Source: Bryum argenteum (lineage: Eukaryota; Streptophyta; Bryopsida; Bryales; Bryaceae). From it: a DNA stretch of 64,000 nucleotides. The position numbers and the translations under genes were made by a program. The stretch spans positions 6,931,409 to 6,995,408 of the forward strand of contig CM073328.1 of assembly GCA_037043015.1 (NCBI GenBank). The letters are read 5' to 3'. Numbering within the stretch: position 1 is the stretch's first letter; each line of letters opens with the position of its first letter. Of this stretch, positions 1 to 64,000 are shown one piece after another. The notes beneath the pieces were generated by a model, which was not told the DNA's origin, did no database searches, and saw only the letters and a program-made list of their open reading frames with translations.

Positions 1-1
1 A

Positions 2-379
2 TTTCTTTTCTCTAAATGGATATCCCACTTCATTGGGTCATTAGAGGAGAGAGGTGCAATCTCACTATCCAAATGACACTTACTAATCCTAGATGGTCAT
101 AATTCTCATGTGACTTTGGATGTTGTTTCCAAAGCCATGCTAGTTGGCTTGAACATAATTACTCTACCATCCCACACAAGCCATAGGTTACAACCCTTAG
201 ACGTTATTGTATTTGGGCCATTCAAGCGTGCATTTAAGGATATCCGGAATAGATGGACATTACACAACAAAGGAAGAGTTGCTAGTAAACAAATCCTAGC
301 TCATTGGGTTTCAGCAGGGTTACACCAAGCACTTTCTGTGAAAAACATCAAGGCAGGGTTTAGATGCACAGGCATCTAG
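2..379 (+). pseudogene. pogo/Tigger-like DDE transposase, catalytic-domain fragment
   Basis: The plus-strand frame reads LLILDGHNSHVT at about 80-115 and continues through LPSHTSHRLQPLDV to a stop at 379. These are hallmarks of DDE_1 (pogo/Tigger, CENP-B-like) transposases: the DGHxSH motif carries the second catalytic Asp, and LPxHTxHxLQPLDV follows it. The same frame upstream, from base 2, also reads like this family but holds one in-frame stop just before the DGH block, so the copy is decayed as well as cut by the window edge. The enzyme would cut and paste its own element in the nucleus. Nothing suggests it is still active. Confidence 0.75.
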
Positions 380-2373
380 CCATTTGATTCACATGTTGTG
401 GACAAATACTTAGCACCTAGTACGCAGTTTAGAGAGCCTGATTAAGCAACAAATTCAAGGCTAGAATCTAGTGACAATTCAGATTGTGAACCTGATGGTG
501 AATCTGACCACGATGACAATTTGATGGACGAGGTATGAGGCGATGGGGTACCTGAATCTCTACCTAATCGACAACATTTCTATGTTGATGCTGAGTACTC
601 ACAAAAAGATGCGTGTAGATGAGACAAGGGGATCTCCAAGCAATCTAACCAGGTTACATCCAGTTCTCGACCTCATACCTTTTACCAAAACTTTATTTGA
701 TTGAGTACATATCAATATGTATTCAGATTATATGCTTACAATGGGGTTAAAGAATAAGAGTAATTTCTTAATAGAAGCGGATTGATTCAACAGATGTCAT
801 ACAGAGAACTGTTTTGAGGGTTTAGCGTGTTCATTTGATCAAGATCTTTTGAGTCAATTTGTGCAATTTGAAAATCAATCTTTGTTATTTCACACATCTA
901 ACTTGAAGCAAACATATACTAGATCACATCTTAACAATCACATCTTATGATCTTAAAAGTGATTGTAATCACATCTTATGGAGCAACCAGATTGAGTGAC
1001 TTGTAAGTAGTAGCTTGTTGAAATTCAAAATTACAAAATCACAAGCTTGCAACAGAAATCAACTAGTAAGTAGTAGTATGATAGATTTTCAAACAATAAG
1101 ATTGATGAGATCAATTTTTAGATTATGTTTGTACCTTTCTTTCTTCCGTAACTACTAGTACACGCATAGTTTTCTTCAACAACACTCTACAATGCTTCTT
1201 TAGATTGGACATTTCTCATCAAGCAATGTCTTCTCTCCGGTTAAAAATCTGAAATAGACACACAAGTTATATGCAGTATTAAGCACTCAATTTGGATTTT
1301 TACCGCTTATTTTGATAAATCCGTTGTCATTTCATGTGTCATTTGGTGAAACAAGAGAGAAGGATATAACTTAAACCGCAGATTATTTGGAGACGATGTA
1401 TTGTGCAATTTAGGTGACCCTCGCGACCAGATCTCTGACCCTAGTACAGCCGAAAATATTGGTCTGTCCCCTGGCGTTGGCGGTGAAGGATCTCATCGTG
1501 AATTCGTGATGAATCACTAGGTGTTGAGGAAGAAGGGGCTATACGTCAATCGCAAACCAATACTCTTGAGTCATTATTGTAAGTCCCGGAGGTATATACA
1601 CACCAACGTCGACTTCAAAGCAACACTGAGCCTTTAGTCGGTTACTCTAAGAGCATCTTGATGACAAGTGAAGACTATTTAACCTACATGGAACAGCGGG
1701 CCAAACGCAAGGAGGAAGCTAGGTTAGAAGCAGAGCGCAAGAGAGAAGAGAGCCAACGTAAAAAAGACTACCGTTCCTCAGAGAAACAACGCAAGCACGC
1801 AGAGAAAATACAAAACCAGCAAACAAGTTACCAAGACAAGCGTTTGAAGCAAAATGGACGCCACAAGCTGTTAAGGAGGTAGGGGAGTACTTACAATTCA
1901 TCGTGAAAAATGGAGGTCCTCCTCGCCAAGGCGACTATATACCTCCGTTTTGTGGAGTGCTTCCTCCAATTTGCAAACAAAATATGGAGAGGCGTTTAGC
2001 AAAACGACGTGCTGCAAGAGATGGCGCTTCTTCATCTGATATTCCACCTACAACTCCACCACCTTGGGTACACAAATGCGACACAAAGTATCTTGAATCG
2101 GCACATTGAGTGCAAGACGTAGCACCAAGAACACAAGGCTGCTTCTACGACAAGAGAGGGCGATGGAAAATGAGATCTGCATCTAGCAACGTAGAGAGAC
2201 AGAGGACACTTTCGCGAGTACGTTATTGGACCACTAGTGAAGTGTCCGTTGTAGCTGTCAATTTCTTTTTTGTTAGAAAGTGCACGAGAATAGGTTGTAA
2301 ACGCCTCTATTTTAGAGTATCCAATGCTTGGTATTCTTCTTTTCTTGAACGTGTCAGCCTTACATATGCATGA
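380..2373 (+). mobile_element. decayed 3' part of the pogo-like element
   Basis: After the catalytic block the sequence encodes acidic stretches in broken frames (about 470-540). At 1646-1882 there is a Lys/Arg/Glu-rich helix-like segment (start MTSEDYLTYMEQRAKRKEE), which resembles the charged C-terminal tail common in pogo/Tigger transposases. A further open stretch (1903-2109) may be its continuation. I could not find the terminal inverted repeat, so the right boundary is a guess. The piece between 700 and 1400 is AT-rich and shows no recognisable feature. Confidence 0.45.
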
Positions 2374-2637
2374 TTATAGGTAATCCCTAGCTTGGTTTAG
2401 CAAAGTCTATGGCATAGTTTTCTAAATAAAATGCTTGGATTATTGCGAACAAATGGTTTAGAATAAGAGAACATCGTGCCCACTAACCAATGTACTAATT
2501 TCAACAGTAGGTTGTATGAGCATGGAAAATAGCACAATATTTTGGGAGGTTTTGGCTAGCCTATGTCCTACAATAGGGATCTACAACACATTTTTACTTT
2601 GAAAATTCATAGTAAATAGGATATAGGTCGAAATTTG

Positions 2638-2669
<32 letters not shown>

Positions 2670-4750
2670 AAATCGCCTCCTATTGTATGTCCCATCCCAA
2701 GGATAAAAAAACTTACCTATTGCTTTTACACTAAATTATGAGGAACCCTTAAATGAACGGAAATAGGCAGGCTGACCTTACTTTTATTTGTACGTGCATA
2801 CTTGTGTGTAAACACGCCTCAATTCCATGACAAAATGATTAATTGCAATGGTTTCATTTTTTGATGCATCCAATCTTCTTACACTATTTGTTGAAATTCA
2901 ATATGACGTGCATGTACTCAGTTTTACAAGTCACTGTAAGCCCACAAGAAGACGTCTTGTAAAATATGAGATACTTTCCTCCGGTTGAACCTGCTGGAAT
3001 TGGCTCACACTAAGGGCCATGCCACACCATCGACAAGCCGCCCCTGCCTGCTGCCGCTGCTCCTGAATTTTCTCCACTTTTCTCCAATTGCCGGTCGACT
3101 TCTAGGCACTAGTGCGTGGTAGTTTTCAAGTGCCTCCCATGTGCCATGTCATTGCCATGTAGATCCCAAAGCAAACCCCAAAGCTACAAAGTTGCTCCAT
3201 GTCACTCTTGCCGCTCTCCCTACTTCCTCTCATGTGGCAACCACTTGCTAATTAGAACCAATACGAATCTTCCATCTCACTGCCTTTCCTCCCATGTGTT
3301 ATGGCCCTAATTGCAAGGGGAAAAGAGTCCTCTACAGTATCATGCTCATTTGCTGTAGGAAAATCAGGGGCAGCAGGCCTGATCATGTTCGGCAGCCGTG
3401 GTTGGACCAACTTCGAATTGCCATGGCAGTGATGAGCTGATGATGCTGGGCAGGATGACGGATGTCCAAGATGATGATAAAGCAGCTGCCTGTGCGCACT
3501 CTTTTCTGTTTCGCTTGTGCAAAGGCCAAATTATCATCATTCATACAAAAAAAAGTCTTCCTCAATCCCTAACTTCCACAAATTGGGAAAGATATTTTGT
3601 GTGTCCGGTTTTTGTTTTGAACAGGCTATCCTTCCATCTTGCAAAGGAAATCTGGAAAATCTGTCTTTTGAATCTTTTGAGGTTTTTTTTTTGGTTTTTC
3701 GGACTTTATCTTATCATAATAATGAATTGAATGTTAACAGCTTTTGTCTTATCGGAATGCATTGAATGTAACATCTCTTTTTTGGGCGTCTTCCTTGGAT
3801 ATCATTTCGAGAATTGAAACTCTTTTTTCTTTGAAATATTTATTTAAAGTTTTAGGAAAAAATACGGAACTTCGAAATTCATTACGCAACAGGTTCACAA
3901 TTTTTTGGACTGTTCGTTTTTGTTCCCGATTATTTTTTTTATTTTTTTTTATTTTATTTTATATTTTTTTTTTAAATTTTAAATCTTGTGTTTATTTGTC
4001 AATCAATTTTAGCTCCACAGGAATATTCTTGAAGATTAAAGTATTCATCAATTGAATCCTATGGCGATACCCAGCGTTGCCACTAAGGGCGGGTCACTAG
4101 AGGGGTCGTGCCTCGTGTCACTACCCACCCATACCTGCTGCCTACCAAAAAATTCGTTAAAATGTTTTTTTCTTTTTTTTTTTTTTTTTTTTTCATTTTT
4201 GGAGGCTCTTCAATTGTGTTGTTTTTAGGAGCTTGCATCCTCTCCTTTGCAGAATCATACTAAATATTTTCGGAAACTTGTCAGGACGACAATGGGGATG
4301 GAAAACACGGAAGTGGTTCAACTCACTAGCTACATCACTCTTACTTTCGCAAAATCCTATAAACTACTCTTCAACAAATACCTACTTACTTTTCCTACAA
4401 GCTTGTTATAACCCTTTACCGCTGGAAAGACTCTCACAAGGTTCTGACAATGCCGAGAAATGTTCAGTCGTTGGACGATACAGAGCATGTCAGAAACCCT
4501 TCCAGCAGAAAAAGGGTTAAGTGGCATCTAATTTTTGTGAGAATCAACCAACCGCCATTACACTAAAACCCCAATTCTACCCCATACACCAACCCCTCCT
4601 CCCACTAAAATCAACATGCTCCCATTACACTAAAACCCCAATTCCCCCTATACCAACCCCTCCTTCTCCTCCATACACCAACCCCTCCTCTTACAAAAAT
4701 CAGAAAGAACCGACGGCTAGTTCATTATCACCCAATGGATTATATGCTTA
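2374..4750. other. gene-free AT-rich stretch with homopolymer runs
   Basis: No coding potential or RNA gene is recognised. There are long T tracts at about 2637-2662, 3935-3972 and 4165-4192. An imperfect tandem repeat of a C-rich unit containing ACACTAAAACCCCAATTC lies at about 4550-4690. Open frames here are low-complexity or unrelated to any family I know. Confidence 0.5.
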
Positions 4751-5097
4751 GGGCGTCGCCAGACTACCGGCAGTGAGCAGACAACGGCCGCAATGATTGG
4801 CGGAGAGGAGAGGGGCAGTACCACACCAGAGCCAGTTTTGGCAGAGGCAACGTGACCTGTCCTGCCAGCTCGCAGGAGAAAACTACCGGGCAGAAGAGCC
4901 TAAAAATCCTGCATTTCCGGTCCATGTCATCGGTCAAGTCAGCACCGGGTCCACAATTTACAACTAACCCTCAAAGCTCAAAGCTCTGAAGCCCACAAAC
5001 TGCCGCTCCGTGGAAGTGTGGTACCTCGCTCCGGCAGTTGCTGACCTGGCCGAGCCATAAACCTAGCCACCATAGGTCTGCCGGTAGCCGGTAAGGG
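4751..5097. repeat. PIF/Harbinger-like MITE, copy 1
   Basis: This starts GGGCGTCGCCAGACTACCGG directly after TTA and is closely similar along its length to the element at 12502-12811, including the shared inner stretch ACGTGACCTGTCCTGCCAGC. The right terminal repeat (CTGCCGGTAGCCGG) is diverged. There is no coding capacity, so it would have moved with a transposase supplied elsewhere. Confidence 0.6.
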
Positions 5098-6260
5098 TGA
5101 AATTTCTTACCGAACCCTCTGATCTCCCCGCAACTCTCTTCATTGGTGTAGAAACCGTGACTTTCTCGGCAGAGCCCATACTGGGACTACGCCGTTTTCC
5201 GAGCCGTTCGGCCATGCAAACATTTGCTCTAATATCTCATGCACCCGGTCAACCCATAGCTGGCTCCGCTCCCCTCCTCTACAGCTACAGAACTATGCTC
5301 CCGTCAGCCGGCAGCCGGAATAACAACATCATCCCAGTAAAGAATAACCTCCTCCGGAACATATTCCATCGGAACAACAACACACAGACTAATTTATCTC
5401 TGTCTCTTTCTCTCTCCTTTTCTTTCCTCCTTTTCTTTACACACTCAGCGAAGGAATCAGTGTACAAGTTGTTGGGGTCAATCCAGTTGGGGTCGTTTCA
5501 CTGTTTGTCGTGCAAAATAGTGTGTGTGGGGGGTATAAATCAAATAGAGCGGGCCTCACTCCACTTGTGTCTGGCAAGTTGTTACCTCCTCCCACTAGTA
5601 TATCCAAGTGGAGTGGGATTGGATTCACTGCAGCGTCGGTACACGCACGTACAGCGAGTCTTCAAAGTGGATTGAGAAATGCCTCCTGCTTTTACCACTT
5701 GTGGGTCAATCGTCACTTTGGAGGTCACAAAGTTACAACCAATGGATGAGTGGGACTGTGTACGACCCTCTGGATGATTTACAAATTTAGCACTAGGGTG
5801 GCAACTTTGAACATTGCCTGAATGATCTGATTTCAAAACTGGAAAGTGCGTTGAAGACTATTGCATCTTTGATACAATTAGTACACATTCATCAGTGAAA
5901 AGAATATAAAAGATTACAAATATATTTCGTACACTATTCATAAACAAGTGTTATCATTCTTTGCTTCATTTTGAATGTTCATTTTAGCATGGAGATCTGC
6001 AGTGAGCTTACAAGTTTGTTCTTTAGATACTATAGCTCATTTTTGATGCATGGTCGTCTCGGAGGTCACTGTAGAGCTTCTCCTGTAGGGGTTGGATTTT
6101 TTTTTTTTTTATATATTTTATTTTTTATTTTTTATTTTTTTTTGTCTTTTTTTTTTCTCCCGGAAAAGTGTCCGATCTAGAGTGAGCATTTGCAACAATC
6201 TTTTGTTGTGAGCATAAGAGAAGAGACGCAAAGCCATGGTGTTCATGACTCTTTGCTACA
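5098..6260. other. intergenic, no gene recognised
   Basis: I see nothing with family resemblance. A T-rich tract sits at about 6090-6160 and a pyrimidine (CT) microsatellite-like run at 5395-5440. The open frame of about 190 codons at 5097-5675 is not recognisable and spans the CT run, so I do not call it a gene. Confidence 0.4.
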
Positions 6261-6267
6261 AACCTTT

Positions 6268-6600
6268 CAACCCCTAAATATCCTTAAAACCCAAAATGAA
6301 AAAAAACAATTTTTCCAATTCAGGCATCCCATTTGAAGGGGTTTAATTAATAATTTTGCCTAAGATTTTTACAGGGTGCTCCTTATACTACAAACTGTAT
6401 GTGGTAAAAGCCAAGTTCCACTTTTAAAACCTCCATCTAGAAAATTTAGGTTTCAAGTCCAAAAAGAGAAGTTTAAATTTAGACTTTTTAAATATTCTTT
6501 TTGGAAAAATATGTTCATGACCAAACCACTACTCAAGTTCCAAAGTGACCTAAGTTAAAATATTTGCCAATTATACAAAGTCAGCCTCCTAAGAGTACCA
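6268..6600 (+). repeat. TTAACCCC-type MITE, truncated copy
   Basis: This begins CAACCCCTAAATATCCTTAA and continues with inner sequence shared with the full 614-bp copy at 43333-43946, for example the GTGCTCCTTATAC block and the AAATTTAGGTTTCAAGTC block. The right terminal repeat is missing. Related copies lie in duplicated blocks B and C. Confidence 0.5.
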
Positions 6601-7411
6601 AAACAATCTTCACCATTTCTAGTGATTTTACCTTTTCTTTCTTTCAAAAATTGTCGAAATTTGAGATTTTGAAATTGTCCAGGTTTTTTGGATTGTTATA
6701 TGATTGGCTCATTTGCAGTTGCTGAGAAGCTCGCCAGGCAAGTGCTGAGAAGCTCCGTCTTGGCAAACTAGCACCAAAACTAATGCAGTTGAAAAAGCAA
6801 AGTGACAAAACATAACACCATGATTTGGTATCTAAGTTGCATCATAATAAAAAGTGAAATGACAAAGCTACATACAATTGTGTAGAACATTCCAAACAAA
6901 TCTACAGATATAATCATTACCACAGATTTGTAATTCTCTTTGTTGAGTCAGCAAAAAAACCCAAAAGCGCACGTTGCTACAAAATGCAAAAAAGAGCTCC
7001 AGTTCAAATTCAACCATTCAAGCTCCACATACACAGATACAGTAGAGAGGCCAAATCTTCCTTTTAGCAAGCACCTAACGAGTACTATATCGCGTCGTTC
7101 AAGGGCAAGGGCATGATATGGGTACCACTAAGATGCGTCTCATTATGTATGACCTATGTGTAATTCATTGTATATGTACCAGAAATTCCTTTTTTAACCC
7201 CATGTATACAACTATAGTCATGTCACTTATGATACCATTTGGTTAGAATATATTTTTAATATTTTTTATCAAAAAAGTAGTTTAAACAGTCACACTATTT
7301 TGGAGGAGGTACCCATATCATGCCCTTAATCGCAAGTTTATCATCTCCATGGAATGACTTGCTAGTTTCCAAACATACAATGGATGATGGATTTACAATG
7401 ATGCATTGATC
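6601..7411. other. intergenic, no gene recognised
   Basis: AT-rich DNA with no convincing reading frame, RNA gene or repeat termini. Short decayed repeats are possible but unsupported. Confidence 0.35.
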
Positions 7412-7580
7412 CATGAACACATAATTCGTTATAATGGTATTATTCACTGATTTTTAAAAATGTGGATTTAGCTCGAGTCGAGCTAAATGTACCCACACAA
7501 TACATTTGGCTCAACTCAAGCTCAATTATCATCAATTTGATAATATGAATATCCCCATTATAACGAATTACGTGTTCATG
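7412..7580. repeat. foldback MITE (about 169 bp)
   Basis: The outer arms CATGAACACATAATTCGTTA and its near-perfect reverse complement at 7558-7580 would fold into a long hairpin. An internal short palindrome (AGCTCGAGTCGAGCT) lies near the middle. There is no coding capacity. The family cannot be assigned because no target duplication is clear. Confidence 0.6.
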
Positions 7581-8140
7581 TTGGTACATTTCCAAGTTAA
7601 AACAATGTCACACCTGGGCAATGGCAAGCTTGGGGTATTGGAAAGGAGTGTCCAACACTACTTTCAAGTGACCTCTTGAAGATGATTCACACATAAGTGA
7701 TTAGGTTCAACCTCGTAGGTTGTATTGAGTATTATATTGTGAACTATACATCTCAAAGCACCATCTCAAAAAAAATTTACAAAGAAAACTAAATAAAAAA
7801 TAAAAAATAAATCAATCAATTTTTAATCTTTTTAACTAGTCCGGATGTGTCCTTTTGTAGTATGATCGGGTCCAATGTCCTCTTTTGACGTAAAGGAAGT
7901 CATTCGGAGTTTTGGACAAGTATATCTACTCAAGTAAACTTGAACTTTTACATACATGATGTATTTACATCCAAGAAACACTCATGTATTATAAAAAATG
8001 CAAGAACTTATTAAAAGGTGCAGTTGTTGAATGACAAAGATTCATTCACAGCAATTTATTGAGGTGCTGTAAAGCCTCATGGAAATGTATAAGGAGTTGT
8101 ATGTTTCCTACGTGTATATTGAGGTGCAGAACTTGAAAGG
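7581..8140. other. intergenic, no gene recognised
   Basis: AT-rich DNA containing an A-rich microsatellite-like tract (AAATAAAAAATAAAAAATAA) near 7790-7815. I see no gene. Confidence 0.35.
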
Positions 8141-8501
8141 CACCACAAGCCTTGGCTTGGTGGTTAAGGCTCATGGTCCTCGATGAGGAGGTCGTGGGTT
8201 CTCTTTCTCATGCCGGCATGGTGCTCACCACCATACTCCACCAAACTATGGTGAGGGGGTTCTTGAACCTCGTTGTAAGGGTACCTCAAAGCCCTTTGTG
8301 GGGATACCATGTCGGGTATCTCTAAGGCTCTACTGGCTAGGTAGGAACTAACATAGTGTTCACCCTGAGAGGGGTTAGTAGTCCAGGCATTGGTGTGATG
8401 AACTCCAGATGTACATTCAAGGATAGGTTGAACAAACACGCTATTCGCACAGGCATCTAAATAGGTTGGAGTTTCTCTTCTTGTAGGACGTGAAAATGTA
8501 A
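8141..8501 (+). mobile_element. tRNA-derived SINE-like unit
   Basis: An A-box-like GGCTTGGTGGTTAAGGC (about 8154-8170) and a B-box-like GGTCGTGGGTTCT (about 8190-8202) are spaced as in the RNA polymerase III promoter of plant SINEs. The downstream body runs about 300 bp and is then interrupted by the MITE at 8502-8841. Sequence after the MITE may be the 3' tail. It is not a functional tRNA, because the arms do not pair. The assignment rests on the promoter boxes only. Confidence 0.5.
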
Positions 8502-8841
8502 GAGCATCTGCACCCCCTACCCTAGGTGCAGACACGCAAGATATATACTTGTTCAGAGCCCCCCACCAGTCGCCCGGCTCGCGAGTTTGCCACTCCCCCA
8601 CCCATACCCTGACTAACAGGGTTCATACCTCAATCCGACAAGTCAAAATTAGAAAAAATCCCTCTGGAAACCAGAGACGCAACAGAATAAGTGAGTACAG
8701 GAAATTAGCGAGCCCGCGAGGTCATTTCAGGGCCCCGCAGCCTTGCGAGCCATTGCCAGAGTTGCGGTGAGGCAACCTCTCCTGCCCAGGCCCAGAATAG
8801 GGCATCGCAACACCTCTGCTGGCGCAGGGGTGCGGATGCTC
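8502..8841. repeat. PIF/Harbinger (Tourist-type) MITE with TAA target duplication
   Basis: Terminal repeats GAGCATCTGCACCCC and GGGGTGCGGATGCTC are near-perfect reverse complements, flanked on both sides by TAA (8499-8501 and 8842-8844). A TAA/TTA duplication with this terminal sequence is typical of Tourist-like MITEs mobilised by PIF/Harbinger transposases. The interior (340 bp in all) has no gene. It sits inside or at the end of the SINE-like unit. Confidence 0.8.
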
Positions 8842-9197
8842 TAATGATTCAAGGAGTGTTTGGTTCATGTATATGGTGTCCGGAATGCTTGATCCTCAAA
8901 GGACAAAAGAAGGAAAGAAAAAGGACATTTTTGGTGTCCTTTACCAGGATACCCCAAAGCTTGCCATTACCCCCCGGAAAGCTGGAAGAGGTCCGTCCCT
9001 TGACAGCAGAGGTCACACAGTCCTCTCTTTTCTCGTAGAGCAAGTCTGCACCATACAAGTCGCTATTCTGGACACACACACCCAGCCTGCAGCAGTACTG
9101 GACAACAATAGTCACAATAGAATGCATTGTTCTTTCAATTGATGCAAGATGATTTTCCACAACAACCAAAACTGGTAACTTTCGGCACTCCAAAATA

Positions 9198-9299
9198 CTC
9201 CCTCTGTCCCATTCTTATTGTCCAGCAGGTTCTCTCAAATCTACCTTGGGAGGTAGATTTCTGAGAACTCACTGGACAATAAGAATGGGACGGAGGGAG
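9198..9299. repeat. Stowaway MITE (102 bp)
   Basis: The arms CTCCCTCTGTCCCATTCTTA and its reverse complement make an almost perfect hairpin, flanked by TA on both sides (9196-9197 and 9300-9301). The CTCCCTC end and TA duplication identify a Stowaway element, a Tc1/mariner-dependent MITE. It is very well preserved, which suggests recent movement. Confidence 0.93.
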
Positions 9300-9301
9300 T
9301 A

Positions 9302-11130
9302 TCACTTTGACAATCAAGCTCTCACTGGCTAATGTTGTATCATTTGATGACAATTGAAGTGTGTGGCGTACCTTGTTCACTTATGTTTCGCATGTCGCTG
9401 CCGTATTTAGTAAAGGAGTCGACATGGGCTGCTTTCCTCTTTCGCCTCCGAAAGTTGCAGGACGCCCAAAATGGGTGGTTTGACTTTGGGTAGGCTTGTA
9501 GTTACTCCGCTTTTGGAATGTTGTATGAAGTTTTGGAACTTCGTAAGGAGATATTTCATGTTTTGAATTTTAGGAGTTTAGTCATTTTAATGTTTAAGAA
9601 CTAAAGGTCTAAGTGTGTTTTTGGAGTCTTCGAGACGAGAAAGTGTGATCTTTGGATCAATTTGAGGTACGATTGAATTTAGTTTTTTGAGTTTTTTGGT
9701 ATTTCTTGATTGTACGATCTTCAAGATGACTACTTGCACTTACATCATGATAAATTTCAACTGTTGGGTCTTTATTGTTTGTGAGATCGTAACGTTTGAA
9801 GTTGGTGTGTCTAGTTTTTTTTTGCAAATGTTGAAGCTTGCATTTGTAAGTTTTGAATGTTGTAAACATTTGTAAATTTTGCAAGGAATGTTTAACCCCT
9901 AAATATTGTCACTCATTAGTTGAAAAAAGAACACATTCTATAAAAAAGTGTCATATATGGAAATGAACGTAATTTATTCACATGTCAACTAGTAGACATA
10001 TTGTACATCATGTGGGTCAAATTTTGAGTCATGAGGCCTCATAATTTGCAAGATCGTAACATATTAGTACTCAAAAAACATCACAAAATCTCAACATTTC
10101 ACTTTGAAGTGAAAATGCTACCACTAGACTCATTGCAATGCAAACAAACCACTAACTACGAATATGTTCACCTTTATCTATATAACACCTTTGAACAAAA
10201 TAATCCGTGAGAAAATTTCTTTGCACAAATAATGACCTTGCAATGGTGAAAACTGTCAAAATTTTTATAAAGGTAAATAGTCCAAAATGCAACCCTTTGC
10301 ACTCAAATTTATGCCATAGCTTCAATACTTCTTCAATTTTGTCAAGGTCTCTATCACTAAAACTAGAATCTCAAGTATATATTGATAAATTGTTGAAGTT
10401 TGTGCAAGCTCTTAGTTTTTGGGCGATTTTGAGAATATGTGAGAACATACCACAGTTTTGAGCAGATTTTAGCATGCCCTAAATTTAGTTTTAAACTTTG
10501 ACAGTGAATAATACTACGAACAAAAATATTTTGCAATACAAATTGTCTTATTAGTAAATTTGGAATTTTTCTATGATGTATGAACGTTTTTAGCCGCTTT
10601 GAGCATATCTTAGTCGGAAGATTAAAATTGAGTAGATGCAAGTTTGATCAAAGTTAAAACAACTCAATTTTAAACTCTTACAAATTCTGCGTTTAACAAT
10701 AAGTACAATATTTGATTAATACCATCGAAATGTGAAAACAATAATCAATATTATTTCCTAAGAGATTTTTATGAAAGACTAGAAACCTACAAGAGATCAA
10801 GCACCCTAAATCTACCAAAATAAGCAGTTTGTTGTTGTGACAATATTCTCATCATATGCAAAAAGAAGGTAAGATGGAATCATGTCATTGTAATTTCATT
10901 TTCCAATTTAATATTTTTAACAACTATTTTTGAAGTAGTTAAATATAGATGCCTTAAAAATTCATGTCAAAATTTTCAAAATGCATACAAAATCTTTGTT
11001 ATTGTATGATATTTCCTAAAAAGCTAGCGCATACTTTACATTTCTTAAGTACTCTTGTATTATTTGGTAGTGACTCTTGTAGGTAATTGGCTAAATTAGA
11101 GTGCTTCATTCTAAGATAGATCTGAAGCCA
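9302..11130. other. intergenic, no gene recognised
   Basis: AT-rich DNA without a recognisable gene. A TTTAACCCCTAAA motif near 9888-9900 matches the terminus of the MITE family described elsewhere in the window, but no partner terminus is evident. A segment near 10015-10045 (GAGTCATGAGGCCTCAT) recurs in altered form at about 24880-24905. Confidence 0.35.
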
Positions 11131-11210
11131 TTAACCCTAAAGGCGTAAGGCACCCAAAACGGGTTGATTTTCAGAGTATTTTGAGAGTGTCTCGGACCTT
11201 TAGGGGTTAA
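11131..11210. repeat. minimal TTAACCC-type MITE (80 bp)
   Basis: This begins TTAACCCTAAAGG and ends CCTTTAGGGGTTAA, which are reverse complements apart from one base. It is the shortest of the elements sharing the TTAACCCCTAAA terminus and is little more than the two ends joined. Confidence 0.65.
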
Positions 11211-12501
11211 CCATGCTTAAATGACCTATGTAACTATAGTATTCCATTCACAAGTTTCCCTTAATTGTTGTTGTCATAGAAGTACTACCATCAACATCTG
11301 AACATTGAGCACTTTCAATATCCCCTTGCAGCTTGTGCAAGCTCAATAAAACTAAAGCACTTGGCTAAGGACCTTAACCAACTCATCGTTATCCTTGTTG
11401 GAAATGTAGATCGGTAGTTGGACTTACCCAAGGATCTTCAAATACTTAGGAACCTCTACGCATAGATGGCCTTCTGGGCAAGAGGATGTTGGAGTCGCAC
11501 TCTGAAGAATACACCACAAGTGCATAAGTAGTCGAAGTAAACGGGACCACAATACACGACAAAGTCTCCGCTTTACTCGCTTGACAATAGATGTAGGGGC
11601 CCGTTTGCTTTCACAACCATGCAAAGCAATCATTCCGATCGTTGTTCCTCTCGCAACCCCAACAGAAAAAGACGACACTCTTGTGATTCAAGTGTTCCTT
11701 TAGCAAATCCGAGCAAGCGATACAAGCAAGCGCTACGATTGCATATAGGCAAGCGCCACGATTGTGGCAAGCACGAGGATTGCGGCAAGCAATTCCGGCA
11801 AGCTCTAGAATCGCAACAAAAGTCACTTTTTTTTGGATTAGCCTAGATTACACATAGATATCTGCTGTTTCTACTAGCCAAGATTGCAGTAAGTGCCCTT
11901 TTAACATATTTTAATGCAAATCACTTCCTACACAATGAAGAGGTTGCTAACTAATCTCCCTCAAACGCGTTGTGACTTTTTTCCACTGTAACCCCTGAAA
12001 AGGATTTTCAATGTTGTCCTAGAACTACACTTCTACTTCTTCTAGACTTATGAAGACTAGTTTATTAATTTTCTAAAAACCCTAAAGCTTGTTCTTATAA
12101 ATTCTAAAACTGGTACAGTTTTTAACATAGGGGCTTTCGGAACTCAAATAGTGAGGATATTTTCAAAAAATAAAATTTAAATCTCAAAAACAAGAAAAGA
12201 AATTCTACCCACGTAGGATTTGAAAACTAGGATTAAGCTAAAATTCGGCAACTAGAAATCAGTGCCAAATTCACCCAAGCAAGCACATTAACATTGGTGA
12301 CTAATAGGGAGGATCTACTTTACGAAGATGGGTACTTTTACTGAACCTCATTCTACAAGTGTTGACGAGAAAAAGAGTACAAAGGAGGACACTATTAGTG
12401 AACTCATTCTACAATTTCGGGCCATTAGGAGAAGCACTTTTTTGCCAACAGGGCAAAAAGAGCTTGTCATGGCATTTCACTCCCTTTCGTCTTTGGACTA
12501 A
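11211..12501. other. intergenic with a short GCAAGC repeat tract
   Basis: At about 11712-11812 the motif GCAAGC recurs every 12-30 bases together with ACGATTG or AGGATTG, forming a degenerate short-period repeat. No gene or RNA was recognised in the rest. Confidence 0.35.
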
Positions 12502-12811
12502 GGGCGTCGCCAGACTACCGGCAGTGAGTAGGCAGCGGCTGCTGCAATTGGCGAACAGGAGAGCGGCGTTACCACACCACAGGCAATTTCGGCAGAGGTA
12601 ACGTGACCTGTCCTGCCAGCTCGCATCTGAAAACTTCCGGGCGGAAGTGCCTGGAAATCCTGCATTTCCGGTCCAAGTCATCCGCCAAGAGACAGAGAGT
12701 GGGAGTGGGAGTGTGGTACCTCGCTCTAGCAATGCTGATCTGGCCGAGCCGGTCCAGGCCCTAATCCTAGCCACCACAGGCTCGCGAACTGCCGGTAGTC
12801 TGGCAAGGCTC
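12502..12811. repeat. PIF/Harbinger-like MITE, copy 2, TAA target duplication
   Basis: This starts GGGCGTCGCCAGACTACCGG and ends with a matching inverted terminus (ACTGCCGGTAGTCTGGC then AAGGCTC). It is flanked by TAA at 12499-12501 and 12812-12814. It is similar along its length to the copy at 4751-5097 but better preserved at both ends. There is no coding capacity. Confidence 0.75.
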
Positions 12812-12814
12812 TAA

Positions 12815-14790
12815 GGTCCATTGCACATGAGAGGAAAGGCACTGCGTTCGATGAATTGTATTCGTTCAAATAAGTATATAGTTGCCACATGAGAGGAAGT
12901 ATGGAGAGTGACAATAATGACATGGAATAGCTTTTTGGCTTTGGATTTTGCTTTTGATAGTGCTTCAAATGTATGTGGAAAATAACGTGAAATGGCACAA
13001 TGAATGTAATTACCGGTGGCACTAAAATATCGGGACATGGCACAATGAATGTATTTACCGGGCAGTAGTGCTTGGAAGCCCACACTGTAAGGAAAAAATA
13101 AGGTAAACGAAGGTGAGGTCCCACGTAGGAGGAAGTTGTAAAGTCTTCTTGAGCCTAAATTTTCTTGTGACATGTTTCTCTTCATTGGGTAACTCGATTG
13201 CTGGGCCTCCCACTGGTTAAATGCCTTCCCCTCTTCCCACCTTTTCACTACTGCAAAGAGAGCCTCCAGAGCGTAAGAGTTTGGGTATGTGATTTATGTA
13301 AATATTCCACTTTGAAATGTTCGGTTTGGAACCGAACAGGTTGAAACCTCCCTCTTAGTCACTAGTATACAATCCACATGTCAGTTGACATCTGCTCTAA
13401 TTCTGTTCGGTTCCAAACTGTTCGGTTTCAAATTATTTCATCCGTTTTATAATTTGTCCCATTGTACATCATTTGTAACAATTTGACCTTGGACCCTTAA
13501 TGCCAAAAATACTAATAGAGCGTTCCTTTATATTTATTTCAGAAAATGTAAGCGGCCCGATTAGATAAGGAGTGAATCTGTAATTTTCATCAGATTCCAT
13601 TTACGTCTGCAGCAGATGTTGCAATGACGTCGATTGATAACAACACCGATGACTCGCTATGTAGAAGAGGCTAATGCTGTGTGCTTCCTTCGATTCGATA
13701 AGCCTTCTCCTCAGCTGGCAGTTCAGTTATTTACGCAGAGGTGGATTGTATACTACACTAAATTTGATAATTAGTGTTAGATACACTAATTTACATAAAC
13801 ATGTTATAAGTTTTTACTGTTGTTCAATAATTTTTCCCACTATATTGGCCAAGATGGGGTCCTTATATAGTATCAGAATCAATGCTCTTGGTAAAAAATT
13901 TCAAACAAAAGTAAAAACTTATGGCTTTCTCAAATCTTATAATAATCTAACACTAATTATCAAATTTAGTGTAGTGTTCGACTATTTCGATATACTCCTA
14001 CTTATATTGAATTGCACTTAGGAAGAATTGACGTATCCGCAACATTTATGTCTATGTTAGACAAGCAATCTAAGAAACAGTCTATGTAAAATGATACACT
14101 TTGACGATTTTTGTTGCGAAATTGGAAACAGTAAACATTGGGAGCATATTTCTATACAGATTTTCTTACGTGTACTGAGGCCGTGGATACCTCGCCGTCT
14201 CTCATTAGGTCCACCTCAATATCGTGCTCCAGGACAGCGAAGGCCTTGTGCGTATCAAGCAGTGGCTTCAACACAGAAAATTTATACACTCGATGCTGCT
14301 GGGTATTCTTTTCCCGATACCTTTCTCACGTCGATGGGAGTCTATTTTCATTCCATTTTCATTCCATTCACTGCACGAATTCTTAGATTTAATAATACAC
14401 AGGTCAAACATTGTAAAATATTCAGTTCCTCAGTCGAAATTATTCGGTCCAAGATACCGTATGAACGGGTCGGCTTGGGTACACTCCTATCGGACCGGTT
14501 GTTTCTCAATCCGTTCCTAGAAACTGGTCCAGTCAATGACATCTTTCAGAATGGACAACATATGATCGACATCCTCACTTTCATTCTGATGTTAAGGCAA
14601 TGTGTTTTATGAGAAAGAAGCACGGAATTCCAGTCAAAACCGCATCTGATTGAGCATAGTTGGCTGATACTCATATGGCAATGCCTATTTATCACAAGCC
14701 GGAATCGTTTGAGCGCACCACAAGAGACAGACTCCAAAACCCTAAACCCGAATGTCATATTGAAACGGAACCGTCAACAAAAAGCAGATG
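12815..14790. other. gene-free stretch between MITE and snoRNA cluster A
   Basis: No recognised protein. Several open frames of 100-170 codons occur on both strands (for example 14091-14612), but none resembles a known family. A small inverted pair TTCGGTTTGGAACCGAA lies at 13321-13337. The 14.0-14.7 kb part could hold further decayed snoRNA units or the 3' flank of cluster A, but I could not define box pairs there. Confidence 0.3.
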
Positions 14791-14794
14791 GGGC

Positions 14795-14881
14795 GCAAGG
14801 GTCAGAAATTGTGATGTTGTATCCACACGGTTATTCGGTCAGGGATAACTGTTTTGGCATTTCTCATCATCATTCCCCTGC
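14795..14881 (-). ncRNA. box C/D snoRNA candidate, family 1 copy a
   Basis: Read on the minus strand, the RNA opens with GCAGGGG, then a C box ATGATGA (+ strand TCATCAT at 14864-14873), an internal CTGA (D'), and a D box CTGA (+ strand TCAG at 14802-14805) followed at once by CCCTTGC. The two ends pair over seven positions, the terminal stem expected of a C/D snoRNA. The guide before D' contains CAGTTATCC, complementary to the conserved GGATAACTG of 25S rRNA beside the peptidyl-transferase centre. An identical core recurs at 15939-16025. The role, 2'-O-methylation guidance in the nucleolus, is inferred. Confidence 0.7.
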
Positions 14882-14909
14882 TTTGCTCCCATCTCAAATC
14901 GTCAAAGTA

Positions 14910-14994
14910 GCCAAGGATCAGAAACAGCCTCATGTATGTCTCCACAATCATGTCAGAGATAGAACAATTGGTATAACTTAATCATCTCCTCAGC
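14910..14994 (-). ncRNA. box C/D snoRNA candidate, family 3 copy a
   Basis: The minus strand reads GCTGAGGA, then GATGATTA (C box with one mismatch), an internal CTGA, and a final CTGA followed directly by TCCTTGGC. GCTGAGGA and TCCTTGGC pair over all eight positions, including two G-U pairs, placing the C and D boxes at the base of a stem as in C/D snoRNAs. It lies 28 bases upstream (in transcription order) of the family 1 copy, as in a plant polycistronic snoRNA gene. The rRNA target is not assigned. Confidence 0.62.
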
Positions 14995-15010
14995 ATTCTA
15001 AATAGTACTA

Positions 15011-15212
15011 TGGCTAGCATGGTCTGTCCCAAAGAGTAATTGCAGCGACGCTGCTCTCCAGGGCAATGGAATATGCCACCCCGCGGCTCACACCGATCAC
15101 TCAGCGTGAACCGCGTCCCTCTTTGACGTTAACAACGGACTCTACGACCTCAACTGCACCACAAGGATGCCAATAGCCGCTCCACATTGTTAGGCTATCA
15201 CTCCGCCAAGAG
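15011..15212 (-). ncRNA. H/ACA-like snoRNA unit, copy A1
   Basis: This is one of three direct copies in cluster A of a block that ends, on the minus strand, with TTTGGGACAGACCATGCTAGCC. In the best copy (16126-16311) the block can fold into a hairpin with an internal loop like a pseudouridylation pocket. This copy has lost part of that hairpin. No convincing H box or ACA tail is seen here (the tail reads ATA), so the class is tentative. Confidence 0.35.
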
Positions 15213-15247
15213 TGATAACCCCGTCATTTTTCAACATCGTATCTGTC

Positions 15248-15427
15248 GACCGCATGGTCAGTCCCAAAGAGTAATGGCAGCGACGCTGCTCTCCAGGGCA
15301 ATGGAATATGCGACCTCGCATTCACAAGCCAATTGGCTCGTGGATCCGCAGCTCTTCGACGTTAGCAATGGACTCTACAACCACGAAGCTGATTGCTCCA
15401 CATTGCTAGAGCAATATCCCGCCAAGG
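15248..15427 (-). ncRNA. H/ACA-like snoRNA unit, copy A2
   Basis: Second copy of the same block, with TAGCAAT and ATTGCTA arms retained and an inner helix closing a loop near 15380-15390. The 3' part carries GCAGCGTCGCTGC, also hairpin-forming. It stands between family 2 and family 3 C/D candidates in the same orientation, supporting a shared transcript. Confidence 0.4.
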
Positions 15428-15609
15428 ACACCGCTCCCGTCGTGCTATAACCCTAACAGAGAGACTTGTCAGAACAGATGAGTTTGTTCATCAAAGAATT
15501 TCAGAACAGGTCTATGTATTTGATCATCATCCAGCCTCTCCCATTTGTGCTCTAGACTAACCATATGAAGAGATGATTATCACACCTAATTGAGAAAGTA
15601 GTGAAACGT

Positions 15610-15731
15610 GGCCTCAGTTTACAGTGTTGCGTCACAGAAATGCAGGCGGAATACTGAGGAGGTTCTCCTTGTCGAACAAGGTCTCAGCGCCACCCAGCAA
15701 CTGCGCACATAGAGGTAACCATCATTGGCCG
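15610..15731 (-). ncRNA. box C/D snoRNA candidate, family 2 copy a (122 nt)
   Basis: On the minus strand the unit starts GGCC, then AATGATGG (C box ATGATGG), and ends CTGA followed directly by GGCC. The two GGCC tracts pair to form the terminal stem. Its 122 nt is long for a C/D snoRNA, and it holds an internal hairpin (ACCTTGTTCGACAAGG). A near copy lies at 16449-16569 and a decayed copy on the plus strand at 48548-48667. It was not matched to a named snoRNA. Confidence 0.55.
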
Positions 15732-15938
15732 CTCCGGAATCGTGACCCTGAACCCTATTCCAAAAAGAAACGTGAGACGCTAATTGACAATGAGGAATCT
15801 GACCTAGCAGGACCAAGCAAATGACAAGCTCTAAACCTTGCACCCTAAACCGTGAAACGAATCCATACAGCTCCATGAATCGTACTCCTCGTATCAAATC
15901 TGCAACAAAACAGAACGAAATTAAAAAGCAGATGAGAA

Positions 15939-16025
15939 GCAAGGGTCAGAAATTGTGATGTTGTATCCACACGGTTATTCGGTCAGGGATAACTGTTTTG
16001 GCATTTCTCATCATCATTCCCCTGC
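15939..16025 (-). ncRNA. box C/D snoRNA candidate, family 1 copy b
   Basis: Same 87-nt structure as the copy at 14795-14881: GCAGGGG/CCCTTGC stem, C box ATGATGA, D' CTGA after the CAGTTATCC guide, D box CTGA. The two copies appear identical between their stems while the surrounding DNA has diverged, which suggests selection or recent conversion. Confidence 0.7.
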
Positions 16026-16125
16026 TACTTTGTTCCCACCCTGATCACCAAGGATCAGGAACTCTATGAAATCCCCATACTCATCTCAACAGCAAACTCG
16101 GAATTTGAATCAATTTAAGATATAC

Positions 16126-16311
16126 TATGGCTAGCATGGTCTGTCCCAAAGAGTAATCGCAGCGACGCTGCTCTCCAGGGCAATGGAATATGCCACCCCG
16201 CGGCTCACACCGATCACTCAGCGTGAGCTGAGTCCCTCTTTGACGTTAGCAATAGACTCTACAACCACGAAACTGGTCGCTCCACATTGCTAGAGCAACA
16301 TCCCGCCAAGG
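16126..16311 (-). ncRNA. H/ACA-like snoRNA unit, copy A3 (best preserved)
   Basis: On the minus strand TAGCAAT pairs with ATTGCTA. Inside them CGACCA pairs with TGGTTG around a short loop, leaving an unpaired pocket on each side, the shape of an H/ACA guide hairpin. A second perfect hairpin follows (ACTCAGC/GCTGAGT), then AGCA...TGCT arms ending GCTAGCCATA. An ANANNA-type AGACCA is present, but the tail lacks a clear ACA, so the class remains tentative. It sits in line with C/D candidates. Confidence 0.45.
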
Positions 16312-16448
16312 AAGCCACTCCCGTCACCGCTGACACGCTATAACCTCAAAGCAAAAGCTATCAGAGCAGTTCGATTTTCTTTCACCACAGTAGTTCAGAA
16401 CAGGCTCTTCCAATTTGTGCCCTAGAAAAGCAATATCATGTTGAATGA

Positions 16449-16569
16449 GGCCTCAGTTTACAGTGTAGCGTCATAGAAATGCAGGCGACATACTGAGGAG
16501 GTTCTCCTTGTCAAACAAGGTCTCAGCGTCGCCCAGCAACTGCGCCCATAGAGGTAACCATCCTTGGCC
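16449..16569 (-). ncRNA. box C/D snoRNA candidate, family 2 copy b
   Basis: Near copy of 15610-15731 with the GGCC/GGCC stem and D box CTGA kept, but the C box weakened (AGGATGG). It is the first unit of cluster A downstream of the telo-box promoter motif. The internal ACCTTGTTTGACAAGG hairpin is retained. Confidence 0.5.
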
Positions 16570-16582
16570 GCTGCAAAACCTT

Positions 16583-16599
16583 AAACCCTAAACCCTAGT
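16583..16599 (-). promoter_or_regulatory. telo-box motif upstream of snoRNA cluster A
   Basis: AAACCCTAAACCCTAG lies 14 bases upstream (minus-strand sense) of the first snoRNA unit. Telo-boxes (AAACCCTAA) are common in promoters of plant snoRNA and ribosomal-protein genes. Further CCCTAA-like motifs occur nearby and between units. A TATA box was not identified with confidence. Confidence 0.5.
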
Positions 16600-18002
16600 A
16601 GTCAATCCAATCCAAAATTCACCCATTTTCAAGCACGCAACAGCAATTGTGAATCTTCACACACAAAGACATTGGAAAGCAGATAGAGAACAAGAGGAAT
16701 CCGGATGCTTCAAGATGGGTGTTGAGCGGATTTAAGTAGGACGGGAAGCACTGCGAATGAACCTTCGAGAACTTCGAAACCAAATTTAAAACCGAGTTTA
16801 CGCGGGTTCGGAGAATTAGGGTTCGAGAGTGACCGAATTGTGATTTTCTTGAAAAAAAGAAGAGGGAAAATCTAAGTTTAATATTGTTATTGAAATTTTC
16901 TAACCTCGTCTTTTAAATGTAAGTGACATGTATACTCATAGTAATAAACATAAAAGTAAAGAAATACCTAAGTACAAAAAGTAAAATAAACAAAAATTAG
17001 AGCCACAATAACGTATTTGTAAAAAGATTTGTCTCTTAAGCCAATTATATATTTATAATTTTTGGTGAACGAGTTTCAAGCTTTTCTTATTTTGAGGTTT
17101 ACAAATATATACAAATTAAATCTTGAACATAAAAGGAAACCCCCCTTGCAAATTTTCAAAAAAAATCACGCTCCCTACATCACCCACAAGCCTTGCAACT
17201 CCATTACCAACCTCAACACACCATAAGGCCTAATCATCAAGTAGTTTATCCTGAATAAAATAAAAGTACTACTTGAATACGTAAGGAAAATCTTATATTA
17301 TAGATTTCCTATAGAACATGCAGATTATAAGCAAATTAAGTCGCCTGTAGTAGAGGGAGTTGTAAGTATAAATTATAAAACAAACAAGAAAATAGATTTG
17401 AAGATTTTTGTTGAAGGTTTTGTCAGTCACAATTCAAACTAAATGTTCCACAATGTCAAAATTTGACATTTTGATTGAAGGGTTGAAACTTTGAAGATAT
17501 TGGGCCGATTGGAATCATTAGCTTTGAATTTATTTAAATTTAGTGATAAATTTTGGAAGCAAAAATGGTAAGTGTATCAATAATTATGTACATTGTGAGT
17601 ACATTATGAATTGAAGTTGGAAGCTATGACATACCTCTTGCTTGTATGACCCTCACTAATGTGCTGATTTCGAATTTAGTATTCTAACTTCTAGTTTACA
17701 ATGAATCCTATTAACACACCGACCATTACAAAGCTGACAACGTTACAAAAACCAACTGAGAAAAGTGAAGGACAAAATCAATTCGTACCAGTAACCAACA
17801 CGCCCAACCTACTCACATACAAGATACAAGTCCCATATCATTCAAATCTCAAAAGTTACTATTTTTCTTAACAACTCAATTTTACAAATAGAACTCGCGT
17901 GATCAAAGAGCAAATCTGGGATACACCACTCTACCAATCATTTATACAAGACCATGTAAAGAAAGGCCTCTCGTTAGCATAAACTAGAGTAACTTCACTA
18001 TT
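16600..18002. other. intergenic between cluster A and the J-domain gene
   Basis: This includes the presumed promoter of cluster A on the left and the 3' flank of the J-domain gene on the right. It is AT-rich with no gene recognised. Confidence 0.35.
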
Positions 18003-20448
18003 TTACCGTCCCATTTCTTTTTTCAGCTTTGCAAGCATATCCTCAATTTCATCCAACTCATTCTCAATTTTCTCATTTTTTGCAGCTTTTGGTTCTTCTT
18101 TTCTCGGTGGAGCCTTAGTCCCAGTACTACTGCTTGCTTTAGCTTTCGGGCTTCGGTCTTTCTCCCTTACCCCTTCATCGTCACTTATGTGCAGCTCCTT
18201 CTCTAAAAACTCTACGAACTCCTCACCAATGTCCTGTACATAAACGATAACCATCAGAATGTAATAACCTAAAAAAGTATTCCAACATTACATACAATAT
18301 ATTATTGAACCCCAGAATCAATCTAGATATCAATTTGTGCAAGTATGTGGATGCGCTCACCGCTAACTCTTCCCAGAGACTCTTCGGCTTTGCACTCCTC
18401 GACGAGCTTCGCTTCTGCAGATCCGATTGCAAGTCTTTGAAAAATTCGTCTGCAGTGAAAACAAGGTGAACATTAGCAAGACGCAATGGTGTCACAGAAG
18501 GGCACTCAAAGACCAGAGATCAAAGTTTGTTGCTCTACCAACTGAACCCTGCAAGTCCTTCCATAACTCTCCTGCACCCACAGACCCATCCATATGAGTC
18601 TTACCTACTCTTATGTCTACATACGGATTTTGACAATTTTTACCACCTCAACATTGTCGACAATATAAGACGTACTTTAGTGTATTTCCCTTGCTGATAA
18701 GTATCAACGAAGTGATCCTGATCATGCTTTTTCCGTATTTAATCAGCACATTCACTTACTAACGGCCAGTTCCTATTACACATGTTGGACTTGACAGCAA
18801 TATCGCAATTTCCACTAGACTGTGTTTAAGAAAAGACCTGTGAAAGACGACAAGGTTCAAAATGGACTGGTAACTAATGTTTTAGGTATGTAATGTTTTA
18901 ACTTGTTATCTGAAGCATGTTGAAGCGACCTGTGGCGAAGGTGCAAACGGCAAGTTGAAAAATGGTACCTAATCCGTAAAACTCCTCCTCAGTAGATTGC
19001 TTTCTTCGTGACGATGAAGTGCTGCTGCCCCACTGAAATGGATCCCAACTGTCCGACTGTGAACTTCGACTGCTAGCAGCATCGTACTTGGACCGGCTCT
19101 TGCTGTCCACTAATGTCTGATACGCACTCTTAATCTCCAAAAACTTCTCCTGTGCTCCTGGCTGATCTCGACGAGCATGCAAAGCTCAATAAACACATTT
19201 AACATTACTCTACTCTTAACCTCAAACAGCAAGCTCATACCATAATTCTAGCGTGAAACTCTAAATCCTAAAAAAACACGCAGCAGTCCGAAAGTGAAGC
19301 TTTCTGAGGAATTGACGCATATTACAAACACTTCGAATGCAAAGTGACCAGCCAGACCGTGAAGAGCAAGAGATTGATCGAGGAACAGCAGATTCTAGCT
19401 TGATATTCTTCTCTGTTTGAAATGTGGAATATTTGCAGATATCTGAGGAGCTGGAAATCAATTTGCGTATTCAAAAAGTAGGATTCACAGCTCTGACATC
19501 CTCTAATTGGTGGCAAGAGTATAAGAGACTTGACCATGCAAATTCTAGCGTGAAAGCTTGAACCCTAAAAGAAAACACCACAATTCGATGAGGAAAATTT
19601 AATATCAGCATTGACGCAGAATACAAACACTTCGAGCTCCGAGTGACCAGCCAAACCTCTAAAAAATGCAAAATTAGACCGTGACAGCAAATTCTAGCTT
19701 AGAACCCTGGTGTCTTTAAATTGTGAAAGAATGGCAGCTATCTGAAATCCTAAACTCTAACAAGAACACCACGAATGAAGCTTCAATAATCAGCTTGTGT
19801 AGAAATTGATGCAGATTGCAAGCACTTCGCGTAGAACATAAAGAGTGCACGAATTTGAGCAGATTCTAGCTTGAAACCCTAGAGTCTTCACATTGTGATA
19901 GAATTGCAGTTACCGGAGGAGCTGAAATCCTTAAGTCTACTAAGAAAACCGCAGCTCACAAATTGTAGCTTCAATATCAGCTTCTATGTAGAAATTGCAA
20001 TCACTTGGCGTTCGGAGAGACCAGCCAGACCATGAAGAGTGCACCAATTTCAGCATATTCTAACCTAGTCTTAAAATTGTGAGAGAATTGCAAAGAAATG
20101 AGGAGCTGGAAATCCATTTGTGGACTACTCTTGTCAATGTAGGAGCTATACCTGCTTGTTGACGTCGGGGTGGTACTTGAGCGCTAAGCCTCGGTAAGCG
20201 CGTTTAATCTCCTTATCAGTAGCGTTCGGCGACACGCCAAGAGTCTCATACAACGACTTCTGAGCCGCAGCGCAACAAACGCCCCTTCTTCTTCCACTCC
20301 GGGAAACAGAAATTCCACCGATAAATCTCACATTACTCCTCACCGACACTCGCTCTCTTCTAATACTACTAACTGAGTCTCTACAGCTGCTGCTGCTTTC
20401 AAATCCGCACCGCCCTGCCCACGGAAGCTCTCGTGACAAGAGCTCCAT
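18003..20448 (-). CDS. plastid-type J-domain (DnaJ-like) co-chaperone, four exons
   Basis: Exons 20152-20448, 18969-19161, 18361-18449 and 18003-18233 join in frame at GT-AG sites to give 269 residues. The first ATG in the frame (20448) follows no good alternative. The N-terminus is Ser/Arg-rich without acidic residues near its end, like a chloroplast transit peptide. The J domain starts at about residue 63 (KSLYETLGV) and carries HPD at 93-95, which stimulates Hsp70 ATPase; intron 1 falls just after HPDVNKQ. The rest is low in similarity to type I/II DnaJ and lacks a zinc-finger or substrate domain, so it is a type III J protein. It ends in a charged coiled-coil-like helix ([16 protein letters not shown]). 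The layout resembles the plant chloroplast J proteins of the DJC72/73 type. The partner would be stromal Hsp70. The gene appears intact. Confidence 0.85.
19162..20151 (-). repeat. degenerate tandem repeats in intron 1 of the J-domain gene
   Basis: The 990-bp intron consists largely of about four diverged units of 190-290 bp. Each contains a version of ATTCTAGC(G/T)TGAAACCCT, AATTGATGCAGATTGCAAACACTTCG and GTGACCAGCCAGACC (the last near 19345, 19640 and 20025). The units have drifted too far to be a recent expansion. Confidence 0.55.
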
Positions 20449-21182
20449 CAATGTTACTCTTGTCGGCAATTCGCAAACTTCCGAGAGAACCTAAAATGAA
20501 ATTTTCGAGATACAGAATGCGGTATGAGAGTGACGAGTTGTTGATGGTGAGAAAAGGGCGGGTCCAGCTGGCTCCGTCACGGCCAACCTTTAGGTGTGCT
20601 TTCAGCTTACATCCTCCTCGTGTCCGGATTCCATTGCTTCGAGTGCCGAACCTTTTCGATTGGCCTCTCTCGAAGATGCAATTTCGTTCGTGGCGATGAG
20701 AATCATGAGCTTGATTACCGTAGCAGTACTTTGATTACCTCGTGAGGATGTTTAGAGGCTAGAAATTGCGAAATTTATGCTTCCGAATAGTGCGATGCAT
20801 CTGTTCGTTAGCAAATCGTTCAGATTCTCTGGAATCTGCTTTGCATTCTAAGTGTATCCATGATCAGATAAGGGGGAAAGATTGCTCGAGAAATGAGTGC
20901 TTCTGCAAATGTTGAATGAACATGGATATATAGTTCCTTTTATTGATATAAGGTTTGCAAATGAGAGGTGAAAGAATTATTTTCTATAATTTCCTAAAGT
21001 TGAAAGTATTAGCTTGCAAATGTGTAGAGAAAGGATATCGTTAATGTTTTGTTTGGTAATAGAAACAAGTTAATTTGACTCTCTAACAGTCATTTGCAAC
21101 GTCTCTTGTCCTACATAAGGCTAATATGAGAAGCTCAAGAATGTGATTGTTGGAGAGTCAAGATAATTTGTACGAGAGATCG

Positions 21183-21268
21183 ATGTGAGCACCAAGGTGG
21201 CATATTCCATTGCAGTGGAGGGCAGCATTGCTGCAATTACTCTTTGGGATAAACCATGCTAGCCACAA
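21183..21268 (+). ncRNA. H/ACA-like snoRNA unit, block B
   Basis: This is a plus-strand relative of the cluster A H/ACA-like block. GGCAGCAT and ATGCTAGCC can pair with one bulge, and the hairpin is followed at once by ACA (GCTAGCCACAAAT), the position expected of an ACA box. The 5' hairpin present in cluster A is not evident. Confidence 0.4.
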
Positions 21269-21277
21269 ATTTAGATT

Positions 21278-21386
21278 GCCGAGGAGATGATTCAGCTTCG
21301 TACGCACTCTTCTGGTTCAGCTTTGTACGCACTCTTTTGACATATTTATGGAGAAATACATAATGATGATGTTTCTGATCCTTGAC
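21278..21386 (+). ncRNA. C/D snoRNA-like unit, family 3, block B copy 1
   Basis: GCCGAGGA, then GATGATTC, and a final CTGA followed by TCCTTGAC resemble the family 3 unit. The interior carries a duplicated TACGCACTCTT segment making it longer than other copies. It is probably decayed. Confidence 0.35.
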
Positions 21387-21416
21387 GAGTATAATAATTA
21401 GAGTGTAAAAAGCAAG

Positions 21417-21495
21417 TGGATGATGATGAGTAATCCCAAACCTCTTGATCGAATGGTCGTGGAGAAACTGACAACATCAGAGTTTTCGAGCCCTG
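21417..21495 (+). ncRNA. C/D snoRNA-like unit, family 1 variant, block B
   Basis: GGATGATGATGAGTAATCCC is followed by a D' region (CTTGATCG) and CTGA. The overall plan matches family 1 but the guide is different, and the terminal stem does not form. The collinear copy in block C is at 49130-49199. Likely a pseudogene or a diverged guide. Confidence 0.3.
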
Positions 21496-21879
21496 CATCT
21501 CAGGTGCTTTTTGTAGTTGGTTTTGTGTGTCACAGCTATGGAAAAGTTGTTTATTTAAGCATTGAACCCTCTTGGTGTTTCTAGGTGGCGTTTAGACTCA
21601 CAATATTGATTAGATCCATTGGTGGCCATTAAACTGAGGCCTCATTACACCAGGTCATGAGTGTATTAGTTTAAGTACGATACGCAAGAGGCGGGGTGAT
21701 GATCAAACACTCTGAAAATATGTGCTGAACAAATGACTCTTTTAACCAACAATCTTTGCTTTTGATTTTGAGGGTATATACTAACGGCCTTCGTTTTGAC
21801 TGAGGTTGAGATTGAGTAGCGTTGTTGCAATCAACCTTGAGGACAGACCGTGCTAACCATTTCAAGTATCCCTCGGGAT

Positions 21880-21954
21880 GCCGAGGAGATGATCAAGTTT
21901 ACCCTTTCTTTCTCACACGAATGTGGATTTAAAATGCTCATTCTGATCCTTGAC
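21880..21954 (+). ncRNA. box C/D snoRNA candidate, family 3, block B copy 2
   Basis: GCCGAGGA pairs with TCCTTGAC at seven of eight positions, with GATGATCA (C-like) and CTGA (21943-21946) at the base of the stem. The unit is 75 nt long. It lies 18 bases before the family 1 unit at 21973, the reverse of the order in cluster A. The C box has mismatches, so activity is uncertain. Confidence 0.45.
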
Positions 21955-21972
21955 GAGTATATTGGGAGCAAA

Positions 21973-22052
21973 GCAGGAAAACGATGATGAGAAATGCCAA
22001 AACACTTATCCCATTCGGATAACCGTGTGAATACAACATCACGATTTCCTGC
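21973..22052 (+). ncRNA. C/D snoRNA-like unit, family 1, block B (D box lost)
   Basis: GCAGGAAA and TTTCCTGC pair perfectly over eight bases around a C box ATGATGA, but the expected D box is CCTG instead of CTGA, and the guide reads CACTTATCCC, no longer matching the rRNA segment of the cluster A copies. It is probably a pseudogene. The block C copy at 49859-49941 shares these changes. Confidence 0.4.
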
Positions 22053-22219
22053 CTCTACATCTCATTTCCACTCAATTAGGGTCGTCTGCTTCTCGAATTT
22101 GTTGGAGTTATGGGTGGCTCCATTGGTCTCTTCAATCTTGTGATGGTTCACATTTTCAGCCTGTTACAAAATCCCAAATTTCTGAATGACCATATTAGCA
22201 CATATCACTGACATTGGCA

Positions 22220-23260
22220 TCAGAATGTCTGCACAAACGAAACCACATTTAGAAACAGCCCAAATATATGAACGATTGACAGGCATTGCTTTTGAAGAGA
22301 GCAAAGTGGCGCCATTTTGCAACAGTGACTTACCTTCAGATGGCCTATTTCATGTGCAAAGGTGAAATGGTGTGAGTTACTGCTCACTCGCTTGGGGCAG
22401 CATTCGGACCTCCTAGTACTAGCTAGAGAGCTTGAACTTGAACGCACGCATGTGCAGGCTCACCTTTTCAATCCACCTTTCCTTACCGCTGGGACGGTTG
22501 CCAAGAAAGTGACGAGGAAGCTAGTCAACATGCTTCCGGGGCTACTTCGCGAAGGTATTCAAGCTGTTGGCTGGGTTTTGTCGGATAGATATCGGCCCCA
22601 AACAAACTAGAGGAGGAGTACAACTGAAAAAGCTACGCTTGTGGACACCGCATTTATATGTCAATAAGTATGGACACACCCTGCAAAGACTACATCGCAT
22701 ATTTTGAGAGGAACGAACCGCAATCTAGTTCGTCACTGGCGAGATTATCCGGAGGGCTTGCACAATCCCACCAAATGATGCCTTGTGCGGTTCTGCACAC
22801 AAATTCAAGACATGTCTCTGGAAAGTGGACATCATTTTCTTCATTAGTCATCAGAACGATCAGTGGTATGAACACCGGCTGTCTCAATATACCTCCAAGT
22901 GCCTCCTTCCCTGCTCCGTACCTAGACCCTTCTCTGATTGAATGCCTGGTATCTCGTTCGGTTGATCCTACGTTCAAACCAACCCTGGAATAGACAGCTG
23001 CTGATGAACACGACCGACAAGAGTCTCTGGAGCGTGAACAACAAAGAAGTCAGTGTTGAAAGGCTCCTGGAAGTACTTTGACGAGGATAGTGATCTGTTG
23101 GGCTTCAACCAAAAGTTTGCTCAGCTCAATCGGAGGATCCTGCAAGAGCACCCTCTTCTTCACATCATTCGGAGTGAGTGAGGACGATCTAATGCATCTG
23201 TGATCTTCCGAAGAACAAAATTGAAGCGACATGAGCAGCACCAACGCCCACATATCACAT
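22220..23260. other. duplicated unknown sequence, possible pseudogene
   Basis: Both strands have open frames that read like protein in places (plus 22362-22610, minus 22690-22977 and 23050-23253), and the region is repeated in block C at 50100-50775 with frames interrupted. I recognise no family. A minus-strand string HHFTFAHEIGHL resembles a zinc-protease motif, but it is a short isolated match and the block C copy lacks it (HERGHL). I do not assign a function. Confidence 0.25.
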
Positions 23261-24622
23261 CAGATAATGAGTTTCATGAGCTCACATCGCAACTTATAGT
23301 CTTTGACAGTGATTAAGCTGGGAAAACAAGGGTGACTACTTCCCCCTCACGCTTCTGCACATTTGTGCGCGCATGAATATCATCATTTTGCATTAACATT
23401 TAATACGGTATAACAAGGTTGATCTCTGATCGAATCCATCAAACTAGCACGGATGTATAGTTATGGTTGTATCCTATTGAAGTTTATACGATATGCATGT
23501 GAGTGTATTTGAATGAGCAGAGATAATTATCAGTTTCAATCTCTCCATGGGCCAGATGGATTTGTGCTTTGTCGTGATTATACTTTGACTAGCAAATGCT
23601 CTATTGTTCAGTTCATAAAGCTTGAAGAGCTCGCACCTCATCCACAAGTTCACAAGACCGGTTTCATGAAGTGGGTTATCTTGGGTTTTTTGTCAAGAGC
23701 AGCGATCAACACCAAGGGCTCTGGGATTTTAAGATTTCCACTTCTGATTTAACCCTATCAAATCATGCTGCATGCTCATTGAACATGTTAGTAGCATTAT
23801 CTTACTATTAAGTTACTAATGTTCATGTCTTGTTATTGCAGAGCAGTCAAAGATTGAAGATCCACATATGACTCATGGTGGGAGTAAACTGAGGTGGCAC
23901 CAATGGTGGAGCATTAGTGCATAATTGGGTAAACTAAATTGGTGAGAGGATTGGATTTGTCAGCCTCAGATTTGCATTGTGTATCAATACTCACATTTCA
24001 GTTCCATGTAAGGAAACTGCTCAATAGTAGCTCAAATTTCAGCAAAAGAAATCTTAAACTTTGTTGAAGTCTAAATTGGGTTTGAAGTTTAAAATGGGTT
24101 TATGCAAATTCGGGCAGCTCTGATCTAGATTGATTTTCCTTAGAGTTTTGCTTGTTGCTCCTTATATTGCAAAGTGCATGTCATAAAATTTGCAAGCTTA
24201 AAGTCCAATTTTTGAGTCTTCTAAGACAACCTTAGGTTGCGAGCAAAGAGGGGGCAACTTAGAAAAGTATATTTTTTGAAATTTTTCTTTTGAAATATTC
24301 TCATTACTAAATTCCAAAGCATCTCGTGTTAGAAAGTTCACCAATTTTACAAGGGTAACCTCCAAAATCTCAAAAACAATCTTCACGATGCCCAAAAATA
24401 CTCAAATACAACCTTTGGATATGATGATTTCTCGAATAGTAAACATCCAACAATGAATTTATGGAGCAGTAACTAAAAATAGTCTTAGATACAAGATCTC
24501 AAAGTTGGAAGTTTTGAAAATAGAAACAAAATTGGTGCACACCCCCAAGGCTCTATAGAAGTAGATAATTGCAATTTTGAGGTTTGAAGCTCCCAAAAAG
24601 CACCTAGGAAGTTTAGGGGTTA

Positions 24623-26650
24623 TAGTGTAGATGGGAAAAGCATATGGAAGGATAGTCCAAGTGGATCCACCATATTTGACTTTTCTACTTTGCTATGAAT
24701 TCATGAAGGTGGACTTACAGGTAAAGTGACTTGAAGGTGGACTTTTAATCTCTATATGTCTTCGTCTAATTGCAACTAAAAAACACATTTTTAGAAAAAG
24801 TGTCGTGGATGAAAACAAAGAGTAGCTATTTAGATTTGAGCTGTACAAACTTGTAACAAACTAGGTGATGTGCACCAAAAGTTGAGTCATGAGGCTTCAT
24901 TGATGGTGTCGTAATTTGACACCCCATAATGTATGTAATATGTACATGGTACTTCTGCATTACAAACCTATTATAAACAAATTAATGAAATTAATCAAGT
25001 CCCTAGTCTACATTATTAATACTACTCCATTTTAGAGCACTTTTAGATGTTGTTTACTCTTGCAATGAAATGAAAATTCTAGTCTGACTAAAAATCTAGG
25101 ATATCAATTAACTCGAAAACTCCATTTATGAGATTGAACAAATGTTGACACCACATGTGAGAATTTCATCATGGATTGGTGGCGAGGACAATCAATCTAA
25201 GATTATCATTTAGTGAAAATTAGCTACCCTACCACTTAGGTCAATCAAAACTCCCACAACACCACAAACCAATCGTTAGACAACTCCAAGCGGGAGGTAT
25301 CTTTTAATTTCAACTTTCTACTTGTGTGTATTTTAGACAAATTTGTTACGGGTACATAAAAAAAATTCACATTTAAGACTCATAACTAAATCTATTTTGA
25401 TCCCAACTTAATCATTTCCCTTGGTTCAATTTCTTACATACATAAATCATCATTCAAAATGAATACTCTTAGACTCTTTGCAATGAGCTTGACTACTTGA
25501 AAATTGAGCAATCTTTGAGGTACTTTATATAATGTACATTTCTAATCTACCTATTAACAAATTAGACTTCTCTATACTCTCTTTTATAACCACCTAATAA
25601 AAGTCTTCCTATAGCTCGCTGAATGAAGCCAAACAATAAATTCACCAAGAATCTTCATGCCATTCTTCTAGAGGCCAGGAACATCACATTCAAATAGAAC
25701 CTTGTGAAAACCACAAGTAAAACCTATTGAAAACTAGGAGAGTTATTATAGAAGGTAGAAGCAATTTCTACAGACTTAAAATTCAAAATTGGCAAGACAC
25801 CAAATTATTCTAACTCATAACCACATAACTAATATGAAGCAAGATTGCCTCTTTTTCACTCAATCCCACTAAAGTGGATGTGGTGAGATTCTAGCCCATC
25901 TTAAGATGGTTTCAAGTACTTGAACGCTTTTATTTATCTCTGTTAGAAAATTACAATGGTTATTTATCCGATTGAGGATAAACCGAAAATAAATACAAGT
26001 GTCAATACTGGATGCTACAAGTGCCTCACCACGATGCTAAAATATACTACCAAAAACATTCGCCCAAAATAGTGCCTCACCATGATGTTGAAGATACAAT
26101 CAACAATATCCATCCGGAACTAATATCATCAATGTGGATACAAAAAGAGGCCTTTCAAATTCGTTTGCACTCCTTCACATTGCATTCCGTGCACTCCTAT
26201 ACAAGAGAACCGAGATGTTTCCACCAAACATATTGACTCCTTTTAAAATTCACAGAACCTCATAAGATCAAATATTCTTTGTAAAGAGACTTAAGCACAC
26301 TTTGGTCAAAATACTCAAACACTTTTCTACCATAGATGGTTGACAAATACTTTATTTGTTCAAGTCGCACAAGAAGCATCAATCCATTTAGTAATCATTC
26401 TCTTATTCAATGCAAACAAACATATCTCCCTACAAGAAGCATCAGTCTTCTAATCTACCACTCCAACAAACTACTTAGTCATGTAAATACACAACTTTAT
26501 GAAGTACCAAAATGAAATGACCCTCATTGGTCTACAAAAGGTTAAATGTAAAATTGAACCCAAATCTAATTCTACATCAACATTAATAACTACAAAGCTA
26601 GTTAACCATGTCGATAAAGCTCTCAAAGTGTCTATGAGAGTCACATAATT
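24623..26650. other. 3' flank of the TNL gene, no gene recognised
   Basis: AT-rich DNA with no coding signal. A short direct repeat around GTGCCTCACCACGATG/GTGCCTCACCATGATG lies at about 26020-26075. Polyadenylation signals for the TNL gene would lie in the right part. Confidence 0.35.
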
Positions 26651-29600
26651 TCAAAATACAAAATACATATATCGCCATTTTTGTAAACATGCGGTATGGA
26701 GTTTGTGAAAAAGTTCACCACAATACCCATATTCCTCAATGTCCAACTCATCATCTCGCCTGTCGCGAGCATTAGTCACTTGAAACCACTCTGCAAAATG
26801 GCCATCCATCCAACTCGGTGCTACAGAGACTCCAAATAGCTCCAAAGAGTGTAGAGCCTCAAGATTTGGTAGGCCTTCAAGTTCGTATTCTTCATCAAAA
26901 TCATATTGATATGGAAGTATCTCAAAGATGTGTAATATTTTCAATTGAGGACACTCCAAACCTCTAAGATTTGTCAAACTTGGACAACATCTCAAAGTAA
27001 ATGAACGCAAGGATGTGCATGGCCTAAAATCAGGAAGTTCATAAAGACTATGTAGTCCATCCAAGCACACATGTTGTAGTGAATAATATATGCCTGAATA
27101 CTCATCTGCACTTGGAATCCCAGGAAGCAACATTGTTACCAAATTATCAAGCTCCTCAAGCTTCAAATGACGAAGACAATCAAGCCCCTTGAGATTTAGC
27201 ACTGTGATGTTGGAACAATCGGAAAGTTGTAACACCACAAGATTGGTCATATCTTGCATTGCCTTGCCCAATAAAAGTCGAGCATTTGCAAGTGTTATAT
27301 CATCAATTCGTAGCCTCACAAGATCATCCCATTTTCTATTTGATGATGAAGCATCACCTCTCAAATTGGTTCCCATAGTCTGAAATACACCCCTCACATT
27401 TCTTAACCCTTTCACATTGTGCTCGCTCACATACTCAGCAAACTCCTTGTACAGGTCGGGCACAGATGCATGATAACCATCCTCCTCGAAAGAGATCATG
27501 TCGGACTTCTTTAAATCCTCCATCTGCACCACACGACACTTTCCTCTATTAGTCATTTATCCCTTCAAAACCTATATTCAAATATTTATTGCACAATTCA
27601 TCATCCATAATTAACATCGAGCAAGGCATCAAATACCATCTTCACACTTTTCCTTCTAGATGCCACTACCACTAACAAAAAAGTAAGTATTAGTAGATCA
27701 CAAAGTTTTGGTACTTACTTCATTTCTTATTTTCGTTGTACTTTCATCATACAGTCTGGAATAAAACTCAGCCTCGGCATTAAATGTTTCATAACCACCT
27801 TCAATTGTGCCCCCATAATCGTACATGAAATATGCAATATCCAAGAACAATAGCTTCTCATTGAACTTTAAAGTGCTAAATTGCATATCCAAAATATCAA
27901 AGAGGCCATCTGAAGAACTCCACGCATCTCTCATTGAAACTATTCCCTTATTAAGATGATCTTTCCACACCAACATCTGCTTCCCCTTGGACCTGCCCAA
28001 CCGAGAAAAGAAGTCTGCTAATGCCGTCAATGCTAATGGGTGATATGATCCACCTTCCTCAGTTCCAAACCAACATTTCTGAATACAAATTTCAACAATC
28101 TTTTGTACTTCATTTGTCAAATTAAAAATTGACTTCATAGGATCAACATGTTTTAAGAAGAGGTCCTCCGCTTCTTTCTTGTGCAACTTAGGCATTGACA
28201 TGAAGAATTCAATATTTGGCAATAAATCCTCCAAAATTGCTTTGCTCTTTGCCATGATCATGATTTTACTCTCTGGATGAAAACCAACCATCAAGTATTT
28301 TCGAGCTTCCTTTTGTACATGGGCATCATTTGTGACATTATCCAATACTAGGAGTACCGGCTCCCGCCTCATGTGCAATCTCATTTGTGTCAATCCCTGC
28401 CATATAGAAGTGCATGTTTGAGTCTCGTTACAAATTAGTCTTGTTCTTCGATTACAATATCCATTCTCCACTTGATGATACAAAATAACCACAAAACTTC
28501 ACACAATACAATACTAGTTCATCTAATTCAATTGCAATACCTTTTCAATATCCATGCCAATACCATCCAACATAGTTCTTTCGAAGCCACACAACGCTTT
28601 TAAGATCTTCTCTTGCCGCCCTGCTCTTCGACCCTTACCCAACTCGACATGGCACACTCTACCTAAGAATTCTCCATAAAAGTAATCGCACATGGCTTTC
28701 GACAATGTCGTTTTTCCAACCCCGACCATTCCATATAATCCCAATACATTTGCTCCTATCTTGTTTTCTTCCACAAATAGGCTCGTTATATCCTGCAACC
28801 CAACACAAAGTGACTAATTTATTACTGAATCTCATGCGAGACATCTCAAGTTTATATTCTTCTATACTGAGTAGTTAGAACAACACTCTAATCTACATAT
28901 TCTCTACTTTAGAATCATAAATAATGATCTCATTTTGACATCCCTCACAGGCGTCCTTAAAGCCTTACAAAATACATCCATCCACAATTTAGAATCACTA
29001 TAACCATAAATAATTCCTACAATGCTCTACTTTTGATCCTAACCCTCATAAGCAAGAGATCAAATAGCCCTCCAACTCCTAGGAATCCATATTCACACAT
29101 AATGCTTACATAGATTACTTGATTCATGAGCACTTCAAAATCTAAAACCTTTGGCCATCTTCACATACCTTGCACATTCGATTGTAACCAACCATACTTT
29201 CACTGCTCCCATATAACAAGTCTGGTGGCGACAACTCAAAAATGCTTGAAACCACAAGCTTTCTGTACACCACCTCCTTCTTCATTGCATCTTTGTCAAA
29301 TCTCAAACCATTTGACTTGCACAAGGCTTTCACAGTTGCACTCCACTTTGTCACATCAATCCTTTCGTCCTTGCTTGCATGTTGTTTCCATATAGGCATC
29401 CAACGATCCTCATCTTTTACGTCCTCAATTGATAACTTGAAGAACAATGGAAACATGTGCAACTTGTGTCCTCCACGTTGTTGTTGAGCAGAATAAAACT
29501 CACCCAACTCCAACATTGGCCACTTAGAAGACAAAAACTCTTCAGACAACACTATCACTGCTACATGACATGCACGAGCTGCCTCTATTATGAGAGGTGC

Positions 29601-30533
29601 GAAGTCCTCTCCTTTCGGCAAACTATGGTGTCTCTGATCAAAAAACGGGAAGAAATATCCATAACGTTCAAGATCCACACACAATTGCTCCACAAAATCC
29701 TTCTGAGCTCCTGAGTGACTCAGAAATATCTTTTGCTTGGCTCCATCCAACTTGAACAAGCTGCAAAATACGGTAATGCATAAGTTTGCCAATGACCTGA
29801 ACACCTCAAACCATCGTGATAATCTGGTCAAACCTACATTTATTGAGAGATAATGATCAGCACTGTAAACTGACAAAGGCGATTAAGACTTCATAGACAC
29901 AGTTTACCTCTTCTGCTGTGAGCTTCCGGAAGAATCACCACTTGTTGCTCCCATGGGCTGGCATGAGAATAGAAGGGATTGCAATTCCTGTTTATTTGTC
30001 AAAAACATGAAATCACCACAAATATGGTACCAAGGGCGTAAAGTACACTTAATTATTCTGCCAGAAACCAGCTTAAAATGAAATCATTTATATTTCAGAA
30101 TCCACTTCAAAGGCAGAATAGGAAAATGAACCTACTTTCCCTCTAGGCTTAATCCACTAGAAGACTCAAGAAGATTGAACTTTTTTGCACAACAAAAAGT
30201 TGCATGTATACTGCATTGCGGTACCTACCCAAATCTGAAGAACGTCTGACAAACTTGGAAATAAAACAAGCCAGAATTGACTGAGAAGATCATGTTTACT
30301 TTCTGAAATTTCGACCATATTATAATGCTCAGAAGTCGGTACTCGTGTGGATTAAAGTAGGGAAAGGAATTAGCAAAGGATGTGAAACGTACTTCATTTG
30401 CAAGCTGCATGGGGCCATCATTGGTCCATACTGCAGAATCAGAAACATCACCATTGCTTACATTCTCCATCCGAATTCCATCCTCGTCATGCTCTGCACC
30501 ATGATTGACCATATCATCACGAGAATCAAACAT
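26651..30533 (-). CDS. TIR-NB-ARC-LRR immune receptor (TNL), six exons
   Basis: Exons 30393-30533, 29908-29987, 29169-29760, 28541-28792, 27719-28396 and 26651-27523 join in frame at GT-AG sites into 871 residues with no interruption. The ATG at 30533 follows an in-frame stop; another in-frame ATG is at 29954. The TIR domain (about residues 80-215, from KQKIFLSHSGAQKDFVEQL) keeps the Glu of the WPMLEL segment, equivalent to the catalytic NADase Glu of plant TIRs. NB-ARC has the P-loop GMVGVGKTT (292-300) and kinase-2 VLLVLDNV (369-376); GLPLAL is HPLAL and MHD reads VPD. About five to seven loose leucine-rich repeats follow from residue 620. Such receptors sense pathogen effectors and trigger immune cell death. 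The 58-residue acidic N-terminal extension before the TIR is unusual. A further non-coding 5' exon ending near 30660 is possible. Confidence 0.85.
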
Positions 30534-31890
30534 CGAACCACGGAGCAGTCACTTTAAACATATGCATCCTGTGACAAAGCCTCTCAAATTCTATCCTAGA
30601 GCACAGTGGCAAACAAGCCTGCAAACAAGAATCCAAGACTTGAATGTGAAAATTAATACTCACGAAGGGGATCTTGTTCACCGGGTGGAGCCGAACGCAA
30701 TCGCTTCCTAAGTGGCCCACCTGCCTCGCTTGCACCATGGCTGCGGAAAGGAGAAGAAGCATGAGAATTAACCCCGTGTTCTTTGGAGGGCAGAAATCGA
30801 ATAGTGTGATTTTCAACACCTTTGTACACATGGAGGTATGTATGGCATTTTTACAGTTGCTACAAGAGATCTTGAAGCTGGCTACGGCTACAAGTGCTAC
30901 AATTAATTTCAACCATTAAGGGTTTTTCACCTGTGAATGCAAAACTTAGTTGTTTTCAAAATTCAGGACTGCCAGTTTCCATTTTAGGGTATTAAGGAAC
31001 TTTAGGGTTGAAAGCACGGAAGGTTGAATGGGTGAGGGGCATGCTTGCAGATGGGGGTTATGGAGGATACCTTGGCTTAGAACGCGAGGAATCCATGATG
31101 AATATATCAGCGGACAGTTGACTTGACTCTACGCTGGAAACTGTCGGTACAGATTACTGCTCAACGGGGCCCTCGAGACGACTTCTGCAACTTGGAGCAG
31201 TCGTAGCTGTGACCCATCAGCATAAACCACCCTACGGTGTAATCCACCGCTTGCTTGGTTCCAAGTCCTACATCACATTCAACAAAAGCTAGTGATTCAG
31301 TGCCCACACACGAGACTCCGGCAGTGACAAGAGGCTCAGTACCAAGCCGAGTACATACGAAAATGAGTGAACCTCAAAGCAGTGAAAAACCCACCACTGA
31401 AAGCGTGAGGACAAGCCCAAGATTTCGTCAAGTCAGTGGTCTAGAGTTGGCCAGCACAATGGGAAGCCGCCTTCGATTCCGAACCCTCTCTCGCACATGT
31501 TGAAGAGACAGTCCAACACGCAACTTGAAGGAAAACTTTAACGCACAACTTCACGATTGCAACACTGAGAACTTCGTGGAGTGAAGCAACTCAAGCAAGT
31601 GTTTGTAACCCTAAATGCACCAGAATATAAGCTTGGTCTAACGCGGACTGCTTAATAATAGCGAATATTTTAGTATATGATGCAGTTGCGAAGTCAACTT
31701 TTGTGCGTGGGCACAGTAAGCGAAAGATTGTACTAAGTTTAGTTTGTGCAAAAAAAGTCATATATAAGGCATCCACACACCCTCCAAGAGATCTCATATC
31801 TTCTACGGTACCACCAAATTTCTGCATATCCCTGGGGGATATCCTCCCACCACTGTTCGCAACCTTTACCTTTTGTCTGCAACTACATTC
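30534..31890. other. upstream region of the TNL gene
   Basis: Likely promoter and 5' leader of the TNL gene. A minus-strand open stretch near 30660-30770 ends at a good donor (CCCTTC then GTGAGT) and could be an untranslated or alternative first exon, but joining it to the next acceptors gives early stops. Nothing else is recognised to 31890. Confidence 0.35.
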
Positions 31891-32147
31891 AACCCCAATT
31901 TCGTTAAAATGGCACTATGCCATGTGCCATTTTGTCACACTAGATCTTACATTTGTGCTCATATAAAATGGTATATTCTGTAATATCACAATTTTTTTTG
32001 TAATATCACTTCTTTATATACATTGTCACTCATTTTCCCTAATATCACCTTAAAATTCTGTTATATTACATGGCTTTCGAGCTACAGTTCAGAAAGTTGA
32101 GGTGTGCCATTTTACCGGAATAATGCCATTTTAACGGAATTGGGGTT
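31891..32147. repeat. AACCCCAATT-type MITE, copy 1 (257 bp)
   Basis: It begins AACCCCAATTTCGTTAAAAT and ends ATTTTAACGGAATTGGGGTT, an inverted pair of about 24 bp. Two more copies are at 42452-42708 and 48103-48321. There is no coding capacity. Target duplications are not consistent enough to name the superfamily. Confidence 0.75.
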
Positions 32148-32356
32148 AGTCTCCAAGAAAGAGTATCATGACACGTATGCCCACCTGAGATTCTTTGTAG
32201 AAATGGTCAGTTTCCGTAAGTGATAATTTTTCAGCTTCGAACCTTTCTTGGTTCCTTGTGCATCAACTCGAACACAGTCTGATCGAATCACGATGCTGTC
32301 GAGCTCTAGGCCTTTTCAGATTATGGAGTTCAATTTCGAATTTTTGATGCAGACAT

Positions 32357-32715
32357 TGTGGTTGAATAGAAACAGATGAATAGTGCAAAAACAGACACAG
32401 AAATTTATTTCATTGACAAGCTTATATGCATAGCGAGAGGAACAGCCTCATTAATTCTCCTAGTTAATGCTAACAAGAAAATGGCTGCTCAAGGAACTGT
32501 AACGAGCAGCGATAATGAAATAGAATCTGACTATATTAATTCTTCTGACACGTTGCTGATCAGCCTGCAGGCTGCCCTGTCATCAGCCTGGGTATGCGTG
32601 GACAAGGCAGCTGTGCCAAGCCCATTTGCCTTAACTCATACCTGCACCAGTCAAAGGTCCACCCTAACTGCTAAGACTTCCTAGGTACAGATTCGAGACT
32701 GTAGTTTCACCAACA
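32357..32715 (-). repeat. copia 3' LTR
   Basis: 359 bp, starting TGTTGGTG and ending CCACA on the minus strand, preceded inside the element by the purine-rich tract GAGCGAGGGGAGG. It is nearly identical to the LTR at 40993-41351. Confidence 0.95.
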
Positions 32716-35700
32716 CCTCCCCTCGCTCAGTTACGTGCCTCAAGCTGAGCGTCAGAATTAGGTTAAACATGTCGAATCCTTAATTTAGGCCGTTGGAGGA
32801 GAAATATATCGAATTTGTTGAAACTTTGACAATCAGGCAGATTGTTTTGCTTGTATTGTGGGTCATAGGCCGCTGGCTCCAACGATGTGCAGACCGGGTA
32901 GTGAAGTTTATCGGGCACTGCTTCTTGGAGACGTTGACACAGAAGTAGACAGATAGAGCAAGAAGGGAACCGGCTCGCGTGATCGCAGCGCAGCTCGAGC
33001 ACCCTCGCAGCACGCACGCTAATTCTCCTGGTGAGACGGAGAGGGAATTTGAGGAGTCGCCAGATTTTAGCAATTGCTTGTTGCCTACAGACGAGATAAC
33101 TATGGATGAGGATTTACCACGTCTCACGTGTCTTCCTCTCGGGTGCGAGCCTCGGTTTAGAACCTGGGCGGACATATAAAAGTAGAATCCTTTGTAGAGT
33201 TGTTATACCATTGTGGACAGTTGTCCAACTCCAAGGCTTCAGCCAGATGCAATATAAAGCTTCATTTCTTAGCACTTGTTGCAAAGTCAGTCCTGCTTGT
33301 TGTCTTGAATTGATCCAATGTAGACAAGGCCTAGTTTGCTCCTTAGGATTTCGAATGTTGTCTTTCCAGTTGCATTGGTGAGGATGTCCGCTGCCTGTTC
33401 CGTAGTAGGCACATATTCGAGCTTAATTTCTCCAGAAGCAACTTTCTCGCGGATAAAATGATGCCGCACTTCGATATGCTTTGTCCTACCGTAGAAAATC
33501 GGGTTGTGTGCAAGATTCAAGCAACCCTGATTATCACCGAGAATTTTTGTGGGACAGTGATTGTCAAGTATGCGGATTTCATTGAGCAGCCGCCTTAGCC
33601 ATACGGCTTCCTTCGCCCCCTCGGTAATCGCCATATATTCACTCTCAGTCGACGAGAGAGCAACAGTCGGTTGTTTCCGGCTACACCAGGTGACGGGAGT
33701 TCCTCCGAGGTAGAACACGAAGCTAGTAGTGGAGCGTCGATCATGGGCATCTGCGGCCCAATCTGCATCCGTGAAACCTAACAGGTCATCATTCTCCCCT
33801 TTCCGGTACAGTAGGGCCAAATCTGTTGTGCCTTGCAGGTACCTGAACAGATGCTTAACGGCTTGGGCATGAGGCGCTTGTGGATGAGCCATGAATCAAC
33901 TGAGAACACTTACAGCGTACCCAATGTCAGGGCGTGTATGAGTCAGAAAGATTAATTTACCAACCATTTTCTGATAGAGGCTTGAGTCGGCAGCTTCTGC
34001 TTGCATGTCAGGAACGAGATGCACCTTTTCCATCATCGGTGTGGCGGCTAGCTTGCAGATATCAAGGCCAAATTTATGTAAAGTGGCTTTGACGTACTGG
34101 CGCTGGTATACGAGGATTCTTGCAGGGCAGGAAATAAACTCCAAACCGAGAGAGTAGGTAAGAGGGCCCAAGTCGGACATATCAAAGGCCTGCTGAATCT
34201 CCGAGCGAAGCAAGGCGACATGAGAAGAGTTGTTGCCCGTGATATAGACGTCGTCGACGTAGAGCAATAGTAAGGTAAGTAAGCTGCCTTCAATGTGAAA
34301 GTAGAGATTCGTGTCAGCTGTTGACTTGTGAAGACCTTGGCTAGCCAGATAGGAATCCATACGTGAGTACCAAGCACGAGGTGCTTGCTTTAGTCCGTAC
34401 AGAGCTTTGTTAAGCTTGCAGACTAATTGCGAGTTGGGAGAGGAAAAACCTGGCGGGGGAGTGACATAAATATCCTCGTCAATTGTGCCGTTTAGGAACG
34501 CTGTCTTCACGTCCAAGTGATAGACATCCCAGCCGTGGTGGCCAGCAAGTGCGATGACAGTTCGAAGTGTATTCCACTTGACTACCGGCGCGAAGGTCTC
34601 CTTGAAATCTAGTCCTCCGCGTTGCTGGAAACCGCGAGCAACCAGTCGTGCCTTTAGCTTGTCCACTGTCCCATCAGAATTTGTTTTAACTCTGAAGACC
34701 CATTTCGTGGATATCGCAGTTCGATGCGGTGGCAGAGGCATCATATCCCAAGTGCCGTTCTTGTGTATCGATTCCAGCTCGGAATGCATAGCAGCACGCC
34801 AGCGAGGGTGAAGCAGAGCAGCATCCACTGAGTCAGGGAGGCGGATGGAGGAGTCGACAGCAGTTAGGTGAAGATGGTAATCCTGCAATCGACTAGGTAG
34901 CCGAGGAGGACGCCCACTCCGAGTGGTGACCAGGAATGGGTCTGTTGTGCCAGAAATGGAGCTAGAGCTGATCATGGGCTCACCAGATGTAGAGGCTGGA
35001 CTAGGTTGAAAGTCTGGAATGTCTGGCAGGTGGCGACGGTGATACACACGCAGTGGAAGGACGGCTTGAGCGCCAGAGGTATTCACGGACACTTGATGTA
35101 CGCTCTGAGGTGGTGGAAGCAAGTTGTGAAGTGGAGGAGGAGATGAGGGGAGGAGATGAAGTGGAATCGTCAGCTGCAAAGACAGGAGTGGTTGGCGGGC
35201 CAACTTCAGGAACAGAAGAAAAGTCCCAGTCAGCTGGGGGAAACTCTGAGGCAATAAGCTAGTGGCGGCCTTGTACGGGAAACACTGCTTATCAAAACGA
35301 ACATCTGTAGACACCAAAATGCGACGAGTGGCCTTGTGATATTTTCTATAGCCTCTGGAATTCACATCGTACCCGACAAATATGCATTCATATGCCCTGG
35401 AAGCCAATTTCTCTAGCTTTGGGGTTGTATTGAGCACGTAGCTCTTGCACCCAAAAATGCGCAGATGATCAACTTGAGGAAGGTGGCTTGTGAATCGTTG
35501 ATAAGGAGTGATACCGCTGTTAGCCCGGGTTGAAGTTCTATTGATCAAGTAGTTTGTGGCTGCAACTTCCTCTGTCCAGAGATGCGGTGGAGTCATAGAT
35601 GCAAATGCAATGCACCGGGCTTTGTCGAGTAGCGTCCGGTTCTTCCTTTCAGCCACACCGTTTTGGTGTGGGGTGTACGTTTGAGTCAACTGGCGCAAAA

Positions 35701-36791
35701 TGCCTGATTCCTCGCAGAAGTGCACAAAGTCGTGGGAGATGTACTCACCACCGTTGTCAGAGCGAATGGCCTTGATGCGGTGAAGACCTTGCAGTTCTAT
35801 CATTGCTTTGAAATTTTGGAATTTTGTTAGAGTCTCAGACTTTCTTTTGAGGAAGAATGTCCACGTAAACCTGCTAAAATCGTCTATAATGGTTAGAATG
35901 TACTGGGTCCCAGACAGGGATTTCGGCAGGGGTCCACAGATGTCGCTGTGAAGGAGGGCGAGTGGTACAGAAGTGCGGCTCGATCCGGCGCCGGTGATGG
36001 GTACTTGTCCTCCAGTGCTCCGTGGTTGTTGAGGGCGCGACCATGGAACGCGTGATTGTTTGCCGGCACAGCACGCATCGCAGAAGGCCATATGAGGGCG
36101 CAAGGCAGGTAGACCTTGAGTCTTGTTGGTGGTTGCCATATGTGACAACACCTTGAGACTCGCATGGCAGAATCGAAAGTGCCAAAGAGAGGTAAGTGCA
36201 GCCTTGGAGTCGATGTTGAGCTCCGACAGATTTGAGTTGCTGGTGAGCTCCACGGCATTGACAGATGAGTTGGGCGGGCGGAACTTGTAAAGTCCGTTCT
36301 TCCTATCCCTTTTTCCTACTGAGATGATTTGATGGTAATCGGGTGAAGGAAGATTTCGGAAAATCCAGACGTTTTGTGAATCGAAAAGCACCTTAGGTTT
36401 GTCTCTCCTATCAGTGATCGATCCTACTGATAGTAGATTCTTTGTGATGACAGGCACGTATAAAACTTCATCAAACTGTATTGCTCGAGATGGAGTAGGG
36501 AAATCGATTGTCCCTTTGCCTGCTACATTCAGAAGTTTGCCACCGGCAGTGCTGACTTGTGAGCGAGAGCCTCCTTCTACATCTTTAAGCAGATCCTTTC
36601 GACCAGTGACGTGCTTTGAGGCACCACTATCTAGGTACCAATCGTTACTTTGTGAGCTATCAGCTAAGTTCAGCTCTGTAAGATTTACAGCTAGGTTGGT
36701 TTGAGTTTCGACAAACTCGTCTTCGCTGCTACTGTCGAAGTTGTTGACCAAGTTAACGGTGGTCTTCTCATTCTATGGCGACTTCCGTGCT

Positions 36792-37057
36792 TTAACCCTA
36801 AAGATCCAAGAAAGCCGAAATGGCTTTTTGGGGTTTCCGCAGGAAAAAAGTCATCCAACTTTGACCATTATAATCTCAAAATTGGAAAAAAATTAACGGT
36901 TCAAATTTGACATATGAGTATAGGGTCAAGTTCACTTCAAGATCCTACGGTTGGATCTTCTAATTAATGCTTAGATTGAGTTTTTTCGGGCCTGAAGTAG
37001 AAGAGGGTCCTTTGTGATAATTTAGACAATTTCGTCTCAAGGATCTTTAGGGGTTAA
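36792..37057. repeat. TTAACCC-type MITE nested in the copia element (266 bp)
   Basis: It begins TTAACCCTAAAGATCC and ends GGATCTTTAGGGGTTAA, inverted termini of about 17 bp, lying between the gag-like and pol-like parts of the copia element. It shares the TTAACCCCTAAA terminus with the elements at 11131, 43333 and 46689 but differs inside. It must be younger than the copia insertion. Confidence 0.75.
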
Positions 37058-38014
37058 CGAAGGCGGCCAAGACGGGACAATGTTTCATCTAATGGTCGTC
37101 AGCTCCACAGTAGTTACATTCGCCGTGCTTCTTCTCTTTTGGGCGACTGTTGTTGCCTCCGAAACTTGGGTGACAGCTACTGGTGTTGTTACCTCCTGAG
37201 ATGTTGTTGTTGTGGCCTCCCGTGTTTTGTTGACGTTGATCGCCCCCTCCAGAGTTGGACTTTCGGCTCGCTGAGTTCTTCTTGCCTGTCTTGAAGTACA
37301 GGGCCTCATGCTTGCTCTTCCAGAGCTCCCGACGCACTTCGTCCTCAAGCAAAATGACATTCAACTCAGCAGGTGTAGGGAGTACCTGTTGATACATCAA
37401 TGTGTTCACTAGACTTATATAGTCTGCAGGTGGGAGTGCCATGAGGATGTATTCTACTAGCTTGGGGTCGGCGATCTTCTCTCCTATGCCAGCGAAGTCG
37501 TTCACTAGCTCTTTGACTTTTTGCAAGAAGCTGGACATCGTTTCTTCAGCGTCCATCTTCAGGTTCGCCAGTCGCCGGCGAAGCATGATCTTGCGGCTAT
37601 GGGTTCGGCTAGCGTAGAGATCACGTAAGGCTTTCCACATCTCGTCCGGTTCTGTGAGGTGGATTATATGCGGAATCACATGGTCCTTGACTGAGAGAGC
37701 AATGGTTGTAACAGCTCGACTCTTGACCACCTGCAGCGCGTCAATGTAAGCCTGCAGTGTCGGTGCAATTGTGCCCGGTGGAGGATCCACGACCCTCCAG
37801 GAGTCATCCCTGCTGAGGATGTTACGAACTTTGAAGGACCAAATAGGGTAGTTTGGATGACCCTCAAGTTTCGATGTATCACTCACTACAGTAATCTCCT
37901 TAGATGCCATGCTGCTACGGATCTGTTGCCACCTTCTAAAGCTCGAATTCTTGCTAGAGGTTACAAGGACTTAGACAGCTTTCTGTTTCTTGGAACCTTG
38001 CTGTGATACCATGT

Positions 38015-40992
38015 CACTATAAGAAACCTGCGTTTTTAGTGATGTTGTAAATGATGTCTATAAAGACAACGTAGACATTAATTCGGATGTCTTATAGACG
38101 ATAAGACATCCTAGACAGCTCAGATGTCTATGCAAACATTTAAATAGATAGGAAGATGTCTTAAAGATCGAAGATGTCTTAAGGTGATTTTGGAAGGGTA
38201 AAAAGTGTGCCACGTAGGTGCCACGTAGATGACACATCAGCTTGAATTCAACGGGCAGTGCCACATGAAGAGTAAATTCATCATGATGTGGAATTTTACA
38301 TGGTCCCACAAAAGATGACATGGCGGCGCCAGAATCCCACGTGGACCCGAGAAAATCCAACGTGGCACCCGGGAAAATCCGACGTGGCACTCGAAAATAT
38401 CCGACGTGGCACGCGAGAAAATCCGACGTGGCACGCGGGAAAAGTTGACGTGGACGCAAGAAAATGACGTGGCATGCCACGTCAGCATATTTTGGAGGTT
38501 TTATGCTTCTATCATGATAGTTTTGGACATCAGTTAAGACGACTTAAATGTCTTGCAAAACATTTTAAATGTCATACAAGATGTCTTGCAAGACGTATGC
38601 AATGTCTTACAAGATATCTTAAAAGACATTTCGTATTTCGTTGCCCCACCCTCCAAAACAGAAATTCCAGCAACACATTAAACGTCTTCATAGACATGTT
38701 GTAAAACATCTTGCAAACATCATCATAGACATCTTCTACAACAAATCAAATACTACAAGTACTAGGGTTTCTTCCACAATAAATCAAATACTACAAGTGC
38801 TAGGATTTCTTGTACATGATGCTTTTGAAATCCAGTTCCTCTTAAGTAGCAAATCTTAGCCACATGAAGAAGGAAACCACTACTCTTGAGAGCTACTAGA
38901 TTTCTACAACTACTATTCTCTTATTGTAGTTAACAATCATTCTAAAATTGAATAGAAACAATTTTGAAATCCTCTATACTTTAAACACTAACTCTTTGGA
39001 AAAACTAAGGCAAAATTGAGTTTTGTAATTTCATTTAAAGGTCTCATGACCTAACTATGGCGGCGGCAACAAACCCTAACCACATGAAGAAGCAAACCTT
39101 AGCCTCTACACTCTAAACACTAACTCCTTGAAAAAATGAAGGCACAAATGAGCTTTATGCGGCCTCTAATTCTACTTAAAGGTCTCATGACCTAACTATG
39201 GCGGCTGCAGCAAATCCTAGCCGCCTCTGTTCATCCACTGAAGTCGATGAAAATCATCCCTGTAGATGATTATGGATGATGTCGTAGATGTCATCTTCGA
39301 CAACTTCATGGACATCATGTTAAACATTTTCATGAACGTCATCTTAGACATCCCTGCAGATATTATCAAAGACATCTGATGACATCTTCAGAGTTTCAAC
39401 TACAACACGTTAATCATAAAAGGTTTTTTGTTTTCTTCCACAACAAATCAAATACCAGATGCTTTAAAGTTCTTCCCACAACAAAGCACGTATTGTAAAA
39501 CATAGAGTTTCTTCTACAACAAAGCACGTATTGTAGGACATAGAGTTTCTTCCAAAACAAATCAAATAATCTTTATTGATAGAAAAGTGTGGAATCACAA
39601 TTATGAGACTATTTATAGTCTCCCATGGTGCTAGGCTCTCCTTCCAACTCTTAACTACCTTTTATTTCTGCCCTAAGTAACTTTCCAACTAACTTTCCTA
39701 ATACTAATTCTATTCTAGAATTGACTCCTAAACTATTTTAAATAGCTACTTTCATAAATTCATATCTCTTGTAAATTTGCTTCAATTTGTATAATATTGG
39801 TAGTTGATGATAGAGTAATGTATAAAATTGCCATTGGACTATAATAATCTAATCTATAAGTAATCAATAATATTTAGTTCCTTCTTGAAGTAAGCCAAAA
39901 AATACTGTTTATTGTTTTTATTTTCTTATTATATATTTTTTAAGTATTCGAGGATTAAGGGTTATCAGAGACAGAGCCTAATCAGAGACCCGCGCCAATG
40001 GAGGACAAGCAGTAAGAGAAGAAGTTGACATTATTCTTAAGAGACCCTTAAGTACTGCCGGTTTTTGGTAAATGACGTCTAGGAGGATGTCGTGCAAAAC
40101 ATCTTCATAGACATCCCAATAGATGTCTACGCGGACATTCATGCCTGACCGTAGTTATGGTAAGTTGGACATCGTGTTAGACATCCGACTAAATTTTGCA
40201 TGACTTGTCAACTGGTCCGACGTGGAGATTTTGTTGCCATGTAGATAAAGTGTTGTAAATAACTTTTTTAATCTATGTCCACACTTTTTTTGAGGATTAA
40301 ATATTCACAAAATTACTTTTACTTCAAAATTATGTTTTTCGGCACCATTGTTATTTTACAGATAAAATATTTTTTTATATAATATTTTTTAAATATTTAA
40401 ATATTTTTAAATCATAAAAAAATTACAGAATTATAATATTTCAGTTTATTTGAATATAATAAAAATTTACAAAATATATTTTTTATTGGAATATGATTTT
40501 TTATTTTAATATTATTAAAAAACAGACCAATGAAAAAATAGTGAGAATAGCTTGAAATTAGTATTTTCAATATTGCCATGTCACATAATGATTTAATTTA
40601 TTTTTTTAAAAAAAGTAAAAATAAAAAAATTACAAAAGTGTGATGTTTTTTTTTCTACTTTTGAAAACCGCTGCCCATATAGCTACTCTTTTAACATTAG
40701 AAATGCTTTTTACCCAGTCCAACGGTAAATTTTGGTCGTTTTTACCTTGCTGGTCCAAAATCCCTTGCCAACGTGGCAGTTTGATGTCTATCGAGATGTC
40801 TTCAAAGACATCCATGTCTTCACCAACATCTTTTTGTTTGGTGATGTCTTCATGCCCCTCTAATCCAAAATGTGCCCGTTAGACGTACAGACATCCTGCC
40901 GTCTTCAAAGACATCTTTTAAGACAGTAAGACATCACAAAATACATTAGACATTACACAAGACATCACAAAAATCAGGGTTTTCTCATAGTG
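38015..40992. mobile_element. non-autonomous CACTA element (2978 bp) in the copia LTR/primer-site junction
   Basis: Termini CACTATAAGAAACCTG and the reverse complement of the right end, CACTATGAGAAAACCCTG, match in most positions and continue into similar GTGATGTC sequence. A 3-bp duplication TGT (38012-38014 and 40993-40995) is as expected for the CACTA (CMC/EnSpm) superfamily. Subterminal DNA is full of AGACATC/GATGTCT motifs, which would be transposase-binding sites. No transposase gene is visible. At 38325-38480 a unit of about 25 bp with CGACGTGGCAC repeats about six times, and a block of about 140 bp is duplicated at 38.9-39.2 kb. Confidence 0.88.
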
Positions 40993-41351
40993 TGTGGTTG
41001 AATAGAAACAGATGAATAGTGCAAAAACAGACACAGAAATTTATTTCATTGACAAGCTTATATGCATAGCGAGAGGAGCAGCCTCATTAATTCTCCTAGT
41101 TAATGCTAACAAGAAAATGGCTGCTCAAGGAACTGTAACGAGCAGCGAGAATGAAATAGAATCTGACTATATTAATTCTTCTGACACGTTGCTGATCAGC
41201 CTGCAGGCTGCCCTGTCATCAGCCTGGGTATGCGTGGACAAGGCAGCTGTGCCAAGCCCATTTGCCTTAACTCATACCTGCACCAGTCAAAGGTCCACCC
41301 TAACTGCTAAGACTTCCTAGGTACAGATTCGAGACTGTAGTTTCACCAACA
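40993..41351 (-). repeat. copia 5' LTR
   Basis: 359 bp, nearly identical to the LTR at 32357-32715 and followed by the GACAT target duplication. Its inner end (TGT on the plus strand) is shared with the CACTA target duplication. Confidence 0.95.
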
Positions 41352-41356
41352 GACAT

Positions 41357-42451
41357 TTGGACAGACTACTTACTTCAGTTACCTGTGTAGTGAAGAGGAA
41401 AGCTTTTGCACATTGATTTTGGAAATCAAAGGAAATCGCAAATTCGGGTAGGATGCAGTACTGGCGACCTCCAGCCATCACACGGTGACTTCAACGGTTG
41501 ACCGGAGCAAGTGAGGACAAGAAGTGGAGCACCTACTACGGAGGAGTGAGTGGTGACGATGAGGGTTCATCTGTGGATGATATTCGTCCACCTGGTGTAA
41601 CGTCTGGTAATGGCGACCTCCAGGTCACCGGATCTACATGTGTCCCAGTTTATGGGCCTTCCGGTCGCTTACACAAAGTTAGATAGATCCACACTTGCGA
41701 ATGCCATTAGGCATCTTGTGGGTAAGATTTGAGAAAGCTACTTCTTCGATGGCTAGCATTTTTTGCTATATCGTTCAAGCAATAGGAGCTTATTCATTCA
41801 TTCTTGAAAGCACAAGTAACTGCTTTTTTAGATTGCTTGCACGAAGTTGAGCGAGTTGATTTTCTTAGGTAATGCTCAACTAGGAATCTCATATGCTATG
41901 AATGCTCATTTTTGTGTTCAGCACTTTAGGTCAATATATATAGTATCTCTTGTTCAGTTTCAACATGTGGTCTATGATTACTCTTGATGGCAGCCCATGA
42001 GTCGTCCGCTACTAACCTACGTGCTAGTCAAATAGCACTACGTCTTTGTTTACCGCCACCATTTTTCACCGATGCCATAAGTTGTGATAGTTCCGCATGC
42101 CATCATGAAGAAACACCATGAGTAAATTGAATCTTGATTGAATGAGCTTGAAAGGAATTATTATCCGATAAGAAGGTATTTTCATCATTCGAGGCATGTT
42201 CCAACTTAGTGGATCGGTGTAACATGCTAACAGCAGACAAGAACTTAGTGCAATTTAGCTTGCAAGTGGGCGAGTGGGCAGAGGTTCCAGGATACCCATC
42301 TGGGTCTCTAATACTATTGTCATCCTACACCTGTACACTTTTCATTTGTGCACTTTTAAGTGCGAAAGTAATGCCTCGTAAGTTTGCTTGGCTCTCAAAA
42401 CTATTGCAATGTCCATCTTCAAATAGAGAATAGATACCGACAAGTGTAGTT
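41357..42451. other. copia right flank, no gene recognised
   Basis: This is the original continuation of the DNA left of 32352. It holds a short direct repeat (GGCGACCTCCAG at about 41463 and 41613). No gene is supported. Confidence 0.35.
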
Positions 42452-42708
42452 AACCCCAATTCTGTTAAAATGGCACTATGCCATGTGCCATTTTGTCACA
42501 CTAGATCTTACATTTGTGCTCATATAAAATGGTATATTCTGTAATATCACAATTTTTTTTGTAATATCACTTCTTCATATATATTGTCACTCATTTTTCC
42601 TAATATCACCTTCAAATTCTGTTATGTCACATGGTTTTTGAGCTACAGTTCAGAAAGTTGAGGTGTGCCATTTTACCGGAATAATGCCATTTTAACGGAA
42701 TTGGGGTT
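42452..42708. repeat. AACCCCAATT-type MITE, copy 2 (257 bp)
   Basis: Same termini and length as 31891-32147, with few differences by eye. It ends only a few bases before the CACTA element at 42714, so the CACTA inserted at its edge or beside it. Confidence 0.75.
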
Positions 42709-42713
42709 AGTTT

Positions 42714-43545
42714 CACTACAACAAATCCAGCCCAATGTGACTAGATGTAAACCGGCCCATGTGACTGCTTAGTCACATCAGTCATTAGTTTAGTCAAAAA
42801 TCAGTCATAACAAGGTCCAGTCATCGACTAGTCATAAATGTAGTCATTTTTTTGAGGACCTGGGTGGGAACGTCTTTGAGAACGGGATATATGTTTCTCT
42901 AGTCATTTTCTGGAGTCATGCTTGGAGTGCTTACTACATGTAGTCATACTAACATAGTCATATGGTATTGGTATTTGATTTCTGTATGACTTAGTGTAGT
43001 CATAGAGTTGGTTTGGGTGACTTTATGTAGTCATGTAGTCGTTAACTTGACTAATAGTAGTTATATATTTCAATTAGATGAAGTCCTCTACTTGTGGGTT
43101 CAATGGATGAATGCTATAAAATTGGAGTAGATCCATAAACTTCATTTATAGGTACACAATATTAATACATATTTTCATAATTACATAATAACAATACAAC
43201 TTCTAGATTGCAAGAGAGTCTAAAAACCATGATTCCACTTGTTCTAGCTTCCCACTTGCTTTCCAGATGCATGAAAATTGCTTGTACTATTAATCTTGCT
43301 ATAAATTTCCCATGCTGACAATTGAGCCATTATTAACCCCAAACTTCCCTTAAAACCGAAAAAGGGTTTTTGCAATTTTGGGCAGCTTACATGAAGGGGT
43401 TAAAAGTGATATTTTTGCATAAGATTTTTACTGCGTGCTCCTTATACAACAAAATATATGTGGCAAAATTTTCAAAGTCAAATTCCAATTTTACACCTTC
43501 ATCTAGAAATTTTAGGTTTCAAGTCAAGATCAAGCAGCTTAAAAA

Positions 43546-43600
<55 letters not shown>

Positions 43601-45536
43601 TACATTCATTACTAAATCACTACTTGCATTCCATGCAAAATGAATCAAGTCAAAAAGTTTACCAATTTTACAAGGGCAGCCTCTAAAAAGTTCAAAAGCA
43701 ATCTTCACAATGTCCAAATAAACTTGGGAGAGAAACTTTGGATGTTATGATCTCCCAAATGGTAAACATCCAACGGTCAATTTTTGGATTAGTACATTAA
43801 AATAGTCTGAGGTACAAGATCTTACGGTTAGAAGTTCTAAAAAACGAACAAAAAAATTGTTCATTCCCCGGGAGTGCATAGACGTAGAAAATTGCAGTGT
43901 GAGATTTTAAGCCCTCAAAAAAACACCAAGGAAATTTAGGGGTTAATCACATTCCCATATTATTTTGAGATGTTAAACTTATTGCAAAATAACGTAGTCA
44001 TGTGGACAGTTTTCTTTACTTATATTGGTAATAATTGCAAGATAACATAGTCATCTGGACAGTTTCCTTTACTTAAATTGGTGTTTGGTTTGTGTATGAC
44101 TCAATGTTGTAGAGTTGGTTTAGGTGACTATATACAGTCATGTAGTCATTAGCATGACTAATAGTAGTCATATATTTCAATTAGATGACTCTACAAAGTC
44201 ATAAACCTCTAAAAGACTCAGTAAAAAAATGACACGTGGCGAAGGTGGACCTTGCCTCCATTTTTGTTTAGGTTTAGGGTTAGGGTTGAGAATATTAAGG
44301 GCAGCCAGCCTCTAGCTCCTCATTTTTTGAGCTTTCTTTCTTCCTTTCTCTCTCTCTTAGAAGATTCTTGAAGGTAAGAGGAGTTGAGGAGTACTTGGAG
44401 GTAGGAGTCTTGAGGAGTACTTGGAGGTAGGAGTCTTGACGAGTACTTGGAGGTAGGAGTGTAGATGAATACTTAGAGGGTCAGATTTGATAGAGGAGAA
44501 GTTATTTACATGTTTATTTGCTTTGGCAGATTCTATTGATTGGCAATGAGGCAACAACTCAATTGTCCACCCCAAAAGCTATATGAACTTCTTTGAGGTA
44601 TTGTGTTTCATGCATGATCATCTCTCATCTTCAATCAAGTTTAGAATCTAAATAGTACTAAGTACAATTGAACATTGTTGCAATTTCTTGAACCTTGTAT
44701 GTGCCTTCCATTGAATCCCACGTATATGTCTCCATTGTATGATTTTGGTACAGATGTGGAATGTGAATTTCAGTCAAAGAAATCATCACTCTACGCAGTC
44801 ACAGGGCCACATACATGGTAAGAATTTTATCACTACCACGAGTCACTCTTTCCAATACTGTGACTGAAACCAGTCATCTACCCTTGATTGAAACCAGTCA
44901 TCTATCCCTTGACTGAAACCAGTCATCTACACTACGACGGTGCAAAGTCATAATCCACGGCAACTAAAAACATAATTAACATTAATATTCAATGTTAACA
45001 ACATAAAATAAGACTCCACAGAGTCACAGTCCATGTTAACGACATTAACTATGACTCCGCATAGTCACATTCCACGCTAACGACATTAACTATGACTCCA
45101 CATAGTCACATTCCACGTCAACCAAAAATATGACTCAATACAATCACCATTACATTACTATGCATGGTGAAAAAACGATTTATGTGTTGACTAATACCTC
45201 ACTACAATTAGTCACTGTTTTCATATTGATAACTATGTGTAGTTACACATATGTGACTCTACGCAGTCACTATTTTCATATTGATAACTATATGTAGTCA
45301 CACATATGTGACTATACACAGTCATATTTTCCCAAGTCCTAGTGCAGGTCCCTATTTGAGGTCCCAAAACACTGTGGGAACGCAGTATTGGGAACAAAAA
45401 ATGTCCGATATGACTGCTAGTCAGATTGTCCGGAGCGACTAAGTCCAAAAGACTACAGATGGTGCTAGTCACATTTTGATTTATGCCCGATTTTAGTCAT
45501 AAAACCTAGTCACATTGGGTTGGATTTGTTGTAGTG
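42714..45536. mobile_element. non-autonomous CACTA element (2823 bp), TTT target duplication
   Basis: The left end CACTACAACAAATCCAGCCC and the reverse complement of the right end, CACTACAACAAATCCAACCC, are near-identical, with TTT on both sides (42711-42713 and 45537-45539). Both subterminal regions are packed with AGTCAC/TAGTCAT motifs, the CACTA-type transposase-binding layout. No transposase frame is seen. A MITE is nested at 43333-43946. At about 44380-44462 a 26-bp unit (GAGTACTTGGAGGTAGGAGT core) repeats three times, and a telomere-like GGTTTAGGGTTAGGGTT lies near 44270. Confidence 0.9.
43333..43946. repeat. full-length TTAACCCC-type MITE (614 bp) nested in CACTA
   Basis: It begins TTAACCCCAAACTTCCCTTA and ends AAGGAAATTTAGGGGTTAA, imperfect inverted termini. 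The interior contains a poly-T run (43549-43596) and no gene. Truncated relatives are at 6268, 24090-24620 and 51340-51900. Confidence 0.75.
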
Positions 45537-45539
45537 TTT

Positions 45540-46030
45540 CTGGAAAGTTCCAAATTGTGAAAGAAGTTTTTCCATAGTGCATGTTCGATCACTTAAAACG
45601 GTAAAAGAAATAATTGCCCTTCTTAAATCTATGATCCGATATACACATCCGTGTGTGAATTTCTAAATCCGACGGTTACATAGTTACTTGAAAATACGTC
45701 AGAACTTCTGAAATGCAGCTAACCACTCCGACCTAAAGATGACACTTTTGAGAGTTTTGGTAGTTTTGAGGCAAGTCAACGCTGGGGGGTTAAATGCCTC
45801 CTTTGCCCGTGGTATGAGTGAGCTCATGTGACTATGCTAGAATTGAGTGGCTGTGAAAGAAGGAGCCAGTGAACTAATTAGTAGAACGAGCTGATATCAA
45901 TAGGAGAAGAAAGTAGATACTCGTAGCAAGGATTATATATGCAAATCTCACCCATTGAGAAGTGGGTGACCTATACCCTTGCCTTACAAAGCAGCGATGC
46001 TGCATGCGGTGACTCTTTGAAGCAGACCAT
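45540..46030. other. right flank of CACTA, start of plus-strand snoRNA-like region
   Basis: No gene recognised. The segment at about 45955-46055 (AGCAGCGATGCTGCATGCGG, AGACCATGCTAGC) resembles a decayed 3' part of the H/ACA-like block. Confidence 0.3.
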
Positions 46031-46159
46031 GCTAGCTGTAGGAGGTCGCCGATGATAAAGTCGAAACAGTTGAACTTAAGACTCTCACGTACATGAATGT
46101 CGACATCGACATGCATGTCGCTGTTTCTGATCCTTCATAGTGAATGGTGTGGCAGCAAA

Positions 46160-46236
46160 GCAGTGAAATGATGATAAAAGCAGCCGATTCCGAATAACCT
46201 TGTGAACACAATCTGCTCGATCATTCTGACCCCTGC
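46160..46236 (+). ncRNA. box C/D snoRNA candidate, family 1 variant
   Basis: GCAGTG, C box ATGATGA (46168-46174), D box CTGA (46226-46229), then CCCCTGC. The ends pair at most positions (GCAG with CTGC). The interior keeps CCGAATAACC of family 1, but the guide before the D box (TGCTCGATCATT) is new. A plausible working guide of about 77 nt; the rRNA target is not identified. Confidence 0.5.
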
Positions 46237-46453
46237 ACCTCATTACCACTTGGGGTAGTCACTTTCTAATCTTTGATCTGAATTCGTAGGTACTGTACCC
46301 CTGAACAACAAGCCTTGGACCAGGCACCCTTCCGATCACCTGGGTCCCTTAACCTTTGCAGAGGAAAACGAGCATCTCAAGGAAATTTGATCCAGTGGGT
46401 GCGCCTCCCTTGAATGTGGGGCCATGCATGTCCTTGTTTCAAATCCTTCACAT

Positions 46454-46572
46454 AGAATGTGAGAAGGGGAATGCTGATAAGACTATCAGGCTCCGAATCA
46501 CGAGATTTCGATATAATCCCGTGTGGATAATCCATCGTGGAGACACCATCACGAATTCTGACCCATGCACCT
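46454..46572 (+). ncRNA. C/D snoRNA-like unit, longer family 1 relative
   Basis: GGGAATGCTGATAAG (weakened C box) is followed by CTCCGAATCACGAG and GTGTGGATAATCC, and ends ATTCTGACCCATGC with a D box CTGA. The internal spacing is longer than in other copies. Probably decayed. Confidence 0.3.
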
Positions 46573-46596
46573 CATCACCAACTTGGGGTTATCCCT

Positions 46597-46656
46597 TTCC
46601 ATTCTGTGAGTTTCCATTCTGTGAGTTTCCATTCTGTGAGTTTCCATTCTGTGAGT
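46597..46656 (+). repeat. 16-bp tandem repeat, four copies
   Basis: CCATTCTGTGAGTTT repeats with a 16-base period about four times and appears exact or nearly so, indicating recent slippage. Confidence 0.85.
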
Positions 46657-46688
46657 TGAATCCTTAGGTATTCTTCCCAATCTTTATT

Positions 46689-46865
46689 TTACCCTTAAAG
46701 AGTGAAGCCCAATGCAATTTGATAAACATTGGTGGGTAGACTAATCAAATAATTGTACACCAGCTTCTACGGTTGGATTTTTCAAAATTGAATGAAAGAA
46801 ACTTTGTTCACAGATTTCTGATATGGTCCTCTAGAGGGAACTTTTGAGCTTTGCTTTAGGGGTTG
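46689..46865. repeat. TTAACCC-type MITE, diverged copy
   Basis: It begins TTACCCTTAAAG and ends CTTTAGGGGTTGA, imperfect versions of the TTAACCCCTAAA inverted terminus, about 177 bp apart. The interior has no gene. Confidence 0.45.
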
Positions 46866-48102
46866 AGCGTGTAGGCATAGAGATGACGTTTATCAATATG
46901 GACTGGCCACTTATATTTTATTGTTGTTTGGAACTCTGTCGAAGTTGCCACGCCGTACTCGCCTAAAAGCTGAACATTGTAATTGGAGTTACAGAAAGGA
47001 GTAAGTGTGAGCCGAAGCAATAAACGTTGTCATGAATTAGCTTCGATCAAATCGAGGGGGATGAAGTATCTTCATCCCTTCTATTCCTCTCTCACTTTGA
47101 TTGGAATCTATTATGAGAGTATCCCAAAAGAGCATGGTTTGGACTAGGCACGAACAAAGTTACTTGACTTATTCTTCCAATTGCCGGGATTTGTTACATC
47201 CTAATGTACTAGGTTACTAAAAAAACGCTCTGACTTGTTTATGGAAAATAACTTGTGGGGCATCCTTCTAAGCCGCAAGAGCGGCGGGGGAGGTGCCCCA
47301 CTCTATATTTTCATAATTAGGGGCTCATTTTGAGTAACCTAGCATAACCGTAGTACAAAACTTTAATGAAAATATAATTACCCCTTCGCGCTAAATAAAA
47401 AATTTTATTCAAAGATCCAAAAAGCATCTATCTACCCTCCAAAATAAATAAATAAATAAATAAATAAATTTTTAAAAAAAATTGCATAAATTTGGAAATA
47501 ACTCAGTTGTCTTCCTCCAATAATATTTCTTTTGAAAAAAAGGTCATTAATCTCATACTAATTGCCTGCACGTGGGGAAAAAACTGGTATAAAGACGCCC
47601 GCTCCTCTTTATATCAGGAAACAACACAAGAAGAGACTCACATTGAGGCCACACTAATAGTGAAATCTAACCAACCTCACTACAATTTACCATTTGTTAC
47701 TACCATAAGAAAGACCGTATGAGATGACTAATCAATATTATTTCCCTTTAAAACTTTATCCACTTCTTATTTAGCATTCCCTGACATGTAGTTCAATCCC
47801 AAACTCACTGAGTTCATTATTCAATCTAAAGTAGAGATATGACAAAGAGACTACTAACTCATCTAATCATAATTTAGATTATTGTGAATTTCTCTAGAAT
47901 ATCTGAAACGCTTAATTTCTCTGAAGAATTTGAAATGTTCGGACGATTTCGAAGTTCTTAAACATTTATTTTCAGTGTTTCTCGTCCTACACAAGGCCCT
48001 CCCACTCTCCCACAATCACATTCCTAAGCTTCTCATCATCTGCTCAATTCACGGCCATTTTTCAATTTCTCGGTTCATCGATCTTGCTACTCCAGAGCTA
48101 CT
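46866..48102. other. intergenic, no gene recognised
   Basis: AT-rich DNA with an (AAAT)n microsatellite at about 47443-47467. No coding or RNA feature is supported. Confidence 0.35.
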
Positions 48103-48321
48103 AACCCCAATTCCGTTATCTTACATTTGTGCTCATATAAAATGGTTTATTCTGTAATATCACAAATTTTTTTGTAATATCACTTCTTTATATACATTGT
48201 CACTCATTTTCCCTAATATTACCTTAAAATTCTGTTATATCACATGGTTTTTGAACTACAGTTCAAAAAGTTGAGGTGTGCCATTTTACCGGAATAATGC
48301 CATTTTAAGGGAATTGGGGTT
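48103..48321. repeat. AACCCCAATT-type MITE, copy 3 (internal deletion)
   Basis: Same family as 31891-32147 but 219 bp, having lost about 40 bp just inside the left terminus. The right terminus ATTTTAAGGGAATTGGGGTT is kept. Confidence 0.7.
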
Positions 48322-48547
48322 ATTACTTCTTATCTGCTTGCTTGATTGTGATGAGTCAAAGTCATCATCCTCAAGTGTCAATTAGCCTCTCATGAAGTTT
48401 TGTAGATCGGTTTTATAATCAGGGTGCACGGTTTAAGGTTTCAGAGCACTTGCCATTTGCTTGATCGTGATGAATCTGAGTCCTCATTGTCAATCACTGC
48501 TTCATGGATTAAATGCATAAATAGGCTGAATGGTTTAAAGAACGAGT

Positions 48548-48667
48548 CAAGGATGGTTACCTCGACGGGCGCAGTTGCGGGATGACGCTGGAACCTTGTT
48601 GCACAAGGAGAACCTCCTCCGTATGCCACCTGCATTTCTATGACGCTACTCTGTAAACTTGAGGCTC
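48548..48667 (+). ncRNA. C/D snoRNA-like unit, family 2, decayed
   Basis: AAGGATGGTTACCTC at the start and CTGTAAACTTGAGGC at the end correspond to the C and D ends of family 2 (15610-15731), and the ACCTTGTTGCACAAGG hairpin is kept. The D box is changed to TTGA and the GGCC stem is lost. Confidence 0.35.
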
Positions 48668-48840
48668 CAACTCATCAGATTTCGATGGTGTCAGCTAAGG
48701 ACACATGCTGTATGGGGCTGGATGATTCATTATGGGTTTCTTTCTGAAGTTATCTGATGACCGTAATGAATACACTAATTGACAGCCTCCGTTTTAAGGT
48801 TTTTAGTGCGTAAGTGATCCTGAGAGTAATATCCTCTGCA

Positions 48841-49022
48841 GGGTATTGCTCTAGCAATGTGTACCCGTGGACAGATTCTGTGGTTGCAAAGTCTGATGCT
48901 TAAGTCAAAGAGGGACTCCGTTCAGGCTATAATCGGTGTGAGGAGCGAGGTGGCATATTCCATTGCCCGCGAGATTGAGCACGGTCGTTGGAATTATTCT
49001 TAGGGACAGCTATGTAAGCCAC
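48841..49022 (+). ncRNA. H/ACA-like unit, block C copy 1
   Basis: Plus-strand relative of the cluster A H/ACA-like block (GGTATTGCTCTAGCAATGTG at the start, GTAAGCCACAGAC at the end). The ACA is in the expected place after the last hairpin, but the hairpin arms have drifted. Confidence 0.3.
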
Positions 49023-49033
49023 AGACTTAGATT

Positions 49034-49199
49034 GCTGAGGAGACGATTTACCTTCAAACTCACTTGTCTGACAGGATTATGGTGATACACAATGATGTTT
49101 CCCATCCTTGACGAGTATGGAAATTAGAGGATGATGATGAGTAATCCCAAAACCTCTTGACCGAATGGTCGTGTGGAAACAACATCACAGTTCTGACCC
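49034..49199 (+). ncRNA. two C/D snoRNA-like units (families 3 and 1), block C
   Basis: A family 3 relative (49034-49112; GCTGAGGA with TCCTTGAC, D box lost) is followed by a family 1 variant (49130-49199; ATGATGATGAG, CTTGACCG, final CTGACCCG). The second keeps C and D boxes, but its terminal stem does not pair well. Confidence 0.35.
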
Positions 49200-49550
49200 G
49201 TGCATCTCCGCTGCATTTTGTATTTGGTATTGTGTGTCACGAATTCGTTACAGCTACCTTGGGAGAGTCGTTTATCTTAGCATTCAATCTTCAGGATGTT
49301 TCTTGGTGGCATTTAGACTCAAGGTATTGATTAGACACATTGGTGACCATTAAATTGAGGCCTCATTACACCAGTGCTTTCTAAATTACATCATGAGTGC
49401 ATTAGTCTAAAGTATGATACGCAACAGGCAGAATGATGATCAAATACTCTGAAAATATGTGCTGAACATAAGACTCTTTATACCAACAGCCTTCGCTTTG
49501 ACTTTGAGGTTGAGTATGTTAGCGTTGACCAGAAATGTATCACTGGCGGG

Positions 49551-49747
49551 GTCTTGCTCTAGCAATGTGGAGTGACCAATTCTCTGATTGTAAAGTCCGA
49601 TGCTAACATCAAAAACAGACTCCGTTCACGCTACAATCGCTGTAAACAGGGATCGCTGTAAACAGGGAGGTGACATATTCCAGTGCCCTGGAGAACGAGC
49701 AACATCGTTGCAATTACTCTTTGGGGATAGACCATGCTAACCATTTC
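49551..49747 (+). ncRNA. H/ACA-like unit, block C copy 2
   Basis: A second plus-strand relative (TCTTGCTCTAGCAATGTGGA to ATAGACCATGCTAACC), with a small internal duplication of GGATCGCTGTAAACAG. No ACA at the end. Probably decayed. Confidence 0.28.
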
Positions 49748-49765
49748 TAGAGTGCCACTTGGGAT

Positions 49766-49941
49766 GCTGAGCAGATGATCAAGTTTACCATTTCTTTCTG
49801 ACATGTATGTGGAGATAAAATACTCTTTCTGATCCTTGACGAGTATATTGGGAGCAAAGCAGGAAAACGATGATGAGAACTTATGCCAAAACACTTATCC
49901 CATTCGGATAACCGTGTGAATACAACATCACGATTTCCTGC
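49766..49941 (+). ncRNA. two C/D snoRNA-like units (families 3 and 1), block C
   Basis: A family 3 unit (49766-49840; GATGATCA, two CTGA boxes, TCCTTGAC) is followed by the family 1 unit with lost D box (49859-49941; perfect GCAGGAAA/TTTCCTGC stem). Both are collinear with 21880-22052 in block B. Confidence 0.38.
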
Positions 49942-51900
49942 CTCTACTCTCATTTTCACTTAATTCGGGTCGTCTGCTTCTCGAATTTGTTGGAGTTTTG
50001 GGTGGCTCCATTGGTCTCTCCAATCTTGTGATGGTTCACATTTTCAGCCTGTTGCAAATTCCCACATTTCTGAATGACCATATTAGCACATATCACTGAC
50101 ATTGGCATCAGAATGTCTGCACAAACGAAACCACATTTAGAAACAGCCCACACATATGAACGATTGACAGGCATCGCTTTTGAAGAGAGAAAAGTGGCGC
50201 CATTTTGCAACAGTGACATACCTTCAGATGGCCTCTTTCATGTGCAAAGGTGAAATGGTGTGTGCAATTGCTCACTCGCTTGGGGCAGCATTCGGACCTC
50301 CTAGTAGGTAGAGAGCTTGAACTTGAACGCACGCATGTGCAGGCTCAGCTTTTCAATCCACCTTTTCTTACCGTTGGGACGGTTGCGAAGAAAGTGACGA
50401 GGTAGCTCATGAATATGCCTTCGGGCTTACCTCGCGAAGGTATTCAAGCTGTTGGCGGGGTTTTGTCGGACATAATATCGGCCCCAGACAAATTAGAGGA
50501 GTACAACTGAAGAAGCTACGCTTGTGGAGACCGCATTTACATGTCAATAAGTATGGACACTCCCTGCAAAGACTTCATCGAATACTTTGAGAGGAACAAA
50601 CCGCAATCTAGTTCTTTACTAGCGAGAGTATCTGGAGGGCTTGCAAAATCCCACCAAATGATGCCTTGTGCGGTTCTGCACACAAATTCTAGACATGTCT
50701 ATGGAAAGTGGACATCATTTTCTTCAGTAGTCATCAGAACGATCAGTGGTATGAACACCCGCTGGGCAGACTAATGATCAGTTTCAATCTTTCCATGGGC
50801 CTGATGGATTTGTGCTTTGTCGTGATCATACTCTTTTATTAACAAGTGCACTATTCTTCTCAAGATAGAGCTCGAAGAGCTCGCACCTCATCTGGAACCT
50901 CTTCACAAGACCAATTCCATGAAGTGGGTTACATTGGGTTTTTAGTCAAGAGCAACGATCAACACTTAGGGCGCCACGGGTTTAAGAATTCCGCTTTCGA
51001 TTTAACCCTATCAAATCATGCTGCTCATTGAAACTGTAGTATTGTCTTACTATTACTCATGTTTATGTTTTGTCATTGCAGAGCAGTTGAAGATTGAAGT
51101 GGCATCCACATATGACTCATGGTGGGAGTTAACTGAGGTGGCACCATTGTTGGATAATTAGTGGATAATTGGGTGAACGAAATTGGTGAAGTGGATTGGA
51201 TTTGTCAGCCTCAGATGTGCATTGTGTATCAATACTCACATTTCAGTTCCATGTAAGGAAACTGCTCAATAGTAGCTCAAATGTCTGCAAAAGAAATCTG
51301 TAGTTTAAATCCTAACCTTCGTTGAAGTCTAAATTGGGTTTGAAGTCTAAAATGGGTTTATGCAAATTCGGGAAGCTCTGATCTAAAGGTGAGAAGTGAG
51401 TTATTTTCCTCAGAGTTTTGCGTGTTGTTCCTCATATTGCAAAATGCATGTGACCAGTAAAATTTGCACGATTAAAGTTCAATTTTTGAGTCTTCAAAGA
51501 CAACCCTGGGTTGCGCCAAAGAATGGGTAGCTTAAAAAAGTATATTTTTTGAAATTTTTCTATTGGAATATGCTCATTTCTAAATTCCAAAGTATCTCAT
51601 GTCAGAATGTTTACCAACTTTATAAGTGTAACCTCTGAAATCTCGAAAACAATCTTCACAATGCCCAAAAAAACTCGGAGACAATCCTTGGATATTAGGA
51701 TCTCTCGAATGGTAAACATCCAACAATGAATTTATGGAGCAGTAACTAAAAATAGTCTTAGATACAAGATCTTATGGTTGAAAGTTTTGAAAATAGAAAC
51801 AAAATTGGTTCACACCCCCAAGGCTATATAGAAGTAGATAATCGCAATTTAAAGGTTTCAAGCCCCCAAACAACACCAAGGAAGTTTGGGGGTTATAATG

Positions 51901-53028
51901 TACAGTACCCACCAACAAGTTTACGTTCAGAGCAAGAAGAGATAACATCCCTTCAACTTTCAAATGATCACCATGTTTGCGAAATCTATCCAAATTGCAA
52001 ATTATGAAGTATGAAAAAAAGGTAGTGCATTTTTCTTTACCAATACATGAAAAACTTCCAAAAATGTATAAATGTATTTTATAACTTTGGTATCTTTTAA
52101 CTTACTTTTCAGTATCTACCTTCGACTATTATAAAGACGGGGAAACCACGGGTGTGAGCGTTGAGCGGTGAGCGGTAAAGTTTGAGCGGTAAGAAAAAAA
52201 AAATGTAAAAGTTAATGGCCCTATTACCATGGAATGGGTTGTGCTGAAATTGTGAAATGGTTATTTTTAGGCGTAAACGTACCCAATACCGTGGATATAG
52301 GTCCTTTATCCATATATTTTCATGGTATTGAGGTTATATAATATTTCATAAATTATCCACATTTGCAAGTTTTAATAAGAGTTAATTAAATTAGGGCTGA
52401 AATCATCACGTGTAACCCATACAAATCAAATCATATACTGGCCCTGTTTATTCATAAATACAAAGCTTTAATCAAAGTTTGAGAGGGCCCATTAGGACAA
52501 CCATAAAATCACTTTAATGATTTTAAAATTTGGATAATAATTAGGGCTGACGTCATCAATTACCTATAAAACTTGTCAGAATTATATGTAAATGAATCCG
52601 GATATATAATCTGAAGTTCATAACTAGAAGTCGTCTTTCCGTCCCTCTTTGTAAGGTGTACGCAAAGACATTCACGTGGCATTGTAGCGGTCCGAGTTCG
52701 ATTCTTCTTGGGCTCGTTTGAGCGTTGCAATGCGTTGTAAAGCAGCTATCCTGAGCTATACAAATACAGAACTAGAGTCTCTACCAACATTGGCTAGATT
52801 CAATCACTCCAATTGAAAATAAAGAAACGTTTTGAAAATTTTTGTTTGCATTGAGTTCAAAACTTAAACATTTAAATATTAATTAAGAATGCATTAAACG
52901 TTCATGATTAATAGGTAAACGTCATATATAGATATAAAAACGTATAATAAAACCACAATTATGACCAATGCCATAGGGCAACTATATGACCCTACGTAGT
53001 CCAAACCAAACCAAGAAAATAAAAACAC
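51901..53028. other. 3' flank of the ParB/methyltransferase-like gene
   Basis: No gene recognised. Short GAGCGGT repeats occur at 52160-52190. A tRNA B-box-like GAGTTCGATTC at about 52696 lacks a convincing partner. Confidence 0.35.
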
Positions 53029-56000
53029 CTACGATGCTGATGGTGAACGACCATTAAAGTGTTGGTCACACTGATCAGCCTCATCGTCTATAAACGCAAG
53101 CACTCTCGAGCTAAAGCGTCGACGTCTACTAGTTTCGGATAAGACGGGAGAAGGGGCAGCGACAAATTCCTGAGCTATCCGCTCCGCATAAGATGGTAGG
53201 GTGAAGGTTTGCGGAGGACTGCTGTAGAGACTTCCGTCGCCAATCAAGCGTCGATTGGAACCTGCGATCCTAAAAGTACAGAAAAAGTCAATACCAATAA
53301 ATTATTAGCAAGTGGAGGTCACAGTAGAAGGGGGGGAAAGTAAGAGATGAGTACACACAAAATGTTGGGCGTTGCTTTTTCTGAAGCGGTTCAGAAGTGT
53401 CACTGTCGTAGTCATAAACTGGAACCGAATCGCCGCTTTCTTCCTCAAAAGCGGTACCATCCACGTATGCTGATAAAAGACCGTCAAATATATCTTCATC
53501 AGCTTCAACAGCAATGAGATGACGGTTCGATCGCGCGCAGGCAATCACGGAAGCACCTACATACCAGCAACCAACATCAGAACTACAATAATGAATAAGT
53601 TGAATGAGAGTTGGTATTAGCAACAACAAACCTGTACTAGGGCTCCAGTCAAAGACGATTCCCCGCTCGTCTGTGAGAGAATCAATAAAACATTGGATGA
53701 AGGAGGGGTCCTTCTCTCGTGAGCCACGCCAAGGAGTACCATCTTCCCTCTTACGAATGGAGTCATTGCTCGCAAAATTGAAAACATGGTCCTCCTCGTC
53801 GGGAAGAATCGGCACACCTGCGTACTCTTTCGCAACTTGTCGTATGGAGAATCTGGTTGCAAAAGACTTCCGAACAAAGACCTTTATGTGGAAGTTGTGA
53901 GTCTGCAAAATTCAATACATGAGAGTGATTTAAACAAGCGTTGTAAATAATCATGAATGATGACTTGAATGCCGAATGAAGAGCATACCGTTTTCACGTG
54001 GGGGTTCGTGGAGGCCATTGGCATGGGATTATATCCCCACCAATCTCGAACCATTCGGAATTCGAAAGCCTTTGACTCGGCATCTAGAGCTTTCTCAACT
54101 CGACGATCTTTGGGATGCATAACAAGTATCGCACCCTCGTCTGTCAAGTTGTAGAAAGCAAAAAAGAATACACTCTCGAAGTAGCTTTTCTCTCGCTTGT
54201 TCCATGAAGGGATTTCGACCGGCGAAACGTCAGGCACGGGTAAGTTCTCAGGAACGTCTGCGTAGATGAGATCAATGCCGGAATGCGGGTGTTTCGTGCC
54301 CATCTCCTTACACGGGTACTTCCTATCCTTGCCAATCTTTACAAATCACAAACACATATACATTTTGTAAATAATATGTTTCAAACAGAATTTAAGAAAT
54401 TAAAGAATGTAATAAGAGATTTAAGACATAATACCTTTCTGATGTGGTTAATGATGTCTATGACTTGCGCGTCCCAATCTTTTGTTTCATGAGCTGCCTT
54501 TTGAACAGAAGCTCTGATATCCCCTTTTTCCAAGTACATTGGAAGAGAAATAGTAATCTCAGAGGACAAAAACTCTCTAACATGCTTCGGTTCAAGAAAT
54601 GGGAGTGAAGCGAACTTCTTTCCGGAGCTGTGGTCGACAGTAAAAGATTGAGGAGGAGAGCCCGCATTCGTAAGAGCGCCTGCAGAAATCTGAGTCAATG
54701 GTCGACCGCGTCTACCCGCATTGTTGGTCGCTCCATCTGAAGCCTGAGTCAAATCAGCTTCTTCTGGACCTCGAACGTCATGATGGAGCGGACCAATTTC
54801 ATCGGGTTCTTGATCAAGATCAACGACAGGCTCCGCAGCGGCGTTGCGTCGCTTTCTGTTTGCTCTGGTTCTAGGTAGTGCAACCGGTGAAGGAGGTTCG
54901 GAAGGTGAGATAGGTGCGCTTGGTAAAATGGAGACGTCTTCGTCGTCATCGTCATCGATCTCCATAACTGCATTGCCGGGTGCGTTTGAAGTGAGGTTCC
55001 GAAGCAGATGTCTCTCTTTTTTGTGCACAAAGTTATCGTTGCACTCTAGGAACCAACCACCGGTCAACAACTGTGAGTTGGAAAACCGTCTCTGTTGGGC
55101 TTCAGAGAAGATGCTGGATGGATCATTTGAGACGGCTACGTCCTCGAGCTCAGCTGGAATGGACCAGGAGGCCAAGGCTCCTTTGCGAACAAGCTCCTGT
55201 TTCAAGTACCTACAATGAAGAAAACATAGTACAATGACAAATTTCAGTATATCATACTGATATTGGTAATCTGCAAAATCAGTAGGAAATTGAATAGCTA
55301 GTTGAATACATACCGGAATAAGAGCCGTTTCGTAGTAAGTTTGCCACCACTAAACTTCTCAATATCGGATCCTTTGATGAACCTGGGGCTGGCATTCTGA
55401 GCGAGGTAGTTCTCGAATGCCTTTTCCCATAAAAGCAATCTCCATTTCTCAACATACGCGGATGGCTTTAGTACCGCATCCGTCCACTGAATGGAAGTTT
55501 TGCTATCCTCCAGAAGTTGTTGTATTCCACTTTCGAGGAATTGTTGTAACTGCAATGTAGTAGAACCCGTTAGGAAATGTAGGTATTGAATGACGGGAGT
55601 ACATTAATGATAAAGTTCAGTACAATATACCTGAGTCCAAAGCGAAGCGCGATGCAGAAAGGCAAGCAATGTTTTATCCTTCATAGGGCGGTCTATTGGG
55701 AAGTGGACAGATCGACGTACATCATCTGGCGCATTCCACCATTGGAGCCACTTTCCTTTAAAATCGAAGTGGACATTGGTGGTGGCTACCATGTGCAACC
55801 GTTCAATAGTCATGTCGGGCTTCAGGTTGTGGCTGTAGTGAGAATAGATCTGCACATAGAACAAATTGAATTGATTAATTTCGGTATTAATCAATAAGAG
55901 TATTAAGTCTCCTTAGAAAATAAGTAGACATAATTATTTACCTCTTTTGGGAATACTTTCCCAAGTTGGTTGTTGGCCACAGCAACCATCTTGTTGAACT

Positions 56001-57331
56001 GTTTGTCACGAATCGATTTGATTTCGGCTTTGATGGCGTGATCCATGGCACTCCAAACTCCTGGCCCTGTTTGCTTTTCTTTAGGGGTAGAGGCATAGTA
56101 AGTAGCCTCGGCAAGATCCGATGCTTTCGCTAACCTCCTCTACATGGCACACAAGTAGTAGTAAGAATTTGCAATGTATAGAGTACAAGATAAAAGTGTT
56201 TAGTACGTATTTAGAAGTCTTACCGCGTACAAGAACTTGACGAAGATGTCCACTGTGACAGGATACCATGTTTCTTTCTTTGCTTTAGCGTTTTTGCAAA
56301 TTTGATAATCCTCCGGCGTAATGAGATCCTTGAAATCTTCAAGTTTCAACTTACGGAACTTTCGCATGCGTTGCAGCTTCGCACATAAACTGTCTTCAAC
56401 GTGGTCATGTTCGGTTGACCTATACATTGGAAAGGTAGACCTATATATGAGAATACGTCGAGATTATAAAAAATTGAAAGAAAAATAATTTAAAAAATGT
56501 TTGAAGTACTTACCAATTTATGTCGTTCATGGCGTCTAGGAGAAGATTGCTTTGACCGCGAGCATCCAGTACGATGCAATCAACTGAGATGTACCATGAT
56601 GGATCCTTCTGGTGGTACCGCTCTATATGACGCATCCATGCAGTCAAACGGTGATTTCCTTCGTATACGTAGAAGTATTGACCACTCAGATGATGAAGAT
56701 CAGGATCCGACATCAAAGTCTTCTCGAACTCTTCATTTGCATCTCTCCATAGAGGATTCTCCTACACACTGTCTCCTGCATCAACCTTTTTCTCTCTTCC
56801 TTTTCTGTCGAATGGCGATACATACATGACCCGATCTCCTTCTCGATAACCTTTGTTGAACTCGTTCTCTAGTTTCCGAACGTCTTGTTCGGAGATAGGC
56901 CGAACCTTGGGGTAACACACCAAACGGCACAATGGAATTAGCATACGAGACTTCTTCACAGGTTTGAAACGAAACATGTTTATGATTGCTATAGAATCAC
57001 TTTTGTGAATCATTCGCATCTCATTGGCACTCCAATCAGGATCTTTGTTTTGGAGATGGGGCGGCATGTGCACGATGCCGACGTTGACACTCCCTGGCAA
57101 AGAAGACTCTTCGTCATCCGAATGGGACTCCTTTCCATCGTGATCTTGCAAACCCTCTGGAGAAGGTTCGGTTTGGATAGGAGAATCACGTGGAACTGGA
57201 GAAGACATGTGTTCCACAATTTCTTGTGATACATGTGTGCTATCATCTTCTTCAGGGAGTGGACGTGACTGAAAGTTTTGAATGGATATGTCCTCTTCCT
57301 CTTGAAGAATTTGAAGCTCGGATATTCTCAT
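53029..57331 (-). CDS. ParB-like plus amino-methyltransferase-like protein, ten exons
   Basis: Exons 56514-57331, 56224-56419, 55942-56139, 55631-55849, 55314-55549, 54435-55209, 53989-54336, 53632-53902, 53355-53556 and 53029-53269 join at GT-AG sites; the sum is exactly 1168 codons with the stop. Residues about 150-270 look like a ParB/sulfiredoxin fold (IPLCRL, PKVRPISEQDVRKLENEF, then YEGNHRLTAW with EGNHR at 223-227). A middle region (about 560-790) is acidic and Pro-rich with a basic patch (RANRKRRN), perhaps nuclear. The C-terminal part has GIDLIYADVPE (834-844) in place of DPPY and, later, VFDWSPSTG with HLIAVEAD (1013-1040), the motif IV then I order of beta-class N4/N6 amino-methyltransferases. 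The catalytic tetrad is altered, so activity is doubtful. One in-frame TAG lies in exon 1 before EGNHR; it is either a nonsense change or inside an unusual 60-base intron. A second copy starts at 63910. Confidence 0.65.
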
Positions 57332-57471
57332 CTGACAAATCAATAAACAAAATACAACAGGGCACTAAAAACATAAGAATGAATCAAAAAAGTAATAAAT
57401 TATTAATCCAAATAGAAAGATGTTCACAATGTAGAGAAATGTTATCAGTATCAAGTAATGATGGCAGAAAA

Positions 57472-57795
57472 CTATTTGGAATTCATCTTGGCTGCAAGTC
57501 GCGGAGAACGTCTAGGTGCAAGTCTAGCTAATGCTTTCTCTTCGATACGTCTAGCTTTGGCATCATTCTTTTTAATTTGCATGTTAACAGCTCGTGCAAA
57601 CCGATCAAAGTCATCACGTGAAGTGTGACTGACAGGTGTGGCGAGAGGCGGAGTTTCGGGAACCGAGGACAATGGTATTACTAAACGACGGGACTCTACT
57701 ACAGCCATCACATGATCTTTCAAAGCCGAAAAATCAGTGTCGGCATCAGATTCCTCCTCCTTTGGAATTGCCTTAACCTTACATGGGTGCTGCAT
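57472..57795 (-). CDS. small basic protein or leading exon of the ParB/methyltransferase-like gene
   Basis: An ATG-started frame of 107 residues lies 140 bases upstream of the ParB-like exon in the same orientation. It has an acidic start (KEEESDADTDF), a helix-like middle and a basic tail (RRIEEKALARLAPRRSPRLA) like a nuclear-localisation or DNA-contact segment. A good acceptor (GAATGCAG) overlaps its start, so it may be an internal exon, but I found no donor that avoids its own stop. No family recognised. Confidence 0.4.
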   Translation of the reverse strand: MQHPCKVKAIPKEEESDADTDFSALKDHVMAVVESRRLVIPLSSVPETPPLATPVSHTSRDDFDRFARAVNMQIKKNDAKARRIEEKALARLAPRRSPRLAAKMNSK

Positions 57796-57899
57796 TCACA
57801 CACACAACATCCAACACAAGTATTAATCACAATCCACATACATTGAACATAGCTAAACAAACATTACAAAGTATGAACATGAGGAAAGGTCTCATTGTA

Positions 57900-60780
57900 G
57901 TTCCAAAGCGGGTTTAAGAAAAAAGCACGTGTCAAATAAATCCTCCTAACATGGAATAAAATCCACGGGTCTCAAAATGGTTAGGACGTCAAAAAAGCAA
58001 CCAAAACAAGCTGACAAATATCCTTAAAATTGACGAGAAGGGGCACCAATCCAGCGAGTCGAGGGTTCATCGTCAGCAAAAAAAGTTGCGGCACAGCAAG
58101 CCTCCCCTAGCGAGCACCATAAAAAAAAAACAACCAAATGTATAACAAACACATCCTTCAAATGACAAGAAGGGCCACCAATTCAGCCATTCGGGGATAC
58201 ATTCTGGGCGCGGTCCCGAAGCTCACAGTGAACTACCGGACTCTCCCCAACAGCAGTTGAACTGCGGCGCCGCAAGACTCCCCTCACCACTATCAGAATA
58301 ATAAAACAACCAAATCTATATCAAAGAGAAATTTAAATATTGGTGGAAAGGGCATCAAACCAGCCAGTCTGGGGAACATCAGGGGCACTATCCCGAAGGT
58401 CGCAGCCAGAGCCCTCGTCTTCAGTCCCGAAGCTGATCATTGAATACCCAACTCAACCAAAAAGATGTTAAACTGCGGCACCGCAAGTCTCCCCTCGCGA
58501 GTGCAAGAAAATAAAACAAGACCAAATCAACAACGAACACATCCATCAAATCGACGATAAGGAGCAGCAATCCAGCCATTCGGGGATACATTCAAGGCTC
58601 TGTCCCGAAGCTCGCGGTGAGAGCTCTCACAAGCATCCGAACTTTGATCAAAGAGTACCAACAGCAGTTGAACTGCGGCACCGCAAGTCTCCCCTCGCCA
58701 GTAGATCACAAAAGTAACATCCAAATCAACATCTTACACATCCATCAACATGACGATAAGGGGCAGCAAACCAGCCATTCGGGGATTCATCCTTGGCCAT
58801 GTCCCGATGCTTGTAGCGAGAGCTCTCACCCGCGTCAGCAATGTCATCACAGATCATCCCACAGCAGATAAACTGCGGCACAACATGTCTCCTTTCGTGA
58901 GTGGCAGACCAACAAAAACGACAAATTCTACAAAAAGCAATTCCTCACAACGTGATGGGAGAGGCACCGAACCGCCATTCTCGGAATCACAGGGGGCATT
59001 GTCCCGATGCACGCAGCCAGAGCCCACGCCTTGGGTCCCCGAGCTGATCACAGGTCACCAACCTCATCCCATCAGCTGTTAAACTGCGGCACCGCAAGTC
59101 TCCCATCGCAAGCAGATGATCAAAAAACGAAACCAAATCAAGATCGAACAAAACCTTCAATATGACGATAAGCACCTCCAATCCAGCCATTCGGGGATAC
59201 ATTCAAGGCTCTGTCCCGAAGCACGCAGTGAGAGAACTCACAGAGCGTCCGAGAGCGTTCGAATTTGATTAAAAAGTACCCGACTCTCCCCAATAACAGT
59301 TAACCTGCGGCACCGCAAGTCTCCCCCTCACCAGTAGCAGAAAAAAAAGAAGCAAATGTAGAACTAACACATCATTCACAATGACGTGTACGGCCACCAT
59401 GGATGCCATTCGGGGATACATGCTGGGCCCAGAGTGAGCTCTCACAAACGTCCGAAGTTTGATCATAGAGTGCCCGATTCTCCCCAACAGCAGTTGAACT
59501 GCGGCACCGCAGGTCTCCACTCGCCAGTAGCAGGATCAAAAACAACCAAATCAAAATGAACAAATGACGACATCGAGCACCAATCCAGCCATTCGGGGTC
59601 TCATCATGGGCCCTGTCCCGAAGCTCGTAGCGTGAGCTCTCACCCCGCATCATTACAGACAATCCAAGAGCAGTTGAAATGCGGCACATCATGTCTCCCC
59701 TCGTGAGTGGCAGACCAACAAAAACGACCAATTCTACAGAACGCAATTCCTCACAACGTGATGGGAGGGGCACCAAACCGGCCATTCTCGGAATCACAGG
59801 GGCCACTGTCCCGATGCACGCAGCCAGAGCCCACGCCTTGGGTCCCGAGCTTATCACAGGTCACCAACCTCATCCCATCAGCTGTTAAACTGCGGCACCG
59901 CAAGTCTCCCATCGCAAGCAGATGATCAAAAAACGAAACCAAATCAAGATCGAACAAAACCTTCAATATGACGATAAGCACCTCCAATCCAGCCAATGGA
60001 AGATATATTCAAGGCTCTGTCCCGAAGTTCGCACTGAGGGCTCTCAGAAAGCGTCCGAAGATTGATCAGAAAGTACCAGACTCTCACAACCAGCAGTTGA
60101 ACTGCGGCACCGCAAGACTCCCCTCACCACTAGCAGATAAAAAAACAACCAAATCCATATCAAAATGAACCTCAAAAGTTTATAGGAAGGGCACCAATCC
60201 AGCCAGTCTTTGGAACATCGGGGGCACTGTCCCGAAGCCCGCATCCAGAGCCGTCGCCTTGGGTGCCCCAGCTGATCAAGGATTACCCGCCATCCCGACA
60301 GCTCTTAAACTGCGGCACCGCAAGTCCCCATCGCGAGCACAAGATAAAAACCACAACCAAATCGACAACGACCACATCCTTCAAAATGACGAGCAGGAGC
60401 TCCAATCCAGCCATTCGGGGATACATTCAAGGCTCTGTCCCGAAACTCGCAGTGAGAGCTCTCACAAAATGTCCGACGTTTGATCTCAGAGTACCCGACT
60501 CTCCTCAACAGCAGTTGAACTGCGGCACCGCAAGTCTCCCCTCGCTAGTAGAAGACCAAAAAATGCAATTACGAGTGCAAAATACAATTCCTCCAAAATG
60601 ACGAGAACGGCACCAAAACAGACAGTGTGGGATTCATCAGGGGCAATGTCCTGAAGCTCGCAGCCCTAGCCCACACGCAGGATCCGCAGGTTGATCTCAC
60701 TTTGCGACTCAAGCCAACTGGAGTTAAACTGCGGCACCGCTACTCTCCCCTCCCGAAGATCACATCGAAAACCCGGAATG
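57900..60780 (+). repeat. tandem array, about 14 units of ~206 bp
   Basis: A core AACTGCGGCACCGCAAGTCT recurs at about 58087, 58258, 58468, 58667, 58868, 59078, 59300, 59493, 59674, 59885, 60096, 60305, 60513 and 60724 (spacing 171-222, mostly 199-211). Each unit also holds CCAGCCATTCGGGGATACAT and CTGTCCCGAAGCTCGCAG. A four-unit segment is itself repeated: 58868-59290 matches 59674-60100 closely (GTGGCAGACCAACAAAAACG), a higher-order period of about 806 bp. The array sits just upstream of the ParB/methyltransferase-like gene. No coding function. Confidence 0.9.
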
Positions 60781-62001
60781 CGACCTCATGCAAACCTCTG
60801 TCGTGAGTTACCAAACCGAGAAGACCAAAAAAATAGCCCAATTTTACTTATACAACCTAGCAAAATGGTCCACCTTCCGGGTAACGTTCCACGGAGATTC
60901 TGTGAAGTGTGAAAGCAAGATAAAGACCGGTTTGGCTACCGGTTTGACGCTACAACGACCAACCCAACCTGAGTACACCGGGTCAGCAGGCTCGGTGGTT
61001 TAGACCTCTTTGTTTCCTTGACCCAAGAACCCCAGGGTGACCTATTTGGTGCTGATCCGGTTTCCCCTTTCAGCTCAAATGGTACCCCATCCGGTTAGGA
61101 CCTAGTAACCAGGGGTGATTTAGTTTAACCTCCGTAAATCCTCGGAGGGATCCTTCCTATTAGTTTGGAAAAGCGGAATTTCGCTCTCTACCGGATGTTC
61201 CAGGTGACCGGAGTTTCACCTTTGTACATTCTATTATCCTCACTCCTCCTGGAGTTAGTCCCTTATTACAACTGCCACTTTCCGGGTTCCATCCCAAACA
61301 GTGGGTCACACAGCTGACAATCCGGTTCTCTCCTCTTACTTAATCCAAGAAGGGGGGTTTTTACTTGCCACTCGGAGTTCAGTGAGTGGCATCCCACCAC
61401 TAGACCTGTGAAGTCCCCACTAACGGATCCGGGAAGGGTTTGTCAATAACCAAGGTCACAGACACCTCCGGGTGGAGCTCCTCAACCGAATATCCCGTCC
61501 GGGAGGTTGACGGTTAGAGCGGCTTTACTCGCCAGCTGCGACGTCTCTGCCCACTCCGGATGATGTAGCAATTCTCACTAACTGACTAAACACGCTCTCG
61601 AGACTAGTCGGGTTCTCTCACTCGGACTTCTCCCTGACCGTACTACCCCTTCAACACTCCTTCACCGAGTGCTAAAATGGCGACTACCGAATCAAGAAGG
61701 GACTCTCTCGTGCCCACCCGGGGTCGGACCTTACTTACATGCACACAACCCCGGAATCCCCGGACTCACAACAAATACAACAAGGGTACGAGTTTATGGG
61801 GACGCAAGTTCAACCTTTACTCACAATTGTGGAAATCACGAGAGAAGACCCGAAGTGCTCCGCAGAGCCTTCGCCCGCTAAATCATGGGGGGTTCGGATT
61901 TCCGGAAACCCTATCGATCCGAATTCCCGGGCCTCCGAGATTCCGGGTGAGTGGCCAAAAAGGCATCTACTATTTCTAACTACTTCTAACCTAACTAATT
62001 A
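60781..62001. other. non-coding stretch between array and GC-rich block
   Basis: Higher GC than the rest of the window. It shows short recurring CCGG-containing motifs (ACCGGTTTG twice near 60928-60945). An ATG-started plus frame (61677-61979, about 100 residues, Arg-rich) has no family resemblance. This may be a promoter or terminal region of the adjacent GC-rich block, but no terminal repeats were found. Confidence 0.3.
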
Positions 62002-63850
62002 CTAATTAATATCTTCTTCCGGCGGCGTGGGGGGCTCGAGGGGAGTGCGGCGGCGGGGTATTCCTCCCGGGAGTGCCTTTCCACTCGCGGGGAGGGGAAT
62101 CTGCCTCTTTGATCGACCCGAGTGTCGATGTAAAACCTCGGGTTTTACTGTGTCCTCCGGCTCTTCCACCTGTCCCGGAGTGCCTTCAACTTCGATGGAG
62201 GGGGCACGGGTTGGACTTCCACTTCTTCCCGAGGGACCACGGGCTCCTCCTGCTTTGTTCTCGAGGGGCCACGAGTTCACCCCCGCTGGGTCTGTTCGCC
62301 CGGATCTCCACCTCGTTGACTTGGGCCTCCGGGTGAGGTACTACCTCCTCAACTCCGCTCGGGAGTCCTGCCCCTTCTCCCGTGATACCGTCCACCGGGT
62401 TCTCATCCGGTTGTTGAGAGGGGTTAACCTCTCCTTCCACCACCTCTTCCACCTCGGAGGGACCGGGTAGCCCTACTTCACTCGGGATGTCACCTCCCTG
62501 AGGGGGAGTTACATCTCGATCTTCCTCCCTGTCCTCCGAAACGCCACCATCAACTGGGATTCCCTGCTCCTCCGAAACGGGCAGGGACACCTCCTCGATC
62601 TCCATGGGCACCGGCCCCTCCGTGGGCACCTCTGGGGGTGCGAGCACCTCCTCTTCCGAAAGGGCTTCCTTCATCTCCACGTGGGGGAGGGCCCCCAGCA
62701 ACCTTCCCGTGAGGGTTCGGAACTCCTTGAGGCACTGGTTGATACCGGTTGCGTGCCTCCTGAGCAACTCCAGGGATTGGGGAGATTCGCTGATCCCAAT
62801 CCGGGCATCATAGAAGGCCGCCTTCGTCAACGCCAAGATCCGATTGCAACACCTTGAGGATGGAGTGCAACACCGTCTGTCGATGTTGTTCGCGACTCCG
62901 GAGCGACCTCCTGCTCCTGCACAATCCTCCTGAGGGCTTCCACCTCCGGATGTGCCTCCGTGTCCGAGGGGTCCGATATGCACTGAACTCCCACGGATGC
63001 ATTCTCCTTCGGCCGGGCCTTCAGCACCAGCTCTACCTTCTCCCTCCTTAGCCGGGCTGTCTCTCGCTGCATCTCCTCGGCTAACTCCGGATACCTCTCC
63101 ACGTTGGGGGTCTGGAAGACCCGCTCGAGTCGCGCCAGGGAGGTGAACAACTGTTCATTCTCCCGATCTACCTCCTCCATGGCTAACCGGATGGGGTGGA
63201 GGATACCCTCGCTGGGTATCCGGTAGTAGGGACGGGGGAGCACTGGGGTGGTGTTTCCCGTCCCGGGGGTCACAACCCCCCTGTGGGACGACTCCGGGCC
63301 GCCAGCGATTGTCTTTGGGGTGGCGGGGTGGGTCGCTTCTCGCTGCTCCGGTAACTCCGGCCGGGGAGGTGTGGTCTCTCCGGAGTGTCTTCTCCTCCGT
63401 GATAATCGGCCTTCTCTTCACTTGGGGTGGCTCTCCGGGATCGGTTCTTCTACCGGAGTAGGGGCCGGGTCCTGCATTAGTACGGGATCCGGACTTGGGG
63501 CCTGCTCCTCCTCGATGGCCCTCGGTTGTACTACCGGACTCGCTGACCTCTTCCTCTTCTTGGCCTTGCGCTTCAGGTTGGGCACTCTCCCTCCTGGGGG
63601 TCTCTCTCCGGGTGGAGGCACCTCCGCATTGGCCCCCGCTGCAGCCACCTCCTCGTCTGGGCCTCCCTGTTCTACCGGGGGAGGGAGTCCGACGGGAGAA
63701 CGTCTCCTCCCAAAACCCGTCGTGTCCTTTCTCCTCACCCCTCGGGATGGTCTTGCCTGTCGAGGTGGGGCTTCCTCTTCTTCCTCTTCCTCGTCATCTT
63801 CGTCCTGGTCGTCCTCCTCTGCGGACTGGTCTCCATTTATAATCTTCTTA
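62002..63850 (-). other. GC-rich coding-like block, charged coiled-coil protein, frame not continuous
   Basis: On the minus strand consecutive open stretches encode, in order: an acidic run and a basic patch (KRKAKKRKR) near 63.55-63.83 kb, a Glu/Arg-rich helical segment near 62.85-63.25 kb (RLAMEEVDRENEQLFTSLAR), then a Pro/Glu/Gly-rich tail to 62.0 kb. The order resembles a structural or gag-like protein of a mobile element, but there is no zinc knuckle, protease or polymerase in view, so the family is unknown. The reading frame is interrupted. Base composition is strikingly GC-rich against its neighbours, which suggests a separate origin. The plus-strand frame at 63248-63868 is its antisense shadow. 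Confidence 0.45.
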
Positions 63851-63909
63851 ATTACGTTTTGTAATTAAAAATCTATAAGCCACTATCTAATTATTGCATT
63901 GTACTTCAG

Positions 63910-64000
63910 ATTGGAAAAGACCGAAAGTACCCGTGTTCGGCGATGGAGTATGATCCCAAGCATCCAGGGATTGATCTCATTTTTGTTGACGCTCCCGAGA
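63910..64000 (+). CDS. second ParB/methyltransferase-like gene, one partial exon
   Basis: After an acceptor (GTACTTCAG, ending 63909) the plus strand reads IGKDRKYPC and then GIDLIFVDAPE, cut off by the window end. Of the first 30 residues 19 match the exon starting at 54336 in the other copy, and the exon begins at the same residue and phase, so the two genes share an ancestral intron. The motif IV equivalent is VDAPE here and ADVPE there; both lack the DPPY/W aromatic residue. Upstream exons are not recognisable on the plus strand; the GC-rich block occupies the place where they would be. The two copies point away from each other. Confidence 0.7.
   Translation, partial: MGKDRKYPCSAMEYDPKHPGIDLIFVDAPE

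Follow-up and report, generated by a model that had tools for sequence, protein, structure and literature searches.

The window, by which we mean the whole stretch of 64,000 nucleotides analysed here, carries a ten-exon gene on the reverse strand (gene A), in which a ParB-like part is joined to a methyltransferase-like part, together with an apparent terminal exon of another gene (gene C), a tandem array, one terminus of a transposon and the start of a second, divergent methyltransferase exon (Table 1). The frame of gene A comprises 3,504 nt, or 1,168 codons including the stop, with consistent phases, and encodes a protein of 1,167 aa. The window was aligned with 19 genomic copies, of which L028 and L038 are incomplete for gene A. 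With corrected boundaries, the nine introns have GT donors in 18–20 of the 20 rows and AG acceptors in 17–20 of 20. The original prediction of an in-phase gene of ten exons with GT–AG sites is thus confirmed, but the end of intron 1 had been placed at 56441 instead of 56420 (the corrected donor of intron 9 is 53354), and an in-frame TAG at codon 190 had been overlooked.

This TAG interrupts the reading frame, and the window copy of gene A is therefore a damaged one. Codon 190 is TGG in 16 of the 17 other alignable copies and TCG in one (L033), with unchanged length, so that no 24-nt intron is needed, and an intron of this kind hiding the stop at 56762 is ruled out. Among 18 rows including the window (L028 and L038 dropped, the 5'-truncated L024 and L031 kept), eight have an open frame from ATG to stop, of 1,158–1,168 aa. 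The median dN/dS for the 28 pairs of these eight open copies is 0.175, with values of 0.04–0.10 across codons 81–320 and 0.03–0.06 across codons 801–1040; few parts of the protein are as constrained as the methyltransferase-like region. Purifying selection acts on gene A.

Table 1. Positions of the features recognized in the window
Feature	Position	Strand	Evidence and remarks
Right terminus of transposon	52139..52175	-	Tip GGGGAAACCACGGGTGTGAGC (inward on +), then GAGCGGT-type subterminal repeats; element towards higher coordinates
Gene A (ParB-like + methyltransferase-like)	53029..57331	-	Conserved splice sites, open rows, dN/dS
Gene A exons 1-5	57331-56514, 56419-56224, 56139-55942, 55849-55631, 55549-55314	-	
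Gene A exons 6-10	55209-54435, 54336-53989, 53902-53632, 53556-53355, 53269-53029	-	
Methyltransferase-like region, exons 8-10	53359..54336	-	Motif IV position ADVPE, motif I position DWSPSTG; profiles
ParB-like region, core YVYEGNHRLTAW	56537..56944	-	PHROGs matches; low dN/dS
In-frame TAG, codon 190, interrupting gene A	56762..56764	-	Aligned copies
Gene C, apparent terminal exon	57472..57789	-	Stop seen by eye in rows aligning there
Tandem array adjoining gene A, copies mostly 180-220 bp apart	57990..60800	.	Near-palindrome TGCGGYACCGCA at 12 places, 58087-60741
Second, divergent copy of methyltransferase exon (start only)	63901..64000	+	68% identical; runs on past the window

The transposon carrying gene A

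The methyltransferase part of gene A has 291 exon-level matches in the genome and is a high-copy repeat, a property overlooked in the original prediction. The transposon that carries gene A is roughly 10–19 kb long, is present in hundreds of copies and contains a divergent, transposase-like gene (gene B), the apparent gene C, gene A and imperfect terminal inverted repeats; the window copy is without the left part. In 18 of 20 stretches the right tip could be placed, with unrelated flank beyond it, and the tip has 253 genome matches with up to two mismatches. The terminal inverted repeats are GGACGTTGCTACC-GTGTGAGCGTTGAGCGG on the left and GGGGAAACCACCGGTGTGAGCGTTGAGCGG on the right; they are imperfect in the outer part, where the left tip diverges, and the right-tip word does not pair with itself. 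Subterminal repeats of the GAGCGGT type are found at both ends. The pairing of ends was counted for listed exact tips from C1, C2 and the initial 5.1 Mb of C3: a correctly ordered left tip lies within 60 kb of 41 of the 73 listed right tips, compared with a random mean of 3.1 and with two in the wrong order. Target duplications in 12 elements are exact in nine (eight of 10 bp and one of 11 bp), have one mismatch in 10 in two and are lacking in one.

Linkage between the two genes was counted with 150 scored gene B matches and with 121 gene A copies, obtained by merging the 150 that were listed out of 291 matches. An upstream, divergent gene B is present within 30 kb of 43 of the 121 listed gene A copies, 39 of them at 8.7–16.2 kb, compared with a mean of 1.3 and a maximum of 6 by random placement (500 trials) and with seven in other arrangements. 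With near certainty, gene A belongs as an accessory gene to a large DNA transposon with several genes; the termini and target duplications of this element and the linkage to gene B bear out the mobile gene family that had been offered as an alternative in the original prediction.

Gene B is a divergent, putatively DDE/SWIM-type transposase-like gene, and its D, D, CxxH and E are presumably MULE-like. Searching it with hmmscan returned no Pfam family, and of 72 genome matches to PF10551 (MULE; E up to 1) none was noticed at a gene B place on the list. About 2 kb downstream of the gene B copies at C1:30858542 and C1:34833628, the SWIM model PF04434 scores above its cut-off (E 0.15 and 0.08), but it stays below this in copy L043 (E 0.44) and is unmatched in the joined gene B protein of L044. 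No match was obtained with the KDZ transposase model PF18758, which left the control genomes unmatched too, so that this result does not speak for the absence of such a gene. In L030 and L027, seeming first exons of gene C are located on the far side of the array; the window has none of them. The ATG of gene A is immediately preceded by an AG, so that an isoform fusing gene C to gene A is conceivable.

Mutator-like target duplications are reported to be 8–11 bp long, and a SWIM-type finger is ascribed to the transposase in the VANDAL/Mutator superfamily (PMC6446971). In Mutator-like elements this finger is common but not obligatory. The present element resembles these transposons in its 10-bp target duplication, which falls in that range, in its terminal inverted repeats and perhaps in the SWIM finger (here a weak match), but differs in that gene B is unrecognised by the MULE transposase model.

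The two parts of the gene A protein

The proposed relation to beta-class amino-methyltransferases was upheld by profile comparison. Using hhalign, gene A was matched to seven phage enzymes with E 3.1e-8, over only 58 columns around motif I, and, with E 3.7e-17 over 183 columns, to another family of this genome (the second family); the second family itself passes the Pfam PF01555 cut-off (E 1.1e-7) and matches PHROGs 67 (E 1.6e-10). A direct match of gene A to PF01555 was obtained, but below the cut-off (E 0.0064), and the whole gene A protein has no Pfam match. Among the matches listed, phage methyltransferases are only 22–23% identical to gene A. Protein comparison thus supports gene A, indirectly, as a relative of the PF01555 N6/N4 amino-methyltransferases.

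The catalytic motif IV of N6/N4 amino-methyltransferases is [DNS]PP[YFW], and a first glycine is usual in their motif I. Gene A departs from this motif IV, with the aromatic residue missing: the position reads D[VI]PE in 17 of 18 rows, NVPE in the other one and D[VA]PE in four divergent copies. A related family of this genome, that of L078, has the more canonical DTPF. The first glycine of motif I is also lacking. Ordinary methyltransferase catalysis by the gene A product appears doubtful, because its motif IV has D[VIA]PE in place of DPP[YFW].

The ParB assignment for the N-terminal part is plausible but unproven. Its core is YEGNHR[LV]TAW, the GNHR of which is shared unchanged by gene A and the second family (38% identity), and gene A has weak matches to PHROGs 1033 (ParB-like partition protein; E 0.018 and 0.0078). 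The motif and these matches speak for the ParB-like domain as predicted, but Pfam searches, including the ParB model, left this part unmatched, and hhalign profile comparisons were non-significant (E 0.33 and 0.37). A search of the genome with PF02195 gave a single match (E 1.49), away from the listed gene A places. Phages yielded nothing for the ParB-like part, solved structures yielded no relevant match, and single-sequence structure predictions, with mean pLDDT values of 34 (ParB-like) and 44, were uninformative. The count of ParB-like places, at least 8/32, used 39 of the listed places, picked by eye.

Domain content suggests bacterial or viral ancestry of gene A, in agreement with the acquisition first envisaged, but no donor was found in the phage, prokaryote and viral-contig searches; in prokaryote genomes and viral contigs, scans by pattern, able to reach close relatives only, confirmed no relative. 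A protein of Streptococcus phage Javan3 (QBX16953.1), with a ParB-like part named by eye and a DNA methylase, shares the order of the parts and the motif I region. The two phage fusions compared have 418 and 422 aa and DPPY, whereas gene A encodes 1,167 aa in ten exons with D[VIA]PE and, unlike them, has about 500 aa between the two parts.

The tandem array and the possible role of gene A

The array regions compared here are stretches upstream of gene A, not trimmed to repeats, from 16 of the 20 copies (all except L024, L028, L031 and L038). The near-palindromic 12-bp motif TGCGGYACCGCA is common to 12 of 12 main-subfamily copies, the arrays of which are otherwise dissimilar as judged on BLAST alignments over 60 bases only; with up to one mismatch it occurs at 4–20 places in each array, compared with shuffled means of at most 0.07. 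At the same stringency the motif is absent from 4 of the 16 regions, one of which (L032) has five places with up to two mismatches. Among nine array regions (one per close pair), one motif 8-mer is present in five, against a maximum of 2–3 in 50 relabelled controls. In exact form, the 18-bp palindrome ACCTGCGGTACCGCAGGT is present at 42 genome places; these make up five clusters, every one of which adjoins a gene A or gene B copy of the lists. Allowing one mismatch gives 72 places, 30 of them inexact, and location was checked for the 42 exact ones. A clean motif switch between subfamilies is weakened, because the second-subfamily word is also found in one main-subfamily copy, L022. Tandem Repeats Finder, run on ten copies, detected no array in L023 and short ones only in L021.

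We propose that an element-encoded protein, most likely A, or A and C, binds the palindromes of the array, with TAACCTGCGGTACCGCAGGTTA as the candidate binding sequence for proteins A and C. Protein A would combine a ParB-like dimer with a methyltransferase fold whose standard catalysis has probably been lost, and the bound protein would mark the element's own copies, working in the manner of the VANC proteins of VANDAL elements, which bind arrays of tandem motifs and relieve silencing. By this analogy, the gene A product would be a self-targeting, possibly anti-silencing accessory protein, a function to which we give somewhat less than an even chance. Array binding in which A or C would target its own element is given the same tentative probability, and anti-silencing as its outcome, though conceivable, is less probable. 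The palindromic motif could also belong to protein B, protein C or a host factor.

Gene A might instead encode a transposition factor that binds the array or the subterminal repeats and aids transposase assembly or the joining of ends. The linkage to gene B, the purifying selection, which could reflect transposition itself and not silencing, and the presence of subterminal repeats at both ends all agree with such a factor, but in the window the array is internal, beginning some 5.9 kb from the right end, and its units change almost wholly from copy to copy, a degree of change that one would hardly expect of an enhancer bound at the ends; we consider this role rather unlikely. Improbable, too, is an active N6-adenine or N4-cytosine methyltransferase protecting or licensing the element DNA: the missing aromatic residue of motif IV and the missing glycine of motif I argue against it, despite the homology to phage enzymes and the second family, the constraint on the methyltransferase-like region and the DTPF of the related family.

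A slightly lower probability still is given to a putative nickase or nucleotidase activity of the ParB-like part on element DNA, with the methyltransferase fold only a DNA-binding scaffold. Non-specific nicking reported for a Bacillus cereus ParB–methylase fusion (PMC5512222) and the invariant GNHR are in its favour, but the ParB profile comparison was non-significant. That gene A represents a domesticated host gene family merely resembling a transposon gene is scarcely credible, since the strong purifying selection that it would explain is accompanied by precise termini, target duplications, linkage to gene B, hundreds of matches and many broken copies. The ordinary host gene allowed by the original prediction is likewise unsupported.

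For self-targeting by gene A, the closest known system is that of the VANDAL elements of Arabidopsis. Their VANC proteins counter silencing; they are reported to bind rapidly changing tandem motifs, introns included (PMC5735166, PMC10398659), and to carry DUF1985/DUF287 (PMC5735166). The likeness is organisational: both are plant DNA transposons with a transposase and accessory genes, and both have rapidly changing tandem repeats that keep short motifs. Gene A, however, is ParB-like/methyltransferase-like in place of DUF1985/DUF287, and the present element has 10-bp target duplications, a near-palindromic motif and a gene B that PF10551 does not match. No described plant transposon of such a kind was found in the literature, in a search largely without subscription papers. 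A more far-reaching version of the proposal, which we regard as unlikely, is a parS-like self-recognition, in which a ParB-like/pseudo-methyltransferase of phage or bacterial ancestry would bind element-specific palindromic arrays, array and binder would change together between subfamilies, and the array would serve as a private address for escaping silencing.

If self-targeting by gene A is true, the VANDAL lineage and the present lineage would both have come to use accessory proteins that target rapidly changing arrays of tandem motifs, and in one of the two this protein would be built from a ParB/methyltransferase pair of prokaryote type. Gene A is a candidate explanation of the way in which large transposons in a plant genome escape silencing, for which a testable DNA motif and comparable open and broken copies are now available.

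Gene A and the element that carries it

The original prediction put a gene joining a ParB-like part to a methyltransferase-like part (gene A) on the minus strand of the window, and its ten exons and nine introns, with 3,504 nucleotides or 1,168 codons including the stop, are borne out. The predicted GT-AG splice sites are kept across copies: when the window is aligned with 19 other copies, 18–20 of the 20 rows have GT at a donor and 17–20 have AG at an acceptor, provided that the end of intron 1 is set at 56420 instead of the 56441 proposed at first. The supposed open frame fails in the window copy, in which codon 190 is TAG; the 17 other copies alignable at this position have TGG, except for one with TCG. 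Eight of the 18 rows kept (L022, L023, L025, L027, L029, L032, L033 and L036) are open from ATG to stop. Splice-site alignment, TAG versus TGG and these eight open rows therefore establish that the gene A model is real and that the copy in the window is damaged.

The 28 pairs of open copies have a median dN/dS of 0.175. By 80-codon windows the ratio is 0.04–0.10 in codons 81–480 and 0.03–0.06 in codons 801–1040; it is 0.42 in codons 641–720 and 0.70 in the first 80. Given these low values, the gene A protein was kept working during multiplication of the element. Synonymous divergence between open copies (gene A alignment, codons 1–1167) is 0.54–0.99 over codons 81–640 and 0.15–0.27 past codon 720, a pattern suggestive of exchange between lineages, whether by recombination or by conversion, in the 3' part of gene A.

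In the 258.8-Mb genome, the methyltransferase part (272 aa) has 291 exon-level matches at an E-value of at most 0.001, with 55–95% identity among the matches listed. Most of 20 ten-kilobase stretches compared share a block of about 5.7 kb that ends in CGCTCACACCGGTGGTTTCCCC or a close variant, this end being placed in 18 of them; read inward, the right-end word has 253 genome matches with up to 2 mismatches.

Element architecture and termini

Going upstream from gene A in copy L030 (with L042 and L043), a long tandem array is followed by exon-like stretches of an apparent third gene (gene C) and by a divergent transposase-like gene (gene B). Such a divergent gene B lies upstream within 30 kb at 43 of 121 gene A copies among the matches listed, compared with a random expectation of 1.3. 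Its start is zinc-finger-like and its C-terminal finger SWIM-like; a stretch with D, D with CYFH and then NLAES is what we take to be DDE-like. Gene B of copy L044 comprises 738 aa and a 487-aa frame. Pfam named no family for the joined gene B. With the SWIM model, two gene B copies have an above-cut-off match (E 0.15 and 0.08) some 2 kb downstream of them, and L043 has one below cut-off; the MULE model was not seen at gene B places. The 150 gene B places scored are all 87–100% identical to the query.

At its left tip the element has GGACGTTGCTACCGTGTGAGCG, a word with 339 matches when at most 2 mismatches are allowed, and 41 of 73 right tips among the matches listed are paired with it in the right order, at 10.0–19.2 kb in 32 pairs and at up to 49 kb in the others. 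In nine of twelve elements with both flanks read, the target duplication is exact, with a length of 10 bp in eight and 11 bp in one; two others have one mismatch in 10, and the last (L021) has no duplication. The element is a DNA transposon within the target-duplication range of Mutator-like elements, which PMC6446971 gives as 8–11 bp. On contig C2, three left tips that share one orientation follow each other at intervals of about 600 bp, and the end may have been duplicated there in tandem.

A tblastn search of the window and of the 4 kb that follow it, with E up to 0.001, found neither gene B nor the first gene C exons, so the window copy has lost its left part.

Features of the window, and of other contigs of the same genome where named
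Feature	Position	Strand	Remark
snoR38 C/D-box snoRNA (Rfam), two copies	14795-14881; 15939-16025	minus	about 1.1 kb apart; presumably a plant snoRNA family, on which the plant identity of the host is based
Open frames	26651-29882		presumably resembling a TIR-type resistance gene with leucine-rich part
Three long frames	33287-37970	minus	presumably a Ty1/copia-like retrotransposon
Element right end	52139		match to right-end word
Gene A	57331-53029	minus	broken
In-frame TAG	56764-56762	minus	codon 190 of gene A
AG next to gene A ATG	57331-57333		immediately 5'
Gene C apparent terminal exon	57789-57472
Repeat array	57990-60800
Apparently another repeat	60800-63870		between array and second methyltransferase copy; GC-rich (0.60 in 62001-64000), open minus-strand frames
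Second methyltransferase exon	begins 63901	plus	68% identical
Three left tips	G000:C2:27579934, 27580546, 27581171
Second family, L078	C4:20498100-20499500		close copies of the family on C4 and C7
Second family, L079	C4:20500600-20501800

The two parts of the gene A protein

The methyltransferase part has a direct Pfam match below cut-off (E 0.0064), matches phage DNA methyltransferases by tblastn (E 1e-3 over 82%, identity 22–23%) and, by hhalign, aligns with seven phage enzymes over 58 columns around motif I (95% probability, E 3.1e-8). A second ParB-like and methyltransferase-like family of this genome (L078) passes the PF01555 cut-off (E 1.1e-7), has a match to PHROGs 67 that spans the entire domain (E 1.6e-10) and aligns with gene A over 183 columns (E 3.7e-17), with gene A DVPE opposite DTPF. 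Motif IV of gene A is D[VI]PE in 17 of 18 rows and NVPE in the other, and four divergent copies read D[VA]PE, so that the usual aromatic residue is missing.

For the ParB-like part, PHROGs ParB-like partition proteins match at E 0.018 and 0.0078. The core YEGNHR[LV]TAW occurs in 15 of 18 gene A rows and was not located in the other three; the second family keeps GNHR, and its own upstream part corresponds to that of gene A, with 38% identity over 198 residues. The ParB-like part has no Pfam match, comparing its profile with those of two phage ParB-like parts gave nothing significant, and a single-sequence structure model reached pLDDT 34. Motif and architecture make a ParB identity likely. The pairing of the two parts is old in this genome, because at least 8 of 32 PF01555 places have a ParB-like place 2.7–3.2 kb upstream on the same strand.

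Upstream arrays and the possible role of gene A

Units of the arrays directly upstream of gene A vary widely between copies, with main periods from 118 to 467; Tandem Repeats Finder reported no array in L023 and short ones only in L021, and the array of L030 seems to lie inside a putative last intron of gene C. When 16 array regions were compared by BLAST, alignments over 60 bases linked only the members of the four close pairs and, over 71 and 73 bases, those of two more pairs. The word TGCGGYACCGCA is common to the arrays of the main subfamily, at 4–20 places in 12 of 12 regions with at most one mismatch (shuffled means 0.07 or less). In the window its 12 places all fall in 58087-60741, with 22 strand matches versus 0.18 expected. 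At this threshold it is absent from the four regions of the second subfamily, and up to 2 mismatches give five places in one of them, L032. A weaker CACCACCTCGGYG-like word is found in three of these four regions; a clean motif switch between subfamilies is not supported, because that word is also in main-subfamily L022.

The motif is extended to a perfect 22-bp palindrome, TAACCTGCGGTACCGCAGGTTA, in L023 and L027, and is one base off in L022. The core palindrome of 18 bp has 42 exact places in five clusters (C3, C4, C6 and twice C10), and 30 further places with one mismatch. Three clusters are the arrays of L023, L027 and L022, the fourth lies upstream of the listed gene A match at C4:15901067, by 4–5.5 kb, and a distance of 4.5–9 kb separates the fifth from the gene B copy at C10:4351797.

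VANDAL elements offer the closest precedent: according to PMC5735166 and PMC10398659, the arrays of tandem motifs in the non-coding sequence of a VANDAL element are bound by its own VANC protein, the element loses methylation, and such repeats, also in introns, diverge fast. From this analogy, and because the palindrome suggests a dimeric binder, we propose that the gene A protein, alone or with that of gene C, would bind the arrays, and that an effect on methylation or chromatin might follow. Because of motif IV, the methyltransferase part probably has a binding or recruitment role, not a catalytic one. Less probably, the protein is an active methyltransferase, as its kinship with phage enzymes would allow; the L078/L079 family, with its more canonical DTPF and its score above the PF01555 cut-off, could be a catalytically intact relative. 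Gene A might also encode an assembly factor for transposition or a nickase, an activity that PMC5512222 reports for a bacterial ParB-methylase. Compared with these rivals, array binding is the role that we propose. Transposons with accessory genes are already known; unusual here is the accessory protein, and the open-licence PubMed Central literature yielded no plant transposon of this kind.

In 16 of 20 aligned rows an AG immediately precedes the ATG of gene A, and the phase at the end of the gene C exon-like stretch before the L030 array appears to match it, so alternative splicing could produce a C-A fusion.
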